Origin: Halobacteriales archaeon YIM A00013
GTDB lineage: Archaea; Halobacteriota; Halobacteria; Halobacteriales; Haloarculaceae
Length of the DNA stretch: 64,000 nucleotides
Reading direction: 5' to 3'
Assembly: GCA_025041195.1 (NCBI GenBank)
Contig: JAKCFM010000002.1
Span: 124,001-188,000 of the forward strand
A program made the position numbers and the translations under genes. Below the pieces are notes generated by a model. That model ran no database searches. It had not been told where the DNA came from and saw only the letters and a program-made list of their open reading frames with translations. Numbering within the stretch: position 1 is the stretch's first letter; every line of letters starts with the position of its first letter. Shown here piece after piece: positions 1 to 64,000 of this stretch.

Positions 1-87
1 GAACGTCCCGATACGTTCCCCCGCGGGAGTAAGGGTATACTCCTTCCGTGGTGGTGTCGAAGGGATGCGCTGGGCTCAATGAACCTC

Positions 88-165
88 GTTGACATCCTCC
101 AACGCCTGAGGTAGCAAGAACGCTCCGTGTTCTTGCTGATCATCCTCCCCTTCAGTCGGGGCAAG
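88..165 (-). mobile_element. relic of an IS200/IS605 (IS1341-type) element end
   Basis: Read on the minus strand, this stretch ends in GGAGGATGTCAAC, the same end sequence seen in plus orientation near 42,010. It also carries a GGGG/CCCC hairpin (about 148-162) such as flanks haloarchaeal TnpB-type elements. No tnpB reading frame lies beside it; the cytochrome P450 gene starts the coding DNA. I infer a solo end left after loss of the element body. Assignment to the IS605 group rests on recalled similarity of these ends. Confidence 0.45.
113..137. repeat. perfect hairpin, 9-bp arms
   Basis: AGCAAGAAC at 113-121 pairs perfectly with GTTCTTGCT at 129-137 across a 7-base loop. The hairpin sits inside the IS605-end relic and is followed by TGATCATCC. 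A 9-bp hairpin with similar borders (TAACCAGAA...TTCTGGTGAT) lies inside arsC near 21,377, so the two may belong to one palindromic repeat family. Confidence 0.55.
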
Positions 166-348
166 TAGTGGGCTTGTCAGTGGCTCCCCTTCTGCCGTCG
201 AAGTGACGGAGGCGTTGAAATCGCCCTGTTATTGTGTCATCTTCAACAACAACAGGCCATGAAACAATGAATCACTCCTCCATATGGCGATTCAATATGG
301 CCGTTCGTCTCGGAGAATCCACTGAATCGACGTCTCATTGCGGGCGTC

Positions 349-1554
349 TCATTCGACGTGCAGCGCCAACGATTCTAGTCCATACACGACCGGACTGCTC
401 ACCGCTTGGAGTGGGGCATCGGTCATTTCGATGGTCTCGTAACGGTCGAACAGCGCCGCAAGCGCGACGTCGGCCTCCAGCCGGGCGAGTGGCGCACCGA
501 GACAGTAGTGGATGCCACTTCCGAATGCGATGTGGCGGTTCGGCGATCGTTCGGGCCGGAATTCGTCGGGAGCATCGAACACGCTTGCATCACGGTTGGC
601 CGAACCGATCCACGCGGTGACGCGCTCGCCCGCTTCGATCTCTTCACCGCCGAGTTTGGTGTCCTCGGTTGCGACGCGGGACATCGCCTGAACGGGCGAG
701 CGAAACCGAAGCGCCTCTTCAATCGCTGCTTCGCGGTCAATGGCACCCGACGCAACGGCATCGAGGATATCCTGTTCGGCAAAGCTCCAGATGGCGTTCG
801 TGATGAGGTTGGTTGTTGTGATATTTCCAGCGATGAGCAACAAGATGCAGAATCCGAGTTGCTCGGTTGGAGAGAGAACTTCGGCGTTCGCGGCGAGCGT
901 GACGAGATCGTCACCATCACTCCCACGACGGTTCTCCAGGATATCTCTGAAGAACGACGTCATCGCTATCATCGACTGCGTCCGCTGCTGTTCATTCTCT
1001 TGGAGGGTTTCCGTTGTCTGCTCTCGTGGGGCAGCGACCAGTGCATCGGACCACTGTTTGAACTCGTTGCGGCGTTCGGCGGGGATATCTAGCAGGTCTG
1101 CGATAACGACGACTGGGAGCGGAAACGAATACGCCGAGACGAGGTCGAAGGTGTCCCCTTCGACATCCTCAAGCAACGATTTAGCGACTGTTTCGACGGA
1201 CGGACGTCGGTCACGGATAGTGCCCGGACGGAAACGGTCGTCAACAAACTGCCGGAGTCGTTCGTGCTCCGGCGGATCCACGCTGATCATGGATTCCGAA
1301 AGCGGATTTGGACCATCCCCCGCCAGAGCGTCTTCGGGGGTTGTCGCCGACGAAAACGTCTCGTAATCCGAGATGACAGTTTTAACGTCGTCGTACCGGA
1401 AAACATCCCACGCATCTCTCTCTTCGTCATACGAAACCGGATTCTCGGCACGCATCTCACGGTACCAGTTGAAGGGATGGAGTCGTCCTTCACGGTTCTG
1501 TAGCGCGGAAGGTTCCTGCGCAAATTCTCCACGTGAGTTTGATTCATCACTCAT
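349..1554 (-). CDS. cytochrome P450
   Basis: Haem-thiolate mono-oxygenase of about 400 residues, the usual size for soluble prokaryotic P450s. The ExxR motif of helix K is EALR (280-283). The haem-binding loop is FGSGIHYCLGAPLAR, with the cysteine ligand at 351. The I-helix reads AGNITTT (242-248), with Asn where the acidic residue before the catalytic Thr is common, a variant that may affect proton delivery. No membrane anchor is present, so the enzyme should be cytoplasmic. The start MSDESNS fits the acidic, disordered N-terminus usual in these proteins. No ferredoxin partner gene is adjacent, and the substrate cannot be told. Confidence 0.93.
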   Translation of the reverse strand: MSDESNSRGEFAQEPSALQNREGRLHPFNWYREMRAENPVSYDEERDAWDVFRYDDVKTVISDYETFSSATTPEDALAGDGPNPLSESMISVDPPEHERLRQFVDDRFRPGTIRDRRPSVETVAKSLLEDVEGDTFDLVSAYSFPLPVVVIADLLDIPAERRNEFKQWSDALVAAPREQTTETLQENEQQRTQSMIAMTSFFRDILENRRGSDGDDLVTLAANAEVLSPTEQLGFCILLLIAGNITTTNLITNAIWSFAEQDILDAVASGAIDREAAIEEALRFRSPVQAMSRVATEDTKLGGEEIEAGERVTAWIGSANRDASVFDAPDEFRPERSPNRHIAFGSGIHYCLGAPLARLEADVALAALFDRYETIEMTDAPLQAVSSPVVYGLESLALHVE

Positions 1555-1925
1555 AATTATTCATTTGGATACGAAATGATGAAAACCTTCCTCCTCAGTA
1601 TATCGAATTTATATGTTTTGTGGGAGATTGTTGATGGTGTGTAGCAGTGGCTCTGGAATCGATCGTACTGGATCCGCTGGAACTGGTCCGCGGTGTGATG
1701 GCGTTCAATACCCCGATTGCCGTTCTGATTGGACGATCAAGAAGGTAGGTGATCCATTGTTCACCCCCCGTCGCGTCAGTCGGGTGCTCGGAGAGCTATG
1801 GAACAAGAGAATATTCAACGGAATCTCATACAAGAAGTGCAAGTTTTTCGTATAAATATATTAGAATAAAAGTTGCAGTTGATCTTCCCCCATAATGATT
1901 AAGCCGACTATGTCTGCTAGATGAT
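1555..1925. other. no gene recognised
   Basis: AT-rich gap upstream of the P450 gene. Short open frames exist (one plus-strand frame ends at about 1,737), but none resembles a known family and none has a convincing start. The AT-rich part near the P450 start probably holds its promoter. Confidence 0.5.
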
Positions 1926-2434
1926 TTAGAAGAGTACCGACGACGGGTCGGCAACCACGACCTGCTCTCTCTTCGTCAGCGTGCCCGTCTTGTGGAAGAT
2001 AATCGTACCCAGCCCTCGCACTTGTTCATAGCGATACGGTCTCTGATGAGCATCCCATTGCGTGCGGCGAACAACGTGTTGATCGCGACGACCACTAAGT
2101 GCATACAGACAGGCGATCACCAAGTCCGTAACAACCTGTTCGATCCTCTCGGCATTGAATGAGACCGCGAGAGTCCACTCGATAGCGGTGACGACCGCGG
2201 CGGTTACGGCGACGTAGAACAGCAAGCCGACGGCCCGTTCGGCAAACAGCTATGTATTGCATTGTTAGCCACCTCAACGAGGCGCATGATCCTCACAAGC
2301 GTTGTTTCGTCCACAGTCGCACTGATTCGATCCCGAGGCTGCCGTCACCGTTGATGGTTCCACCAATAACCCCTCTTCAGCAGGCTCTTTCGAGACAGAC
2401 CACGACTCACCGGTGATCATCGATTCATACACAT
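1926..2434 (-). pseudogene. relic of a CopB-type heavy-metal P-type ATPase
   Basis: Three reading-frame pieces on the minus strand line up in order with residues of about 223-385 of the intact CopB ATPase at 59-61 kb. They are the A-domain motif ESMITGESWSVSK, the GTINGDGSLG and TTLVRIMRLVE segments, then LFAERAVGLLFYVAVTAA and the phosphorylation site. The pieces lie in different frames. The metal-binding CPH of TM6 has become CLY, and the phosphorylated Asp of DKTGTLTK has become His (FHKTGTLTK). The N-terminal third and the ATP-binding domain are missing. The relic is non-functional and most likely an old diverged copy of a copper exporter. Confidence 0.88.
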
Positions 2435-2599
2435 CCTTGATCGATCTCTAAATGTCGGTCACTATCGACACACTAACACGAGGTAAGACGGTAGGAGATT
2501 TTCCGGAGATTCAGTACAAACGTGAACCTGTGTCAGTAGCCAACGAGTGTTAAGTGGGTGGATATTGACCGACCAGTCAGATACGCTGTAGAAGACTGG

Positions 2600-4276
2600 T
2601 CAGTCCATCATTAGTTCGGTGAACTGTTCGATCTCCTCATCAGTCCCAGCAATAAGTACAGCATCACCCGCTTGTACTGTGAACGATGGTTCAATCCCCG
2701 TCAGTATCTCTCCCTCGCGCTCAACGGCGATCACTGTCACTCCTGTTCGGGTACGTACCTTCGATTCCGCAAGTGTCTGTTCAGTTAGCTTTGGAGCCTT
2801 CGTATGAACAACCTTCGTTTGATCAGACATCGAAGAAGTGGATTCTGCAGGGAGGAAATCCGCAGCGACCATACGACCACTGACCGTCGCAAGCGCCAGC
2901 ACGTAGTCCGCACCGGCCCGGTATAGCTTGGGTATGTTTTCGGTTTCATTCGCGCGAGCAATGATTTCCACATCTGGACTAAGTTCACGAATGAGGAGCG
3001 TTGTGAACACTGTCTCGGTGTCGTCGGGGAGTGCAAGAATTACGGTGTTTGCTGTTTCGATGTTCGCGTTGCGAAGCGCCTCTGGGTTCGTTGCGTCGCA
3101 AGTGATATCGACGCCCTGTTTGTCCTCGATATCGAGGGCAGTCCACGAGATTTCGGCGTCCGACAGTGCATCCGTGACTGCCATCCCAACGTCGCCTAGT
3201 CCAGCAACTACCACATTGGCGTGGCCATGAACCGGCTGTCGCGGACTCGAATGAGTGATCTGCCTGAGTTTCTCAAGTTGCGGACCACGACCAACAGCAA
3301 GGAGTTTCGTATGTTCGTCGACGACGGCTTTCGGTAGTATTGGGCTTGTAAATTCACCGTCGAACCAGGCGCCGAGCAGGGCCGCACCGGTCTGCTCTCC
3401 GATACGGCTTTCTGATACCGTCTTTCCGACTAGCGGACTCTGGTTTTGAATGGGAACTTCAACGATGTCAAAGTCATCAGCCAGCTCTATAATATCGTTC
3501 AAGTTTAGTAACTCTGCGGATGTCACTTTGTTTGCGAGCCGCTGGCCAAGGAGTTGATACGGTGAGAACACTCTGGCGACGCCAGCAAAGCGATGGTAGT
3601 CAGCAAGCGACGAGTCCTCGACGATACTAATCGTGTGAATATCGTCTGTGATCTCCTGGGCTGCAAGAGCGATGCTGACGTTCTCTTCATCAGATGAATC
3701 ACCGACCAATGCTACCGCGGTATCGAGGTTGAGATCCTGGAGTGTCTCTGGGGATTCGGGATCTCCGTGGACAACCGAATATCCCTGCTCATGCAGCGTT
3801 GTTGCGGTCTCTCGGTCCGGTTCAACGAGAACATAATCGACATCTTGATCAGTGAGTTCAGCGATCAGTACATCGCTTCGCGACGTGTACGTACAGACTA
3901 TAACGTGATCGTGTAGCTGATCAATGGTCGTTGGTGGGGTCGTCGCAAGGGCATCCTCAACCAACGGTATAACGAATACTGGGAGGGCTGCGAAAATCAA
4001 GAGGATGCCTGCGGTCTGCATCCCCATGACAAGTACGTTCATTATTGAACTCGTCCACGGCGCGTCCTCCCCGTAACCGACGGTCGTGAACGTCTGAATG
4101 ACGACCTCCATGGAGTTCAAAAGCGGTTGTGGTTGGTTTTCGAAAGTAGTCATTCCGTAATTGTACGCAAGAGTGAAGACGGCGAGTGCTCCCATCAGTG
4201 TGATGATGTAGTACCGAACGAGACGTGATTGCTCTGCCATATAAGCCCGATTCGTCCTCCACGCTTTAGCTACCAT
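2600..4276 (-). CDS. two-TM potassium channel with two RCK (TrkA-N/TrkA-C) modules
   Basis: The N-terminus has TM1 (about 22-40), a pore loop with the selectivity filter TTVGYGED (65-71) and TM2 (about 78-105). Two cytoplasmic RCK units follow. The first begins near 117 (HVIVCTYTSRSD), with its TrkA-C part near 275-345. The second begins near 355 (VVVAGLGDVG, a clear GxGxxG nucleotide-binding loop), with its TrkA-C part near 475-555. The first Rossmann unit lacks the glycine pattern and may not bind nucleotide. The product is an inner-membrane ligand-gated K+ channel, fitting a salt-in halophile. An alternative start MAEQ lies 36 bases downstream. No operon partner is apparent. Confidence 0.93.
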   Translation of the reverse strand: MVAKAWRTNRAYMAEQSRLVRYYIITLMGALAVFTLAYNYGMTTFENQPQPLLNSMEVVIQTFTTVGYGEDAPWTSSIMNVLVMGMQTAGILLIFAALPVFVIPLVEDALATTPPTTIDQLHDHVIVCTYTSRSDVLIAELTDQDVDYVLVEPDRETATTLHEQGYSVVHGDPESPETLQDLNLDTAVALVGDSSDEENVSIALAAQEITDDIHTISIVEDSSLADYHRFAGVARVFSPYQLLGQRLANKVTSAELLNLNDIIELADDFDIVEVPIQNQSPLVGKTVSESRIGEQTGAALLGAWFDGEFTSPILPKAVVDEHTKLLAVGRGPQLEKLRQITHSSPRQPVHGHANVVVAGLGDVGMAVTDALSDAEISWTALDIEDKQGVDITCDATNPEALRNANIETANTVILALPDDTETVFTTLLIRELSPDVEIIARANETENIPKLYRAGADYVLALATVSGRMVAADFLPAESTSSMSDQTKVVHTKAPKLTEQTLAESKVRTRTGVTVIAVEREGEILTGIEPSFTVQAGDAVLIAGTDEEIEQFTELMMD

Positions 4277-4361
4277 CCCTTTCAGGGCTACCTGGGATCA
4301 TTGTAATTGTACCTCTCGCATCAGTAATACCTTCACCGCGCTGAAGTAGCAAAATACAAAA

Positions 4362-4381
4362 TCGTTCTGGTGTGAGAACGA
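4362..4381. promoter_or_regulatory. inverted repeat upstream of the K+ channel gene
   Basis: TCGTTCT (4362-4368) and AGAACGA (4375-4381) form perfect 7-bp arms around six bases. They lie in the divergent gap between the channel gene and the downstream dehydrogenase. The site is a possible operator, though a chance palindrome cannot be excluded. Confidence 0.3.
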
Positions 4382-4521
4382 ATCTTACAGTGATTCGTTA
4401 ACCCCTAAGGAGTGAGTTTTCACATCAAATTTTTCCAATAATAGAAATTAGATCACCTTCAAATTTCTACACAATGACGAATACACCATAATATTTTACT
4501 CCAGAAGCGATTATTAAAAGT

Positions 4522-5289
4522 GTGACGAATTTAGACGATAAAGTAGCGGTAGTTACAGGGGCAGGATCTGGAATCGGGCGAGCAACCACTGAACGATTGG
4601 CAACTGAGGGTGCACGTGTAGTTGTAGCTGATGTAGACTTTGATGGAGCATCCGAGACAGTCGAACGGATCACATCGGAAGAAGGAACTGCGATTGCCAT
4701 AACGGTTGACGTATCCGATGCAGCAGCCGTCGAAGCAATGGTTGAAGAAACTCTCGATACATATGGTCGAATTGACATAGCGCACAACAACGCCGGTATT
4801 GAGGGTTCCAACCAGCCAGTCACCGAACTTGATGAGGCTGAGTGGCAGCAAGTAATTGATGTAAACCTCACAGGGGTCTGGCTTGGATTGAAATACGAAA
4901 TTCCGGCCATGATAGAATCCGGTGGTGGGGCGATCGTCAACACAGCCTCAATCGGGGGATTGACTGCGGTTGGAACGCCAGCCTATGTGGCGAGCAAACA
5001 CGGTGTCATCGGTCTCACCCGCAGCACAGCCACCCAATACGCCCAGAAGGGGATCCGAGTGAATGCAATTTGTCCAGGGGTGATTGACACGGCAATGATC
5101 GAACGTGGAGCGACAGATGAAGCTGGAACCGAGACTGAAGAAATCCAGCAACTTGTGCAGCAACAGCCAATGGGACGCATGGGCCAGCCTGAAGAGGTTG
5201 CCAATACTGTAGTGTGGCTTTCCTCGACGGAGGCTTCGTTCATCACTGGCAATGCATTTCCTGTTGAGGGGGGATATATGGCGCTCTGA
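4522..5289 (+). CDS. SDR-family oxidoreductase
   Basis: Classical short-chain dehydrogenase of 255 residues. The Rossmann loop TGAGSGIG (about 12-19), the NNAG motif, and the catalytic Ser (TASIGG) with YVASK (Tyr/Lys) are all present. The C-terminal signature GNAFPVEGGYMAL is typical of 3-oxoacyl-ACP-reductase-like members. Translation appears to begin at a GTG, because no in-frame ATG precedes the Rossmann strand. Asp in VVVADVDFD after the second strand suggests NAD(H) preference. The substrate is unknown. The gene stands alone, with AT-rich flanks on both sides. Confidence 0.9.
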   Translation: MTNLDDKVAVVTGAGSGIGRATTERLATEGARVVVADVDFDGASETVERITSEEGTAIAITVDVSDAAAVEAMVEETLDTYGRIDIAHNNAGIEGSNQPVTELDEAEWQQVIDVNLTGVWLGLKYEIPAMIESGGGAIVNTASIGGLTAVGTPAYVASKHGVIGLTRSTATQYAQKGIRVNAICPGVIDTAMIERGATDEAGTETEEIQQLVQQQPMGRMGQPEEVANTVVWLSSTEASFITGNAFPVEGGYMAL

Positions 5290-5677
5290 ACAATAATCGT
5301 TAATCTATCCTTGGGATAATTATTAATTATAAATATTAAATGCCTATAGAATATTCAATCCCCGTGTAGATCATGGCCTAAATTAGGGCTTAGATCCACA
5401 TCTTGTCGCCCCTACGATTGGCAGTGTTGCTGAACAATAGCCTTCTGACGGCAAACATTACGGACGTACTCTTGTAATCGGGAAACTACTGTAGCCTTGC
5501 ATTGAACAATGATTGTTTACCGATTCGAACAGACAGTTAGATATCAATCACTTGCGAGTGCATTTCACCAAAATGTACTGTGCATTGCTGCAAGTGGGGA
5601 CAATCTGCGCCTCTGAGAAATAGTCTCAAATAATTCACCAATGCTATCGATTAGGAGGGCATCAAAATCCCGAGCAT
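5290..5677. other. no gene recognised
   Basis: AT-rich, non-coding gap between the SDR gene and a tiny membrane protein. No open frame with recognisable protein character is seen. Only the AGGAGG near 5,653 stands out, and it lies too far (about 19 bases) from the next start to be a standard ribosome-binding site. Confidence 0.5.
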
Positions 5678-5821
5678 ATGGTCCACAACGCGAATTATGC
5701 CTCGGTCGTCGCGGCGACACTGCTGTACGTCCTTGTCGCCGGAGTTTTTGCCATCGTAGTCCTCTACTTCGAACGTGACTTGATCGAAATCGGGGTTACA
5801 AATACTGAAGAAACCCTGTAG
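5678..5821 (+). CDS. 47-residue single-pass membrane protein
   Basis: A 47-codon frame reads MVHNANYASVVAATLLYVLV and on, giving one strong hydrophobic helix (about 8-29) followed by an acidic tail ending in NTEETL. Its base composition is richer in G+C than its flanks and it ends in TAG, both consistent with coding. I do not recognise the family. It could be a small subunit or regulator of a membrane complex, or the surviving N-terminus of a longer lost gene. No neighbour suggests a role. Confidence 0.45.
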   Translation: MVHNANYASVVAATLLYVLVAGVFAIVVLYFERDLIEIGVTNTEETL

Positions 5822-5965
5822 CATCTGACGTCAGGCAGGTAGTTTTTCATGCTTAACATATGATAAGATTAATATAGATCTTCTGAATTTCGTATGAGTC
5901 TATGGATGGTGAATCAAGCCAGCCGACTTCAGGCTGACTGTAGAAACGTCGTTTTTACTGCTCGG

Positions 5966-6334
5966 TCAGACTTCGTCAGGTTTGGTGATTTCGTGCGTCC
6001 CGGACGGTCCTCGATCATCGGCCGATCGTGCGGGAGCAATCAGACACGCTGTGTTGGCAGGTTCGCCCCCAATGACCTCGAATTTGTGTTCAGTTTCTGC
6101 AGGCGTGACGATCGTGTCACCGGCCTCTGCGTGGAACTCCTCGCCGTCGACTTCCCAAAGCATCTCCCCGGTCCGCACGAAGATGATGTGGGTCTCGTCG
6201 TGCGTATGTAATTCGCTGGCTTTGTCCGCACTGTGAGCGCGTACGTCTACCTCACCGTCCTCAAGTACGAAGTGTTCGTCCTCGTCTTCGCTACCGATGA
6301 ACGGATGGTATTCTGTTATATCGGATTCAGTCAT
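5966..6334 (-). CDS. cupin-domain protein
   Basis: Single-domain beta-barrel protein of 122 residues. Cupin motif 1 is HTHDETHIIFVRTGE (His, His and Glu metal ligands). Motif 2 is GDTIVTPAETEHKFEV, carrying the second His. This pattern fits small metal-binding cupins that act as sensors, dioxygenase-like enzymes or isomerase partners. The substrate cannot be inferred. The N-terminal 30 residues are acidic and probably disordered. The gene is monocistronic by spacing. Confidence 0.85.
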   Translation of the reverse strand: MTESDITEYHPFIGSEDEDEHFVLEDGEVDVRAHSADKASELHTHDETHIIFVRTGEMLWEVDGEEFHAEAGDTIVTPAETEHKFEVIGGEPANTACLIAPARSADDRGPSGTHEITKPDEV

Positions 6335-6574
6335 TGGTTTTCACCTGTTTGCTCACGCACTGCCCGTCAGAGTTCGCTTCGAGTGGTGATAATCCTTCTG
6401 CAGGAACTGGATATCCATGGCACAGAGATCGGGAAGAATTCAGCGGATGAGGACTCCTGACGGATAATCGATTTTCTGGTAGACGGCGAATTCGTTCTTA
6501 AGAGAATGATATTTAAAGCCATCATTGTTCGATTGGTGTCGTGCGGGGATTTGGAACTCAGTTTCAGTGTCATC

Positions 6575-6790
6575 TTCCCGCCTTGATTGGCGTAGTACTG
6601 GCCATCGCTCTGTGGCGTGGTGCTCTATTTACTCGGGCACTACGCCTTTCGATACCACGACCACGGCAACATCATCGTCCTGCGGCTAGCCGTGGTAATC
6701 ATTGTTCTCGCATTGATTCAATAGCAATACGAGTTCTCGCTATCGGTTCTCACTACATTGGTCGTTAGGCTCGCAGTCACGAGACGGTGC
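6575..6790 (+). pseudogene. relic of the C-terminus of an LtrA family protein
   Basis: The translation contains VLYLLGHYAFRYHDHG, then LRLAVVIIVLALIQ, an in-frame TAG and VLTTLVVRLAV. This matches in order the end of the intact LtrA protein at 32.9-34.1 kb (LYLLGHNAWRYHDHG, ALVLIP, VLTALVVLF). A one-base shift lies just before this block, and the upstream remainder (about 80% of the gene) is missing. It is clearly dead, and independent evidence that this family was once duplicated here. Confidence 0.85.
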
Positions 6791-6943
6791 AATCTGAAGA
6801 TCGGAACGCACTTCGTGGTGGCTGAAACAGTAGCTGTTCCGAGATATCTAATTTCGGAAGTAGTTTACAAACGAGCGAATTTCGTAATGACGACTGTGAC
6901 GAGGTCCATGTCGATGTTTGAGGTACACGACGCGTATCCCTCA

Positions 6944-8422
6944 CTAATTCCAGGTTGAATCGAACATTTCATCGGATTCAGTTTCGACAACGGGTTCGTT
7001 ATCAAACTGTCCGTTCAGTACTTTTGCGGCCACGAGAATCGGATCCCAGGTCGGACTGAACGGCGGTGCATACGCGAGATCGAGATACTCGACGTCAGTG
7101 GTCGTCATGCCGGCATGAAGTGCCGTCACGATTGAATTAATCCGGTGGACGACACCCTCTTTTCCGACCATGCTTGCCCCCAGCAACCGACCAGTCTCAC
7201 GGTCAGCAGTCAAGCTGATCGTGATTGGCGATCCACCGGGATAGTAACCCGCGCGCGATCCGGCCTCGATGGTATTCGTGATCGGATTGAAGCCCAATTC
7301 TTCTGCGTCACCGTGATCGACGATTCCTGTGGTCGCCGCTTCGAGGTCGAACGCCTTTACGGCGGCCGTCCCCGCCGCAGGCCCGACGACTGTGGGATTT
7401 CCCGTGACCGTCTGACCGATGGCGCGGCCGTGTCGATTGGCCGTCAGTGCGAGCGGCGCGTAGATCGGTTCCCCGCTCACGACTCCATCCACTTCGGCGC
7501 AGTCACCCGCAGCGAATACGTTCGAGGCGCTTGTTCGTCCGTACTCGTCAGTTGCGATAGCGCCGGTCGGACCAATCTCGATATTTGCGTTCTGTGCTAC
7601 GCTGACGTTCGGGCGAACGCCCGCTCCGATGACAACCATGTCAACGTCAACTTCAGTATTCGCTGTCCGAACCGCAGTGACGTTTCCTTCCCCACCGACG
7701 ATCTCGGTTACTTCAGAGTCGAGATGGACGCCGACATCTTGATCGCGGAGATGGGATTCGACTTTGCTTGCGATGGCTTCGCCGAAGTCACTCAACAAAT
7801 GTGAGCCGCGCTGGAAGAGTTCGACTGTCATCTCATTGGCGACGAATGCTTCAGCCAGCTCGATACCGATATAGCCCCCACCGACGAGTGCAACCGTCTC
7901 TGGTGGCTGTACATCGAGATACTGTTGTACTGCCGTGCCAGAACCGTCGTGGAGTCCAGAACCGCGCTCGCTCCGGGCTCCGGTGACGTACTCGCGAATG
8001 TCTCGGCCAGCAGACATGCTGTGGAGTGTGAACACGCCGTTGAGGTCTCTACCAGTGATTTCAGGGAGAACTGCGTGTGCGCCAGTTGCGATCAGTAGCG
8101 TATCATATGCTTGCTCGAACTGCTCGCCATCGGGACCGATACCGGAAACAGTCTGGGACTCAGTGTCGATAGTGGTAGCCTCTTGCTTTAGACGGAGGTC
8201 GATGTCGCGCTCGTTGATGAACTCTGAGGGCGTGACTGACACGAGATCGTCTACTGTCTCGATGTCGCCTTTGATGTAGTAGGGTAGACCACAGGCTCCG
8301 TAAGCGACCCACTCTCCACGCTCGAAGACAATGACGTCTGTATCAGGCGCATCGCGTTTTGCCTTGCTTGCCGCGCTCATTCCGGCTGCGTCTCCGCCGA
8401 TCACGACGAATTTCTCTGTCAT
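6944..8422 (-). CDS. FAD-dependent CoA-disulfide reductase / NADH oxidase-like protein
   Basis: Pyridine-nucleotide-disulfide oxidoreductase of about 490 residues. It has an N-terminal FAD loop (VVIGGDAAGMSAASKA), the single redox cysteine in YGACGLPYYI (matching the active Cys of CoA-disulfide reductase), a central NAD(P)H loop (VALVGGGYIGIELAE), FAAGDCAEV near the flavin, and a C-terminal dimerisation domain. It should reduce CoA disulfide or a persulfide/polysulfide with NAD(P)H in the cytoplasm. I prefer the start MTEKF over a longer in-frame start 30 bases upstream, because MTEKF abuts the FAD strand. It lies divergent from a CoA-binding protein, and sulfur-handling genes follow. Confidence 0.9.
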   Translation of the reverse strand: MTEKFVVIGGDAAGMSAASKAKRDAPDTDVIVFERGEWVAYGACGLPYYIKGDIETVDDLVSVTPSEFINERDIDLRLKQEATTIDTESQTVSGIGPDGEQFEQAYDTLLIATGAHAVLPEITGRDLNGVFTLHSMSAGRDIREYVTGARSERGSGLHDGSGTAVQQYLDVQPPETVALVGGGYIGIELAEAFVANEMTVELFQRGSHLLSDFGEAIASKVESHLRDQDVGVHLDSEVTEIVGGEGNVTAVRTANTEVDVDMVVIGAGVRPNVSVAQNANIEIGPTGAIATDEYGRTSASNVFAAGDCAEVDGVVSGEPIYAPLALTANRHGRAIGQTVTGNPTVVGPAAGTAAVKAFDLEAATTGIVDHGDAEELGFNPITNTIEAGSRAGYYPGGSPITISLTADRETGRLLGASMVGKEGVVHRINSIVTALHAGMTTTDVEYLDLAYAPPFSPTWDPILVAAKVLNGQFDNEPVVETESDEMFDSTWN

Positions 8423-8583
8423 GCTCATCACCAAGCACGGCACCCTCTTCAAATCCGTGTGACGAAGCAGGGCGAAGCGACTATCGTATCGATTTGTCCT
8501 GGGTCAGATGCACTCGCTGCGTTCGCCGTCGCATTCGTATCGGCGTCACTAGGCTAATCCGTCCCGGAGGCGTAAAGGTGGGT

Positions 8584-9006
8584 ATGCCCATCGAAGACGA
8601 CGAGAAGCTTCGTGAGCTTCTCCAACACACACGAGTTGCAGTTGTCGGGGCATCAGCAACTCTCGAAAAGGCCGCCCATATCGTCCCAGCGTATCTTCAA
8701 CGACATGGGTACGAGATCATCCCTGTGAATCCGAACATCGATGAGCTCTTCGACCGACCGGCCTACAATTCGCTCTCAGAGGTGGATGAAGACATCGATC
8801 TCGTCGAGATCTTTCGACCAAGCGAGGAGGTTCCTGGTATCGTTGAGGAGGCAGTGGATCGCGACGACGTGAAAGCAATCTGGATGCAGCTTGGCATCGA
8901 GAATGTTGACGCCGCAGAACGCGCCCAAGCAGCAGGATTGAGCGTGGTCCAGGATCACTGCATGAAGGTCCAACATGGGCTGTTGATTCGAAATTCGATG
9001 GGCTAG
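8584..9006 (+). CDS. CoA-binding domain protein
   Basis: Protein of 140 residues with the Rossmann-like CoA-binding fold of the YccU family: VAVVGASATLEKAAHIVP near the N-terminus, then IIPVNPN, VEIFRPSEEVPGIVEEAV and AIWMQLGIEN, ending in a conserved VVQDHCMKVQH segment. The family binds CoA, and its physiological function is undefined. The ATG after GTAAAGGTGGGT is preferred because the frame upstream has no family similarity. It is transcribed away from the CoA-disulfide-reductase-like gene, which suggests a shared thiol theme. Confidence 0.88.
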   Translation: MPIEDDEKLRELLQHTRVAVVGASATLEKAAHIVPAYLQRHGYEIIPVNPNIDELFDRPAYNSLSEVDEDIDLVEIFRPSEEVPGIVEEAVDRDDVKAIWMQLGIENVDAAERAQAAGLSVVQDHCMKVQHGLLIRNSMG

Positions 9007-9103
9007 CCTGAACTGATTGGTGCTCATTGGAAATGGGGACGCTCCAGTCAACCCTCATCAACGCTCTGTTCATTACGGCCAGTATACGCCCGCATTCTGG
9101 CCT

Positions 9104-9886
9104 TCAGATGCCGATACTGATAAAGATGAGTCGAATTCCAATAATGGCCAGTAATACCAACACAAATTCGTCGATATACCTATCTGGCAGCAGATGACGA
9201 ATCTGTTGGCCACTTTCTACGCCGACAAGCCCAACGAGTGCCGCACCGACCGAAAGCCACACGATCGCTCCTGAGCCGTATAGATCCAGTATCCATGCTG
9301 CTCCGACACGTATTGATGAAATACCGAGGAAGACCAGCGCGAGCACACCCACGAAAATCGATCGCTGAAGATCAAGACTATCGAGGTAGGCGACTATCGA
9401 GACACCAACGTTACTTGCTCCGAATACCAGCCCACTTCCGAAGCCGATCCCAAGTTGGGCGTTCGGATGTTGTTCGAAGTGGTTCGATGTAACGTATCCT
9501 TTGCCTGGCATTGGAACTGTATCCTGCGTAAACGCTACGTAACCCAACGTGAACACACCAAGCGCGAAGGTTAGCACCATGGTTGGAATCCACTGGAGTA
9601 TCACCATTCCGATGACGGTTCCAATAGCGGCCGCCACGATGAACGACGTGAACTGACGCCCGCAGGACACCAATTGCTTGCGATTAAGTTCACCAAGGAG
9701 GGGGATATTCGAAACAAATACGGGAATGATCATGAGAACCACAGCCTGCTGTGGGCCGAGAACGGCAGCTGATCCGACTGTTCCGAACAGTGCATAGCCG
9801 AATCCAGTAATACCAGTCACGGTTCCAGCCAAGAATACGATGATCGCGATGAGAACAAGGACATCTGTCGAACAGCCGAGCACCAT
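9104..9886 (-). CDS. TauE/SafE-family membrane exporter
   Basis: Polytopic protein of about 260 residues with some eight hydrophobic helices. It begins with FLAGTVTGITGFGYALFGT, the glycine-rich first repeat typical of TauE/SafE (sulfite/sulfonate or other anion export). Its place after a DsrE protein on the same strand (84-base gap) supports a sulfur-related substrate, but the transported anion is unproven. The annotated start MVLGCS is the first in frame; a slightly later start is possible. Confidence 0.82.
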   Translation of the reverse strand: MVLGCSTDVLVLIAIIVFLAGTVTGITGFGYALFGTVGSAAVLGPQQAVVLMIIPVFVSNIPLLGELNRKQLVSCGRQFTSFIVAAAIGTVIGMVILQWIPTMVLTFALGVFTLGYVAFTQDTVPMPGKGYVTSNHFEQHPNAQLGIGFGSGLVFGASNVGVSIVAYLDSLDLQRSIFVGVLALVFLGISSIRVGAAWILDLYGSGAIVWLSVGAALVGLVGVESGQQIRHLLPDRYIDEFVLVLLAIIGIRLIFISIGI

Positions 9887-9970
9887 CTCACTATGAAGTT
9901 CCTGTTTGGCCGTTCGTCACTCGATTATGGTGTTTCGAGCATTCGTAGCTGACGGTACGACCTGACTGAC

Positions 9971-10321
9971 TCATGGAGCTTTGACGTAGCCGAACCCTTC
10001 GTCTTCCAGTCGAGCGAGTTCTCCCGAACCGGAGGGGACGACCGCAACGCCAGCAATCAGGTCGTCTTCGGTCGCACTCATTCCCGCTAAGGCGTTTCCA
10101 CAGGCGCACAGAGACACACCGTCGTCAAGCAATCTCTCGACCATCTCGGAATGGTCGGTGGTTTCCTCGACGAACATCCGCACCGCGGCTCCATTTGCGA
10201 GGATGATGACCACGTCGCCAGATGAATAAACAGTCTCGTCGGCGAGGAGGTTCGCGACGTTGATCATCGCGTGTTGCTGGTCACCGGCGTCCGGACTGGA
10301 GACATGGAATACTGTCTTCAT
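9971..10321 (-). CDS. DsrE/DsrF-like family protein
   Basis: Small (116-residue) cytoplasmic protein with the DsrE fold: MKTVFHVSSPD, DVVIILANGAAVRMF, and a loop with two cysteines, LCACGNALAGM, at the usual active position. Homologues carry persulfide sulfur or act as regulators. It is transcribed in the same direction as the CDGSH protein upstream (128-base gap) and the TauE exporter downstream, so a sulfur-transfer role is plausible. Confidence 0.87.
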   Translation of the reverse strand: MKTVFHVSSPDAGDQQHAMINVANLLADETVYSSGDVVIILANGAAVRMFVEETTDHSEMVERLLDDGVSLCACGNALAGMSATEDDLIAGVAVVPSGSGELARLEDEGFGYVKAP

Positions 10322-10449
10322 ACGTCGTATAGGTTGCTCTAGCCATTAGCCGTTTTGATGAATTGGATTACAGAAACCGGATAGTTTCTCCGAGCCGCAG
10401 TTATGCAGGAATACCAAACGTTTCAGGCACCATTGATAAGGCAGTACAG

Positions 10450-11121
10450 TCACTGATCAGATTGTATTTCGTTCGAAAATCCAATCTCAGCGTGTGTTCC
10501 GTCACAGAAGGGTTTGTCCTGCGAACCGCCACAGCGGCAGAGAGCAGCATTCGCATCCCAAACTGTAGAATCATCCCCTATGCCGTGGAGTTCGAACGCG
10601 CCGTCGAAGAGGAGTGGGCCATCAGGAGCCGGAACAACGTGGAGTGTACCCTCTCTTTCTATGGCTTCAGTCTCCTCGTGGTCTTCTGCTATCGAACTAT
10701 CTGCCTGGAAGCCCGTATCCGAGTGACTGTTGTCACAGAGTGGTTTATTTTCCGATAATCCACAGCGACAGAGCGCCACCCGCGTATTTACGAGCAGCGT
10801 CTCGTCGTCGGAGGTAGTAATTTCGATATCGCCGTGAAGATAGAGCGGTCCATCAGGGGCCACCGTTACCGAATTCTCGTCCGGGACGGTTTCTTCAGGA
10901 CCGCCGTCCGTGCGCTCGAAATGGAGCGCACCTGTGGGACACGCCGTGATGACGTCCGCTAGATCGGCCACGTCGGCGTTGTCGGGATCGATCCATGGCC
11001 GCTTGTCGGGGTTAAATACCGCAGGCAACCTATTGACGCACTCTCTGGCGTGAATGCATCGCTGCACGTTGTAGCTGATCTCGATATTCTCGCCGGAGTA
11101 CTGGTGGATGTCTTCTTTCAT
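10450..11121 (-). CDS. [4Fe-4S]-like divergent ferredoxin domain fused to two CDGSH iron-sulfur domains
   Basis: Protein of 223 residues in three parts. An Fer4_19-type ferredoxin domain comes first (Cys22, Cys28, Cys61, in RCIHARECVN and ACPTGALHFER). CDGSH domain 1 follows (C118-x-C120, C129, H133; LCRCG...PLCDNSH), then CDGSH domain 2 (C195-x-C197, C206, H210; LCRCG...PFCDGTH). Each CDGSH motif has the three-Cys-one-His ligand set for a [2Fe-2S] cluster. This architecture (a mono-cluster ferredoxin plus twin CDGSH) is known in archaea and bacteria. The role is likely cytoplasmic electron or cluster transfer tied to the neighbouring sulfur genes. Confidence 0.93.
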   Translation of the reverse strand: MKEDIHQYSGENIEISYNVQRCIHARECVNRLPAVFNPDKRPWIDPDNADVADLADVITACPTGALHFERTDGGPEETVPDENSVTVAPDGPLYLHGDIEITTSDDETLLVNTRVALCRCGLSENKPLCDNSHSDTGFQADSSIAEDHEETEAIEREGTLHVVPAPDGPLLFDGAFELHGIGDDSTVWDANAALCRCGGSQDKPFCDGTHAEIGFSNEIQSDQ

Positions 11122-11421
11122 TGTGGATCACTACTCATGGTAACTATACTCACGGTGTGGAAGCACGTTAGCATTGGCCCTTCTGCTCACTAGAACGTTG
11201 CAAACACTGTAGCACCGTGCGTTTCCTTCATGTGAATGATATAACGACTTCCGACCGATGATAGAGTCTTCCTCATAGGGTGAACGACTCTATACGATAG
11301 TCGAAGCAATCGAATACCAAGCAACAGAATGGTTCTTCGACAAGTAGTAACATTTCTGTCACCCGCTACTTCGAGTGCTGGCTGAAATATAAACGGTCTC
11401 GCTGCGTTATATAGGTGTGTC
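11122..11421. other. divergent intergenic region, no gene recognised
   Basis: This 300-base gap separates two divergent genes. A TATATA-like stretch lies just before the VOC gene start (near 11,410), consistent with a leaderless promoter. No convincing small gene or palindrome was seen. Confidence 0.5.
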
Positions 11422-12390
11422 ATGTCGCCAGCAACATCGGGATTTCATCACGTGACCGCTATCGCGGGTGATCCGCAGCAAACCGCCGAGTTCTACGTCG
11501 AAACACTCGGTCTGCGGTTCGTCAAAAAGACCGTCAACCACGACAGCAAGTACACCTATCACTTCTATTTCGGCGACAGAGAAGGAACACCGGGAACGAA
11601 CATTACGTTCTTCCCGTGGGGTGAGCATGGACGTTCGGGACAGTTCGGCGATGGACAAACTCGGACCACGACGTACTTTATTCCCGAAGGGTCGCTCGAT
11701 TACTGGCGCGACCGACTGGAATCGCATGACATCGACGTCGATGGCCCGATCGAACGGTTTGGTGAGACAGTCGTTACGTTCGACGATCCGGATGGTATTA
11801 CGCTCGCGCTCGTCGCCACAGACGATGCACCAAACGGGCAGCCGTGGGACGAAAGTCCGGTTCCACCAGGACATCAGTTGCGTGGTTTTCACAGCGTTAC
11901 CCTCGCCGTTGGTGACATCGAACCAACCGCCGATGTGTTGACCGACGCACTCGGCTACGAATTCGAAGCCGAAGAGAACGGTCGGTACCGCTACCGCTCC
12001 GCTGCTGGAGCCCCTGGCTCTATCGTCGATCTCGTCGAAACCGACCATGGGCGAGGGCAGATTGGAATCGGAACGGTCCACCACGTTGCGTACCAGGCCG
12101 AGGATACTGACGAACAGGAACGGTGGCGCAAGCAATTGAGCGAACATGGACTGCGCGTTACTGATATTATCGACCGAGTGTACTTCAAATCAATCTACTT
12201 CCGCGAGCCGGGTGGCGTCCTGTTCGAGATAGCAACGATGGGGCCCGGATTCACTGTCGATCAGAGCCAGGACGAACTCGGCACGGATCTTGCACTACCG
12301 GAGTGGCTGGAGAACGAACGCAACGAGATCGAATCGCGGCTTCCGTCGTTCGAAGGCCCGTCTGTTGAACCAGCTCCTGATGAAGACTGA
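11422..12390 (+). CDS. ring-cleaving dioxygenase-like VOC (glyoxalase) protein
   Basis: Protein of 322 residues with two vicinal-oxygen-chelate halves. The first begins GFHHVTAIAGDPQQTAEFY. The second begins LRGFHSVTLAVGDIEPT and includes GTVHHVAYQAED and GGVLFEIATMGPGF, which supply His/Glu metal ligands. Length and the GPGFTVDQ tail match the MhqA/MhqO-type hydroquinone dioxygenases. The enzyme should be cytoplasmic and act on quinones or aromatics. It is followed by a broken copy of itself and a broken esterase, the usual partner of this family, so the pathway here is partly lost. Confidence 0.9.
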   Translation: MSPATSGFHHVTAIAGDPQQTAEFYVETLGLRFVKKTVNHDSKYTYHFYFGDREGTPGTNITFFPWGEHGRSGQFGDGQTRTTTYFIPEGSLDYWRDRLESHDIDVDGPIERFGETVVTFDDPDGITLALVATDDAPNGQPWDESPVPPGHQLRGFHSVTLAVGDIEPTADVLTDALGYEFEAEENGRYRYRSAAGAPGSIVDLVETDHGRGQIGIGTVHHVAYQAEDTDEQERWRKQLSEHGLRVTDIIDRVYFKSIYFREPGGVLFEIATMGPGFTVDQSQDELGTDLALPEWLENERNEIESRLPSFEGPSVEPAPDED

Positions 12391-12404
12391 CAGTATGAGA
12401 AGCC

Positions 12405-12974
12405 GTGATCCCGTGTCAAGTACGGTTCCGAATCGAACCGTGGGCTGACAGTCCAGTCTCAGTTGAGAACGCTATCCGTGGCTTCTATGAGGTGACACTC
12501 AACTCGCTCGATCCAAAGAGTGCAGTCGCTGTTCTCGAATCGCTAGGATACAAACGAATCGCAAAAGAAGGTGATCGGACACGTTACCGGACGTCCGGAG
12601 ACCGTGCAGCATTTGTCGACGTTCTTGATCAGCCCGATGCTCCACGAGGACGACAGGGCGTCGGGACAGTTTACCATATCGCGTTTCGGACGGCTGACGA
12701 ACAGACCCAAGCGGAGTGGCGCGAGCCACTTTCGGAGATCGGGATTCACGTGACGCCTCAGAAGGATCGACAGTAGTTCAAGTCGATTTACTTCCGAGAC
12801 CCCGGTGATATTCTCTTCGAGATCGCAACCGACGAGCCGGGCTTCACCCGTGATGAGTCCATCACGGAGCTGGAAACAGAGCTAAAGCTACCACCGTGGT
12901 TAGAGAGTGAACGAGATATGCTCGAACAGCGTCTTCCTGTGATCGAATCGGCCAGCGTACCGGAGGCACACTAA
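12405..12974 (+). pseudogene. truncated, nonsense-interrupted tandem copy of the VOC gene
   Basis: The frame from 12,405 aligns only with the second half of the upstream VOC protein ([61 protein letters not shown]). The N-terminal metal-binding half is absent. A TAG at 12,774-12,776 replaces the Tyr of the matching DRVYFKSIYF segment. The same frame then continues open to the TAA at 12,972-12,974. It is a tandem duplicate that lost its front half and then gained a stop. Confidence 0.92.
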
Positions 12975-12980
12975 CGTGAC

Positions 12981-13565
12981 TGGACCCCATCAAAACCAAC
13001 CCCCTGGAGACGGCCGGCGTATCCTTGGAGGCTGTCGAGGCCGCTGTCGTTCTCGTTCACGGGCGTGGAGCGACCGTCCAGAGTATCGTCCAAACGACCA
13101 ATGAGTTCGACCACGACGATATCGCGAATCGAACGACCCCGGGCGCACGTCAGGGTTGCAAGCCATCGCCGACGCCGTGAGCAGAGCCAACGAAGCAGAC
13201 ATTCCAACAGACCGTGTGATGATCCTTGGCTTCTCACAGGGGGCATGTCTAGCGAGTGAGTTCGTTGGGCGTACTCCAAGGCGCTACGGTGGGTTTGTAG
13301 TCCTGAGTGGCGCTCTCATTGGTGAAGCCATCGATCCCGACGACTACGAGGATGACCTGCGAACACGCCCGTGTTCCTCGGCTGTAGCGATGTGGATCCA
13401 CATATCCCTGAAGAACGAGTTCCTACGACAGCCGATATCTTTGGACAGATGGACGCTGATATAACTTTGCGTCTCTACGAGGGAATGAGCCACGGCATCA
13501 ATGAGGACGAACTTCGCGCAGTGACCGATCTCTTCGATGGACTCAGCCGAAATGAGCCAGAATAA
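12981..13565 (+). pseudogene. frameshifted phospholipase/carboxylesterase (MhqD-like)
   Basis: Three pieces in different frames reconstruct an alpha/beta hydrolase. They are AAVVLVHGRGATVQSIV near 13,045, then PGRTSGLQAIADAV...LGFSQGACLASEF (nucleophile Ser in GFSQG), then FLGCSDVDPHIPEERV (Asp) and YEGMSHGINEDE (His). The stretch between the first two blocks is shortened, and a second frameshift lies near 13,370. In relatives this esterase follows the ring-cleaving dioxygenase and handles quinone or aromatic stress. Here it is inactive. Confidence 0.9.
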
Positions 13566-13855
13566 GTCGAGATATCTGAATTGCACCCTTTCGACGTGCT
13601 CCGCCTTCGTGAGCTGAATTTCGTTGAAGGCAACGATCGGATGTGGTCCCGGTGGTCGTACGTTTGATATCTCCGGAGTCTGTGAGGCTGGCGAGGGCTC
13701 GAATACGAGAATAGGGGTCCGCGCTCGCGTGGACTCTCAAAAAGAGGCGCGGAGACTTTGATCCAGACAAATCACCAGTCATGATACTCGTCTACAATAA
13801 TATCGAAGACGTTGGCGGAGACATTGCCGAGTGCGACGATGCCATTTAGCCATCT

Positions 13856-14049
13856 AATCACGACGAACACTACATCATTGGGGATGCTCATACAAACAGC
13901 TTGAGAACCGCTATCGCTTTCCTCGCTGTAGGTTCCAGAGTGTCTCAAAATACCATTTACAGGGCTATCTGAACTTCTTGGGCTATATCCTCAACACCAA
14001 CGGCTGGTTCAAGAAAATCCTCGGTGCTAAAATAGCTGTGATTAGATAG
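13856..14049 (+). pseudogene. relic of an IS1595-type transposase C-terminus
   Basis: The translation gives YIIGDAHTNSL, then, after a one-base shift, ENRYRFPRCRFQSVSKYHL and GYLNFLGYILNTNGWFKKIL. This follows the end of IS1595-family transposases (HxNxxENRxSxLR...RGVSKxHLxxYLxFxxLxLN). Family assignment is from memory of that pattern. The upstream catalytic parts are not present, and no terminal repeats were seen. The remnant lies directly before the methionyl-tRNA synthetase paralogue. Confidence 0.75.
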
Positions 14050-14096
14050 CTCACACGAGAACGTTCTATAAGCCTGCCGTATAATGTACAAAGAGT

Positions 14097-15758
14097 ATGG
14101 CCCATAACTCCTTCCCGACCGACCATCCTGCTATCGTCACCTGCGGGCTACCCTATGCAAATGGTGACCTCCATATCGGCCATCTCCGGACGTACATTGG
14201 GGGGGATGTTATCGATCGTGCACTCCAGAAACTCGGTCAGCAGACTGCATTCGTCAGTGGCTCCGATATGCACGGAACGCCGATCGCTGTCAACGCCCGA
14301 GAGAAAGGCGTCTCTCCGGAGAAATTTGCACTCCAGTGGCATGAGAAGTATCAAAACACTTTCTCTCGGTTCAACATTGATTTCGACAATTACGGTCATA
14401 CTGATGATGAGACAAATACGGCACTAACGCAGGAGCTCGTAAGAGACCTCGACGAACGTGGTCATATCTACGAATCCGAGGTTGAAGTCGCGTGGGATAC
14501 CGACGTAGACCAACCGCTGCCAGATCGATACATCGAAGGCATCTGTCCGTACTGTGGAGCGGTGGCTCGAGGTGATGAGTGTGAGAATTGTGGTCGCCAT
14601 CTCGAACCAGGCGAACTTGGGGAGCCACGCAGCGTTCTCACGGGAAGTCCGCCCGAATACCGGGTTCGCCAACACAAGTTCTTCCGACTCTCGGACTTTC
14701 AGGCCTACTTGCAAGAATTCATCGATCGTCTCGAAGGCACGGAAAACGCGCGCAATCAGCCTCGTGAGTGGATCGAAACCGAACTCAGAGACTGGGGAAT
14801 CACCCGTGACCTGGAGTGGGGGATCCCGTATCCGAAAGAAGAGACGGATCTCGTCCTCTACGTTTGGGTCGATGCGCCGATCGAATATATCGCCAGTACG
14901 AAACAGTATGCTGACCGGGTTGGGAAAGACGTCTTCGATTGGACTGACGTATGGAAACAGGACGACGGTGAGATCATCCATGTCATCGGTCGTGACATCA
15001 TTCAACATCATACGGTGTTCTGGCCTGCAGTGCTACGTGCCGTCGAGTACACCGAACCACGTGCGGTCATGGCGAGTGGATTCGTTAACGTAGGGGGAAA
15101 GGCGTTTTCGACTAGTCGAGACTACGCTATCTGGGCCGATGAATACCTCGAAACTGGGTTTCATCCGGATCTCTATCGCTATTACGTCACCACTGGGAGC
15201 ACCTTCCAGCAGGATATCGAGTTTTCGTGGGAACGCTTCGCTGACCGCGTGAACAGCGAACTGGTCGGCACCCTCGGCAACTTCCTCTATCGAACGTTGC
15301 TCTTCGCCTACCGGCATTACGAGGGCACACCTGACGCGCCTCTCTCTGAAGGAATTCACGACCGCATCCAGGAGGCGAATGATGAGTTCGTCGCCGGGAT
15401 CAACGACTATTCAATTCGAGCAGTGGGCATCGCCGCTCTCGATCTCGCCCGATTCGGGAACAGGTATCTCCAACAGTCCGAACCCTGGAATCTCATCGAA
15501 ACCGATCCCGAGCGGGCTTCGCGAGTGATCCGCGATTGTATCCAACTGGCGAAAGCAATTGCCGTCCTCATTGAACCAGTCACTCCACAGAAAGCTGCAC
15601 ATCTTTGGGAACAACTATCTGAAACCACCTCAGTGCACGATATATCGATTGATACCGCACTCGAAGCACCGGCTTCTGCACTAGAGGAGCCGATACCGCT
15701 ATTCGAGAAAATCCCAGACGACAGCATTGAAGAGCTCACGGAAGCGCTTCGAGAATAA
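14097..15758 (+). CDS. methionyl-tRNA synthetase-like protein, short paralogue
   Basis: Class I aminoacyl-tRNA synthetase core of 553 residues. The HIGH motif is at 26-29 (GDLHIGHLRTY). A zinc knuckle has C150-x2-C153 and C162-x2-C165 (CPYCG...CENCG), and the MetRS core segments GSDMHGTPI and VWVDAPIEYI are present. The KMSKS loop reads GGKAFSTSR (334-341), missing the first Lys of the usual K(M/F)S(K/T)S. The anticodon-binding helices are present, but the C-terminal EMAP-type tRNA-binding domain common in haloarchaeal MetG is absent. A TATAAT-like box lies just upstream. It is probably a second, accessory copy, perhaps giving inhibitor tolerance or a non-canonical role; activity is uncertain. 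Confidence 0.85.
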   Translation: MAHNSFPTDHPAIVTCGLPYANGDLHIGHLRTYIGGDVIDRALQKLGQQTAFVSGSDMHGTPIAVNAREKGVSPEKFALQWHEKYQNTFSRFNIDFDNYGHTDDETNTALTQELVRDLDERGHIYESEVEVAWDTDVDQPLPDRYIEGICPYCGAVARGDECENCGRHLEPGELGEPRSVLTGSPPEYRVRQHKFFRLSDFQAYLQEFIDRLEGTENARNQPREWIETELRDWGITRDLEWGIPYPKEETDLVLYVWVDAPIEYIASTKQYADRVGKDVFDWTDVWKQDDGEIIHVIGRDIIQHHTVFWPAVLRAVEYTEPRAVMASGFVNVGGKAFSTSRDYAIWADEYLETGFHPDLYRYYVTTGSTFQQDIEFSWERFADRVNSELVGTLGNFLYRTLLFAYRHYEGTPDAPLSEGIHDRIQEANDEFVAGINDYSIRAVGIAALDLARFGNRYLQQSEPWNLIETDPERASRVIRDCIQLAKAIAVLIEPVTPQKAAHLWEQLSETTSVHDISIDTALEAPASALEEPIPLFEKIPDDSIEELTEALRE

Positions 15759-15940
15759 TCCGTCGGCTGGTCCTCCACCACTCCCGAACCAGCGGTTACG
15801 AAGATGGCCAGAGGTCAATCAGGTGATTCGAGACCGCACATTGCTCGGTGATAATCAGAAACTTATTTGCGTCCATACAGGCCGTGTACAATTGATTTGG
15901 GGACAACACTATGAGTCACGTTCCCCGATCTGTACAGATC

Positions 15941-17017
15941 CTAGTTAAAGAAATCTTCAATCCACTTCGATCGTAAAATATGCTCTTTTTCTACTTGCTC
16001 AGTAATGATTCCAACATAGCATCCTTCCTCACTGTCTTCGCGACGTTCCTTTTCATCATGAAATCTCCATGGTAGACCGATTGTATCGAATTGATCTGTT
16101 ATAGTATCACGAACTTGAGTGAGGTGCTTCCATGATATCTCACCGTTGAGCGCGATGTACATACCACCCACTTCAGCACCTGGCATGTTTTCAGGCACAG
16201 TGATTGGCGGGCGTGCCCACACAGTGAGATTCTCTACCGTATCTTCAAAATCTTCAGTGATCAATTCACCCCACACGATGAGGTCTTCAAAATCAACAGA
16301 TGTGTCTAGCTCAAATCCCTGATCTGGAGTTGTACTACTGTCAATAGCATCCTGATAACAGTCGTCCAGCCACTGAGCAAGTTCTGGGAGATTCCACATA
16401 GTAGCAAGATCGGTAATGACCTCCTCGTAGTATTTTCCTGTGTCAATAGCTCGTTCGAATCCTTCAACGGTTGCTTCGTGACGCTGTGGGGCTAACCACG
16501 CATACGCAACTTCTTCCGAAGTAAACACACCATCTTCAACGAGATCGAATGCACTGAGATATGGTGGTTCCGTTGTCAGAAAGTGATCGATGTCCGCTGC
16601 TGGATAGCCAAAAAAGCATCCCCAGCGCCGGTGATGTGCGTCAGAAATATTTCTGTTTGAGGGTAGCATGTCAAACCGCCACTGGGTGCGAGCAATGTTG
16701 ATTACATCATCAGTGTGGTGGTTATATACCAAACCAAATGTCTCAGCCACTTCCTTGACTGTAATAGGTGGATCTCCTGGTTCTGGCAGCCATGGCTTTT
16801 CTGGCTCGGATCGGTTGAACAATGAGAGTTGCGACGCTGGCCGTTCACACGACAGAACAAGCGCGAGCCAGAGTGGTTCTCGTGAGGGAGACCGCACCGT
16901 TTTACACCATTCTAGATATAGACGATACATTTCTCGCTGGGTGTCCGTCAGGCGCTCCAAGGGAAACGCAATCTCCGAAGCGGATATCTTCAACTCCTGT
17001 GAATATGGCGACCTCAT
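15941..17017 (-). CDS. hypothetical protein
   Basis: Unrecognised soluble protein of 358 residues. It has no signal peptide or membrane helix. It is acidic and rich in Trp and Tyr, with a predicted mixed alpha/beta N-terminal part (FPLERLTDTQREMYRLYLEW) and a C-terminal half containing ENLTVWARPPITVPENMPG and GGMYIALNGEISWKHL. Codon use is more AT-rich than in its neighbours and the upstream region is strongly AT-rich, suggesting separate acquisition. No operon partner; no function is proposed. Confidence 0.75.
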   Translation of the reverse strand: MRSPYSQELKISASEIAFPLERLTDTQREMYRLYLEWCKTVRSPSREPLWLALVLSCERPASQLSLFNRSEPEKPWLPEPGDPPITVKEVAETFGLVYNHHTDDVINIARTQWRFDMLPSNRNISDAHHRRWGCFFGYPAADIDHFLTTEPPYLSAFDLVEDGVFTSEEVAYAWLAPQRHEATVEGFERAIDTGKYYEEVITDLATMWNLPELAQWLDDCYQDAIDSSTTPDQGFELDTSVDFEDLIVWGELITEDFEDTVENLTVWARPPITVPENMPGAEVGGMYIALNGEISWKHLTQVRDTITDQFDTIGLPWRFHDEKERREDSEEGCYVGIITEQVEKEHILRSKWIEDFFN

Positions 17018-17226
17018 ATATCCACACAGGAATTGATACGTAGTAAATTCAGCTATATTTTGTATATAATTGAAATCTTCAACTTACCATTCGCAAATCT
17101 GACTCCAATCGTATGCCTGTTGGTTGAACTCGATTGGCACTGCGATCGTGGTGAGAGTTGGGCATCGACTTCTCGTGGGGGTCCGCTTCGTCGAGATGAT
17201 GGGTCGAGGTGAACGTTAACGCCTGA

Positions 17227-18027
17227 TTACCATCCGACCTCCCAGCCACCAGTTGCACGGAGATTTTGCCCCGTCAGCCACCGACCATTGTTGCTGACAA
17301 GAAAAGCGACCACAGCAGCGATGTCAGCGGCCGCTCCTCGTCGACCAAGTGGAGTCTGTCCAACCATTTGTTCGACCGTTTCATCAGACATGATGAGCCC
17401 ATCGGTATCCGTGACACCAGGTGAAACTGTGTTGACCCGGATATCCCGGTCACCAAGTTCATCGGCAAGCGCCGTTACCAGTTGCTCGCCAGCTGCCTTG
17501 CTTGCAGCATAAGGACCAATCCCCGCATCACCTCGCACCGTTCCCACTGTTGAGAGATCGACGATCCGTCCGCCGTCAGTGATGCGATTCGCTGCCTCCC
17601 GAATGACGAAGAAGGTGCCCTTTGCGTTCACATCGAACACCCGATCGAAGTCCGTCTCAGCGAACTCCGCAATCGGACCGCACACTGACGTCCCGGCCGC
17701 GTTGACGACAATATTTACTGGGCCAAACGCTGCTTCAGCTTCATCAAAGAGATGCTCAACGTCGCCTGTCTCACTGATATCACCTTGCACGGCCAGCGCA
17801 TCGCCGCCAGTCGAGTCGATCGCGTCGACGACATCGGTCGCCGCTCCGTCGTTGGTCACGTAGTTGATGACAACCGACGCTCCCTCGGTAGCAAGGCGTT
17901 CGGCAATTGCACGGCCGATACCACGCGAGGAGCCAGTCACGATCGCAACGTCGTGCTGGAGTGGCTTCGCTACATGGCTGTCGTCTGCTAGCGTTGTTTC
18001 CTCACTATCTGCATTGATACGTGTCAT
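17227..18027 (-). CDS. SDR-family oxidoreductase in the arsenic island
   Basis: Short-chain dehydrogenase of about 266 residues from the preferred start MTRINAD, which lies 25 bases after the arsM stop. The longer open frame upstream overlaps arsM and is unlikely. Motifs seen are TGSSRGIGRAIAERLA, VNAAGTS (NNAG equivalent), VDLSTVG (Ser) and YAASKAAG (Tyr, Lys). Spacing suggests co-transcription with arsR and arsM on the minus strand. The substrate is unknown; a link to arsenic or oxidative stress is by position only. Confidence 0.88.
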   Translation of the reverse strand: MTRINADSEETTLADDSHVAKPLQHDVAIVTGSSRGIGRAIAERLATEGASVVINYVTNDGAATDVVDAIDSTGGDALAVQGDISETGDVEHLFDEAEAAFGPVNIVVNAAGTSVCGPIAEFAETDFDRVFDVNAKGTFFVIREAANRITDGGRIVDLSTVGTVRGDAGIGPYAASKAAGEQLVTALADELGDRDIRVNTVSPGVTDTDGLIMSDETVEQMVGQTPLGRRGAAADIAAVVAFLVSNNGRWLTGQNLRATGGWEVGW

Positions 18028-18052
18028 TGATTGAATCTCGCCTCTAGAACCG

Positions 18053-18901
18053 TTATTCGGATTTTCGTCCTTCGATCGTTGCCGAGACGATGTACTGTTC
18101 GAGGTCGTGATCTGCCGACCACTCACGAATGAACTCGTGGCTATCGTCTTTCGGTTCGATCGTCACTGCCTCGAATCCAGCCGTATCAAGCAGTGATTCG
18201 AGATCGCTGATCGTCGCCGCTCCAGCGACACAGTCCGAAACGCTTTCTGGATCCGAACGGAGGGCTTCGGGAATCTCTGCTGTCATGACGACATCGGAAA
18301 TCGCAAGCCGGCCACCTGGGCGAAGCACGCGGTGTGCCTCTTCGAACACCTGCTGTTTGTCCGGTGAGAGATTGATGACGCAGTTGGAGATGATCACGTC
18401 GACCATTTCGTCGGCGACCGGAAGGTGCTCGATTTCTCCGAGCCGGAACTCGACGTTGCTGGCGTCGTTTTTCTCGACATTCTCCCGCGCACGGTCGATC
18501 ATTGCCGGGGTCATATCGACGCCGATAACGTGTCCTGCTGAACCGACCTCGCGAGCCGCGAGAAAACAGTCAAACCCACCACCGGACCCGAGATCGAGCA
18601 CGGTGTGTCCCGATTCGAGACTCGCTATCGCAGTCGGATTCCCACAGCCGAGGCCCAGATCTGCCCCCGCTGCCACGGCTTCACTGTCGGCTTTCGTGTA
18701 GCCGAGTCGCTGGGAGTCAACGCCGAGCGTGTCGCTATCGTCACAGCACGTGGTGTCTGACTCCGATGGTGATCCACAACAGCCATCCTCGGATGCTGAT
18801 TGGGCGATCGATGCGTATCGATTTCGAACCCCATTGCGCTGTTCGCGGTCGGAAAGTCCCGTTTTCGAGGTGGACCGGTCCTGGGAGATGTTGTCGCTCA
18901 T
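18053..18901 (-). CDS. arsM: arsenite S-adenosylmethionine methyltransferase
   Basis: Class I methyltransferase of 282 residues. The SAM loop is VLDLGSGGGFDCFLAA (101-116) and a GVDMTPAMID acidic strand follows. Family-specific features are LGLGCGNP (Cys86) and SNCVINLSP (Cys174), the arsenite-binding cysteines. An extra Cys-rich N-terminal segment (GCCGS, TTCCDD) is common in ArsM. The enzyme methylates As(III) to volatile or less toxic forms in the cytoplasm. Its ATG overlaps the stop of the upstream arsR by one base (TAATG), indicating coupled translation. Confidence 0.93.
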   Translation of the reverse strand: MSDNISQDRSTSKTGLSDREQRNGVRNRYASIAQSASEDGCCGSPSESDTTCCDDSDTLGVDSQRLGYTKADSEAVAAGADLGLGCGNPTAIASLESGHTVLDLGSGGGFDCFLAAREVGSAGHVIGVDMTPAMIDRARENVEKNDASNVEFRLGEIEHLPVADEMVDVIISNCVINLSPDKQQVFEEAHRVLRPGGRLAISDVVMTAEIPEALRSDPESVSDCVAGAATISDLESLLDTAGFEAVTIEPKDDSHEFIREWSADHDLEQYIVSATIEGRKSE

Positions 18902-19266
18902 TATCGGTCACGCCCCTGATGAGCATCGACCCGGTCAATGAGCTCCTCGGCAATTGAGGTTGCCTGATAGTAGCGCCAGCGGCCTTCTTTTCGGCGCTCG
19001 ACCAGTCCAACAGCATGGAGTTGTGAGAGCGCATGGCTGATCGCACTCTGTGATACCTCCAGTGGCGGGGCGAGATTACAGGCACAAACCTCGTCCGCAG
19101 CCGCAACGAGAAGCCGAATAGCCCCGTACCGCGTTGGGTTTGCGAGCGCTGCGAATAGTTCGACCTCGCTATCAAGTTCTTCGATCGAAATCTCCGGAAT
19201 CGTCGTACAGCACGCTTTCGATTGGGATTGTGCCGCCGATGGCTGGGTATCGCTCTGCCGTTCCAT
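18901..19266 (-). CDS. arsR: ArsR-family repressor, minus-strand operon
   Basis: Winged-helix repressor of 121 residues. The metal-sensing pair C61-x-C63 (DEVCACNLAPPL) comes just before the recognition helix (SQSAISHALSQLHAVGLVERR), and a further CC pair sits at 19-20. This is the haloarchaeal ArsR type that releases DNA on binding As(III) or Sb(III). It leads the arsM-SDR operon, and a 6-8-6 palindrome lies 15-34 bases upstream of its ATG. Confidence 0.92.
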   Translation of the reverse strand: MERQSDTQPSAAQSQSKACCTTIPEISIEELDSEVELFAALANPTRYGAIRLLVAAADEVCACNLAPPLEVSQSAISHALSQLHAVGLVERRKEGRWRYYQATSIAEELIDRVDAHQGRDR

Positions 19267-19280
19267 ATGAACAATCTAGC

Positions 19281-19300
19281 ATATGAGAACTTAGTCATAT
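19281..19300. promoter_or_regulatory. candidate ArsR operator for the minus-strand operon
   Basis: ATATGA and TCATAT are perfect 6-bp arms around eight bases (GAACTTAG). The site lies 15-34 bases upstream of the minus-strand arsR ATG, where the TATA element of a leaderless haloarchaeal promoter would sit. Repressor binding here would block transcription. It has the same 6-8-6 layout as the site at 19,431. Confidence 0.6.
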
Positions 19301-19430
19301 AATACTATCGACCGAGAGCGACTCGATTCGAACTTTATTCAATCACGGAAATCAGGCGAGTTCACATATTCACCTAACTCTGCCATTACAGGGAATATCA
19401 ACAGATATGCAGAGATAGTCCGAAACAATT

Positions 19431-19450
19431 ACTTGAGATTCTATTCAAGT
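19431..19450. promoter_or_regulatory. candidate ArsR operator for the plus-strand operon
   Basis: ACTTGA and TCAAGT are perfect 6-bp arms around eight bases (GATTCTAT), ending two bases before the ATG of the plus-strand arsR. It shares the pattern A-N2-TGAGA-N3-TA-N-TCA-N2-T with the site at 19,281, so one repressor type may recognise both. Confidence 0.6.
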
Positions 19451-19452
19451 CG

Positions 19453-19857
19453 ATGGTAATGGCGCAAGCGACAGAACGACTCCAACGATACCTCGAAGAC
19501 GAACTTGGTGCGTGTCGAACCGAGGACGTAGAACAGCGCCTTGATGAGCTCAGTACACTTGAGACAGCACTTGAGGTGGAACAGGTGACCACTGAGCTCG
19601 ATGTGCTTTCTTCGCTCGCTAACGAGACGCGGTATACGCTCGTCCGGGTGCTTGTTGGGGCTCAAGAGGAACTGTGCGTCTGTGAGTTGCATGCAGTCGT
19701 CGACGTGACTGAGAGCGGACTTAGTCACGCCCTTTCGCAACTCGTCGACGCCGGACTCGTCACTGGTCGGAAAGACGGCCGCTGGAAGAAATATCGAGCG
19801 ACGAATCGGGCGATCACTCTCATCACCGTCCTTGAAGGGAGTGTGAGCGATGAGTAA
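19453..19857 (+). CDS. arsR: ArsR-family repressor, plus-strand operon
   Basis: Repressor of 134 residues. It has an N-terminal helical extension (1-50, QRYLEDELGA...) and a winged-helix domain with the metal pair C75-x-C77 (EELCVCELHAVVD) and recognition helix SGLSHALSQLVDAGLVTGRK. It heads arsR-acr3-arsC; its 3' end overlaps acr3 by eight bases, so translation is coupled. It is divergent from a second arsR, giving a two-repressor control region of about 190 bases. An alternative ATG lies six bases downstream. Confidence 0.92.
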   Translation: MVMAQATERLQRYLEDELGACRTEDVEQRLDELSTLETALEVEQVTTELDVLSSLANETRYTLVRVLVGAQEELCVCELHAVVDVTESGLSHALSQLVDAGLVTGRKDGRWKKYRATNRAITLITVLEGSVSDE

Positions 19858-21004
19858 TATCGAGACGCACAAGCACGGTCCAAACTGTGACTGTCCGGAC
19901 TGTGGGAATCCACGCTCGATGGATTTTCTCGACAAGTATCTCACCGTCTGGATTTTCGGGGCGATGGCCACCGGCGTCGGACTCGGATACGTCGCGCCAG
20001 CAGTGACAAAGCCGATCCAGGATCTCCATCTCGTGGGAATCGGCCTTGTGGTGATGATGTATCCACCGCTGGCGAAAGCAGACTACTCCCAGCTCCGTGC
20101 CGTTGTTAGCAACTGGCGCGTACTCGGGTTGAGCCTCATCCAGAACTGGCTCATCGGGCCAACGCTGATGTTCGGGCTCGCGGTCGTCTTCTTCAGCGGG
20201 CTCATTCCCGGGCTTCCAGCACGACCCGAGTACTTCCTCGGGCTGGTATTCATCGGGATGGCTCGGTGTATCGCGATGGTGCTGGTCTGGAATGAACTGG
20301 CGGAGGGCTCGACCGAATACGTGACCGGACTCGTCGCGTTCAACAGCCTCTTTCAGATCCTCACGTATGGAGTGTACATCTGGTTCTTCGGGCTGTTCTT
20401 GCCACCCCTGTTGGGTATGGATTCACTCGTCGCTGGCATCACTACCTTCGATGTGACGCCCATGCAGGTGTTCGAGGCGATCGTCGTCTTTCTCGGGATC
20501 CCCTTCGCAGGTGGCTTCCTTACCCGGTACGTTGGAATCCGAACAAAGGGCGAACAGTGGTATGACGAGCAGTTCATCCCGACAATCGATCCGTTGACGC
20601 TGGTCGCGCTGCTGTTCACAGTGATCGTGATGTTCGCCACTCAGGGTGGCACCATCGTCGCCGCACCGGGTGACGTTCTGTTGATCGCAGTACCGCTGAC
20701 GATCTACTTCGTCGTGATGTTTCTCGTCAGCTTCGGGATGGGCCGCGGGATCGGGGCCGATTACTCGACGACGACGGCCATCGGCTTCACCGCAGCCTCG
20801 AACAACTTCGAGCTGGCTATCGCGGTCGCAGTCGCCGTGTTCGGCGTCGGTTCTGGAGTTGCTTTTGCAACCGTCATCGGCCCGCTCATCGAAGTGCCGG
20901 TACTGCTCGCGCTGGTCAACGTCGCGCTGTACTTTCAGCGGACGATCGACTGGAAAAGCGCCGAACCGGACGCCGTCGCTGCATCGACGACCGATGATGA
21001 TTGA
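19850..21004 (+). CDS. acr3: ACR3-family arsenite efflux permease
   Basis: Ten-helix membrane protein of 384 residues. Hallmarks are GVGLGYVAP near TM1 and the TM4 segment FIGMARCIAMVLVWNELAEGS, which carries the conserved transport cysteine. The TM9-TM10 region GFTAASNNFELAIAVAVAVFG holds the conserved NNFELAIA block. The N-terminus has an extra Cys/His motif (HKHGPNCDCPDCG, Cys13, 15, 18), which may bind As(III) before transport. It exports arsenite in antiport with protons. Fifteen bases separate it from arsC. Confidence 0.95.
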   Translation: MSNIETHKHGPNCDCPDCGNPRSMDFLDKYLTVWIFGAMATGVGLGYVAPAVTKPIQDLHLVGIGLVVMMYPPLAKADYSQLRAVVSNWRVLGLSLIQNWLIGPTLMFGLAVVFFSGLIPGLPARPEYFLGLVFIGMARCIAMVLVWNELAEGSTEYVTGLVAFNSLFQILTYGVYIWFFGLFLPPLLGMDSLVAGITTFDVTPMQVFEAIVVFLGIPFAGGFLTRYVGIRTKGEQWYDEQFIPTIDPLTLVALLFTVIVMFATQGGTIVAAPGDVLLIAVPLTIYFVVMFLVSFGMGRGIGADYSTTTAIGFTAASNNFELAIAVAVAVFGVGSGVAFATVIGPLIEVPVLLALVNVALYFQRTIDWKSAEPDAVAASTTDDD

Positions 21005-21019
21005 TCACACGATACACCA

Positions 21020-21847
21020 ATGACGACAACACCCAATTCATCCGAGTCAATTCGTATCGCATTCATGTGCGTTCAGAACGCAGGGGGCTCACAGATGGCC
21101 ACGGCGTTTGCAGATCGGGAACGCGCCCGTCGTGGCCTCGACGATCGCGTTGTTCTCTTGACCGGTGGTACCCATCCAGCCGATCACGTCCATGAGGAGG
21201 TAGTTGACGTGATGGACGAGGTGGGCTTCGACCTCTCAGACCGAAGGCCGTGTGAGATCACGGTCGATCAGCTCCAGTCGTGTGACTATGTCGCGACGAT
21301 GGGCTGTTCGACGCAGGATATCAGAGCGGTCGGGAGCAAGGTCGCCGAGCTTCGCTCGGCTGCTAACCAGAATTCCGTGAATTCTGGTGATGTAGATGTT
21401 CGTGACTGGGCCCTCGACGATCCCGACGGCCAGAATCTCGAATACGTTCGCGAGATCCGCGAGACGATCGAAGAACGCGTCACGGCGTTGTTCGACGAGA
21501 TTGCTGGACTCTCCTGGAACGGTCTCTACGAAGGTTTCTCCATCAAGCGGCCACTCCTCTCAAGCGGCTTGTCGATGCCGGCTACGAAAACGATGACGCC
21601 CTCGATCTGCACCTACCATGGTACGTCGGCGAGTCGCTCACCATCGCGAACCTTCGACTTCCCTGCGCTCTTCCGATTCGACCCCGTACACCAACGCAAC
21701 GGCGTCTCTGAGACGGGTCTTCTTGACCACATCAAGAAGCACTACTACCAGAGTCATACGGATAGCAACCCGACTGAATTCGTCCCAGTCGGACCGAATA
21801 TCGATGTAACGATCCCTCATGGTCGCAAACGAACAGCAAGTGAGTGA
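21020..21847 (+). CDS. arsC: arsenate-reductase-like low-molecular-weight phosphatase with altered P-loop, insertion and fused tail
   Basis: Residues 1-164 match the LMW-phosphatase-type ArsC: IAFMCVQNAGGSQMATAF (nucleophile Cys17), CDYVATMGCS and DVRDWALDDPDG (general-acid Asp). Three oddities are seen. The P-loop C-x5-R has Gly23 (GGC) for the catalytic Arg (CGC), a one-base change. Residues of about 101-122 are an in-frame insertion built of two perfect hairpins. After about residue 164 the frame runs on into unrelated sequence ending in a relic of glutathionyl-hydroquinone reductase. Position in arsR-acr3-arsC indicates an original As(V)-reducing role. Activity is doubtful; it may be a pseudogene in progress. 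Confidence 0.75.
   Translation: MTTTPNSSESIRIAFMCVQNAGGSQMATAFADRERARRGLDDRVVLLTGGTHPADHVHEEVVDVMDEVGFDLSDRRPCEITVDQLQSCDYVATMGCSTQDIRAVGSKVAELRSAANQNSVNSGDVDVRDWALDDPDGQNLEYVREIRETIEERVTALFDEIAGLSWNGLYEGFSIKRPLLSSGLSMPATKTMTPSICTYHGTSASRSPSRTFDFPALFRFDPVHQRNGVSETGLLDHIKKHYYQSHTDSNPTEFVPVGPNIDVTIPHGRKRTASE
21344..21387. repeat. two adjacent perfect hairpins inside arsC
   Basis: Hairpin A is GCCGAGC/GCTCGGC (21344-21350 with 21354-21360, loop TTC). Hairpin B is CCAGAATTC/GAATTCTGG (21367-21375 with 21379-21387, loop CGT). Both lie in the segment that interrupts the ArsC family alignment between MGCSTQDI and DVDVRDWA. The insertion keeps the reading frame. It looks like a small palindromic mobile element rather than coding sequence under selection. 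Confidence 0.75.
21650..21847 (+). pseudogene. relic of a glutathionyl-hydroquinone reductase (YqjG/GST-omega-like) fused to arsC
   Basis: In the arsC frame, residues 215-268 read ALFRFDPVHQ, then LLDHIKKHYYQSHTDSNPTE and FVPVGPNIDVTIPHGR. This resembles the end of YqjG-type enzymes (LxRFDPVY...FDHIKRHYYxSHxxINPxxIVPVGPxxDFxxPH). The middle of the parent gene has been deleted between RFDPV and the DHIK block. The bases between about 21,515 and 21,650 are not assigned; another frame there reads LVDAGYENDDALDLHLPWYV. Confidence 0.7.
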
Positions 21848-21901
21848 CATCAATCCAAAGAATCCCTCTATTCGAAGTCACTGGAGTGAGAAGTGGTCAC
21901 T

Positions 21902-23341
21902 ATGAATCGTTCCAACTCGCCCGAAACAGGATTCATCGATCCGAGTGGGGCTAACGCCGACGCCATCCAGGATCTCACTGAAGACGTGCTCAATCAGCTC
22001 CTTGAGCAACTTGAAACGGCCAACGACCGGTCCCCGTTACCTGACGTGTCTACTGTCCCTACGGGGACAATTCCAGACTCCCCACGGTCCGAGACCGATC
22101 TTCTCAACGACCTCGAGACGATCGTTGCTGGATCGATGAACCCCGCTCATCCGGGATATATCGGTCATATGGATACGATGCCGACGACGGTGTCGGTACT
22201 GGGTGACCTCGTCGCATCGGCGGTCAACAACAATATGTTGAGCGTGGAGATGTCCCCAATCTTCTCGGAGCTTGAGGTCCAGTTAACTGAGACCATCGCC
22301 AGCGAGTTCGGCCTCGGCCCCAACGCCGGCGGGATCCTCGCCAGTGGGGGGTCACTTGCGAACCTACATGCTCTCTCGGTCGCTCGGAACCAGGCATTCG
22401 ATGTTCACGACAGCGGGCTCGCCGGACTGGAGGGTGAGCCGGTGCTGTTCGCGTCTGACGTAGCCCACACCTCCCTACAGAAAGCCGCGATGCTGTTGGG
22501 GCTCGGGACCGACGCGATCACCGCCGTCGAAACGGACGCGAACTCTCGAATGAAGCCAAGCGAGCTGAACCAAGCGATCGAACAGGCCGAACGAGATGGT
22601 CGCATGCCCTTCTGTGTCGTCGCGACCGCTGGCACAACCACGACCGGGAACATCGATCCGCTCCCGGCGGTTCGTGATGTCGTCGATGACCACGACCTGT
22701 GGTTGCACGTCGACGCGGCCTACGGCGGGGCCCTCATCTTCTCCGAACCCGAACGGGACCGACTGGATGGCGTTGAGGAGGCCAACTCAGTGACGTTCAA
22801 CCCCCAGAAGTGGTGTTACGTTGCGAAGACGTGCGCGATGACTCTGTTCGCTGATTTGGACGTCTTGCAGGAGGACTTTCGGATTGGGGCGCCGTATATG
22901 CGCGGCGACGACGCGATTCCGAATCTCGGTGAACTGAGCATTCAAGGGACCCGGCGGGCGGCGGTCCTGAAACTTTGGCTCACCTTTCAGCACCTCGGCC
23001 GCGAGGGGCTCGGACAGTTGATCGACGAGAGCTACCGCCTGACGGCTGTGATTCGTGACCGTGTCGCTAACAGGGATGCGCTGGAGCTGGCCAGCGAGCC
23101 AGAGCTGAACATCGTCTGTTTCCGTGCCACGCCAGATTGGTGTTTACCGGCCGAGCGAGATGCACTCAACGGACGACTCCAGCGCCACCTGCTCTCCAAA
23201 CAGGACATCTTTGTCTCGCTACCGACCTATCGGGACACACGGTGGCTCCGAGTCGTTCTATTGAACCCATTCACAGATAAAATGACGCTTGATCGACTGT
23301 TCGACGGAATCGATTTGTTCTTAGAGGCAGAACGACCGTAA
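21902..23341 (+). CDS. pyridoxal-phosphate-dependent group II decarboxylase
   Basis: About 479 residues from the ATG (an in-frame GTG lies nine bases upstream). It has the DDC/GadB-family fold. Motifs are HPGYIGHM near 85, SPIFSELE, ILASGGSLANLHAL, the cofactor-stacking and Asp-binding block LWLHVDAAYGGALI, and the Schiff-base lysine in SVTFNPQKWCYV. Relatives decarboxylate glutamate, aspartate, 2,4-diaminobutyrate or aromatic amino acids; the sequence does not settle which. It follows arsC by about 54 bases, but a shared transcript is not certain. Confidence 0.9.
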   Translation: MNRSNSPETGFIDPSGANADAIQDLTEDVLNQLLEQLETANDRSPLPDVSTVPTGTIPDSPRSETDLLNDLETIVAGSMNPAHPGYIGHMDTMPTTVSVLGDLVASAVNNNMLSVEMSPIFSELEVQLTETIASEFGLGPNAGGILASGGSLANLHALSVARNQAFDVHDSGLAGLEGEPVLFASDVAHTSLQKAAMLLGLGTDAITAVETDANSRMKPSELNQAIEQAERDGRMPFCVVATAGTTTTGNIDPLPAVRDVVDDHDLWLHVDAAYGGALIFSEPERDRLDGVEEANSVTFNPQKWCYVAKTCAMTLFADLDVLQEDFRIGAPYMRGDDAIPNLGELSIQGTRRAAVLKLWLTFQHLGREGLGQLIDESYRLTAVIRDRVANRDALELASEPELNIVCFRATPDWCLPAERDALNGRLQRHLLSKQDIFVSLPTYRDTRWLRVVLLNPFTDKMTLDRLFDGIDLFLEAERP

Positions 23342-23566
23342 GACATTCCAGTTTGCCCATATTTACATATAGAAACCCGCGCTACAATTGGTATAACGAC
23401 GCACATCACCTGCACAGCCGGTTCGCTCATCAGTATATGAGAGACACAAAACAATCCACGCCAAAGGCTCAAATCAACAGCGGCTGGTAGGCTACTACTG
23501 ACGTGTCGCTATCACATTGAAGTCACACAAACGGCGTTGGTGGATGCTTGGATCTTGGGCTGTTGG

Positions 23567-23794
23567 TTATCCCACAACGATTTGGAACGTGACAAATCCA
23601 GCGACGAAAAATAGGCCTACACCGACGAGCGCATGCAGCGTTGGATGCATATCGATATTGCCCAACAACAGGTAATGTGATCCAAGCGCCAGAACAAACG
23701 AAAGAAAAACGGCGAGGCTGATCTTTCCCCAGTGTGGATCTTCACTCGTCGTTGATTCCACGCGTGCTCCTTCGCTAGTGCTGTCAGTTGCCAT
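23567..23794 (-). CDS. small two-helix membrane protein
   Basis: Protein of 75 residues with a polar acidic N-terminus (about 1-22) and two hydrophobic helices (about 25-45 and 54-73). No family is recognised. Its start lies two bases after the stop of the AHSA1 gene on the same strand, so it is most likely the third gene of an arsR-type regulator/AHSA1 operon. Confidence 0.7.
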   Translation of the reverse strand: MATDSTSEGARVESTTSEDPHWGKISLAVFLSFVLALGSHYLLLGNIDMHPTLHALVGVGLFFVAGFVTFQIVVG

Positions 23795-23796
23795 GG

Positions 23797-24288
23797 TTAC
23801 TCCTCCACTTGACCGGCGAGTTTTTTGAGGGAGTCTTCCCAGGCCTCTGCGACTCCATAGTCCTCGGCGACATTCTCAGGGATCCCTTCTATGCAGAGAG
23901 TGGCCTCGGTTCCGGTAGGGACCGAATCCAAAGTGATTATGACGGTCCTGTGGTCATCACCCTCTCCGGACTCGTCGGTCCAGACTATCTTCTCGCCGCG
24001 TTTCAGTTCTTGGTAGGTCCCCTGGGACGTGTGGGAGTATTGTTCCATCTCTTCTGCTTCAGCATTGTTCTCGATTCGGAAGGACCCACCCTCTTCTGGT
24101 TCGACCTTCTGAACGTCAGCACGGAATCCATCTGGGGGCGACCACACCGCGATGTCCTCAGGATCGAGAAACGCCTCGTAAACCCGCTCGGGTGGTGCTT
24201 CAATCACGCGACTCACGGTAATGCTCCGCTCCTCGTCCGACGTGGTTTCTGTCGCTGATGCATCGCCTTTGTTGGGGCTGGCTGTCAT
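23797..24288 (-). CDS. SRPBCC (AHSA1-like) domain protein
   Basis: Protein of 163 residues. The helix-grip fold shows in SITVSRVIEAPPERVYEAFLDPEDIAVWSPP at the N-terminus and in the C-terminal helix EAWEDSLKKLAGQVEE. AHSA1-type proteins bind hydrophobic ligands or act as co-chaperones. The first 20 residues are a polar, acidic extension. Its ATG overlaps the regulator's stop by four bases. The pairing of an ArsR-type regulator with an AHSA1 gene is common in prokaryotes. Confidence 0.9.
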   Translation of the reverse strand: MTASPNKGDASATETTSDEERSITVSRVIEAPPERVYEAFLDPEDIAVWSPPDGFRADVQKVEPEEGGSFRIENNAEAEEMEQYSHTSQGTYQELKRGEKIVWTDESGEGDDHRTVIITLDSVPTGTEATLCIEGIPENVAEDYGVAEAWEDSLKKLAGQVEE

Positions 24289-24623
24289 TTATTGTCGTTC
24301 TCCAGATGGTCGGCCAACGCATCGAACCGATCTTCCCAAAAGACGCGGTACCGGGTAAGCCACCCGAACACCTCGCTCAGCGGCGCGGCGTTCAGGTGGT
24401 TACGGCGAACGCGACCGTCCTGTTCGACTTCAAGCAGCCCCGCTTCCTCCAGTACGCGCAGGTGCTTCGAGACCGCTGCCAGCGAAACGTCGTGGGGCTC
24501 GGCCAGGTCGCTAACGCTCTTGGGACCGTCGGCTAACTCCTCCAAGGTGGCCCGACGGATTGGGTGGGCCAGCGCGTGGAAGATGGCGTCGAGGTCCAGA
24601 TCGTCCGACTGACGTTCAACCAT
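24285..24623 (-). CDS. ArsR-family HTH regulator (AHSA1-linked)
   Basis: Winged-helix protein of 112 residues: LDAIFHALAHPIRRATLEEL, recognition helix AAVSKHLRVLEEAGLLEVEQ, then FGWLTRYRVFWEDRFDALADHLE. It has no cysteines, so it is not an arsenic sensor; it belongs to the subgroup paired with AHSA1 genes. It is first gene of a three-gene minus-strand operon. Its start lies next to an AT-rich segment near 24,640. Confidence 0.9.
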   Translation of the reverse strand: MVERQSDDLDLDAIFHALAHPIRRATLEELADGPKSVSDLAEPHDVSLAAVSKHLRVLEEAGLLEVEQDGRVRRNHLNAAPLSEVFGWLTRYRVFWEDRFDALADHLENDNK

Positions 24624-25308
24624 CTAGTTAAGCATATACAGTCTCGTGTGTTAAACCTATCGGTTAAATGAATCGCCGAATCGATCCAGCCGACAGCCGC
24701 GGGGTACCTCCCGACCAGAACGACACCAACGCACGTCTCGACACGAAATCACTGGTTGCAACCTGACCGAGACCAAAGAGACGGTCGAGCCGACTCCCGC
24801 TGACAGCACCAACGGTTCCGCCGAATCGCTTCGGTTGTTCGCCCGTGAAGTTGAAGCGCAAGACGACGATCTGGTAGACTTCCTCGTGACTGTCACGACC
24901 ATCGACCAGTCATGGTGCGAGCGTGCGACGGACTACGCTGCGATCGAGCCCTTGATCTGTTGCTTGCCGATCAGACCACTGTCGCTCGTTCGACGTACGA
25001 AGAAGATCTCCGGACGGTGGAGAACAAGTTTCTCACGATCGCGGGTCAGTTCTTGTGCCTGTTCACTGCGACGACGACTGACCTGCTGGAAGTTGAATTG
25101 ATGCGTGAGATGAGCACTGACAACAGGTTGGCGACAAGTGGGTACGGACGCTCACGTGCATGCGGATAGAGATTGACTGACCTGTCGGATGCGCTATTGA
25201 AGGGCGGTCAGTCCATCAGAAATGTAGCGTTCGATCTCCCTGTATACCGATGGTGAGAGGAGTTTTCTTGCCTGTAGGATATATGGTCAAGAACTACACT
25301 CTTGGACC
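24624..25308. other. gap holding only an unrecognised relic
   Basis: The region between the ArsR-type gene and the DUF302 gene has no intact gene. The central part, about 24,783-25,169, looks like degraded coding sequence and is listed separately. The last 140 bases hold nothing recognised. Confidence 0.5.
24783..25169 (+). pseudogene. frameshifted remnant of an unknown protein
   Basis: Two consecutive frames have protein-like composition. VEPTPADSTNGSAESLRLFAREVEAQDDDLVDFLV ends near 24,950. After a one-base shift, RALDLLLADQTTVARSTYEEDLRTVENKFL runs to a TAG near 25,169. The acidic composition fits a haloarchaeal protein, but no start codon or family is evident. I infer a broken gene of about 130 codons. 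Confidence 0.4.
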
Positions 25309-25704
25309 TCACGCCTGTGGAAGTTCGTCTAACACGCGGGTGAATCGATTGCGAACATCGGTGGCAATGGGGTCCAGTTCAGGATTGTCAACAACCGATA
25401 GTAACACCGCCGGATCAACCGCGCTCACACCAACAGTATCATCTTCGGATTCATAAACGATCACGTTACACGGCAGGAGTGTCCCAAGCTGAAGTTCTAC
25501 GTCAAGCGCCTGCTGTGCCAACTGAGGATTACAGGCGCCCAAAATTTGGTATCGGCGGAACTCTTCATCGAGTTTCTGTTTGAATGTCTGCTGGACATCG
25601 ATGTCACAAAGGACACCAAACCCTTCATCTGATAAGGCCGCCGTCGTCTGTTCGACAACGTCATCAAAGGTCCCTCGAACGTGCTTGTTCAGTGTATAGG
25701 ACAT
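25309..25704 (-). CDS. DUF302 family protein
   Basis: About 131 residues from MSYTLNK; longer in-frame starts run into the promoter palindrome. The DUF302 pattern is clear: FDDVVEQTTAALSDEGFGVLCDIDVQQTFKQKL, YQILGACNPQLAQQAL (with the typical conserved Cys-Asn-Pro) and LLPCNVIVYE. The family is soluble, of unknown biochemistry, and often sits beside sulfur-transport and redox genes, as here (YeeE pair). Confidence 0.9.
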   Translation of the reverse strand: MSYTLNKHVRGTFDDVVEQTTAALSDEGFGVLCDIDVQQTFKQKLDEEFRRYQILGACNPQLAQQALDVELQLGTLLPCNVIVYESEDDTVGVSAVDPAVLLSVVDNPELDPIATDVRNRFTRVLDELPQA

Positions 25705-25707
25705 ATA

Positions 25708-25721
25708 GTACAATACTGTAC
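25708..25721. promoter_or_regulatory. palindrome before the DUF302 start
   Basis: GTACA and TGTAC flank four bases (ATAC), just four bases upstream of the DUF302 ATG and about 16 bases before the earliest start of the divergent gene. This position suits an operator or a promoter element serving the divergent sulfur cluster, but short AT/GC-mixed palindromes do occur by chance. Confidence 0.35.
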
Positions 25722-25736
25722 ACGCTACCTTAGGCA

Positions 25737-26156
25737 TTGTGTCCACCATGGGAGACGACGGTGTCAGGCGAGACGTTGGAAGTTGAACGCAGCTATATCC
25801 TGGATCGCTGTCGCCAAACTGTCGCTATCCGTATCGCTCACCGAGACGGTGCTGGAGCAGTGTACACGTACGACCAGCGTACCAACACTCACCTACGATG
25901 GGCACCACCGAACAATGAGGGCACGTACACCGGTGTACGCGGGGAGTTGCGGGATTCGTTTAATGCGTTGTCGATGGACGGAGATACCTTCGTAGAGTTC
26001 ATTTGTGGAGACATGCCACCGCGACTGGTGAACTGCGAAACTAAAATCGCCACGACTCTCGGGCAGGAATCGCTCGACGATGAGGCGGGCAGGTATGATT
26101 GCGCTCCATCCGAACAACTGTACGGTCAGCGAGGGGGGCGCTACCGAAATAAATGA
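25737..26156 (+). CDS. hypothetical protein preceding the YeeE pair
   Basis: Frame of up to 139 residues. The start is uncertain, with TTG at the listed coordinate and a GTG at 25,761 as the alternative. The protein reads VERSYILDRCRQTVAIRIAH, TYDQRTNTHLRW and so on, and contains four to five Cys residues. No family is recognised. Support for coding comes from the ATGA overlap of its stop with the ATG of the next gene, indicating coupled translation, and from its position in the DUF302/YeeE cluster. Confidence 0.5.
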   Translation: MCPPWETTVSGETLEVERSYILDRCRQTVAIRIAHRDGAGAVYTYDQRTNTHLRWAPPNNEGTYTGVRGELRDSFNALSMDGDTFVEFICGDMPPRLVNCETKIATTLGQESLDDEAGRYDCAPSEQLYGQRGGRYRNK

Positions 26157-26647
26157 CTGAGCTCGCATCGCTGCTCGTAGTCGGCGAGCTCTTTCCACGA
26201 GGGGTGCTTCCGTATCTGCTCGGTGGACTGCTCGTTGGGGTTGGCGCTGCCGTCATCTATCTCGCCACGGGAATCATCGCTGGCGCGAGCACGTTCCTTG
26301 AGTCGACGCTGTCGTACGTCTCTGCTGTCCCACGATTCAACCGCAGCAGGTATACGCAGTCGCGAAATTGGCGGCTACTATTCACGGCGGGCATCATCAG
26401 CGGTGCCGCCGTGTATGCCGTCCTCTTCCAGACGGGGGGTTGGACAACGGAGATCCAATGGTGGCGCCTGCTTGGCGGTGGAGTCCTCGTTGGAATCGGA
26501 ACGCGCCTCGGTAAAGGCTGCACGTCAGGCCATGGTGTCTGTGGCGTCGGATCGCTCTCGAATACCTCGTTTGTGAACGTCGCGACATTCCTCGCTGTGG
26601 CAGTTGGGACGGCACAGCTCGTCCAAGCAATGGGGGTGTCGCCATGA
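26153..26647 (+). CDS. YeeE/YedE-family transporter, first half-size subunit
   Basis: Membrane protein of 164 residues with about four helices. The signature GKGCTSGHGVCGVGSLS (about 119-136) carries two cysteines that in thiosulfate transporters of this family relay the substrate. Half-size YeeE proteins work in pairs; the second half follows with a four-base overlap. The likely role is uptake of thiosulfate or another sulfur compound across the inner membrane. Confidence 0.9.
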   Translation: MTELASLLVVGELFPRGVLPYLLGGLLVGVGAAVIYLATGIIAGASTFLESTLSYVSAVPRFNRSRYTQSRNWRLLFTAGIISGAAVYAVLFQTGGWTTEIQWWRLLGGGVLVGIGTRLGKGCTSGHGVCGVGSLSNTSFVNVATFLAVAVGTAQLVQAMGVSP

Positions 26648-27114
26648 CCGAGCACCGTCGGAGTCTGTGGTTCATGCTGAGCATCTATATTGGCGGACTG
26701 ATCTTCGGGGTCGGTCTTGCGGTCAGTGGCATGACGCGCCCGGAGGTTGTGCTTGATTTCCTCCAGTTCGAGGACTTCGGGCTCCTCTTCGTAATGGGTG
26801 GGGCAGCCGCTGTGACAGGAATTACGTTCACTATCGCCACACAGTTTTTCGATCAGGCACCGTTGACGACGACCAAATACACACGCCGTGTGAGGGAGCT
26901 CGACCGCAATGTTGTCATCGGCGGATCGATCTTCGGTGTCGGCTGGGGGATATCGGGAATCTGCCCGGGAGCCGCGTACGCGAGCGTCGGTATCGGCAAC
27001 TATCCGATTCTGTGGGCGGTTCTCGGGATGTTCCTCGGCGCGTATGCACAGGGCTACTGGCGAACGCTTCGCTCACGCAGTACTGAGGACGCAACCGAAA
27101 CTACCGCTAGCTAA
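26644..27114 (+). CDS. YeeE/YedE-family (DUF6691) transporter, second half-size subunit
   Basis: Membrane protein of 156 residues with about four helices. It holds the matching motif GWGISGICPGAAYASVG, with the conserved cysteine, plus LAVSGMTRPEVVLDFL near the N-terminus. Together with the upstream subunit it completes the YeeE-type pore. The C-terminal tail is polar. The next gene in such clusters is usually a TauE-type exporter, and here only its relic remains. Confidence 0.9.
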   Translation: MTEHRRSLWFMLSIYIGGLIFGVGLAVSGMTRPEVVLDFLQFEDFGLLFVMGGAAAVTGITFTIATQFFDQAPLTTTKYTRRVRELDRNVVIGGSIFGVGWGISGICPGAAYASVGIGNYPILWAVLGMFLGAYAQGYWRTLRSRSTEDATETTAS

Positions 27115-27329
27115 TCATCACTGTTCCACCAGCAGTTCTCGATGATGTTTCACCAAATGAATAGTGTGAAATTGGGTGTTATCCACAATACAAGGAGCAA
27201 TGACTGCGAAGCTCGGCATTGAAACGCTGTCGAATTCCACGCAGGTTGTCCCAACTGTTGAACGCGGTTTCAATGCGGCGAAAGCGTTTCAGATTGGATA
27301 CGGTGCGGTAATGCAGGGCGCTCACAACG

Positions 27330-27740
27330 CTACTCGTGACACCCCCATTACTGGTGGTGAGCTATCCAGTGAGGGTTGTGATCGGGACCGATATTCTCCA
27401 GATCACGATCTCAGGGGATACGGCGCCTTCGATTACACCCGGGCTGGCGCTGGTGCGTTCGCTTTCGTCAGGCCACTGCTCACCGGGAGTGCATTTGGTG
27501 GCCGGATCGGTGCTGGAGCGACGAAGGTGGTTGACGATGAAGATATCACGGGGTACCTTGGGGTGATGGGACTCGCTGGAACGCTTGCAGTCGCGGACAC
27601 GGAGGTGGGTAGCGGAGTACGAATCGAACCTCTCACCACCGTGAACGTGACTCGTTGATTCGGCGCGACAATCGTCGTTCTCACGCCGGTCGTTCTCGCA
27701 GCGGTTTGGACACTTCGACAGGACCGCACCGGAACGAGGT
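27330..27740 (+). pseudogene. relic of a TauE/SafE-type exporter
   Basis: One frame gives VVIGTDILQITISGDT. After a shift, another gives LLTGSAFGGRIGAGATKVVDDEDITGYLGVMGLAGTLAVAD, and a third gives IFGATIVVLTPVVLAAVWTLRQD. These are consecutive parts of the second half of haloarchaeal TauE-like proteins. The N-terminal half is missing, and the 150 bases upstream (27,176-27,330) are open but unmatched. The gene is dead, although it sits where the cluster's exporter normally lies. Confidence 0.8.
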
Positions 27741-27826
27741 GTCAGCTCATATCAGCATGGATGGCCACAGTATTGTGGCGACCATGCAAATTCTTTTGGG
27801 CGATCAGCACCAATTATTGATACCCA

Positions 27827-28228
27827 ATGGCCGACTCAATGAGTGAAATGCTTCGGCAGGACATGCAGTGTGAAGGCCTACTGGAGTGTTTCCACAACCT
27901 CACGGAAATCGATACAGACGTGTTCCAATTCCTGAATGAAGCTGCGGAACCGCTCACCGTTGATCAGATTTCTGACGAAATCAATCGTGAACGATCGACT
28001 GCTTATCGGTCTGTTCAGCGATTGATACAGGCTGGATTCATCCAGAAGGAGCAGGTCAACTACGAATCGGGTGGCTACTACCACGTTTATCATTCCCGTG
28101 ACGCCGATGCGATCACTCAAGAGATGCAACGGCTGCTCAACGACTGGTATGCACAGATGGGACAGCTGATTGGTGAATTCAATGAAAAATATGCTGACGA
28201 GCCGGATATCCCCACCGTCGATCGCTGA
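27827..28228 (+). CDS. TrmB-like HTH transcriptional regulator
   Basis: Protein of 133 residues. A winged helix-turn-helix occupies about 40-85 (TDVFQFLNEAAEPLTVDQISDEI, then RERSTAYRSVQRLIQAGFIQKEQ). A C-terminal helix follows (DADAITQEMQRLLNDWYAQMGQLIGEF), probably for dimerisation. A Cys in the N-terminal part (MQCEGLLECF) could sense sulfur or redox state. It lies at the end of the DUF302/YeeE cluster, and related small HTH proteins accompany such clusters in haloarchaea. A second ATG lies 12 bases downstream. Confidence 0.85.
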   Translation: MADSMSEMLRQDMQCEGLLECFHNLTEIDTDVFQFLNEAAEPLTVDQISDEINRERSTAYRSVQRLIQAGFIQKEQVNYESGGYYHVYHSRDADAITQEMQRLLNDWYAQMGQLIGEFNEKYADEPDIPTVDR

Positions 28229-28727
28229 TTCACCTGTTTATGGAAGTATGAAGTGAACGGATGGGTTGTAGAACATACCGATAGCGAGCGGCTGTTTCTT
28301 CGATGACAGCACGATACCGATTTGTTCAGGAGCGAACCAGTGCTGAGCAGTCCACTGGTAAAAAGGATGGACGAATCCACACCACCTTCTGCATTCCAGC
28401 CTGTTCGATCACAGCAGAGCTGGTGGAGAATCGGTCGGACAATGTTTCTTGACTGGTGTGACAGCTCCATTCGGAGTTCACTGATACGTCTTCGAGGCGC
28501 ATCTTGCCGTCAGTACTCGGAGACGGGGTGGAAAAAGAGTCCGGTGGACCGTCGGTGGTTGGTGGTTGGATTGCGGTACGAATCTGGTGCGTTCTTGCAG
28601 TTTTGATCCGAAAACGCAGTGGTAGCGTTACAATCCATCGTGTCAGTCGGTGGGATAGGCAATCGAGTCGATAAGCGAACAGCACCTTCGAACCGTCGAT
28701 CTCGATTGTGTAGCGACGTTCAGGTTT
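28229..28727. other. no gene recognised
   Basis: About 500 bases with open frames on both strands but no recognisable protein. A plus-strand piece, RYRFVQERTSAEQSTGKKDG, is protein-like but stops soon after. The region probably holds the convergent ends of neighbouring transcripts plus decayed sequence. Confidence 0.45.
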
Positions 28728-29018
28728 TCACGGGGTAATACTGTCCGGATAGCAGCCCCGCTTGAGCTTGAGATCCGATTGTGGACGGGCCATACAGGTC
28801 AGGGCGTAGTCTTCTGCTTGGGCTTCGGTAAGGCCGCGTGCCCCCGGTTGTATGACCGTTCCTTCGATGATTTTCGCAGAACATGCGAGGCACATCCCGA
28901 CTCGACAAGAAAACTCCTGATTGATTCCTTCACGGAGGCAAGCTTGCAAGATTGTTTCTGATTCCGATACTGTAATCGTAATAGGTGCATCTATAAACTC
29001 GACGGTGTGCGTGGACAT
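28728..29018 (-). CDS. [2Fe-2S] plant-type ferredoxin
   Basis: Ferredoxin of 96 residues with the ligand set Cys38-x4-Cys43-x2-Cys46 and Cys75 (EFSCRVGMCLACSAKI, YALTCMARP). It lacks the N-terminal extension of the abundant halophilic ferredoxin, so it is a specialised carrier. It starts 34 bases after the flavoprotein gene on the same strand and probably serves as its electron partner. Confidence 0.93.
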   Translation of the reverse strand: MSTHTVEFIDAPITITVSESETILQACLREGINQEFSCRVGMCLACSAKIIEGTVIQPGARGLTEAQAEDYALTCMARPQSDLKLKRGCYPDSITP

Positions 29019-29052
29019 GGTATGTTTTGAATGATTGTGCTAACAGTTCTCC

Positions 29053-30447
29053 CTAATACTTCGACGCAGCAGCACAAACTGCGTGAAAGTCATCCATGAT
29101 CGAATCACGTGCTGTTTGCCACTCCTCGAACCCCGACCGATCCGTGGGATAGGCAGCGTAATGGGTTGATAGCTCATGTGCCAATTGCCGAACTTGGTAG
29201 AGCTCTCTGAGTTCCGACCAGTGACCAAACGTAGAAATGAGCGTCTTGAGCTTCTCCCATATCCCCATTGCTGGGATGCCAGAGCCGCCAATCGCGTCGG
29301 CTAGCTGCTGTCCTGGCACCGAGGCGACGATTTCGGCCAGCGTTGCAACATCGTATCCGGTTGCCCAGATGTTGTACAAATCAATTGCCGCAAAGCGTTT
29401 GCCGAAGGTGGTCATCACCTTGTGATTGTACCTCCAGAACGCAACTTCGCTGACGTCGTCATTGGAGATGGCGTCAATCGCCTGTGTAGCTGCCCAGTAC
29501 CCGCCCTTTGCAGCCCCTGTAATCCCGCCACCAGTTGAAGGATTGACATGTCCAGCTGCGTCACCAACGGCAATGTAACCCGGAGCCACAGCCGAATCGT
29601 ACGGCCGTCGCGTCGGTACTGATGCACCCAGCTTATTTTTCACTGTTGCTCCGTCAAAGATGGGCTGTGACCGGAGCTCTTGTTGTAACACGTCGACGAG
29701 TTTCATCGGTGATTCAGTCATCTGAAATCCCAGACCAACATTGAGTTCCGTTGCTGATCGAGGAAAGTACCAGAGATATCCTAATTCCTCGGTCGGTTTG
29801 AAGACAATAGCGTCGTCCCACTCGACAGGTTCGGGTACCTCAATGATCTCTCGATACGCCGAACAGAACTGTGAGTATCGAACGTTCGTATCGAACGTTG
29901 AATCGGTAAAATCTGCTTTGTCCTGGAGAATGGAAAGGGCTCCTGTAGCATCAATCGTTACGTCTGCGAGGTAGGTGATTGGCTCTCCGTGTTGGGTCCC
30001 AAGAACACCCATGATTTCACCATCATCTTGGAGAACATCTGCTACAACAGTGTTATACTCGACCGTTGTGCCAGCTCGCACGGCCTCCTCGAGAAGCACT
30101 TCGCCAAAGCGCTTCCTGTTGAGGACGGTCCCATGTCCGTCAAATGCAACTTCGAGTGATTGGTTCTCGACGGGATTTCGAAAGATGGCTCGCTGAATAT
30201 CCTGGTTGCTAAACGACTCCTCTTTGAGATACTCTAGATCGATTACATTGGGAAACGATATTTTTCCCTTGATGGCGTCCCCGCAGGCAATCTGTCCTGC
30301 CTCCGATTTGGATTTTCGTTCGAGCAAGACAACATCGAGTCCAGCGTTGGCAGCTGTTGCAGCGGCGAATGTGCCTGCGGTGCCGCCACCGACAACGATG
30401 ATGTCAACACGATTCGTTGCAGTAGGTGGTTTATCACTCGCACTCAT
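29053..30447 (-). CDS. geranylgeranyl-reductase-family flavoprotein
   Basis: About 464 residues from MSASDKP; two earlier in-frame ATGs exist. The FAD loop is VDIIVVGGGTAGTFAAATAANAG. Other family blocks are ERKSKSEAGQIACGDAIKG (the cysteine-bearing motif of the GGR group), VGDAAGHVNPSTGGGITGA and the C-terminal helices. Relatives reduce isoprenoid double bonds of archaeal lipids or act on quinone side chains using ferredoxin. The adjacent [2Fe-2S] ferredoxin suggests electron supply. A TrmB regulator is next upstream. Confidence 0.9.
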   Translation of the reverse strand: MSASDKPPTATNRVDIIVVGGGTAGTFAAATAANAGLDVVLLERKSKSEAGQIACGDAIKGKISFPNVIDLEYLKEESFSNQDIQRAIFRNPVENQSLEVAFDGHGTVLNRKRFGEVLLEEAVRAGTTVEYNTVVADVLQDDGEIMGVLGTQHGEPITYLADVTIDATGALSILQDKADFTDSTFDTNVRYSQFCSAYREIIEVPEPVEWDDAIVFKPTEELGYLWYFPRSATELNVGLGFQMTESPMKLVDVLQQELRSQPIFDGATVKNKLGASVPTRRPYDSAVAPGYIAVGDAAGHVNPSTGGGITGAAKGGYWAATQAIDAISNDDVSEVAFWRYNHKVMTTFGKRFAAIDLYNIWATGYDVATLAEIVASVPGQQLADAIGGSGIPAMGIWEKLKTLISTFGHWSELRELYQVRQLAHELSTHYAAYPTDRSGFEEWQTARDSIMDDFHAVCAAASKY

Positions 30448-30673
30448 GCTTCTGTACTGCATAGGGGCATTTTCAGAATATACGTGCTGAAACAACCCAC
30501 CACTTCTTGTTTGTTCTCAAATGATTCTGGGGAATTTTCTCAGATATTCCTTGTATAGTTGTTATACTCACTATAAAGTTCCAAACGAAGAGATTTTTCG
30601 CGGTGTCTTTGGGGGACTGTCGGTGGACCAGCCATGGCCATGCGCAAAATCACTTTTCAGGGCGAAAAGCATA

Positions 30674-31462
30674 TCACCCGAGGAAGGAATCAGCATCGGC
30701 CCACAGTTGCTGGAAATACTGCTCAAACTCATTGACGATTCGTGCTTCTTTGATTCCCATCACTCCGATTCGATCCTCGCCGGATACTGGATGTGGGATG
30801 TCGATTGTTGCTTCGATGGTATCGATCACATCGAATGAGAGTAGCACATCAGGACGCGTTCTAATAGTCACGTCCGCTGAATGATTTTCAATTACACGCG
30901 GAATTTCATCAGGAAGGACGGTAGCCACTTTTTCGCTTACCAAAAGATTAACAGTAAGATCTGTGCTCACACCGTGGAAAAAGCTCTCTATACCAGTTTG
31001 CAACGTTTCCCATGGGATGTTTTCATGGGGTGTTCCAACGGCTGTATGGACAACCTCTTCGGCGGCTCGCATATGTTGCTGCAGAGCTATCCGCATCTTC
31101 TCGTTCCCGATCGATCCAAGCCAGAAGCTACTTTCGGTCGGTGGTGTCGGTGGCAGGTTCGAACGGATAGTCTCTGCCTCGGTTCGGTACCGATTCCACT
31201 CCTGTTTCAGTTCGTATGCTCGTTCAGCCAACAGCCTATCGACGACAGTTTCTGGTTGTAGGGCAGCGTACTGGTTTGGGTCGCTTGATTGCATTTTGAT
31301 CAGCCGACGGGCTTCTAACCCGTTGAGAACGTCGTAAATACGACCTTTTGGAACAGCACTAATCTCGGAAAGTTCAGTTGCAGTTGTTGTTCCGGTAACG
31401 AGGAGCGATCGGTAGACCTTCTCCTCATAACTCGAGAGACCAAGCTCGCCCAATTCAGACAT
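30674..31462 (-). CDS. TrmB-family transcriptional regulator
   Basis: About 262 residues from MSELGEL. The N-terminal TrmB winged helix is LGLSSYEEKVYRSLLVTG, then VPKGRIYDVLNGLEARRLI. A coiled helix follows (LLAERAYELKQEWNRYRTEAETI), and then an effector-binding domain of about 150 residues. TrmB proteins usually sense sugars or metabolites. It lies about 230 bases upstream of the flavoprotein-ferredoxin pair on the same strand and may control it. A seven-of-eight-base palindrome lies upstream. Confidence 0.88.
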   Translation of the reverse strand: MSELGELGLSSYEEKVYRSLLVTGTTTATELSEISAVPKGRIYDVLNGLEARRLIKMQSSDPNQYAALQPETVVDRLLAERAYELKQEWNRYRTEAETIRSNLPPTPPTESSFWLGSIGNEKMRIALQQHMRAAEEVVHTAVGTPHENIPWETLQTGIESFFHGVSTDLTVNLLVSEKVATVLPDEIPRVIENHSADVTIRTRPDVLLSFDVIDTIEATIDIPHPVSGEDRIGVMGIKEARIVNEFEQYFQQLWADADSFLG

Positions 31463-31483
31463 AGATTGACGGTATTCACCCAA

Positions 31484-31515
31484 GCAAATTAGATGTGAGG
31501 TTTTGTTTTATTTGC
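31484..31515. promoter_or_regulatory. inverted repeat upstream of the TrmB gene
   Basis: GCAAAT (31484-31489) and ATTTGC (31510-31515) flank 20 T-rich bases, centred about 37 bases before the preferred TrmB start. The spacing could suit binding of a dimer across two helical turns, for autoregulation. This is a weak candidate. Confidence 0.3.
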
Positions 31516-31534
31516 CTCAACTAGAGGCTGGGGT

Positions 31535-32011
31535 TCATACGTCTGTCCAGGAAATGTCGGTCTTGTCGGTGTTGACGATGACTGCGTCAGTCACATCACT
31601 TGGATTGTATCCGTAGACCATTGTAGAGATATCAACAAACACGGTGTATGCATCTTCGGCGGACTTGGGGCTTCTATGATACGCATTGATCCACTCGTTA
31701 TCGGTCGATGTGGGCTCACGTGTGACCAATCGGCGAATCAAAGAGACGATACCTGCAAGCAGGCCACGGTCAGCACTATTCGATTCGATACCGAGATCGT
31801 GCTTGTCCATGATGTCGTTCATCGACTCAATCTTCTCGTCATCCAGTCCGGTGGCATTGTGGAATCCGATCCTATATTGGTATAGAGGAACGTCGTCCCC
31901 AAACGTGACATTGATGAACTCCGCTTCATTGCCTCGGTTGTGTATCTTCTCGAACAGTCGGCGGAGTCGTTTTTCTTTCTCCGTGCTACTCCACCGTCTT
32001 GAATCACTCAT
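31535..32011 (-). CDS. hypothetical haloarchaeal protein
   Basis: About 158 residues from MSDSRRWSS; the open frame extends 216 bases further upstream but with non-haloarchaeal, Cys/Arg-rich composition, so I reject that part. The protein is acidic and soluble: TEKEKRLRRLFEKIHNRG, FHNATGLDDEKIESMNDIMDKHDLG, and FVDISTMVYGYNPSDVTDAVIVN near the end. No family recognised, and no obvious operon partner. Confidence 0.65.
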   Translation of the reverse strand: MSDSRRWSSTEKEKRLRRLFEKIHNRGNEAEFINVTFGDDVPLYQYRIGFHNATGLDDEKIESMNDIMDKHDLGIESNSADRGLLAGIVSLIRRLVTREPTSTDNEWINAYHRSPKSAEDAYTVFVDISTMVYGYNPSDVTDAVIVNTDKTDISWTDV

Positions 32012-32543
32012 CGTTGTTGCTTGGTGGTTGAGCTGTAATTTCCCCTTCGATCGCCACACCATCAGCATCCCTACGCAAACTGGACAGCTTACACCTTCAG
32101 ATCGGTAATAACGACAGCATTGGTGAACTGGAACTCGGGAACGGTCGGGCCACGAACCGGCGCTGATCGGGGTTCGGCATCGATGCATCCGTCGCTGTAA
32201 CCGCGATAGAATCGAAATTAAAGCCACCTGTCTCTTCTTCGGCCAGCGCTACCATGCTGTCGTTATCACCCGATTGCAGAGATATACTCGTCGAAATGAT
32301 TTCCTAGACGTCCTTGCGAGCTGTTTGGCTCGTGTCGTTTCGATACCGCCCGATCCCGAGTTCATGTCGAAAATACCCGGTGTGAACTCGATAGACCAAC
32401 CAAGCATGCGCGTGAATGGGAACGTTACGTGGTGTTCGGGACTGATCGACTCGAAGGAGTCGTATTCCTGTCCTTTTACACCCCCCCGAGTCATGAGATT
32501 GGGATACGTTCAGCGGCGGCTTACCGGATGGATTGGCTCGTGA
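32012..32543. other. no intact gene recognised
   Basis: About 530 bases between a hypothetical gene and an SDR relic. Frames are open on both strands but composition is not convincing. A minus-strand frame from about 32,254 (MVALAEEETGGFNFDSIAV) is short. The region probably holds decayed upstream parts of the SDR gene and other lost sequence. Confidence 0.4.
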
Positions 32544-32559
32544 ATGTCGAGCAGCTGGC

Positions 32560-32846
32560 GGTTGGCCGCTGCTGTCTCGGCAACCGAGCAGTTCACGAAG
32601 ATGCTTGCAAAAGAAATCGGGGATCGAGGGATTACTGTCAATACGGTTGCTCCCGGTCCGGTCGATACGTCGTTCTACCATCCGAGTGAAACTGAGGCGT
32701 CCACTGAGTTCTACAAGTTACTGAGCATTGCGAATCGTCTGGGGAAAGTGAGCGATATTGTGCCAGTGCTGGCGTTTCTTTGTACTGAACAGGCCCGCTG
32801 GGTTACCGGTCAGACTATCCGTGTTAACGGTGGATTGGCTGACTAA
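32560..32846 (+). pseudogene. relic of an SDR dehydrogenase, C-terminal part
   Basis: The translation ATEQFTKMLAKEIGDRGITVNTVAPGPVDT, then LGKVSDIVPVLAFLCTEQARWVTGQTIRVNGG, is the end of a 3-oxoacyl-ACP-reductase-like SDR. The Rossmann loop, the catalytic Ser and the YxxxK motif are missing: the sequence just before ATEQF, where YAASK should be, reads LAAAVS. It is a 5'-truncated remnant. Confidence 0.88.
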
Positions 32847-32914
32847 GATGAGCAATCAGTTGGGTTACAACGGGTATTTTTAGGGATGATACGCATCATT
32901 TATACAGGTTACCA

Positions 32915-34108
32915 ATGAGCACGACCGATGCTACTGGCTCCTTTGAGCCCGACGCCACCGACGTGAGTGATGAAGGTAAGGCCGCCTCGACGCTTGAGTT
33001 GTTTTTTGATCTGGTGTTTGTTTTCGCATTCACACAGGTCACTGGCTTTCTCGTCGAGCAACCCACCTGGAGTGGGCTTGCACAGGGTGCAGCGATTCTC
33101 GCGGCGGTCTGGTGGGCGTGGGTCGTCTACTCGTGGCTGACAGCCACCGCCTCTGCAGAGGAGGCAGTATCAGAGCGACTGGTGTTATTGGGCGCAATGG
33201 GGGCAATGGTCGTCGTTGCACTGTCAGTGCCAGCTGCGTTCGGTGACACAGGGTTGATGTTCGGTGTCGCGTATTTCGTCGTCCGCTCGTTTCATGTTCT
33301 GCTGTACACGCTTACTGCACCGCCGGAAACCCGGACTGCGGTCCGCCGCGTTGCACCTGGATTTCTCGGTGGGCCAGCGCTGCTCGTCATCGCCGGCATT
33401 GTTACTGGTCCGCTCGTGGGCGTCCTGTGGGCTACAGCGCTTCTGATCGACTACGGCATTGTTTTCGTTCGTGGCGTTGAAGGCTTCTACTGTGAGGTTG
33501 GCCACTTCATCGAACGCCACCAACTGATTATGATCATTGCGCTGGGCGAGTCGATCGTTGCGATCGGCGTCGGTGTCGGCACGGAACAGCTTCTCAGCGG
33601 GCCACTGGTGCTGCTCGCCGTTCTGTTGGGCTTTACCCTCATCGTCACGCTGTGGTGGCTCTACTTCGATTACATCATTCTCGCTGCTGGACAGCGACTT
33701 GCTGAAGTGAGTGGCCATGATCGCACACTGCTTGCACGCGACTCATACAGTGTGTTGCATCTGCCGATCGTTGGCAGTATTATCTTCATCTCGCTCGGGA
33801 TCGAACAGACGCTTGCTCACCTTCATGATCCGCTCGGTATCATCGCTGCCGTCGGATTGTGTGGTGGATGTGCCCTGTATTTACTCGGGCACAACGCGTG
33901 GCGATACCACGATCACGGCACTGTGAGCGTTGCTCGACTCGTTGTGACAGCCATCGCGCTCGTGCTGATCCCCGTGGCGGTACAGATTCCCTCATTCACC
34001 GTCCTCACGGCCCTCGTGGTGCTCTTTGTTGTGCTCGCGGGTTACGAAACAAAATTTTCTGACGATCGGAATGCCATTCGTGGACGCCACTTCACCCATG
34101 ACAAGTGA
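32915..34108 (+). CDS. low-temperature-requirement protein A (LtrA) family membrane protein
   Basis: Polytopic protein of 397 residues with about ten to twelve helices. It opens with an acidic tail and the family motif STLELFFDLVFVFAFTQVTGFL. Other family blocks are FIERHQLIMIIALGESIVAIGVG and YLLGHNAWRYHDHG. The function of LtrA proteins is not established. A relic of a second copy lies at 6.6 kb. The gene stands alone. Confidence 0.92.
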   Translation: MSTTDATGSFEPDATDVSDEGKAASTLELFFDLVFVFAFTQVTGFLVEQPTWSGLAQGAAILAAVWWAWVVYSWLTATASAEEAVSERLVLLGAMGAMVVVALSVPAAFGDTGLMFGVAYFVVRSFHVLLYTLTAPPETRTAVRRVAPGFLGGPALLVIAGIVTGPLVGVLWATALLIDYGIVFVRGVEGFYCEVGHFIERHQLIMIIALGESIVAIGVGVGTEQLLSGPLVLLAVLLGFTLIVTLWWLYFDYIILAAGQRLAEVSGHDRTLLARDSYSVLHLPIVGSIIFISLGIEQTLAHLHDPLGIIAAVGLCGGCALYLLGHNAWRYHDHGTVSVARLVVTAIALVLIPVAVQIPSFTVLTALVVLFVVLAGYETKFSDDRNAIRGRHFTHDK

Positions 34109-34427
34109 GGATATTATACTACCAGCTGAGTAGCAGTTCGAGACGACTGCTAGCATATCGAGCTGTGGATACAACACGACATCGGACATCGAAAGATGCG
34201 ATGAGGTAGATCGTCACTATCATAATCTGCTCTGACAGCGCATCGCCCGGGCCGAGAGGGCGGGTCCGCCCAGATTGGAGTCTGGCCACCGACGCGTCTC
34301 ATGTGATATAATGCTGACTTCTCGACCTGCCCGCTAAAATTATCAAGTGCCACCAACGAGTTGCAACGCACAGCCAATCTGTTGGTCCGGACACCAGTCT
34401 TTTCCCTCGTTATCCCCTCTTTGCAGT
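34109..34427. other. intergenic region with a G+C palindrome
   Basis: About 320 bases between LtrA and the SLC13-type transporter. GGGCGG-GT-CCGCCC at 34258-34271 is a perfect 6-bp-arm palindrome, with neighbouring GC blocks (GCCCGGGCC). It could form a transcript-end structure or an operator. No gene is recognised. Confidence 0.45.
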
Positions 34428-36299
34428 ATGTTTTTCTCATCAGCATCCCTGCCAATCCAAGGTGTGGCTCCAACCTCGGTGACGGTCGAGATGCTCGTCG
34501 TTTTCGCCCTCATCTTCCTCGCACTCGTGCTGTTTGCGACCGAATGGTACCCGATCGACGTTACTGCTATCCTGGTGATGGTTCTGTTGATGATTCTCGA
34601 ACCGTGGACACAAATCTCTCCGCAGGAGGGACTTTCGGGGTTTGCCAACCCTGCCACGATTACTGTACTGGCCATGCTCATCCTGAGCACGGGGATCAAT
34701 CGAACCGGTATCGTCCAGCTGATCAGTCGGAAGATGGCCGCATTTGCCGGTACCGACCAGCGCAAGCAACTTGGGGCAACGATCGGTGTTACCGGGTCGA
34801 TCTCGGGGCTCATCAACAATACACCCGTCGTTGCTATTCTGGTTCCGGTCATCGCCGATCTCGCACACAACGGTAAGACATCACCATCAAAGCTTCTTAT
34901 CCCGCTGTCGTTCGCCTCAATGCTTGGAGGAACGTTGACGCTCATTGGAACGTCGACGAACATTCTCGCCAGCAATATCGCCGCTCAACTCGGTGCAGAG
35001 TCTCCAGAACTCGGATTACACGCGTTTGGGATGTTTGAATTCACCAAACTCGGCATTATCGTTTTCGCGGTCGGAGCGATCTATCTCATGACGGTCGGTG
35101 TTCGGTTACTTCCCAAGCGGATTCCAGCTGACGAGGACCTCGTTGAAGAGTATGCCCTTCAGGAGTACCTCGCAGACGTTGTCGCTCCCGCGAATTCGTC
35201 GTTGATCGGGCAGCCAGTTGAAAAAGCGTTCCGCGAAGATGACCTCGACATCGACGTGTTACAGTTGATTCGAGACGGGGAGCGCTTCTCCGATCCATTG
35301 GCACACAAGGTAATTCGCGAGAATGACACGCTCCGACTCAGAACGAATCGAGAGACGCTCGAACACATCATGGATGCGCAAGGACTCGAACTAACGGGAG
35401 GTCCTCCAACCGAAGACGACCTCCATTCGGATGAGAGTGAACCAGTTCTCGTCGAGATTGTCATTCCGTCTGGATCGTTCCTCGTCAGCGAAACCCTTGC
35501 GAGTTCGACTTTCCGACAGCGTTACGACACAAACGTCCTTGCCTTTCGTACTCGTGGGGACGTCGTCCGGGATCGGTTCGAAGACATCAGTATTCGAGTC
35601 GGTGACACGCTCTTGGTACAGGCCCCACCCGATAGCCTCACCCGGCTCGTTGAGAACGAGGACTTCATCGTTGCCCACGAATTCGACGAGGTGACCTACC
35701 GGAGCGAGAAGATTCCGTTCGCGGTCTGTATCATCGCTGGCGTGGTTGCGCTTCCAGCGCTGAACATTCTCCCGATTGTCGTCTCAGCGTTAGCGGGGGT
35801 GGTGGCGATGATTTTCACCGGCGTCCTCAAACCGACCGAACTCTATTCATCAGTCGAGTGGAACGTGATCTTCCTCCTGGCAGGTGTTATCCCGCTGGGA
35901 ATCGCTCTGCAGCAGACTGGGGCTGCTGCGCTTCTCGGAAATGCCGTCGCCTCTACGGCAACATTCTTACCCACGATCGGGGTTCTGTGGATGTTTTATC
36001 TAGTGACCGGTCTGTTGACGAGCGTCATTAGCAACAACGCGAGCATCGTGTTGATGATACCTGTGGCTGCCAGCGCTGCCCAGTCGATCGGAGCGAACGC
36101 GTTTGCGTTCGTTTTGGCCGTTACGTTCGCGGCCTCGACGGCGTTCATGACGCCGATTGGGTATCAGACGAATCTCTTCGTCTACGGGCCTGGTGGCTAC
36201 ACGTTTTCAGACTTCCTCCGCGTTGGCGCGCCGTTACAGTTGCTGTTGTCAGTCGTCACGGTCGTTGGAATCGCGTTCTTCTGGGGTGTCAATGCGTGA
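34428..36299 (+). CDS. SLC13/DASS-family anion transporter with two RCK_C domains
   Basis: About 623 residues from MFFSSAS. It has a first transporter half (ATEWYPIDVTAILVM, GFANPATITVLAMLILSTGI, and the signature LINNTPVVAILVPV with LIGTSTNIL). Two TrkA-C-type soluble domains occupy about 240-420 (SSLIGQPVEKAFREDDLDIDV and SFLVSETLASSTFRQRY). The second half includes SVISNNASIVLMIPVA and FMTPIGYQTNLFVYGPGGY. The family imports sulfate, dicarboxylates or other anions with Na+, and the RCK_C domains suggest ligand gating. The substrate is not resolved. Confidence 0.92.
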   Translation: MFFSSASLPIQGVAPTSVTVEMLVVFALIFLALVLFATEWYPIDVTAILVMVLLMILEPWTQISPQEGLSGFANPATITVLAMLILSTGINRTGIVQLISRKMAAFAGTDQRKQLGATIGVTGSISGLINNTPVVAILVPVIADLAHNGKTSPSKLLIPLSFASMLGGTLTLIGTSTNILASNIAAQLGAESPELGLHAFGMFEFTKLGIIVFAVGAIYLMTVGVRLLPKRIPADEDLVEEYALQEYLADVVAPANSSLIGQPVEKAFREDDLDIDVLQLIRDGERFSDPLAHKVIRENDTLRLRTNRETLEHIMDAQGLELTGGPPTEDDLHSDESEPVLVEIVIPSGSFLVSETLASSTFRQRYDTNVLAFRTRGDVVRDRFEDISIRVGDTLLVQAPPDSLTRLVENEDFIVAHEFDEVTYRSEKIPFAVCIIAGVVALPALNILPIVVSALAGVVAMIFTGVLKPTELYSSVEWNVIFLLAGVIPLGIALQQTGAAALLGNAVASTATFLPTIGVLWMFYLVTGLLTSVISNNASIVLMIPVAASAAQSIGANAFAFVLAVTFAASTAFMTPIGYQTNLFVYGPGGYTFSDFLRVGAPLQLLLSVVTVVGIAFFWGVNA

Positions 36300-36384
36300 G
36301 TTCTGCTCACCGCCACCGAGATTGGCTTCGGAATCATTCATCGTCCACCACAGGACTATCCGACTAGAGCGCCTACCCTTTGGG

Positions 36385-36717
36385 ATGGCAGATGACAAAC
36401 AGGGCCGAGACGAGAAAGCGGATACCGAAAAACGTCGCCAGCAAGAGCGGATGCAAGAAGAGGCACGCACCCGCGCCGATGAAGAAGAGCCGGTACGAGC
36501 CAACGCTGGTGAGCAGCTCGGTGATCTTGATGGCGCACTCGAAACTCTCGACTATCCGACGACAACGAAGGCGTTGGTCGATGCCTATGGCGACTACACA
36601 ATCGAAACACAAGGAGGAACACAATCCCTGAATGAAGTGCTTGCTGGGACTGATAACCAACGATACGACTCCCCTGGGGATGTTCGAAGGCGACTGCTTG
36701 GGTTGGTACATCGCTAA
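36385..36717 (+). CDS. DUF5789 family protein
   Basis: Haloarchaeal protein of 110 residues. The highly charged N-terminus (DDKQGRDEKADTEKRRQQER) is probably disordered. The compact C-terminus (LGDLDGALETLDYPTTTKAL, GGTQSLNEVLAGTDNQRYDS, then DVRRRLLGLVHR) is the DUF5789 core. Function unknown, cytoplasmic. It starts 85 bases after the transporter gene and could share its transcript. Confidence 0.85.
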   Translation: MADDKQGRDEKADTEKRRQQERMQEEARTRADEEEPVRANAGEQLGDLDGALETLDYPTTTKALVDAYGDYTIETQGGTQSLNEVLAGTDNQRYDSPGDVRRRLLGLVHR

Positions 36718-36995
36718 CGCTTGCTGGCTGGAGTGCCGGTATTGGTACTGGGCGTCATCGCTCCACTCCTACAATCACCCCCATGATAGCCTTGGTTTCA
36801 TTTTTCTTAGTGTTCTTTCATGAGGCGTGCCCATCGCGGACATTTCCCACCACTGTAGGATACCAATCTATAAACCACGCAATATTCCCAAGCGCATCGC
36901 ATGACGAATCCAGTTGGATGACGTCTGTATCATGCAGCATATATTAAAAAAAGGGAAGTTCTAATAGCTGGGCGTGATAGGTCACACTAATTGCG

Positions 36996-37754
36996 ATGAC
37001 AGCAATTGAGACCACCGCCCTCACCAAGCAGTATGGTGATACCCTCGCAGTTGATTCGTTGGCTCTCCAGATTCCGTCCGGCGTCGTGTATGGATTTCTC
37101 GGTCCAAACGGCGCGGGAAAAACGACGACGATGCGGATGTTAACCGGGCTGCTAGAGCCGAGTAGCGGGAGTGCTCACGTGGGGGGTGTCTCAGTTACCG
37201 ACCGAGACGCTCTCCGTTCACAGATCGGCTACCTACCAGAAACCCCACCCTTGTACGACGAAGCGACCGCATTCGAGCAGTTGACGTATGCCGCTGGGTT
37301 GCGTGATCTTCCCGAAGGATCAACACAGGAGCGAATCGAAACCTTGCTCGACGATCTCGATCTCCTCGACGATGCCGACGATCGGATTGATGGCTATTCA
37401 AAAGGAATGCGACAGAAGGTAGCCTATATACAGGCAGTGTTGCACGAACCGCCGGTGGTGTTTCTCGATGAGCCGACGTCAGGGCTTGATCCCCGGGCTG
37501 CGAAGACGTTACGCCAGCGGATCCGGAGATTGGCAGACGATGGAACGACGGTGTTTCTCTCCACGCACATTCTTCCGGTCGTCGAAGACGTCGCAGACAC
37601 TGTCGGAATTCTCTCCGATGGCTCGCTCATCGCCGAAGACACGCCGACAAGCATGACAGAGCAGGCCGAAAGTGGCCACAAGCAGTCTCTCGAAGCGGTC
37701 TTTTTGGAGCTGACGAGCTCTGAAGACGCTGCTGAGGTGCAGCAAAATGGCTGA
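36996..37754 (+). CDS. ABC transporter ATP-binding protein
   Basis: ATPase of 252 residues. Walker A is GPNGAGKTTTMRML (about 33-46), the signature is GYSKGMRQKVAY, Walker B is VVFLDEPTSGLD, and the switch His lies in FLSTHILPVVEDVAD. It belongs to the drug/antibiotic/Na+-export subgroup of multidomain-free ABC ATPases. Eight bases of overlap with the permease gene indicate a coupled pair. Confidence 0.95.
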   Translation: MTAIETTALTKQYGDTLAVDSLALQIPSGVVYGFLGPNGAGKTTTMRMLTGLLEPSSGSAHVGGVSVTDRDALRSQIGYLPETPPLYDEATAFEQLTYAAGLRDLPEGSTQERIETLLDDLDLLDDADDRIDGYSKGMRQKVAYIQAVLHEPPVVFLDEPTSGLDPRAAKTLRQRIRRLADDGTTVFLSTHILPVVEDVADTVGILSDGSLIAEDTPTSMTEQAESGHKQSLEAVFLELTSSEDAAEVQQNG

Positions 37755-39462
37755 GTCGGGCTGGCTTGCACATGCCTGGCAAATGGGCTGGTTTGATTTT
37801 AGGCGAACGCTCACTGGGATGTGGGAAGACAAATCGAGATTGTCGATGACGGTTGGACCAATGGTGTTCATTGGCATCGTTGGGCTTGCGTTGCTCGTCG
37901 CATTCGCTGAGGAGTTACAGGGACTGTCCGGAGTGACACTCCCTGATGGTGCTCGGGGGCAGGTCGCAATGTTCTGGGTGTTTGGCGTCTACATCTGCGC
38001 CAATCGATTAGTCACCCAGCGGAGTCGAGTTGAGGCCGAAGCGTTCGTGTTGACAACTGTCTCGGCACGGACGGCGGCGATGGGCCATATTATCGCCGAA
38101 ACACTACGCGGACTGGCGTATGTTGCAGCGCCAACCATTGTGCTCACTGCTACTGGGTTCATCATCTTCGGTTCACCCGGGGTGGTTCTCACTATTCCGA
38201 TCGCGACAGTGATGTTCGTGATGACTGTGATACTCACCGCTACTGCAGTTGGGTATCTGATCGCCTGGTTGCTCACGCACGTGAAGTTCATCAGGCGGTA
38301 TAAGTCCATCATTGGTGGATCCCTGGTAGCGATTATAATGGGTGGCTATCTGATGGCCATAATGGGCCCGATGGAGGGATTGAATATGTCATTTTTGGGG
38401 TGGCTTCCACCTGGGTGGCTTCTTGATGTTGGCGTGTTGGGAGTCGGTGGAGCGATCGAGGGATCGACAGTGAAAGCTGCCGGATCGATGCTATCGAGCG
38501 CACTGCTCCTCATCGGCGGGGTTCTCGCAACTGATCGAATCACAAATGGATACTGGTACAGTGCACCAGTCAGCATCGACGATGACGGTGGTCCCATCGA
38601 TCACAGTAAGCGATCATATCAGCTTGGGCCACTCCCATTTCCGCAGCGCATCTCCCAGCCGACTCGTCGGGTGGCTGAGTGGGTGATTCTCCGTTCGATA
38701 CGGGATCCAAGCCGACTCTCGTATCTCACCGTTCCGGCGATTGTCGTTTTCGATGCCGTGTATATCGCCTACAGCGATGGTGTCCTTGCCGTAACGCTCG
38801 CACCGGTGTTTGCAGTTGGTCTTCCATGGATTATTAGTGAGGTTGCCGGGATGAATCCACTCGGTGATGAAGGATCGATGTTGCCACTGCTGGTCGCATC
38901 CATCTCTGGACGGCAGTATATCCACGGCCTGTTAGTGCCTGGCCTCGTTGTTGGGCTTCCACTCGCCGGGATACTAACCGGGCTCGCAGGAATGATCTCA
39001 CCCTATTCGCCTGTGGAAATTGCTGGGTTGGTCGGGATAGCGATGTATCTGACCCTCGTAGCAGTAACAATCGCTCCCGCACTGGGCATGGCGATGCCAC
39101 GATTCGATGCGATTTCAATCGGACGGAGTGGCGATGTACTCCCGCCTCGGATGAGCACGATCGTTTGCCACAGCGTGAGTGTGGTCGTTCCTGGTGCAGT
39201 ACTCAGTGGCCTGCTACTCGATCCCGAATCGACCAGGACTGCGCTGTCGTTCATCATCGGTGGCATCCCAGCGCTTGTGTTAGGGGCACTCAATGTCGGT
39301 GGCGTCGAGTGGTTCGAACAGGTTCTGGCCGACATCCAGGCCACTGATATCGCTACCCTGCGGTATGGGCTCGGTGGTGGAATACTTGTAGGTGGCTTCC
39401 TCGTGGCAGGGATCTGCTATCAATACGCAGTCCGTCGCTTCGAGAACTTCGAGCCACAGTAG
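37747..39462 (+). CDS. ABC transporter permease
   Basis: Membrane protein of 571 residues with about twelve to fourteen helices and no extracellular binding domain. The N-terminal segment AWQMGWFDFRRTLTGMWED resembles the start of ABC-2-type permeases. TM-rich blocks (VVLTIPIATVMFVMTVILTATAVGYLIAWLL and many others) follow. As a single large permease with one ATPase it may contain two fused halves. It is likely an exporter; the substrate is unknown. Confidence 0.88.
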   Translation: MAESGWLAHAWQMGWFDFRRTLTGMWEDKSRLSMTVGPMVFIGIVGLALLVAFAEELQGLSGVTLPDGARGQVAMFWVFGVYICANRLVTQRSRVEAEAFVLTTVSARTAAMGHIIAETLRGLAYVAAPTIVLTATGFIIFGSPGVVLTIPIATVMFVMTVILTATAVGYLIAWLLTHVKFIRRYKSIIGGSLVAIIMGGYLMAIMGPMEGLNMSFLGWLPPGWLLDVGVLGVGGAIEGSTVKAAGSMLSSALLLIGGVLATDRITNGYWYSAPVSIDDDGGPIDHSKRSYQLGPLPFPQRISQPTRRVAEWVILRSIRDPSRLSYLTVPAIVVFDAVYIAYSDGVLAVTLAPVFAVGLPWIISEVAGMNPLGDEGSMLPLLVASISGRQYIHGLLVPGLVVGLPLAGILTGLAGMISPYSPVEIAGLVGIAMYLTLVAVTIAPALGMAMPRFDAISIGRSGDVLPPRMSTIVCHSVSVVVPGAVLSGLLLDPESTRTALSFIIGGIPALVLGALNVGGVEWFEQVLADIQATDIATLRYGLGGGILVGGFLVAGICYQYAVRRFENFEPQ

Positions 39463-39786
39463 CTCTTGTGACGACACACTACGCAGACGACGAGAATCCA
39501 GTTTTGCCACCCGGACATCACCATTTGTGTATCCTGAATTCCGATCTCCCCTGGTTCAACACGGATCCGGCGATCGCCGGCAGTACGCTCTTCGCTCATG
39601 AATGTGGACGAGTAGATGGATGATTCAGTCACCCCCAACAGCAGAGCCAGAAGCCATCGATGCCAACACGGATGGCGGACCCATGGCTGCTGTCGTCGTG
39701 AAACAGTGGCGTACAGCATATACGATTCCAGATTGCATGACGGGTCGATCGGCGTGGAGCACAGTGGATCACCTCGCACCAAGAGC
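39463..39786. other. no gene recognised
   Basis: About 320 bases between the ABC permease and an SDR gene. A minus-strand frame beginning MSEERTAGDRRIRVEPGEIG near 39,599 has acidic, protein-like composition but runs antisense into the permease gene, so I do not call it. Confidence 0.4.
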
Positions 39787-40551
39787 ATGAGTTCGTCGAG
39801 CGATGCGGAAGTAATCGTCATCACTGGAGCGAACGAGGGAATTGGCTTTCACCTGGCACGTGCGCTCGCCGAGGACCCCCGTCGGATAGGCATACTCGAT
39901 ACGAATGGATCCAATAGTAGTGTCCTCAAGGATGACGCCGTTGCCCAAATCCACTATTATGACTGCGATGTGACAGACGAAGACGACGTTACAACGGCCG
40001 TGAACGATATCATCGACCGATGGGGCCGGATCGACATTCTCGTCAACAACGCCGGCGTTGCCAGGATCGCTCCGTTCGAAGACCAATCAATGGCCGATAC
40101 TCGCCGTGAGTTCGAGGTCAATTTCTTTGGCTATCAACGACTGATCCGCGCCGTCCTCCCGCATATGCTAGAGCGTGATACGGGTATTATCCACTGTATG
40201 GGGTCCGGAACTGGGGCCACCGGTCATCCTGGCATGTCTGGGTACTCCGCAACGAAAGGAGCAATCAGCGCATTCGTCCGCTCACTCAGACTCGAACTCA
40301 CACAGACGAATGTCTACTGTACGGTACTGATTCCTCCATCGACGAACACACGGATGACTGCCGACCTCGACTATCCAGCGTGGATGACGGCTGCTCCCGA
40401 AACCGTTGGACGGAAGCTGGCACGCAAAATCCACGCTACTCGACCCGTAATCACGCCCGACTGGACTACGAGGATTGGCCTATTTCTCACCAGACAGTTC
40501 CCGTCACTCTGGCGAAGCATGACGGCTGGTACCGTTCATACTGAGAAGTAG
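39787..40551 (+). CDS. SDR-family oxidoreductase
   Basis: About 254 residues from MSSSSDAE; the longer open frame upstream is non-haloarchaeal in composition. Motifs are ITGANEGIGFHLARALA, VNNAGVARIAPFE (NNAG), CMGSGTGATGHPG (Ser region) and YSATKGAISAFV (Tyr, Lys). The C-terminal part (KLARKIHATRPVITPDW) resembles SDRs of sphingolipid or retinol type. Substrate unknown; monocistronic by spacing. Confidence 0.88.
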   Translation: MSSSSDAEVIVITGANEGIGFHLARALAEDPRRIGILDTNGSNSSVLKDDAVAQIHYYDCDVTDEDDVTTAVNDIIDRWGRIDILVNNAGVARIAPFEDQSMADTRREFEVNFFGYQRLIRAVLPHMLERDTGIIHCMGSGTGATGHPGMSGYSATKGAISAFVRSLRLELTQTNVYCTVLIPPSTNTRMTADLDYPAWMTAAPETVGRKLARKIHATRPVITPDWTTRIGLFLTRQFPSLWRSMTAGTVHTEK

Positions 40552-40725
40552 GGAGCAGAATGTCTCGTGGCAGTTGCTGTTGTGCGACCACTCTGGCACT
40601 CCTCGATGACGATCGCCACCAGTCAATGAAAATGATCTATACATTTAATATTATTTAAACTACAACAAATAACCTGCATAACGATCATTATATATCTTTC
40701 CACAGATATACCGTGTACCAACCCT

Positions 40726-41466
40726 ATGGCTCACGACAGCATACCTAACAGGTCAGCAACACGGAGAACGTTTCTCACTGGACTTGCGGCCGCCGGGGTT
40801 TCGACGGTCGGCGTGACCGGCGTTGGCGGTAGAACGGCCGGGAACGACCGTAATCCGATACTGATGGTCCATGGCTTTCTCGACAGTGGAGAGACGCCGT
40901 GGTGGGATCTCACCACCTATCGATTAGAAGAGATTGGCTATGACGAATCGCAGCTGTCCGTGTTGAGTCTCGGTGCGCTCGCCACAACCGTCGATTCACC
41001 GAAGGTGTACGCGGGGGAAGTAGCATCACGTCTTGAGAGTATCAGTGCAACGCATGACAGTGCGGTCGACATAATTGCGCATTCGATGGGGGGACTCGAT
41101 TCTCGCTGGGCGATCGAAAAGATGGGTGCCAATGAGTACGTAGATTCGCTTATTACGCTCGGGACGCCACACCAGGGGACCTACGTTGCCTATCTCGCGT
41201 ATATTACACCGGGTGGTCGGACGATGGTACCCAACAGTGAATTTCTGCAGGCCCTCAACGATGGTCAGCTCGCTGCAGACGTCAACTACACCGCTATATG
41301 GTCAAATCTCGATGCATTGATCACTCCCGACGAATTTGCGACGCTTCCAGAACCCGAGGCCAGTTCAATTTCGACAGCCCAGAACGTTTTCGTTCCATAC
41401 AAGGGCCACATTCAGCTCTCTTTCGACCGGGAGGTGTTTGAGACGTACGTCCCGCATCTCGGGTGA
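40726..41466 (+). CDS. Tat-exported lipase/esterase of the alpha/beta-hydrolase fold
   Basis: Protein of 246 residues. The N-terminus SATRRTFLTGLAAAGVSTVGVTGVG is a twin-arginine signal. The mature part begins ILMVHGFLDSGETPWWDL (oxyanion HG), with nucleophile elbow IIAHSMGGLDSRW (Ser in H-S-M-G-G), LGTPHQGTYVA and a C-terminal HIQLSF carrying the likely catalytic His. This fits extracellular triacylglycerol lipases of LipA type. The gene is preceded by an AT-rich promoter region with TATATAT near 40,690. Confidence 0.9.
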   Translation: MAHDSIPNRSATRRTFLTGLAAAGVSTVGVTGVGGRTAGNDRNPILMVHGFLDSGETPWWDLTTYRLEEIGYDESQLSVLSLGALATTVDSPKVYAGEVASRLESISATHDSAVDIIAHSMGGLDSRWAIEKMGANEYVDSLITLGTPHQGTYVAYLAYITPGGRTMVPNSEFLQALNDGQLAADVNYTAIWSNLDALITPDEFATLPEPEASSISTAQNVFVPYKGHIQLSFDREVFETYVPHLG

Positions 41467-42236
41467 GTACATTCGATCAGGAATTCGGCCATCCATAACG
41501 ATACTGTTCGTCTGCGTCTGGAGGGTGCGTTGGGTGGCGTCAGTTGTTGCTGTTTGGCTCGCCATGGTCGGCACAGTCGACTCATGTTTGGGACGCTGTT
41601 TTGATACGACTGAGATAGAATGTCCGTATCTACCTACTCAGTCTCGAAACCACCGGCTGATTACAGAGATTATAGGCGGGAATGCCTGACGCTTTAGGGA
41701 AAGGATGAATCGCCGTCAGCGATGTTGAAACATGTATTTTGCTACCAATCCACCTACCACTATCGATGGACATAACCCTGCAAGTACGGGAAATGACTTC
41801 TCTCGGAACAAGTACGGAAGAACCCCTTCCGGAGCCATCGATCGCAATCGACAGATCAACGCTACGCCTGAATCTTCGCTGAAATAGCGCGACGATATGG
41901 CTAACGGCTGGTTGGCACAGCCAGTAGAGGCGTGATGTCGCACATCTGCAAACCGTAAAATCCCAACGCAGCGCCCTGTGGCGTGGGATTCCTCCGACGT
42001 TAGGCGAAGGAGGATGTCAACAATTGTTCACCGCTCGTGCAACTGATTGGCACATATCTCCATTAGTTCGACGTCATACGGGTTCTTCCAGGCATTGGGT
42101 TTAAGCACCACACCGTCCACAAACAGGTACGAACGATGTCCTCGACCGAGTGCTCAACGCTTCCCCGAATCTCTAATTGCGTCCACCAAGAGTGGGAAGC
42201 CGTTCAGGGCGGCAGTTCGAGAGGAGACGAATCTCC
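41467..42236. other. gap with an IS605-type end relic
   Basis: About 770 bases between the lipase and recombinase genes. Apart from the element-end structures at 41,961-42,020 (listed separately), no gene is recognised. It may include sequence left by a lost insertion. Confidence 0.5.
41961..42020 (+). mobile_element. relic of an IS200/IS605 (IS1341-type) right end
   Basis: Consecutive hairpins are present: TCCCA...TGGGA around CGCC-CTGT-GGCG (41961-41988), then CCTCC-GACGTTAGGCGAA-GGAGG (41991-42013), followed by ATGTCAA. This is the structured end seen in haloarchaeal TnpB-type elements and the region from which a guide-type (omega) RNA would be processed. No tnpB lies upstream, so it is a solo end. 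The same terminal GGAGGATGTCAAC occurs inverted near 90-100. Confidence 0.5.
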
Positions 42237-43382
42237 ATGAGCAAGTTCACTGAAGCCGACCTCACTGCCGCGATCGACCGATATCTCCGTTCCAAAAGCA
42301 AAGGCGGTGCCCAGTCAGGCACGTACTACCGAACGGCGAAAAGTGCGCTTCGCCGTTGGAAAGCATGGCTGTCGAGTGATGATATCGCCGCACTCACCGA
42401 TCCGGACGCTGGCGCACACGTTTTGCGTCGGTATGCTCAGCATCTCACCACTGCAGTTGGTGACGATGAGCTCGCGGCCTCCAGTGCCCACACGTACTAC
42501 AACATCATCTCGGGGTTTTGCTCGTACTGTGTTCGTGATGGTGTGTTTCCCTCGAATCCCGCCCAACGCGAACGGGCACGCGAAGAACTCCCGACTGACG
42601 ACAGCGACAACCGTCAGCAGTTCTGGGATCCGGAGACCCGCGATCGATTTCTCCGCTGGCTCGACGACCGAGCCTATGATGCGATCGAGGCTTCTGGAAC
42701 GGATGCTCGCCTCGAACTGCGTGATCGTGCGTTTGGCTACGTACTCGCGTATTCTGGCGTTCGAGGGGCCGAAATCCTTCGAACCAGCGCAGACGACAGG
42801 GAGGGTCGCCAGGGATTGTGCTGGCAGAACGTTTCGCTTCCCGATGCCGATGGAGAGACCGAGAGCGGAACCCTGCGTGTGTTTGGAAAGGCCCAGGAGT
42901 GGGAGACGACGCCACTTCCACGACAGGCGGTGATTCCGCTCCGGCAGTACTTTCGCGCACTCGGCGCACCACCGGGCAATTGGCCGGTCTTTCCAACGCA
43001 ACACGCGCCATCGAAATACCGAGTCGCCCGTGAGCAGCTTGCTGAGACGGGACTCTCCCAGGGAGAAATTGAGACCCGCCTTGACGAGCAATCGATCGAT
43101 CAACTGCTCCGGGAGCAGGAGATTGTGCCTCCTGCGATCACCGTCAACGGCATGCGAACACACGTCAAACGACTCTGTGAGCGGGCTGATATCACCATCG
43201 ACGGCGAGTATCTCAAACTCCATGGTGCCAGACGCGGGCTCGGCGATACCATCTTCCGTGTGGATCGCGGGGAAGCCCAGGATCTACTCCGGCATCGATC
43301 GCTCCAGACAACCAAGGACGCATACTCACACATCGAGGCCGAAGAACGGGCCGAGCGCGTCTCTTCCATCCTCGATGAGTGA
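42237..43382 (+). CDS. tyrosine recombinase / phage-type integrase
   Basis: About 381 residues from MSKFTEA, preferred over a 20-residue-longer start. The N-terminal SAM-like core-binding domain covers about 1-125 (YYRTAKSALRRWKAWLS, AHTYYNIISGFCSYCVRDG). The catalytic domain has Arg in AYSGVRGAEILR, the HxxR equivalent LHGARRGLGD, and LLRHRSLQTTKDAYSH with the nucleophile Tyr. It may act in integration or resolution of a mobile element. No attachment-site repeat or tRNA was found nearby, and no other phage genes are present. Confidence 0.92.
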   Translation: MSKFTEADLTAAIDRYLRSKSKGGAQSGTYYRTAKSALRRWKAWLSSDDIAALTDPDAGAHVLRRYAQHLTTAVGDDELAASSAHTYYNIISGFCSYCVRDGVFPSNPAQRERAREELPTDDSDNRQQFWDPETRDRFLRWLDDRAYDAIEASGTDARLELRDRAFGYVLAYSGVRGAEILRTSADDREGRQGLCWQNVSLPDADGETESGTLRVFGKAQEWETTPLPRQAVIPLRQYFRALGAPPGNWPVFPTQHAPSKYRVAREQLAETGLSQGEIETRLDEQSIDQLLREQEIVPPAITVNGMRTHVKRLCERADITIDGEYLKLHGARRGLGDTIFRVDRGEAQDLLRHRSLQTTKDAYSHIEAEERAERVSSILDE

Positions 43383-43592
43383 CGGTTCAGAATCCAATTA
43401 GCAAACAGTAATGTCGTTTTCACATGAATCTCATCGACCAAGATGTCATTTGAACCAGGAGGTCGATTCTGCCGGTCGGTTCGTATCGCGTTGTTCCCAA
43501 TACCTTTGCTGGTGCACGGTCTGGTAGCTGGTGGGGGAGGAAATGGCGCTCTGCGGTCACCGCCCTCCATATTTTGGAAAATGGAGTCTACC

Positions 43593-44553
43593 TCAGAGAG
43601 TCATTGTCGCTTTTAGTCGCCACACCTGTGGCAATTCCATCGACAGCGACTCCCACGTGTCACCCCCATCGCAACTCAGGAACACCGTTGAGCGTCCCTC
43701 AGAAACCGACCCCATGTAGAACAGGACGTCAGGATCAGTCGGATGAAGACACAGCGGATCGGCTGGATTCGCCCTCAGCGATCGGCGACCACGTCTGCCC
43801 TCGGTCCGTACTTCGGTAGAGCGGCGACTCGTCACGATCCACGTATCCGAAGACCGTTTCAGGGTCCGCTGGATCGAACGCAACTCCGTGAACGTACGCC
43901 CCACGAAGCGATTCAACGGCGGTCCAACTCCGAGCTGCATCGTCGCTGACGAACAGTCCTTCTCCTGCACCTGCGAACACGCGATCCGGATCCGTCGGAT
44001 CGATTGCAACGCGATGGAGATCATAGCCGACGAGTGCTTCGCTCCACGACTCTCCCCAATCATCACTGTAGATCAACGAACCGTGCTCGACGCCAGCGAA
44101 CAGCCGCTCCGGACGGTCCGGATGAACCGCGAGTCCGTGAATATGTCCGGCGTAGAACGGTTCGTGGAAAAACGTCCAGGTCGACCGGCTCTCCAGCGCA
44201 TCGATTGTTGAGAAGGCTTCGAATGGGCCATCATCCTCTGAGACGTACAACATTGGAGGCTCAGTACCGACGTACACTGTCTCTGGATCCGGTGAAAAAG
44301 TGACGTCCCAGACCCACTCGTCCTCGAAACCAATAGCGGTGAACGTCTCACAACCATTCTCAGTGTAATGAAGCCCCCATCCGCGAAGGCCACAGCCCAC
44401 ATAGGCGATCGATGGATTGTCTGGATGGATCGCTATTGCTCTTACTGCCTGCCCGTGCAATCCTGATTCGAGCTGCGCAACTGAGCCTGCGTCAGTAACA
44501 CGAACGGTCCGTAGGCCATCTTCAGTTCCGACGTACAACGTACATGGATTCAT
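43593..44553 (-). pseudogene. BNR/sialidase-like repeat protein, frameshifted near its 3' end
   Basis: The first 258 or so residues form a beta-propeller of BNR-type repeats: HPDNPSIAYVGCGLRG, SDDWGESWSEAL, SDDAARSWTAV, STDRGQTWSPIAEGE. After the last block (about 43,768) the frame runs to an early stop at 43,735, but the next frame carries on with the expected NPADPLCLHPTDPDVLFYMG and SCDGGDTWESLSMELPQVW, ending at 43,593. One indel therefore separates the last repeat. It may be a sequencing error, a recent mutation, or a functional shorter product. No signal peptide, so cytoplasmic. Confidence 0.85.
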
Positions 44554-44813
44554 GGATGGTCTCCATCAGTATGTTTGTTGTAAGAGTTCTTGAAATATAA
44601 ATGATCTCTGGATAAATTTTGTTTATTTATTATAATAACTGAAGTCGGACAGGAAGATCAGCAATGCACTATCCAGTGTTGTTTCCAGCACTTGTCTGGA
44701 TATCTAAAACTAATACTGAGCTGCATGAGTGCTCCAGCCCGGAGTCTCTCGGATTTAGGAGTAAACAAAGTGGCTCTCATACCGCAGCAACTGGAGATGT
44801 GTATCCAGGCCGT

Positions 44814-45158
44814 TCACACGACAGCTTGCACTCCCCACAGGACAACCAGCCCGCCACAGATCGTGGCGAGAACGTTCTCAGTTCGCCAGGCGATACCAAC
44901 AGCCACGAGGCAAGCTACAACCCTCGTGTACGCTACGTCAAGACCAACCCCTGGATCGACGCTCAGCACGGCGAGCGTTGGTGCAATCAGTGCTGCGAGC
45001 ACTGTCGCTGGGATGAATCGAAGCATTCCACTGAACTGTGGTGGGAGATCTTCCATTCGTCCCACGACGAGGATGAATGAGAGGCGAAGCCCATAGGTTC
45101 CGATTCCAATGGCGATGAATATCATCCAGATGGTCCGGAGTTCGTACTCTGTCATCAT
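44814..45158 (-). CDS. azlD: AzlD-family branched-chain amino acid exporter subunit
   Basis: Protein of 114 residues with about four helices: WMIFIAIGIGTYGLRLSFIL, MLRFIPATVLAALIAPTL, and a short C-terminal helix ending WGVQAVV. The motif RFIPATVLAALI is typical of AzlD. Its ATG overlaps the azlC stop by four bases. With AzlC it forms an inner-membrane exporter for branched-chain amino acids (BrnFE/AzlCD type). Confidence 0.9.
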   Translation of the reverse strand: MMTEYELRTIWMIFIAIGIGTYGLRLSFILVVGRMEDLPPQFSGMLRFIPATVLAALIAPTLAVLSVDPGVGLDVAYTRVVACLVAVGIAWRTENVLATICGGLVVLWGVQAVV

Positions 45159-45907
45159 GTCGTCTCACACCCCGTGTCCGTCGCTACAGGCTGTTCTGAT
45201 TGCGTGGTCGATCGCTGTTCGACGGCAGTACCAGCGGTGATACCGATGAGAACGGCCAGCACGAATCCCAGGTTAAACGGGATGAATCCGAGAAGAATGC
45301 TTGCGACGCCAGAGATGAGTGCGGCGAGCATCGTCGGACGGTCATCCAGATCTGGAATCAACAGCGCAATAAAGGTGAGTGGGACAGCAAAGGCTAACGA
45401 GACGTCAGAGAGGACACTCGTCCCCAGTAGAACGCCCAGGGCTGCACTGAGGTGCCACGTCGCCCAGAACGGTATGGCAGCGCCGAAATAAAACCACTTC
45501 TGGCTGTGACTGCTCAGTTCACCATCACGAAACCGAGTGATCGAGATTGCATACGCTTCGTCGGTGAGAACGTACGCACCAAGCCACTTCGTGAGTGCCC
45601 CAAATCGTCGAAAGTATGGTGCCATCGACGCACTGTACATCGTAAATCGGAGATTGATTATCACGGCCGTCAGGACGATGACTGCAACAGGTGCGGTCTG
45701 ATCGATGAGATCAATCGCTGCGAGCTGTGCTGCACCAGTGAAACTGACGATCGTCATGGCGATCGCGTGCTGTGGGGGAATGCCAGATTCGATCATGGCG
45801 CCGCCTGCAATCACGCCAAACGGGACAACACCAAGTGATATCGGGAGGATCGCCATGAATCCTGCATAGAGGTCGGACCACGACGGTGATGTGATTGGTA
45901 CGTTCAC
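45155..45907 (-). CDS. azlC: AzlC-family branched-chain amino acid exporter subunit
   Basis: About 250 residues from a GTG that directly precedes NVPITSPSWSDLYAGFMAIL. Longer frames overlap the upstream regulator and are unlikely. Features are LGVVPFGVIAGGAMIESGIPP, SFTGAAQLAAIDLI, and RFTMYSASMAPYFRRFGALTKW with TDEAYAI, all AzlC hallmarks, with about seven helices. It lies 71 bases after an HTH_10 regulator on the same strand, so regulator-azlC-azlD is probably one operon. Confidence 0.9.
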   Translation of the reverse strand: MNVPITSPSWSDLYAGFMAILPISLGVVPFGVIAGGAMIESGIPPQHAIAMTIVSFTGAAQLAAIDLIDQTAPVAVIVLTAVIINLRFTMYSASMAPYFRRFGALTKWLGAYVLTDEAYAISITRFRDGELSSHSQKWFYFGAAIPFWATWHLSAALGVLLGTSVLSDVSLAFAVPLTFIALLIPDLDDRPTMLAALISGVASILLGFIPFNLGFVLAVLIGITAGTAVEQRSTTQSEQPVATDTGCETT

Positions 45908-45978
45908 AGCATCTGGTTTGATCCAATGGACGATAGATCGTCGTTCGGTCCTCACCGAATGACGAACGGGTCGCAATC

Positions 45979-46722
45979 TCAGAATTCCAGTTTCACGTGG
46001 CGTGCGATTGGTTGGTTGACAAACTGCTGGACGATCCATGATTCAGCCCGCTGGAGTCTGTACTGGAGGGTCGACAGGGGAATATCCATGTCGGCTGCGA
46101 GATCGGTCAGTGAAATTTCACGCGGCGTTCGGTAATATCCGCTATCGATTGCGGCCTGCACTGCTGTTCGTTGCTCATACGGGAGGTCAGCAACGGTTGC
46201 TCCGTCTTCGGTCCAGTACGTTGGCTCGCCAACTTGTTGAAAATCAAGCGAGAGCTCCGCATTGAGCTCGGATTTGAGTCCGTTGTAGAGTTCACTCACA
46301 CGCGCACCGTCTGGCATGAGCAATCGCCATTCATACTGGTTTGTGTGCCGTGCTGCATCGCATACCAGTCCATCTCCGAGATAACAGTGAGCAAGTTCCG
46401 GAACTGACCAACAGTCGTTGGCCGCTGCGGAGTAGGTATATATTAGCCTACACGTTGGTGTTTGAAGGAGCTGTTCGTGCTCCCACTCAGTATTACAGTC
46501 GTGATTGCCAATACATTCGTTACAGTGGTTCCCATCCGTATAGATCGCCGTTACTTGTTCGAGGACCTGGGCGGGGCCAACGATTCGATCAAGCCGCCAC
46601 TGGCCATTTTCAGAGACGTGACAGGCGATGGTCTGTGCCCGGAGGCTCGGATACTGGATAAACACGTCCATAATGGGGTCGGCAGTACGTGCGTATGTGA
46701 TCGTAAAAATAAACTCACGCAT
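45979..46722 (-). CDS. HTH_10 (Bat-like) transcriptional regulator with a Cys-rich insert
   Basis: Protein of 247 residues. The N-terminal sensor part (1-150) contains a Cys/His cluster (HCNECIGNHDCNTEWE, about 67-82). The C-terminal HTH_10 domain (about 185-240) begins LPYEQRTAVQAAIDSGYYRTPREISLTDLAADMDI and continues PLSTLQYRLQRAESWIVQQF. Such regulators control bop-type and metabolic genes in haloarchaea. The cluster could bind a metal or sense redox state. It is upstream of azlCD and divergent from a second HTH_10 gene. Confidence 0.9.
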   Translation of the reverse strand: MREFIFTITYARTADPIMDVFIQYPSLRAQTIACHVSENGQWRLDRIVGPAQVLEQVTAIYTDGNHCNECIGNHDCNTEWEHEQLLQTPTCRLIYTYSAAANDCWSVPELAHCYLGDGLVCDAARHTNQYEWRLLMPDGARVSELYNGLKSELNAELSLDFQQVGEPTYWTEDGATVADLPYEQRTAVQAAIDSGYYRTPREISLTDLAADMDIPLSTLQYRLQRAESWIVQQFVNQPIARHVKLEF

Positions 46723-46737
46723 TGCTATCTAGAGGAT

Positions 46738-46752
46738 CATATGGATAATATG
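46738..46752. promoter_or_regulatory. short palindrome before the HTH_10 gene
   Basis: CATAT and ATATG flank five bases, 16-30 bases upstream of the regulator's ATG, overlapping the expected TATA element. It may be an autoregulatory site; the arms are short and AT-rich, so chance is possible. Confidence 0.25.
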
Positions 46753-46933
46753 TGTTATGTCTACTGCCATCACTGCGATTTCAGCGTGTCGCGTTCCTCC
46801 AACACGCTACACGCAGAGGGAAATTCCGGCACTCACCGCCAGTAGAACGAGCGGACCGCCACACAGAGCGGCTCAGTTGAACGAACACGGTTGTATCAAA
46901 GTAGAAGTAATCACGGACCGAACTCTGGCGTGA

Positions 46934-47557
46934 ATGGCCCACACCCGAATAACATTCGAACTCCCTGGAAATGCGTTCAAATTCTCAACTGATCATCCCA
47001 GTGTGGAGTTCCGAATACGCGCAGCCTTCCCAATGGACGATGCGCTCTTTGTCGCACTTGAGGCACCTATCGAAACTCGACACGCCGTCATTGAGTATTT
47101 CGATGCAACGCCACTATCGTACGACGTGCTCCACACGGACGAACAGTCCATTGTAATCCAGTATGCGATGGGAACCATTCCGCCGCCGCTTCGTGCAATG
47201 TTGGCCTCCGGAACCCTTCTGCAGTTTCCGGTACCCCTCCGTAATGGGCGGCTTACGTTCGCACTGACGAGTTCACATGACCGCCTATCTCGGCTCAAAA
47301 CCGAATTTGAGGACGCTGGCTTCACGTATGAGGTTATTTCAGTCACACAATCGACACAGCCAACTGATCTTATAACCGATCGCCAACGGGAATTCGTGCT
47401 CGCAGCACTTGAGCACGGCTACTACGACACGCCGCGTGCGTGTTCGCTCACTGAGCTTGCCGACGAGCTAGCCGTCGGAAAATCAACGGCAAGCAGGGTG
47501 CTCCACCGCGCCGAAGAGACGATCATCAAGGCGTTCTTTGCCACGCCAACAGAGTAG
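46934..47557 (+). CDS. HTH_10 (Bat-like) transcriptional regulator
   Basis: Protein of 207 residues. The N-terminal part of about 140 residues is a Bat-associated sensor domain without recognisable cofactor motif. The C-terminal HTH_10 begins LITDRQREFVLAALEHGYYDTPRACSLTELADEL and continues AVGKSTASRVLHRAEETIIKAFF. It is divergent from the azlCD-linked paralogue by about 210 bases. The downstream CMD-family and DoxX genes are on the same strand and are candidate targets. Confidence 0.9.
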   Translation: MAHTRITFELPGNAFKFSTDHPSVEFRIRAAFPMDDALFVALEAPIETRHAVIEYFDATPLSYDVLHTDEQSIVIQYAMGTIPPPLRAMLASGTLLQFPVPLRNGRLTFALTSSHDRLSRLKTEFEDAGFTYEVISVTQSTQPTDLITDRQREFVLAALEHGYYDTPRACSLTELADELAVGKSTASRVLHRAEETIIKAFFATPTE

Positions 47558-47676
47558 GAGCAGCGATCGACGCCGGCCTATTCACTGCTTGGAATCGTCG
47601 CTCGATGGGGGTGGCCGTTCGTGGCTGGAACATGTTGCACTAAATGTCCTTTTTCCGGGCGTTCCTACATTCGGGT

Positions 47677-48267
47677 ATGTGTGCGAGACTGGAGCCGATC
47701 GAGAAACCCAACGGACTCAAAATGCGACTCGTCTACTGGATGATGCGTCGGAAATTCGGGCGTGTAGTGACGCCGTTGCAGGTGGTGTTTGCACGCGTCC
47801 CCGGATTACTGGGTTGCACCCGAAAGTTACAGAAATTCCACGAGAACGGGATTCACCTCGACGAAGAACTGACGCTCATGGTTGGGACAGTCGTCTCAGA
47901 GCGCAATGGATGTGGCTACTGCGTAGACTTCGTGCAGTCAGAAGCAATTCGGAAGAACCTTGGGATGGAGAAATTCAATGCCCTCTCGACCTATCAGACA
48001 AACACTCAGTTCACTGAAGCAGAACGGGCAGCACTGGCGTATGCTGAAGAAATCACATGCAACAAAAATGTCTCTGACGCCACGTTCGAAGCGCTTCATG
48101 CCCATTTTTCCGAACGGGAGATTGTCGAACTCACGTGGGTGACTGCGTTTCAAACCTACACCAATCTCATCAATACATCGCTCGAAATCGAGTCTGACGG
48201 GTTGTGTGCAATCGCTACTGGAAACTCCGCCGATGAACGAACGGTAGCAAATTCCACCCACGAGTAA
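47677..48267 (+). CDS. carboxymuconolactone-decarboxylase (AhpD-like) family protein
   Basis: About 196 residues from MCARLEP; an in-frame ATG 33 bases upstream is possible. The AhpD-like core has Cys-x2-Cys in ERNGCGYCVDFVQSEAI, with a following helical repeat and TWVTAFQTYTNLINT. The CxxC pair suggests peroxidase or disulfide chemistry rather than true decarboxylase activity. DoxX follows after three bases, so the two are co-transcribed. Confidence 0.9.
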   Translation: MCARLEPIEKPNGLKMRLVYWMMRRKFGRVVTPLQVVFARVPGLLGCTRKLQKFHENGIHLDEELTLMVGTVVSERNGCGYCVDFVQSEAIRKNLGMEKFNALSTYQTNTQFTEAERAALAYAEEITCNKNVSDATFEALHAHFSEREIVELTWVTAFQTYTNLINTSLEIESDGLCAIATGNSADERTVANSTHE

Positions 48268-48270
48268 ATC

Positions 48271-48633
48271 ATGCCGCTCACAGCATCCACTGCGTACACT
48301 ATTGTTAGTGGTCTAACAATCGTTGCTGTCGGGATTTCGGCGGCAGGATTCTTTCGTCCGCCCGCCGCTATCCTCGAATCCATGGCGGACGTTGACGTCG
48401 CTGAATCGTGGTTGCCCATGCTGGGAACAATGAAAGCGGCGGGAGCGCTCGGACTGCTGATTGGTATCGTCCTCCCAGCGCCACGGATTGGAACGGCAGC
48501 AGCGATCGGCCTTGTCGTCTACTTTGTGGGGGCCTGTCTCGTTCACCTACGTGCTGGCGATTACGCAGTCAGTGGACAGCACGTCTACCTGCTGTTGGCC
48601 GTCGGCACACTGGTGTTAGATCTGCTCGCGTGA
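48271..48633 (+). CDS. DoxX-family membrane protein
   Basis: Protein of 120 residues with four helices: ASTAYTIVSGLTIVAVGISAAGFF, WLPMLGTMKAAGALGLLIGIVL, IGTAAAIGLVVYFVGACLVHL and HVYLLLAVGTLVLDLLA. This is the DoxX_2-like arrangement. Such proteins often accompany AhpD/CMD-type genes and redox enzymes; direct function is unproven. Its start lies three bases after the CMD gene stop. Confidence 0.88.
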   Translation: MPLTASTAYTIVSGLTIVAVGISAAGFFRPPAAILESMADVDVAESWLPMLGTMKAAGALGLLIGIVLPAPRIGTAAAIGLVVYFVGACLVHLRAGDYAVSGQHVYLLLAVGTLVLDLLA

Positions 48634-48834
48634 TTCAACCACAGCGTTCATGTTGTGAAGACAGACTGCTTAATTTGTCTGCGTAACTCCGGAACTGTGC
48701 TGATAGCCAATCGTTGCCGTTGCTGTCCGGAGCAACGTTCAGTGTACAGCTGCATTCGCAGAGGCGTTCGATCAACTGACAGTCGCTTACCGCTAGTACC
48801 ATACGTGTACGAGATCAATAGCTGAATCTGGCTA

Positions 48835-49536
48835 CTACGTGGCGTCACCGTTCCATTGACAGATGTACTCAGCATAGAAACCCTGATTGTAGGTTGATTC
48901 GAGAATCTCGAAGCCGGCCTGTTCGACCATTGTTTCGAGTAGAAATCCATAAGTGCTGTATTCTTCTCGAAAATGCACGTACAATTCTTCATCAGAGAAC
49001 TCAGTGACGTCTTTTTTCTCGTCCAGCCATTGCTCGATTGTCTCATGACTGTCATGGGGATCGAACGAAAAGACGAAGTCACGTAATCGAAATATCCCAC
49101 CCGTTGTGAGCATTTCACCGATATTTTTGAGTGCTTCAATTTTCCAGAAATCGGGGAGGTGATGGAGTGCATCCTTCGAGAAGACGAATGACGCTGGTTC
49201 TCCCTGGTGAGTGTAACTCAAGAATCCAGCATGGACGGTCTCTATGTTTTGTATGCCACTCGTATTACTCCGCCTTTCTACCATCTCTATCATTGGTTCC
49301 GAGATATCGATTGCTACCACACGATCACAGTGGTCCGCTATTGCCATCGGAAAAACTCCTGTTCCTGTGCCCAGATCAACGACAGTATCCTCTTTTGAGA
49401 GACCCAACTCCGTGAAGATCTCAATCTCCGAAGTGGGGTCGAATGGCATTTTCTCGTCGAAGTGAGCCACTGCTTCGGGCTCGAAATGTTCTTCGCCAGC
49501 ATGTTGTTGTTCGTTCAGCGTCCATCTAGCAGTCAT
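48835..49536 (-). CDS. class I SAM-dependent methyltransferase
   Basis: Protein of 233 residues. Motif I is VVDLGTGTGVFPMAIADH (about 53-70) and motif II is VVAIDISEPMIEMV. A motif IV region (FVFSKDALHHLPDFWK) and post-motif GGIFRLRDFVF follow. It is related to UbiE/ArsM-type methyltransferases but lacks the Cys pair of ArsM. The substrate is unknown. Upstream lies a long AT-rich gap. Confidence 0.88.
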   Translation of the reverse strand: MTARWTLNEQQHAGEEHFEPEAVAHFDEKMPFDPTSEIEIFTELGLSKEDTVVDLGTGTGVFPMAIADHCDRVVAIDISEPMIEMVERRSNTSGIQNIETVHAGFLSYTHQGEPASFVFSKDALHHLPDFWKIEALKNIGEMLTTGGIFRLRDFVFSFDPHDSHETIEQWLDEKKDVTEFSDEELYVHFREEYSTYGFLLETMVEQAGFEILESTYNQGFYAEYICQWNGDAT

Positions 49537-50797
49537 ACATCTTCTATCACTTCTATAATGATAACTATGTGCCCTCTTCGCACGATTTATTCATATATTA
49601 TTCTTGGGATACACGATACGTCACCCGCTAGCGTCGATACTCACTGCGGGCGAACAGTACGAACGGAACTGTGCTCTCTCCATTTGAAAATAAACGAACA
49701 GTGTGCTATCTCGTGGGTATTCGTATCGAGTATCCCTTACGTGTGGGAGTTCACGTCTAACCGCGAGTATTGGGTGAAGATTCGTGATTCCCCTGTCACG
49801 TTAGTCCGGCTCACTGAACGTTCCAGTCAAATATTGTGGGCGGTAATAATGTATTAGATGATAAAGGGCGTTTCTACAATGGCCGCTGAACGTACATATT
49901 TTTGGCATGTGTAGTAATACTGCAGATGTTGCTGGGGATTAGTTATATATTTTTAAATTATATACTGAATTTACATTAGTTCAGCTTCTAATACTACCCA
50001 TTGTGAATAGTATCATGGATTGTTATATAGATTGTGCAACGAATCGATTATGTTTGTTCAATTCTATGCGGTTATAACTACCCACAGTATGCATGACTTG
50101 TCATCATTTCATATGTAATATTTAATACCAACCACCAGACTTTTCACATTTACTGATGTAGACGATGGTGAGGGAGGGCGAAACTCTCGCATACCCACCT
50201 CCCTCTCGATTCACGGCACTGAGCTGGTCGCATCGTGGTGCAGAATGATTCTAATTATTCATCGCCCACATACATTTCCAATAACGGAATATGTTCAAGT
50301 ATTCCGGATAGAATGCAGCAACCCAGGGTACGTTCTCGCCGTCAATCGTAAATCAGTGGGTCTCAACTGATGGGATCCTTGCTTGGACTGCTCGTTCACC
50401 ACGGTTGAACTATGAATTTATATGTTTGAATTCATGGTGAGCCGATCAATCTTGAACTACTACTCGCGATATGCCACCGACATATGGCCAACAGATCCGT
50501 AATTGTACGCAGACAGCTGTTTCACGAACGTGGCGTATGTTCACATTCCAATGATCGGTGCACCGTTTTGTCGATGGTATCGCTCAGTTCCTCCTGAATC
50601 ACCTGATATCGGTGATTGTTGACGTATACATTCAACGCATACCCACCGTCTCGGAAGTAATGGAAGCGAATCATCGAACTGGTGTACCGTTCACACAGTC
50701 CCTATTGCTCAATAGTCCTATCATTACCAAATATATGAATATGAATAGTATCACATGTCATTAGATAACTTTATAATCTATCCACATATTTGGCGAA
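49537..50797. other. long AT-rich region without a recognised gene
   Basis: About 1.26 kb, one of the longest gene-free stretches here. Base composition is strongly AT, with tracts such as TATATATTTTTAAATTATATACTG near 49,945. A partial inverted repeat, GAGGGAGG (near 50,170) with CCTCCCTC (near 50,200), could form a stem. Short frames on both strands are not protein-like. The last part holds the halolysin promoter. Confidence 0.5.
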
Positions 50798-52396
50798 ATG
50801 GGTATGCGAGATAGCAACTCTCAGACACGACGATCGTTTTTACAACTGCTCGGAATCAGCGGGCTCGTGAGCGTTACTGGGGTAACTTCGGCAACTCCAG
50901 GACGTGCACCGGGTCCAAAAGAGGATGAGATTCTAGTGGGCGTCGCAGCGGGCACGGCCGACGCAGGCAGCATGGAAGCCCACGTCGATCAGCACATTCC
51001 CGGCAAGGCAGAGGTCGTTCACAAAAACGAGGACCTCCGGTACGTCGCCGTGAAGTTCCCGGGCAACGAGAACGCTCGTGAAAACTTCATCGACGCCATC
51101 TCGAAACGTGACGGCATCAAATATGCCGAGAAGAATTCGACACATTCCGTATCGCTGACCCCGAGTGACGGTCGGTTCACCGACCAGTACGCGCCCCAGC
51201 AGGTGAATGCTCCGTCTGCATGGGACACCACACTCGGCTCTACGGATGTAACCATCGCGGTTATCGATACCGGCGTCGATTACACCCACACAGATCTCGA
51301 ATCGCAGTTCGCTTCGAACAAAGGGAGGGATTTTGCCGACGATGATGGCGATCCGATGCCAGTGGGATCGAATGAATCCCACGGAACCCACGTCGCGGGG
51401 ATTGCTTCCGGGACGACCGATAACGGCACTGGGATTGCCGGTATCTCCAACTCAAGAATCATCTCTGGACGCGTCCTGGGGGCTGATGGGTATGGGTCGA
51501 CCGCAGATATCGCCGATGGTATCAAATGGGCTACTGACCAGGGTGCGGACATCATCAACATGTCTCTCGGTGGGGGGAGCTCCAATTCTACCATGAAGAA
51601 CGCCGTTTCATACGCTGTCAATAACGGTGCACTCCCAATCTGTGCGAATGGCAACGCTGGCAGCAGCAGTGTTGATTACCCCGCAGCGTACAGCGAATGT
51701 GTTGCTGTCGCTGCGAGTCGAGAGGGCGACGAATTCGTCGACTCCTGGAGAGACGTTTCGGGTGGCTCGAACTACGGTCCAAAAACCGACGTCATCGCAC
51801 CGGGCGAGCGAGTCCTTTCATCCGTTCCTGGCAACGATTACGCATCGTATTCGGGAACTTCGATGGCATGCCCAGCTGCATCGGGAGTCGCTGCACTTGG
51901 CGTCGCTGCGGATCCGGATCTTACCGTCTCCGAACTCCGAAATCGCCTGAAAACCACGGCCGTCGACATTGGCGAACCCAGTGAAAAACAGGGCTCGGGC
52001 CGTGTCGATGCGAAAAATATCGTCGACGCTGCCAATGGTGACGGTGGTGGCGACGATGACGATGGTGGCGACGGCGGATCCACCAGCGAGACGATTACTG
52101 GTTCGCTTTCGAGCTGGTATGATTCTGCGTCATACTCCTGGGACTGGCAATACAGCGCTCCGAGCGAACTCGCAATCGAGCTGGATGGTCCGTCGAGCGC
52201 CGACTTCGACCTCTACGTTAACGAGGGAACAACGGCGACTCCGTCGCCGTCCAGTTACGACTACACTTCAAGGAGTCCAAACAGCCAGGAGGCGGTTACG
52301 ATCTCCACACCGGACACCACAACCGCACTCCAGGTTACAGTCGATTCCTACAGTGGATCGGGGAGCTTCGACCTGACGATCACGGAATCCAACTAG
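50798..52396 (+). CDS. Tat-exported subtilisin-like serine protease (halolysin type)
   Basis: Protein of 532 residues. The twin-arginine signal is TRRSFLQLLGISGLVSVTGV (10-29). A propeptide (about 40-120) with the I9 inhibitor pattern precedes the S8 catalytic domain: Asp157 in AVIDTGVD, His195 in SHGTHVAGIASG, and Ser355 in SGTSMACPAASG. A Gly/Asp-rich linker (GDGGGDDDDGGDGG, about 414-427) leads to a C-terminal domain of about 100 residues resembling the PPC extension of halolysins. It is a secreted, salt-dependent protease. A T-run terminator follows. Confidence 0.95.
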   Translation: MGMRDSNSQTRRSFLQLLGISGLVSVTGVTSATPGRAPGPKEDEILVGVAAGTADAGSMEAHVDQHIPGKAEVVHKNEDLRYVAVKFPGNENARENFIDAISKRDGIKYAEKNSTHSVSLTPSDGRFTDQYAPQQVNAPSAWDTTLGSTDVTIAVIDTGVDYTHTDLESQFASNKGRDFADDDGDPMPVGSNESHGTHVAGIASGTTDNGTGIAGISNSRIISGRVLGADGYGSTADIADGIKWATDQGADIINMSLGGGSSNSTMKNAVSYAVNNGALPICANGNAGSSSVDYPAAYSECVAVAASREGDEFVDSWRDVSGGSNYGPKTDVIAPGERVLSSVPGNDYASYSGTSMACPAASGVAALGVAADPDLTVSELRNRLKTTAVDIGEPSEKQGSGRVDAKNIVDAANGDGGGDDDDGGDGGSTSETITGSLSSWYDSASYSWDWQYSAPSELAIELDGPSSADFDLYVNEGTTATPSPSSYDYTSRSPNSQEAVTISTPDTTTALQVTVDSYSGSGSFDLTITESN

Positions 52397-52415
52397 CACC
52401 GCAAGCGGCGTTCAA

Positions 52416-52422
52416 TTTTTTT
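52416..52422 (+). terminator. T-run terminator after the halolysin gene
   Basis: Seven consecutive T residues lie 20 bases after the stop codon, preceded by a small GC block (GCAAGCGGC). Archaeal transcription ends at such U-runs, so this probably closes the protease transcript. Confidence 0.5.
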
Positions 52423-53123
52423 GTGGCTGGACCGCGCTGTCGGTGGTGCTCTTGAACCGATCGTTCTGGCTCCGTTGTATTCCTATAGTTGCAACCGTTT
52501 GCCTATCGCAGGCACCATTGTTGTTATGAGGTACCAATTACCAATAAAACGCCACATCTGTCTCTCGTGCTGGTACGTTGGTAAACGTATTGGCAATCAT
52601 GAGACGAGAAAGCGGTAGGAGTACAGCTTCTCATTCCCATCGTAGAAATCATTGTGTTATGAAGTTCTTTATATTCAATAAAACTGCTACTCCCGCTTGA
52701 TGGGGGCTATCTATAGCGGGCAGTATATCCACCACCTACTGTGAGACGAAGCAACTCTGTGAGTTGACGACACGGCGTTTGGTAGAAATTCTCAAAGAAC
52801 GTAGTATAAACTAATAGTATAAATGATGAGGAACTGGTCATCGAACGAGGCAGAAGCGTCCATCGGTGTCGGAATTTTTCATCGTCAGCCATCTCCTTCG
52901 AGCCTCCACGGTGGATGGCTATGGGATATATCCCACGGTACTCCGTAGTATTACCGCATTACATCACCCTGCAGTTATAAAATTACGCACGTGAGTGATT
53001 GCTCGGCGGCCAATTTGATAAAATCCCCACCACTAGTGCGAATCAGAAACCTATGACAAACGTACAGATGTAATGATTGCAACAGCGTGTCCATCCCTCG
53101 ATAAGAACCTCGAAATTTCGCTC
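52423..53123. other. no gene recognised
   Basis: About 700 bases between two convergent genes. A minus-strand frame near 52,707-52,892 and a plus-strand frame ending near 52,810 (KQLCELTTRRLVEILKERS) are protein-like only over short distances and match no family I know. Confidence 0.45.
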
Positions 53124-53885
53124 CTACTCGGTCAGGTACGGCGCTACACCAGTTCGCATGAAGGTTATATCGGCACCCAGGAGGAAAAATCGGAACCCGA
53201 AATCAGTTCGTTTGGATTGGACTGCTGGTGTTCGACCAGCAATGCCAGGAAATACGTCGTTGTTCTGTGCAGCGTCGAACGCTCGCTGAACAGCAGTCCG
53301 TACCGCAGGGTGATCTGTTTCACCTGGATGACCAAGGGCAGCCGAAAGATCGTTTTCTCCGATAAACGCAACATCAATCCCATCAACAGCAAGGATCTCC
53401 TCGGAACGATTGATTGCTGATGGTGTTTCTAGTTGAATAGTAATGAGCGTCTCCTCGTTTGCGGTGGTTACGTAGTCTTCAAATCGTTCTCCGTATGCGT
53501 TTGCCCGAACGGTACCGGCAACCCCTCGCTTGCCGGTTGGTGGGAAAGAAGCCGCCTGGACAACAGATACTGCGTCTGCGGGTGTTTCGACAGTGGGAAC
53601 GATTATCCCCTGCGCACCGGAGTCCAGGGCGTGCTTCGCACCGCCCGAGATGGCTGCTTCGACGGAAGGGAGTCGTACGAGTGGTGTCGCGTCCGGTGTT
53701 ACTGCTCGAATGAGCGACTCAACACGCTTGGGTGAGTGGGGAGCATGTTCGGTATCGATACCGATCCAGTCGATTGCTGTCTGCGAGAGGACTTCGGCTA
53801 CACGCTCACTTCCGGATAGGAGCCACGATCCAACGGCAGTCTCGCCCTGTTTGAGTTTCCGTATGGTATGGTTCGTGATCGACAT
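53124..53885 (-). CDS. HpcH/HpaI aldolase family protein
   Basis: About 253 residues from MSITNHT (a second ATG lies three bases upstream). The TIM-barrel aldolase blocks are present: VGSWLLSGSERVAEVLS, DWIGIDTEHAPHSPKR (with the conserved Asp-Thr-Glu-His), LDSGAQGIIVPTVETPADA, LITIQLETPSAI (metal-binding Glu) and VAFIGENDLSAALG. Family enzymes cleave 2-oxo-3-deoxy acids or 4-hydroxy-2-oxo acids with a divalent metal. The exact substrate is undetermined. No operon partners. Confidence 0.9.
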   Translation of the reverse strand: MSITNHTIRKLKQGETAVGSWLLSGSERVAEVLSQTAIDWIGIDTEHAPHSPKRVESLIRAVTPDATPLVRLPSVEAAISGGAKHALDSGAQGIIVPTVETPADAVSVVQAASFPPTGKRGVAGTVRANAYGERFEDYVTTANEETLITIQLETPSAINRSEEILAVDGIDVAFIGENDLSAALGHPGETDHPAVRTAVQRAFDAAQNNDVFPGIAGRTPAVQSKRTDFGFRFFLLGADITFMRTGVAPYLTE

Positions 53886-54621
53886 CATTGATCCCTTGTG
53901 GAGAATCGTATAAGGATAAATGGTTTCCAGCAACAGTTCATAGTGTGATAGGTTATCACATAGACACATTGTGAGAAATAATTAGATATTTCAAACGTCC
54001 CTAGCTCACAAAGCATATAGCGTCCGACCTTTCGTGGTCTCACCACTGAGTTGCCAGACCAACAGCGACTGAGCCGTAGTACGCCAGGGTCCTGAATTTG
54101 ACCAATAGGTGTGGGTTTCACGCCCAGCAAGTCGCCAACTCATCCAATGGTTCGACAAGCACGACGTTGTCGAAGCAGTGAAACGCCGATTATAACTGAC
54201 AATGGCGGTGTGGCGATCGTTGCGGAAATCTCCGATGAAGAGCGACCATGTGGTGATATCAGATAATCTGCCAACGAAACCACCGATGCGATTTGCAACC
54301 GCTTGTATTAGTTCTTCAAATGGAGCCGAGTTCTCTGTTAGGGGGCGTCCATGAGAACAAATGGTGAAAATATGTATAGTAAATTTAGAAAATATTATTT
54401 AAATGTATTATACATACTAGATAGACCCCAGCGAGAACTGGAGATACAGCACACGATCAATGGGTATCGTGTGACAGCCCGACCCAGTCGATTCTGGTGG
54501 AGTGGCGTCGTCTCTGGTCACTCGCGGGTGAATCCGATCGTACACCGTAACGGTGTCGGAGCAGATCGGATGCAGACAGTACCGACACTGATCAGCACTC
54601 GACGACAGACATACACAACAC
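53886..54621. other. no gene recognised
   Basis: About 735 bases between the divergent aldolase and CBM-PKD genes. A plus-strand stretch near 54,123-54,196 (SRQLIQWFDKHDVVEAVKRRL) looks like the end of some protein, and the next frame reads PIITDNGGVAIVAEI, so decayed coding sequence is likely. AT-rich promoter sequence precedes the CBM-PKD gene. Confidence 0.4.
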
Positions 54622-56319
54622 ATGAAGTTCACACGACGTTCTGTTCTCCGAAAGGTATCGACACTCCCAGTTGTGACGGTTGCCGTGAGCGAGATCGCCA
54701 CGGCTGCAGACTGTAGTGATACTCCGCTGTGGGACGCTACGACGGCATACTCGAATGGCGACCGCGTACAATACGATAACGCTCTCTGGGAGGCTCAGTG
54801 GTGGACTCAGGCAAACGAACCAGACACCACGGACCAGGTCTGGCAAAAGATCGGTGACTGTGATGGGGGTGGTGGGGGTGGCAACCAGTCGCCAACGGCC
54901 TCGTTCGAGACCGCTCCAGCGCATCCGGAACCAGGTGAGTCCGTCACGTTCAACGGATCTGGATCATCAGACGTCGACGGAACGATCAGCAATTATGCGT
55001 GGGAGCTTGGTGATGGTATCACTGCCACCGGACAGTCGGTGAACCACGCGTATGACCAGGCGAGATCGTACACAGTATCACTCACAGTGACAGACGATGC
55101 GGGCGCAACCGACACTGCGACATCGACAGTCACCGTCAGCCCTCAGGATGGCTCCATCTCGCCGGATACCACTATAGCGGAGTTCTTGCCGAACTACGAA
55201 GCACGATATATCCCAGATATCTTTATTGATTTCATGGTGGGAGGTGATGGGTCCCCACGACCGGACGAGCCAGTTGGAAACCTCACGGATGCCGACAAGG
55301 CAGCGAGATACGATGTCGATCTCGATGCGATCCGGAACAACGTTGGCGATGGATCACTTCGGCTGGGATCGCTCGGAACCCAGACGCTACCGTGGGTGAA
55401 TCAGTTCACGGACGTGGGGCTCCCTGCCCACGCAACCGCACAACTGCTACCCAGACTTATGTTGCTCCCTGACGTGACTGAATCCCCGACGTTCCAGGGA
55501 TATGGACGATCCACCGCCTGGGAGCAAACGGCAGGACCTGTTCCCGCGAGTAATGGTCCCGATCTGTTCACCCAGGATGTGTGGCCCACTGACGCCCGTG
55601 GCGAGAAAACTGAGGAAGTACGCGAACGCGATCGTGTGTACTTCCAGGGCCAGGAGAGCCCAGAATGGACTTCGAAACACAACCTCCCAGACGCAATCGT
55701 AAAAAATCACGATAATCAGCTTCTGGATTCGATTCAGAACGGCGCTCACCCGGTGACTGATACCCCGCTGGGGGGAGACAGCTTTACTGCTAGCGCTCCG
55801 ATGGCAGCCAGTGCTGAGATACACTCGGATGGCTGGTACGGCTATCAGGTACTGCTGTTCAAAAATACGTCACCAGTTGCCTTCCATCTCGATGGGGCCG
55901 TGATCTGGTGGGTCGGACCGTCGAACTACGGCAAGTCGATGGGTGCTGGACATTACAATAATGAGCAACGACCACCCGGCGGCCATGGGCATCCCCAACG
56001 CGACATCATCGAAGTCATGCTTGATGAGGAACACATGCCGGATGAGTATGCGGGCACAGACACGGATCTCTCGGCATTCGCAATCCGACTCGCCTTCCAC
56101 GATTCACCATACAACATGCGTACGGCCTACCCGAATCAGTGGTGGTCAGTTGAGGTGAGTACAGGTGACGATCTCAATGGAAGACATCAGGGAGCCACCA
56201 AGCGACAGAAACTTCTCGATCTGATGGTCGACACTGCCCACGTCGAACTGGAAACGAATATGGATCTGAACAATGACCTCGTTGACGCCATCGAACTGAA
56301 AAACCGATTGGGCAACTGA
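54622..56319 (+). CDS. Tat-exported chitin-binding (CBM5/12) and PKD-domain protein with an unrecognised C-terminal domain
   Basis: Protein of 565 residues. The Tat-like signal is FTRRSVLRKVSTLPVVTVAV. A CBM5/12-type module covers about 31-80 (PLWDATTAYSNGDRVQYDNA, LWEAQWWTQANEPD), with aromatic binding residues. A PKD domain covers 90-174 (SPTASFETAPAHPEPGESVTF, SYTVSLTVTD). The remaining 390 residues have no family I recognise; they contain SDGWYGYQVLLFKNTSPVAFHLDGAVIWWVG and HPQRDIIEVMLDEEHMP. Such modules occur in secreted chitinases and other glycan-active enzymes, so the C-terminal part may be a new catalytic or binding domain. Monocistronic. Confidence 0.85.
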   Translation: MKFTRRSVLRKVSTLPVVTVAVSEIATAADCSDTPLWDATTAYSNGDRVQYDNALWEAQWWTQANEPDTTDQVWQKIGDCDGGGGGGNQSPTASFETAPAHPEPGESVTFNGSGSSDVDGTISNYAWELGDGITATGQSVNHAYDQARSYTVSLTVTDDAGATDTATSTVTVSPQDGSISPDTTIAEFLPNYEARYIPDIFIDFMVGGDGSPRPDEPVGNLTDADKAARYDVDLDAIRNNVGDGSLRLGSLGTQTLPWVNQFTDVGLPAHATAQLLPRLMLLPDVTESPTFQGYGRSTAWEQTAGPVPASNGPDLFTQDVWPTDARGEKTEEVRERDRVYFQGQESPEWTSKHNLPDAIVKNHDNQLLDSIQNGAHPVTDTPLGGDSFTASAPMAASAEIHSDGWYGYQVLLFKNTSPVAFHLDGAVIWWVGPSNYGKSMGAGHYNNEQRPPGGHGHPQRDIIEVMLDEEHMPDEYAGTDTDLSAFAIRLAFHDSPYNMRTAYPNQWWSVEVSTGDDLNGRHQGATKRQKLLDLMVDTAHVELETNMDLNNDLVDAIELKNRLGN

Positions 56320-57163
56320 CGAACTCGCTGGTGTATGGGTCCGCCATCCATCACGGATACAGGATATCTTCGATTTCCGTTGCCGTGATCTCGGACGAAG
56401 TTCAGTATTTGATATGAGTCACGGACGAGTTAGCGGCTAGAATACCGTATTCCACGAATCTGTTCATCTGTAATGAACACCGACGGATCGACGTCTACGC
56501 TTACTACGCTACTACTCATCGATGATTGCTATAATCGCTCCTCCAATGGGGAAGGTAATAAACTATTGGATATATAATATACAGCTAATAATATCATATT
56601 ATTCTTGAATATATAAAATAATTGGGCATCTCAGACCATGAACCATCATAATCATTCATATCCACATATCTTAATTTACTAATTTATATTGTCATTTACA
56701 GGCATACGTCTGTAATGAACAGTCGTCCCATCGAAACGTGCTCTGTTAGTCGGATCGAAAATACCCACATTTCATCAGGAATAAACACGGTGACCTCACG
56801 ATACTCCCAAGAGTCATGGAGACTGCAGACCGGGAATCGGAAACTGTCTGTGTCACGCCGTTGGAGCGACATCACCTGTTGGTACCCGTACCGAGCAACG
56901 ACGTATCGCACGAACACTGTTCTTAGCGTCTACCACTGCGGGGGAATTATGACCGCGAGTAGTCAAGTACACTCTTCTTTAAGTGGTTCTGGCGATAAGG
57001 TAAAGATATAGACGCGGGTGAGTTCGAGTTTGCAGATGGTTTTCTGCACTGTCACACTCTTTTACTGCTGTGTTGTATTGTCTACTCAACCATCCCAAAA
57101 TCAACTGCCGTCACAGCCGAAACAATTTAGACAGTTCGGGTAGAACAAACGGTTCGAAAATTC
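56320..57163. other. AT-rich region without a recognised gene
   Basis: About 840 bases. The first half is AT-rich (TATATAATATACAGC, TATATAAAATAATT). Overlapping plus- and minus-strand frames at 56,696-57,011 exist, but neither has the acidic composition of its neighbours. The end near 57,140 holds the promoter of the acyl-CoA synthetase gene. Confidence 0.5.
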
Positions 57164-58759
57164 ATGAATGTTGAAATTCTCACAGTGGATTTTCTTGACC
57201 GGGCAGTCGACCTCTACGGCGACGTGGTCGGAATCGTAGCGCACGATGGGACAGAGTACACCTATGGTGAGATTGCTGCGCGTGTCAATCAGCTCTCGCA
57301 CGCACTCTCGAACATGGGCGTGAAAAAGGGTGATCGTGTTGCATTGCTTTCTCCGAACACACAGTACTTCATCGAAACGTTGTACGCTGTCAACCAGATT
57401 GGTGGCGTATTCGTTCCGATGAACTACCGACTCACCCCTGAGGATTTCGAGTACATCGTGAATGATTGTCAAGCCAGGGTCGTTATCGCAGATTACGAGT
57501 TCGCTAATGGGATTGAGCAGGTTCGAGATTCGCTTCCCGCAGACGGATACATCGGTTACAGGGCCGACCAGATTAACGGCGAGTGGTATGACTACGAGGA
57601 GGCACTCTCTGAACAATCATCGATTGATCCGGAGCGGCCTGCTATCGCTGAAGACGATGACGCGAGTATTAATTACACGTCCGGTACGACGGGCGATCCG
57701 AAGGGTGTCGTCCGAACCCATCGCACGGAGAGCTGGCATGCGCTCGTGTTGAATCAGCACATGGAGATCAGAGACGACGAGACCTATCTCTGGACGCTGC
57801 CGATGTTTCACTGCAACGGCTGGGGGCATACCTACGCCATCACTGGCACAGGAGGGACGCACATCTGTCAGCGGACGTTCGAACCAGCGGGGACGTTCCG
57901 TCGCGTCCGTGAGTACGACGTCACGTTCATGTGCGGTGCGCCGACGGTGCTCAATCGGCTCATCTCGTATCACCAGAAAAATGAAGTGAAGACGACCGGC
58001 GATCGCGCAGTACGCATCGCAACCGCCGGGAGTGCGCCGGCAAGTCCCACTATCGAAACCGTTGAGGACGAGTTTGGCTGGCGGATCATCCAGATCTACG
58101 GCCTGACCGAGACGGCGCCGATCATTACCACCAGCAACTCTCCACGACGCCTCGCCATGCGCGGACGGGACCTCAAAGTCAAACAGGGATCTGCAACACT
58201 CTGTACCGATATCCGAGTCGTCGACGAAGATGGGAACGACGTTCCGAATGACGGAGCAACCATTGGCGAGATCGTCGTCCGGGGCAATCAAGTGATGGAT
58301 CGATATCTCAATAAGCCTGAAGAAACTGAGACGGCGTTCAACGCGCGTCTCCCAGGCTATTTCCACACCGGGGATCTCGCCACGATTGACAGAGACGGGA
58401 TGATAGCGATTCAGGACCGAAAGAAAGACATCATCATCTCCGGTGGCGAGAACATCTCAAGCATCGAAATTGAGGATGTACTGTACGACCATCCGGAGAT
58501 AAAAAAAGCAGCAGTAATTCCAACCCCAAGCGAGAAATGGGGAGAGACACCGACCGCCGTCGTCGTCCGAAACCAGGATACGGACCCCTCTGAAGCGGAG
58601 ATACTCGGGTTTGTTCGGGACAGGGTGGCCAGCTACAAGGCGCCCACGAGTGTTGATTTCGTTGCTGATATTCCCGAAACTGCAACGGGAAAAGTCCAAA
58701 AATACCAGCTCCGACAGAAGTACTGGGACGATCAAGATCGGGTGATTGGGACGGAATGA
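57164..58759 (+). CDS. AMP-forming acyl-CoA synthetase/ligase
   Basis: Enzyme of 531 residues in the ANL superfamily. The P-loop is YTSGTTGDPKGVV (171-183). The A5 motif is IYGLTETAPI and the A7/A8 block is YFHTGDLATIDRDGMIAIQDRKKDIIISGGENISS. The catalytic Lys lies in ATGKVQKYQLR near the C-terminus. It activates fatty or aryl acids to acyl-CoA via an acyl-AMP intermediate. The MFHCNGW motif resembles medium- and long-chain acyl-CoA synthetases. Monocistronic. Confidence 0.93.
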   Translation: MNVEILTVDFLDRAVDLYGDVVGIVAHDGTEYTYGEIAARVNQLSHALSNMGVKKGDRVALLSPNTQYFIETLYAVNQIGGVFVPMNYRLTPEDFEYIVNDCQARVVIADYEFANGIEQVRDSLPADGYIGYRADQINGEWYDYEEALSEQSSIDPERPAIAEDDDASINYTSGTTGDPKGVVRTHRTESWHALVLNQHMEIRDDETYLWTLPMFHCNGWGHTYAITGTGGTHICQRTFEPAGTFRRVREYDVTFMCGAPTVLNRLISYHQKNEVKTTGDRAVRIATAGSAPASPTIETVEDEFGWRIIQIYGLTETAPIITTSNSPRRLAMRGRDLKVKQGSATLCTDIRVVDEDGNDVPNDGATIGEIVVRGNQVMDRYLNKPEETETAFNARLPGYFHTGDLATIDRDGMIAIQDRKKDIIISGGENISSIEIEDVLYDHPEIKKAAVIPTPSEKWGETPTAVVVRNQDTDPSEAEILGFVRDRVASYKAPTSVDFVADIPETATGKVQKYQLRQKYWDDQDRVIGTE

Positions 58760-59113
58760 GGCGTCGTTGAGGCGGTACAGCTCGACGGCAGTCCTCACCA
58801 TCGTTGTTATCTTTCACGTTTGGCAAACAATAAATTGTGTCATGGCCAGTTCAACGCAACTGTCTGACTGCGTTAGCTAGCTGGATTGTCTCATAGCGCC
58901 GTTTTTGTAATCAGTGCCCGTATTCACGTCCTATCCGGGGTACTGGTGTGCAGCAATATACCAACACATCGATCTCTGAACAGTCAAGTAATAACTCTCT
59001 TCATTGTGGTCGCATTCGGGAGTGTGAGCGCGACCGCAAGTTCAGGTGCCATAATCACCGCCACTTACAGAAATGCCGCGGTGACACAACGGACGCTGGG
59101 TAGTTGGCGGGAG
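58760..59113. other. no gene recognised
   Basis: About 350 bases between convergent genes. One plus-strand frame includes a hydrophobic stretch (VITLFIVVAFGSVSATASSG) but runs antisense into the end of the CopB gene. No clear terminator run. Confidence 0.4.
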
Positions 59114-61237
59114 TTACTCGTTGGACGAAGCTGCCCCCGGTGAGGTGGCCGTCGTGCTTGTTCCGGACAAACTCGGAAGACTGAGATCAGCACGCCGAAG
59201 GAATTGCGCGTTGATCGCTACGATTACGGTCGAAAGCGACATCAACACGGCACCGATCGCCGGTGAGAGCAGGATACCAATCGGCGCGAGCACGCCCGCG
59301 GCGAGTGGGATGGCGATGATGTTGTACCCCGCTGCCCAGACGAGGTTTTCCTGCATCTTCCGGTAACTCTTCCGACTGAGTGTGATCAACCGAACCACAT
59401 CGGCCGGGTTGTTCTGGACGAGGATCACATCGGCCGACTCTACGGCTACGTCCGTGCCGCTACCGATGGCTATTCCGACGTCCGCACGAGTCAGTGCTGG
59501 AGCATCGTTGACGCCATCGCCAACCATCGCCACACGCTCCCCGCCCGACCGTAGCTCCTCGATCTTCTCGTCTTTGTCCTCTGGGAGAACCTCCGCAAAG
59601 TGCGTGTCAATACCCAACTCGTCGGCCACAGAGCGGGCGACGTCTTCACTGTCGCCAGTGAGCATCGCCACCGCAACACCGAGATCATGAAGCGCGGTGA
59701 CGACTTGGTGACTGTCTTCGCGGATCACGTCCGCAAGCGCGAACGCGGCAACTGCCTCGCCTCCACGCACGAGATAGACGACCGATTGGGCATTCGCACC
59801 TGCTTGCTCGGCGAATGTAGCGAGCGTGGGTTCTGGCTCGATCTCTAACTGTCTGAGTAGATTCGGGCCGCCAACGTAAACGGTTTCTCCGTTGACGGTC
59901 GCCTGCACGCCGCGGCCTTTGATTGCCTCGAAGTTGCTGGTGGCCGACCGCGAGAGGTCGCGTTCATCCGCGGCGTCGCGGATCGCTTGCGCAATCATGT
60001 GCTCAGAATCGCCTTCGATAGCTGCTGAGAGCGCGAGTGCCTCGTCTTCGTCCATACCGTTGACAGTTTCGATGCCGACGACGCCCTGTCTGCCCTTAGT
60101 GAGTGTCCCAGTCTTGTCGAAAACGACCGTGTCAAGGTCGCGGGCCTGCTCCATAGCGATCCGGTCGCGCACGAGCATTCCGTTGCGAGCGGCGAGCGAC
60201 GTGTTGATTGCGACGACGAGCGGAATCGCCAACCCGAGCGCGTGAGGACAGGCGATCACGAGCACGGTCACAGCACGTTCGATGATGCTGACATCGACCC
60301 CGATTGCAATCACCCATGCGACGGCGGTTACTCCCGCAGCAGTAAGTGCGACGTAGAACAGCCAGCCCGCTGCGCGGTCGGCAAGCATCTGCGTGTTCGA
60401 TTTGCCGGATTGCGCCTCATCAACGAGACGCATGATCCCTGAAAGCGTCGTATCGTCTCCAGTCGCGCGCACGCGCACTCGAAGACTTCCATCGCCATTT
60501 ACAGTGCCGCCGATGACCTCGTCGTCGGGTACCTTCGAGACGGGTTGCGATTCCCCGGTGATCATCGCCTCGTTCACGTTCGAATCGCCTGCATCGACAA
60601 CACCGTCGGCGGGAATGCTTGCACCGGGTCGTACCAACACGAGATCGTCCGCTTCGAGCTCGGAGACGGGCACTGTTTCCGTGTTCCCGTCCTCGGTAAG
60701 ACGCTCAGCCGTGTCGGGCATCAACGTCGCCAGTTCGTCAAGCGCACTCGACGCCCGACGAACGCTCCGCATCTCGATCCAGTGACCGAGCAGCATGATG
60801 TCGATCAGAGTCGCCAACTCCCAGAAGAAATCCATTCCCGGCAGGAACAGAACCGTCCCCACACTGTAGATGAACGCGACACATATCGCTAACGAGATGA
60901 GTGTCATCATCCCCGGCGAGCCGTCGCGGAGTTCGGGCACGGCCATTCTGAGGAACGGCACACCGCCGTACCAGAAGACGATCACGGCGAACAGCGGGCT
61001 GACCCACGCACTGGCAGGAAACGTCGGGACCGAAAAGCCGACTAGCGCCTGGAAACCCTCGCTGTAGAGGAGAACCGGAATCGAGAGAATGAAACTCACG
61101 AAGAACCGTCGTTTGAACAGCTGTTCGTGGCCGGCATGCATGCCGCCACCGTGACCGTCGTCCTGATTACCGTGCGCACCGTGTGCCTGTTCGGTGTGCT
61201 GTGCTTCGGTCCTATCGTTCGTGTTCGTATTGGGCAT
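59114..61237 (-). CDS. copB: CopB-type copper/silver P1B-ATPase
   Basis: About 707 residues from MPNTNTN. The His-rich N-terminus ([24 protein letters not shown]) matches CopB. Eight helices follow, with TGES in the A-domain (about 228-231), the CPH metal motif in TM6 ([14 protein letters not shown], 330-332), and DKTGTLTKG with the phosphorylated Asp (374). [12 protein letters not shown] lies in the P-domain. CPH plus an N-terminal His tract marks the P1B-3 class, which exports Cu(I)/Cu(II)/Ag(I). A diverged relic of the same family lies at 1.9 kb. It is upstream-adjacent (135 bases) to gdhA on the same strand. Confidence 0.95.
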
Positions 61238-61372
61238 GGTATGTACTCCCGTCCCAGTCAATTAGGAGTATGCTTGGCAGAATAGTCCATGGTGTCGACT
61301 GTTTGCATGCGACGGTCGATGACGACTGATCCGATTACTCACCCCCAACGGCCATCGATGGAGCCGGACTGC

Positions 61373-62656
61373 TCACGGCCAGAGTCCACGCATTTCGTGT
61401 GCCTTCGAAATTCGGGAGAGGGCCACGGTGTACGCTGCGTCTCGCCATGTTCCGTCCTGTTCCGCAAATGCTTCGCGAACCTCGCGCCAGGCCGCCAGCA
61501 TCTCCGCTTCGAGTTCATCATGGACGCGATCCAGCGACCACGCACGACGATTGATATCCTGAAGCCACTCGAAGTAGCTCACCGTCACGCCACCGGCGTT
61601 GGCCAGAATGTCCGGAATCACTGGAATCTCTTTCTCGGCAAAGATTGCACTCGCTGCGCTCGTCGTCGGGCCGTTTGCACCTTCGATAATGATATCCGCG
61701 GCGATATCATCGGCGTTAGCAACTGTCAAAACGTTTCCAATCGCCGCAGGAATCAAAACGTCCACGTCGAGTTCGAGCAGTTCGTCGTTGGTTACCGTTT
61801 CCGGTGCGCCGTGAGTCAGCACCGCCTCGGGCTCTTCATCGTGGGCGGGAATTGCATGGGTGTCCAACCCGGTCGCATTGAAAATGCCACCGTTGACGTC
61901 ACTGACCGCGACAACGTTCATTCCCCAGTCGTCGAGTAGTTGAGCCGCGTTAGCGCCGACACTCCCGAAGCCCTGCACAGCAACCGACGGTTCGTGGCTA
62001 TGCGTATCGTAATACTCGATAGCCTCCCGGGTGATGATGGCGACGCTCCGACCTGGTGCAGAGTCACGGCCCTTGCTGCCGCCGATAACGGGCGGCTTTC
62101 CCGTCACAACGCCAGGTATCGTTTCACCCTCCTGCATTGAGTACGCATCCATTAGCCAGGCCATCGTTTGTGGGTCCGTCCCCATATCCGGCGCAGGAAT
62201 GTCTTTTGTCGGTCCGATCACTGATCGGAGCTCGTCAGTGAATCGCCGCGTCAACTGTTCTTTCTCCGCAATGGTGAGATCCTTGGGATTCACCGCGATA
62301 CCACCTTTCGCACCACCGAACGGAATGTCCATGACGGCACATTTCCAGGTCATCAACATTCCCAGACCAACGCACTCCTCACGTGTCACGTCAGGATGGT
62401 ACCGAATTCCACCCTTGAACGGGCCACGAACGCTGTCGTGCTGGGCGCGATACCCGGTGTACACTTCCACGTCGCCATTCTCGCGCTCGATCGGAATGGT
62501 GACCTCATGGACTTTTTTTGGGTGTTTGAGCCGCTCGACGATGTTCTGATCGATGTCATAATGGGTGGAAGAATGCTGGAGCTGGCGGCGTGCCGTTTCC
62601 AGTGCAGACTCCGGTTCATCATGCTCGTCGTCGGTAGACGGTGATGGTGTAGCCAT
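61373..62656 (-). CDS. gdhA: glutamate (Glu/Leu/Phe/Val) dehydrogenase
   Basis: About 427 residues from MATPSPST. The family core is [20 protein letters not shown], the catalytic-Lys segment [15 protein letters not shown], and [14 protein letters not shown]. The NAD(P) loop [17 protein letters not shown] is followed by the acidic residue in [10 protein letters not shown], suggesting NAD. It is a cytoplasmic hexamer linking glutamate and 2-oxoglutarate. A 47-residue zinc-ribbon gene ends one base before its ATG, so the two are translationally coupled. Confidence 0.95.
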
Positions 62657-62657
62657 G

Positions 62658-62801
62658 TTATTCGATCGGTGTTCGGCGATTTCGCATTTCACCCGCACAA
62701 CCTGGGCAGTTGCCAGGACGATTCTCCGCAAGCACAATGGTTCCACATTCGAAGCACTCATACGGCGATTCCTCGGCCGGATTTGTATCTACATCCCTCA
62801 T
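62658..62801 (-). CDS. 47-residue zinc-ribbon (rubrerythrin-like) protein
   Basis: Protein of 47 residues: [10 protein letters not shown] at the start, then CFECG and CPGCAGEM, giving Cys-x2-Cys and Cys-x2-Cys pairs for one Zn or Fe site, the pattern of small CPxCG/rubrerythrin-like proteins common in haloarchaea. The stop lies one base before the gdhA ATG. Function unproven; it may regulate or assist the dehydrogenase, or only share its transcript. Confidence 0.85.
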
Positions 62802-62997
62802 ACGTGATCGAGAGTCCCACTCTGGTGTGCGGGAATCTCTGTAAATACAATAATGAGTATATAAGGGTATATTCAGGAGTTGATTATTAAATCACTATGA
62901 GATATTGATGGTTTACTATGCAAGTCCGCACTCTTGCTGCAGTAGGAACTCTGGATCGTTATTGCACCGATGAGAACCAGCGAACACCTGTGCTGGG

Positions 62998-64000
62998 TCA
63001 CTCCGATGGTCGTGTGACCACGTGCGTGTGGTCGTCGATCAGTGCAACGAACAGCTTCCGTTGAGCGGTTCGAATATGTTGATAGAAGGCCTGTGGGGAG
63101 ATGTTTAATGAGTCCGAAACAGTTTCACCCGACGCCTTTCGCGGTGACTCGAAATAGCCGCTGTAATATGCCGTCTCCAACACTTCGAGCTGTCTGTCAG
63201 TCAATTGATCGAGGACTGATGTGTAGAACCCGTGTTCGGATGTCTGCTCACGCGTTTGCTTCGAAACCAGTTCGACGTCGCCAAAGCGCTCTCTGACGAA
63301 CTGTGTGATGGTTCTGACGTCGACACGCCCGGGAATGTCAACGACCAGTTCAGCGCTCGACTGCGATGCCGTCGCACTCTGGAGGACGGCACCGTGGTCT
63401 GCGAGCTCTGTCGCGAGAAACGCCGCTGACAGCTCGACTCGTAGCAACCCCCTGGAATCACTGCCGTGGATCCGTTGTACCCCCGTAACAACCGTACGAC
63501 GTTCAATTGCATCGACGACGTCCGCAAGCGGTGCATCCTCGATGCTGAGGAACACGTACGTGCCGGTGGTGGTCTGCTGAACACCGCCCTCGTAGGTGAT
63601 CGTACACGCAGCAGCGGTGGCAAGCTGTGTGAGTATAAAAGAACGGTCTGTGACCACGTAGTTGAGCCGCGTTACTGCTGTCGTGAGAAGCGCACGCTTT
63701 CGTTCGCAGGCGCTGATTGCTGCAGCGATCGTCTCACCAAGTTCTGCGAGCACCGTCTGGACCGTTTCATCGAAGGCGTTTGGCGTGTCCCCATACACAG
63801 TTAGCACACCGTATGAGAGATCGTTGTACACGAGCGGGACGCTCAGTACGGAAAGTAAATCACATGAGATTGCGTCCTTGCGCCACGGGGCCACACGAAG
63901 GTTTTCACCAACGTTTGCGACGAGCGTCACCGCTCCTGTTGTAGCCGTTCGTCCGGCCGGTTCCACGCCCGCTTTCCCCGCAGGAAACGACTGAGTATCG
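62998..64000 (-). CDS. GAF/HTH_10 (Bat-like) regulator, 5' end beyond the window
   Basis: The frame stays open to the window edge, so the N-terminus is missing. The visible protein begins inside a GAF domain (LLSVLSVPLVYNDLSYGVLTVYGDTPNAFDETV). It continues with a Bat-associated middle domain and the C-terminal HTH_10 (LDQLTDRQLEVLETAYYSGYFESPRKASGETV, ISPQAFYQHIRTAQRKLF). The full protein probably has a PAS or response-regulator part upstream. It is likely a sensory transcription factor; its target is unknown. Confidence 0.9.
   Translation of the reverse strand, partial: DTQSFPAGKAGVEPAGRTATTGAVTLVANVGENLRVAPWRKDAISCDLLSVLSVPLVYNDLSYGVLTVYGDTPNAFDETVQTVLAELGETIAAAISACERKRALLTTAVTRLNYVVTDRSFILTQLATAAACTITYEGGVQQTTTGTYVFLSIEDAPLADVVDAIERRTVVTGVQRIHGSDSRGLLRVELSAAFLATELADHGAVLQSATASQSSAELVVDIPGRVDVRTITQFVRERFGDVELVSKQTREQTSEHGFYTSVLDQLTDRQLEVLETAYYSGYFESPRKASGETVSDSLNISPQAFYQHIRTAQRKLFVALIDDHTHVVTRPSE

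Follow-up and report, generated by a model that had tools for sequence, protein, structure and literature searches.

A haloarchaeal arsC gene without its catalytic arginine: probable recent inactivation in a cluster for arsenite export and methylation

Here we describe an arsC gene that has lost the arginine of its catalytic loop and that we consider, with a probability of roughly 0.7, to be a unitary, recently inactivated gene, leaving arsenite export and methylation. It lies in the window, by which we mean the whole stretch of 64,000 nucleotides analyzed. Its open frame (positions 21020 to 21847; plus strand, like all features below unless stated otherwise) begins with an ATG at 21020 and encodes 275 aa, consisting of an LMWP-type core (residues 1 to 162) and an unrelated tail of 112 to 113 aa. 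The P-loop, C17-V-Q-N-A-G-G23-S24 (21068 to 21091), starts with the Cys17 codon TGC at 21068 to 21070 and carries Gly, encoded by GGC at 21086 to 21088, in place of the catalytic Arg. The first-pass annotation had reported this loop as CVQNAGGS with Gly (GGC) for Arg inside 21065 to 21094, and both sequence and coordinates were right. It had also stated that the nucleophile Cys and the DPDG acid remain, and indeed Cys17 and Asp134 of the DDPDG acid loop (21419 to 21421) are both present. Cys17, the P-loop nucleophile of functional LMWP-type enzymes, is Cys in 87 of 87 orthologues, and the acid is Asp in 86 of 87, with one gap; Cys96 is kept as well. The oxyanion-binding Arg of C-x5-R, on the other hand, is replaced by Gly23. 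The claim of a single-base change holds in that GGC is one first-position step from CGC, but CGC is an assumed ancestral codon.

A contig scan for ArsC yielded 75 loci. Of 146 family genomes searched, 140 contained matches, the loop residues being read in at most 30 loci among the matches listed for these genomes. From 92 distinct proteins, two paralogue and two truncated rows were removed, giving an alignment of 88 rows (87 orthologues and the window protein). In this alignment with haloarchaeal orthologues, which the first-pass annotation had proposed, Arg occupies the loop site in all 87 other distinct full-length sequences. Likewise, tblastn over 106 loci returned 111 matches, two of them the window gene itself, and the remaining 109 all have Arg at this site in the loci examined (96 CVQNAGRS, 8 CVRNAGRS, and 5 CVENAGRS). 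When the Gly form was searched for as a degenerate DNA pattern, only 1 of 391 class genomes matched, that of the window, while the Arg-form pattern was found in 372 of 391; by the same kind of search, the Arg form is absent from the window genome. Gly-bearing orthologues were thus looked for among 87 sequences and 391 class genomes, and none was found besides the window gene. Judged by these sequence comparisons, Gly23 is more than chance variation, since Arg is invariant in the other orthologues and the tblastn matches, and the Gly form matched no other class genome. The premise that LMWP-type arsenate reductases need C-x5-R must be narrowed: Arg is invariant in this group, but it is not universal among such enzymes, as the solved structure 3rh0 has Lys. 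Within the genus, two ArsC matches each were obtained in five of the six other genomes, and none in G039 at E 1e-5.

The protein is still recognized as a family member, with a Pfam LMWPc match over residues 13 to 158 (E 3.8e-25; 89.2 bits against a gathering score of 23.2). Its scores for the NCBIfam equivalogs fall below the cutoffs (TIGR02689, 45.4/157.6; TIGR02691, 40.5/174.3). Because three intact haloarchaeal orthologues likewise fail the NCBIfam arsenate-reductase cutoffs, this failure is not evidence of inactivation.

Four further changes, all absent from the first-pass annotation, were found in this analysis: R78C, L99Q, a 51-nt insertion, and the loss of the stop codon. Neither substitution is shared by any of the 87 orthologues. 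Cys78 (21251 to 21253) replaces a residue that is Arg in 76 of 87 and Cys in none, and Gln99 (21314 to 21316) replaces one that is Leu in 85 of 87 and Gln in none. In the alignment with the solved structure, the Cys78 column falls on a Lys of 3rh0, counted as K64. We take 3t38 and 3rh0 to be the Corynebacterium arsenate reductases Cg_ArsC1' and Cg_ArsC2, respectively; the residue numbering of 3rh0 is consistent with Cg_ArsC2. Neither a premature stop nor a frameshift was found in the arsC core, and the frame is open throughout. The window protein departs from the consensus at 9 of the 70%-consensus columns (median, 6; at least 9 in 28 of the 87 orthologues) and, of 38 strongly conserved positions, keeps 36. 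Erosion across the whole protein was therefore ruled out, the 9 departures being ordinary, the conserved positions being largely kept, and dN/dS being low (see below).

The insertion (21336 to 21386, with ends uncertain by a few bases) was delimited by alignment with five relatives. It adds 17 codons in frame, interrupts the loop after Cys96, and is missing from all 87 other rows of the 88-row protein alignment. One orthologue, L054, has two extra residues in this same loop. Two perfect hairpins lie in the insertion region, at 21344 to 21360 and 21366 to 21388, and the inserted DNA folds with -16.9 kcal/mol (z, -6.4), which none of 200 shuffled sequences equalled. These hairpins may be akin to the end hairpins of IS200/IS605 elements, which we offer purely as an idea. 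Whole and half patterns of the insertion revealed no second copy in the window genome, except for one half match on contig C1 with 2 mismatches, and the joined pattern had no match in 145 other family genomes. Membership of a repeat family was ruled out, as no second full copy was found in the genome or in those 145 genomes.

Downstream of the core, the native arsC stop codon is lost and the frame continues into a fused 3' tail (21509 to 21847) without a Pfam match. Past residue 162, the frame thus runs on for 113 aa, compared to 0 to 22 aa in the 87 orthologues. The tail represents the end of a decayed GST-like gene: from 21624 on, its DNA matches the end of such a gene on contig C3, while 21509 to 21623 gave no DNA match in the comparison with that contig. 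Relative to the C3 gene, the fragment has an internal deletion, and its own stop codon has also changed. The C3 gene contains GST_C_2 and GST_N_2 domains by Pfam and is presumably an ECM4/YqjG homolog. Adjoining the fragment in the window is a gene for a PLP-dependent decarboxylase (21893 to 23341), and this arrangement has a parent-like pair on C3, where the decarboxylase gene directly follows the GST-like gene, with about 90% DNA identity over 1,831 columns. The genome thus holds one pair with open frames on C3 (L113:987-3620) and one about 90% identical to it on C2 (window 21509 to 23341), the GST-like gene being decayed in the latter. In three same-genus relatives the order arsR-acr3-arsC is kept, and the GST-like and PLP decarboxylase genes are absent from the stretches examined.

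Selection was assessed with a purpose-written two-ratio codon model applied to 12 sequences (11 relatives and the window) over 134 arsC codons. On the window branch omega was 0.121, which is indistinguishable from the background value of 0.081 (2dlnL, 0.97), a recent loss being beyond the reach of the test. For acr3 (299 codons), the values were 0.025 and 0.031. On the arsC branch, an omega above about 0.26 is excluded at the 95% level and a value of 1.0 is rejected (2dlnL, 19.4). By this codon comparison, purifying selection was strong along most of the branch and, therefore, the loss, if real, would be recent. In other words, the low dN/dS means either that the loss is recent or that the protein is still constrained. 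An AlphaFold2 prediction based on a 69-row alignment gave pLDDT values mostly of 90 to 98 for the core, about 48 to 55 for the insertion stretch, and below 50 for residues 166 to 275. This prediction would fit a core that looks intact and an insertion and tail that are unfolded, activity being outside its reach.

The arsenic genes around arsC appear intact. Their order in the window is SDR-arsM-arsR / arsR-acr3-arsC, with arsM, encoding an arsenite methyltransferase, at 18053 to 18901 (minus strand; NF008823, 348.5 bits; cutoff, 263), a divergent arsR-type regulator at 18901 to 19266 (minus strand; NF033788, 77.3 bits; cutoff, 55), another in line with acr3-arsC at 19453 to 19857 (NF033788, 70.8 bits; cutoff, 55), and an intact acr3, encoding the arsenite efflux transporter, at 19850 to 21004 (TIGR00832, 373.8 bits; cutoff, 282.8). 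The relative genome G044 has the identical order, SDR included, with 91% identity for acr3 in the main segment and 71% for arsC. The window genome consists of 3 contigs (2,727,271, 745,770, and 255,819 bases), the window sitting on the second, with a completeness of 96.48 and a contamination of 3.32. Profile searches of this genome found no further LMWPc protein, no PF03960-type ArsC, and no ArsJ. With these searches and a protein search all empty, a second, compensating ArsC of the LMWP or PF03960 type and the ArsJ route were ruled out in the window genome. Elsewhere on this second replicon, the window contains a methionine--tRNA ligase gene (14097 to 15758; 553 aa, covering positions 4 to 545 of a 676-position model); a tRNA scan found none.

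In LMWP-type ArsC, the P-loop backbone and the Arg hold the arsenate while the Cys attacks it; an Asp serves as the acid, and the reduction is finished by thiols. Without Arg23, and without the second basic residue, the loop would probably be unable to bind or orient arsenate for attack by Cys17, and As(V) would no longer be reduced by the window ArsC. The ArsR-Acr3 and ArsR-ArsM units would presumably remain able to sense As(III), export it, and methylate it. Such an inactivation would be recent relative to the split from the relatives, given that strong purifying selection is still visible in the remainder of the sequence. Of the two readings put forward in the first-pass annotation, it is therefore the newly inactivated gene, leaving arsenite export and methylation, that we favor: Arg is invariant elsewhere, arsC carries further independent lesions, no other LMWP-type or PF03960 ArsC was found, and acr3, arsM, and the two arsR genes match their families well. 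Its word "newly" fits the branch dN/dS of 0.12 with an upper bound of about 0.26. As expected of a pseudogene, an invariant catalytic residue is lost and the structure is disrupted by the 51-nt insertion and by the lost stop with its fused tail. Counting against inactivation are the open frame, an insertion whose length is a multiple of three, the rejection of neutral evolution, and the confidently predicted core.

These same observations bear on the second reading, in which the protein has another role. It is compatible with the open frame and the predicted core, but we favor it less. Stated as a pseudo-enzyme, in which catalysis was lost and the protein kept for binding an oxyanion or a partner, with insertion and tail tolerated or used, it draws on the in-frame nature of the insertion, on the low dN/dS, and on the 36 conserved positions retained in the core. 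However, the low dN/dS is equally compatible with a recent loss, the residue lost is the very Arg that binds the oxyanion, the tail and insertion are of low predicted confidence, and no other of the 391 class genomes has the Gly form, so that no lineage was seen maintaining it. We regard this explanation as unlikely. Its more specific version, a maintained pseudo-arsenate-reductase whose Cys and fold are selected and whose hairpin-encoded loop and new C-terminal tail serve a noncatalytic role beside the efflux pump, for example in arsenic binding, appears very unlikely.

It also seems quite unlikely that the protein has stayed active, whether as arsenate reductase or as arsenate-thiol transferase, by working without the loop Arg in the way 3rh0 does with Lys. 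Cys17, Cys96, and Asp134 are intact; PMC6514093 names K64, together with C8, V9, N11, G12, and G13, in the active-site loop of Cg_ArsC2, and the 3rh0 loop reads CVGNGGKS in the alignment. Nevertheless, the window ArsC has Gly rather than Lys at the loop site and Cys at the K64 column, so that both basic residues are gone, and the insertion follows shortly after the Cys96 region. Finally, the Gly codon might reflect an error of sequencing or assembly, in which case the true gene would have Arg and work; this would take only a single G for C, and the completeness and contamination values given above leave some room for it. However, R78C, L99Q, the insertion, and the loss of the stop are changes of their own that one base error does not explain, and this possibility is likewise improbable.

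Our preferred reading, recent inactivation of arsC, describes a loss that haloarchaea can bear: deletion of arsC in Halobacterium NRC-1 caused no arsenate sensitivity, according to PMC3600143, and loss of the gene is therefore tolerable in this group. Internal stops were seen in some arsC-like matches of three family genomes (G073, G066, and G130). In a further arsC, from a MAG (L072:4991-5460), the frame departs from the family immediately past CSTLELE, and the gene lacks its C-terminal half; this break point is at approximately the same place as the insertion in the window gene. Because of these broken copies, arsC decay is, as far as the genomes compared can tell, not rare. Literature searches by the corresponding terms returned no title dealing with a haloarchaeal ArsC that lacks the Arg or with an arsC pseudogene in haloarchaea, and nothing was found with the terms used for an Arg mutant of ArsC or for "Lys64". 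Overall, the finding is one of ordinary gene decay, clearly documented. If our reading is right, the name arsC would wrongly suggest arsenate resistance here, surveys that count arsC genes would overstate arsenate reduction, and the locus would be a natural example of an ars cluster in which arsenite export and methylation have outlasted the reductase.

Among known systems, the haloarchaeal acr3-operon ArsC (Halocatena salina WP_247994839.1, locus L117, and the G044 copy, L093) shares with the window the order arsM-arsR / arsR-acr3-arsC, the H. salina cluster differing only in the absence of the SDR match. The window ArsC is 71% identical to L093 by tblastn and 79% identical over 141 shared columns. 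Proteins of this type have the Cys, the acid loop, and Cys96 in common with it but, unlike it, carry the loop Arg and, in most cases, Arg78, lack the insertion, and end at a stop codon of their own. The thioredoxin-coupled enzymes 1jf8 and 1jl3, which we take to originate from plasmid pI258 and Bacillus, gave profile matches to the window ArsC with E values of about 1e-12. Their second resolving Cys, presumably C89, is not in the consensus of the group to which the window ArsC belongs, and the loop Arg is missing from the window protein as well. Its closest solved relatives are 3t38 and 3rh0, with which it shares the LMWP fold and a CVxN loop. The 3rh0-type arsenate-thiol transferase has Lys14 and Lys64, where the window ArsC has Gly23 and Cys78; at the loop site itself, 3t38 has Arg, 3rh0 has Lys, and the window ArsC has Gly.

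Follow-up and report, generated by a model that had tools for sequence, protein, structure and literature searches.

So far, discussion of palindromic insertions within genes has centred on Rickettsia and other bacteria, and in fungal mitochondria there are double-hairpin elements, in which two adjacent hairpins are dispersed through the genome. The superfamily of CGTC-tagged REPs, which includes RPE-4 and RPE-6 of Rickettsia and dRS3 of Neisseria, is characterized by stems of 8-9 bp that start with two A-T pairs, loops of 4-5 nt and CCA tails, and the survey of these repeats reports bacteria only (PMC3733652). Among the repeats of Haloquadratum walsbyi, the PATEs are IS605 derivatives with IS605 ends, and the SMRs are 80-110 bp long, have inverted terminal repeats and target IS605-type elements (PMC3119063). 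The window considered here is a stretch of 64,000 nucleotides from Halobacteriales archaeon YIM A00013 (the source genome), and a segment of its arsC-like gene is, with a probability of about 0.85, one copy of a dispersed, non-coding haloarchaeal insertion element, which consists of a pair of palindromes with a 5-nt linker and YGTC/GAYG tags and is inserted at TG without loss of the target. The element is an abundant archaeal counterpart of the intragenic palindromes of bacteria.

The double hairpin in the arsC-like gene

The ORF that contains the segment matches PF01451 with an E value of 3.8e-25, and its orthologues, 67-79% identical, were found in four genomes of the same genus. In an alignment with these four orthologues, the gene of the window is longer by exactly 51 bases, which keep the frame and contain no stop codon, at a site that is empty in all four (Table 1). 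The preliminary description had placed an in-frame insertion of about 22 codons, built of two perfect hairpins, at 21320-21387; the two hairpins and the open frame are confirmed, and the first hairpin is as it was described, but the second stem is one pair longer, the insertion is shorter at 17 codons, and both of its borders had to be corrected. In comparison with arsenate reductases of known structure, the insert is placed after the MGCS strand and ahead of the segment that leads to the DP loop.

Table 1. Features of the arsC-like gene and its double-hairpin insert (positions in the window)
Feature	Position	Strand	Basis
arsC-like ORF, host of the insertion	21020..21847	+	LMW phosphatase/arsenate reductase family, PF01451
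Double-hairpin insert, TC-HP1-TGCTA-HP2-GATG, 51 nt = 17 codons	21342..21392	+	Empty orthologue sites; covariance-model match 21340-21392; family borders from exact full/empty pairs
5' tag GGTC (family consensus YGTC)	21340..21343	+	
First hairpin (HP1) GCCGAGC-TTC-GCTCGGC, 7-bp stem	21344..21360	+	Perfect inverted repeat
Linker TGCTA	21361..21365	+	
Second hairpin (HP2) ACCAGAATTC-CGT-GAATTCTGGT, 10-bp stem	21366..21388	+	Perfect inverted repeat
3' tag GATG (family consensus GAYG)	21389..21392	+	

The segment leaves the reading frame open, as would be the case if it were a lineage-specific loop of ArsC or a palindrome formed by chance, but the orthologues do not have the segment and the double-hairpin unit is present at many unrelated sites. 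A covariance model was built from 31 copies of equal length, the arsC copy not being among them, and it scored the arsC insert at 57.8 bits (E 5e-16). Because the core pattern of the family is expected by chance only 0.02 times per shuffled window and the match to the model is so strong, a chance origin is excluded; the shuffles, the empty orthologues and the model score together leave the native loop and the chance palindrome with next to no probability. The contrary case envisaged in the preliminary description, that orthologous ArsC proteins would carry the same segment with no palindromic symmetry, did not materialize.

The CX5R loop of the window gene reads CVQNAGGSQMA, compared to CVQNAGRSQMA in the orthologues, an exchange of arginine for glycine. 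In the LMW phosphatase/arsenate reductase family this arginine is catalytic and the loop is invariant. Homology stops near 21514, and the remainder of the ORF is a run-on tail of about 110 codons. Because the catalytic arginine is replaced and the ORF runs on past the end of homology, the copy of the gene that carries the insert appears to have decayed and is probably not alive. Its in-frame insert is therefore weak evidence that a working enzyme tolerates such an addition, and the double hairpin would have added no function to a host gene in decay.

A family of double-hairpin units in haloarchaea

Side-by-side comparison of the copies gives the plan YGTC-HP1-5 nt-HP2-GAYG, most commonly in the form TGTC-HP1-TGCTA-HP2-GATG, with stems that vary from copy to copy; the units range from 49 to 59 bp, and 57 nt is the commonest length everywhere. 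The existence of other copies, on which the preliminary description had made its reading depend, is borne out many times over in the source genome and in other haloarchaea. The core pattern TGCTAACCAGAA...TTYTGGTGA occurs in 43 of the 292 genomes of the class, compared to 0 matches for its reversed control, and a scan of 84,980 species located it at approximately 95 haloarchaeal loci, the few matches elsewhere being without a true HP1. Units that the covariance model recognizes at E<=1e-8 are present in 62 of 87 haloarchaeal genomes, which represent 36 of 44 genera, figures from a genome sample and a search pattern that are biased toward the TGCTAACCAGAA subfamily. The model finds at least 13 places with a unit in the source genome and returns 62 rows for Halocatena pleomorpha and 154 for YIM A00010, counts that include both strands so that one palindrome can be counted twice. 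A virus-borne element was considered and rejected, as viral contigs gave only two matches, both without HP1. A literature search, its coverage of papers being incomplete, found no description of such a haloarchaeal double-hairpin family, which is apparently undescribed.

The units are found in intergenic DNA, within genes, in tnpB and as tandem arrays. The HP1 stem of the arsC insert is shared by copies from the YIM A00010 genome. It is also present in tnpB of the source genome, whose second copy of this HP1, in a decayed tnpB at C1:814.3 kb, is followed by the same linker and a matching HP2. This decayed tnpB (G000:C1:813877-814892, G000 being the source genome) contains at least three units. 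At G000:C2:59730-59960 a double-hairpin repeat of approximately 55 bp is present three times, nearly unchanged, in a tandem array between genes. Head-to-tail arrays of units whose modular hairpins differ occur in YIM A00010 and H. pleomorpha.

A hairpin at 113-137 of the window had also been pointed out for its similar borders. It is a single hairpin, AGCAAGAAC...GTTCTTGCT (113-136/137), which the model matches weakly as such (18.3 bits, E 0.001) and which is not counted as a member of the family.

Comparison with described palindromic elements

The haloarchaeal unit has in common with the CGTC-tagged REPs its short palindromes with variable stems and loops, an unpaired outer CGTC/TGTC tag, an arrangement mostly in head-to-head dimers, the presence of intragenic copies and the lack of a linked transposase gene. 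In most of 102 units, HP1 is preceded by TGTC and HP2 is followed by GATG, and the units collected, with a search pattern that required both hairpins, are head-to-head dimers. The haloarchaeal stems differ in starting with R-Y-C and being mostly 7-10 bp long, the loops are mostly of 3 nt (often TTC, TCC, GAA or GGA), and the linker is TGCTA, GGGCA or others; stems of 8-9 bp that start with two A-T pairs are not a feature of the haloarchaeal units, nor are loops of 4-5 nt with a CCA tail. By analogy, the unit would work like a CGTC REP dimer, which is the best match among known kinds, and it is not filed as a member of that superfamily.

The double-hairpin elements of fungal mitochondria resemble the unit by description and belong to a different domain of life with a different sequence. 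The Rickettsia palindromic elements are likewise comparable by description, being palindromic in-frame insertions that lengthen unrelated proteins while translation continues through them, whereas many haloarchaeal units are intergenic or disrupt the frame, and the two are compared by arrangement rather than by sequence. The likeness to them drawn in the preliminary description was nevertheless apt, given that RPE-4 and RPE-6 are in the CGTC-tagged superfamily (PMC3733652) and that exact CGTC...GACG tags are found in the source genome outside the window (C2:718438 and C2:74683); it has to be qualified in that many copies are out of frame, the arsC copy is probably decayed, and not all of the bacterial CGTC features are present. 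The PATEs and SMRs of H. walsbyi share with the unit a haloarchaeal host, the absence of a transposase and a palindromic structure, and the SMRs also target IS605-type elements (PMC3119063), but by their descriptions both are set apart from the unit with its size and its two hairpins. Of the haloarchaeal elements described, the PATEs come nearest, but their structure and the way they relate to IS605 ends distinguish them from the unit.

Since units are carried by many culturable haloarchaea, with empty sites, gene-breaking copies and residue-adding copies, it becomes testable how a hairpin pair of 50 nt moves, whether the extra residues are tolerated by its targets, and whether bacteria and archaea share a single origin of their CGTC-type palindromes.

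Empty sites and insertion at TG

At the 3' ends of tnpB genes of the IS605/IS1341 type, empty sites read CTTGAGGG|TGGGGCTT, compared to CTTGAGGG[TGTC-HP1-TGCTA-HP2-GA]TGGGGCTT at full sites, and plasmid records without the unit at this position are up to 91-94% identical over the matched pieces. Precise empty sites, as expected of a mobile element, are thus present both at the tnpB 3' ends and in the arsC orthologues. TG stands before TC in 87 of 102 units and after GA in 93 of 102. Judged from these sequences, the unit is inserted at a TG dinucleotide with no target bases lost; the resulting ambiguity of 2 nt may reflect duplication of TG or cleavage at TG, both of which are compatible. Stem sequences differ among most of the copies within one genome, and for this reason recent bursts of transposition are not seen. 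At this same TG, before TGGGGCTTTGATG, a plasmid of Natronorubrum bangense has a double hairpin whose sequence is unrelated to the family, and this hints at further subfamilies.

Pairing of the stems

Across the 31 copies, 98.9% of pair cells are complementary, there are 85 double-change cells compared to 23.5 in shuffles, and covariation is 0.375 compared to 0.110, values of which neither is reached in any of 500 shuffles. In the HP1 stems of 102 distinct units, 925 of 941 pairs are Watson-Crick, 11 are G-U and 5 are mismatches; the hairpin finder allowed G-U and prefers paired arms, so that mismatches are perhaps under-counted in this tally. Helices under selection as RNA are normally richer in G-U. 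Because the stems compensate with almost no G-U, the palindromes are most simply explained as kept in the form of DNA, either by a process at the DNA level or through recent origin. The strong covariation and the stable hairpins on either strand would also suit a functional RNA structure (a terminator, a regulatory RNA or an intron) under RNA-level selection, but this is very improbable given the near absence of G-U, the occurrence of units in both orientations relative to host genes and the difference in unit presence between orthologues. A search of Rfam gave no match to the double-hairpin unit.

Candidate agents of mobilization

The unit kept as DNA can form tandem arrays and may move as single-stranded DNA folded into hairpins. 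Y1 (HUH) enzymes handle the ends of IS200/IS605 elements and REPs as single-stranded hairpin DNA. An HUH transposase of the Y1 type, acting in trans, would be the likeliest agent of movement, a tentative assignment held at somewhat less than even odds. No mobilizing enzyme was found for the double-hairpin unit. Y1 transposases occur in 32 of the 43 genomes with the core and in 170 of the 249 without it, which is no association among the 292 genomes of the class, and the unit is present without a Y1 match in G183, G277 and G039; the presence of a Y1 transposase was therefore rejected as a marker of the element. As the presence of Y1 transposases does not follow that of the unit, the agent may be absent today in many hosts, or it may be another enzyme.

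The frequent location of units at tnpB 3' ends raises the question of whether they are "terminal-only" PATEs, that is, IS605-type remnants whose two end palindromes were joined by deletion of the core. In haloarchaeal PATEs the palindromes are near-terminal, inverted repeats and target duplication are absent, and core-deleted versions of 52 bp are described (PMC3119063), but these keep a single palindrome, whereas the unit has two different palindromes, a fixed 5-nt linker and paired tags that recur in arrays. Moreover, units are found inside IS elements at an internal site, apart from the end palindrome of the IS and with clean empty versions. By comparison with the PATE description (PMC3119063) and with the unit sites in IS elements, core deletion is not the best fit and is considered unlikely.

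Units within genes

When the flanks were rejoined around each unit and the best reading frames were checked, units were found to break conserved genes by stops or frameshifts in a GNAT acetyltransferase, a carbonic anhydrase, aldo/keto reductases of three genera and copies of the family DGP. In the aldo/keto reductases, the unit lies at the same FD|TAxxY motif and brings an in-frame TAG, the halves being otherwise intact. DGP is a multi-copy family of proteins of approximately 185 aa with a WCRPCQSTGCPHA cysteine cluster (for example, G000:C1 1942191-1942709, 54637-55155 and 1855210-1855731), for which a Pfam search gave no match. It has 11 matches in the source genome and up to 40 in a relative; outside the source genome, copies occur in G183, G293, G294 and G295, and among the 292 genomes of the class it was found only within the source genus. 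DGP was rejected as a mobilizer, as it is limited to one genus compared to the class-wide element, and the unit is in its flanks only at the loci of interrupted copies.

Interrupted DGP copies carry TAA or a frameshift and have dN/dS of approximately 0.08 in both halves. In the DGP tree, where some interrupted copies are mis-tagged as full, they do not form one clade and adjoin intact copies. If units were bypassed by ribosomes or removed from mRNA, interrupted genes could stay functional despite their stops, and the conserved halves of DGP, like the shared TAG site in three genera of aldo/keto reductases, would agree with such skipping. However, the orientation of the unit is not the same in all of these genes, a unit-bearing carbonic anhydrase is frameshifted elsewhere, such sites are rare (3 of 391 genomes), and the interrupted DGP copies are scattered beside intact ones, so that selection may predate the insertion and dN/dS proves nothing about bypass. 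That interrupted genes are kept in function by skipping is thus highly doubtful, and there is a slim chance that some hosts bypass the unit at the ribosome or remove it ahead of translation; if true, this would explain why the aldo/keto reductases (TAG) and DGP (TAA or frameshift) are interrupted at the same codon with both halves intact in several genera. The repeated sites in the aldo/keto reductases and DGP may be due to site preference, gene conversion or tolerated expression. Repeated sites of the kind seen in DGP could have arisen by gene conversion, a point against insertion of an element.

Other genes remain open through the unit, like the proteins with Rickettsia palindromic elements: tnpB, a GH3 glycosidase (in two genomes), an acyl-CoA synthetase, a ricin-type lectin, arsC and a DUF5781 gene. 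In the usual unit of 57 nt, the linker and tag contribute fixed stops to a single frame on each strand, and the other two frames stay open unless a stop arises in the stems. Because two-thirds of the frames on each strand avoid the fixed stops, a good share of insertions into genes, such as that in arsC, leave the frame open. Insert length modulo 3 was set aside as proof of frame selection, 57 nt being the commonest length everywhere, so that in-frame lengths are expected without selection. In annotation, units can mimic pseudogenes, fused ORFs and odd protein loops. The otherwise well conserved DUF5781 gene of H. pleomorpha has three units in a row, in frame, that add approximately 50 residues, and at the corresponding position the DUF5781 gene of H. 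salina carries an in-frame insertion that is different and further decayed.
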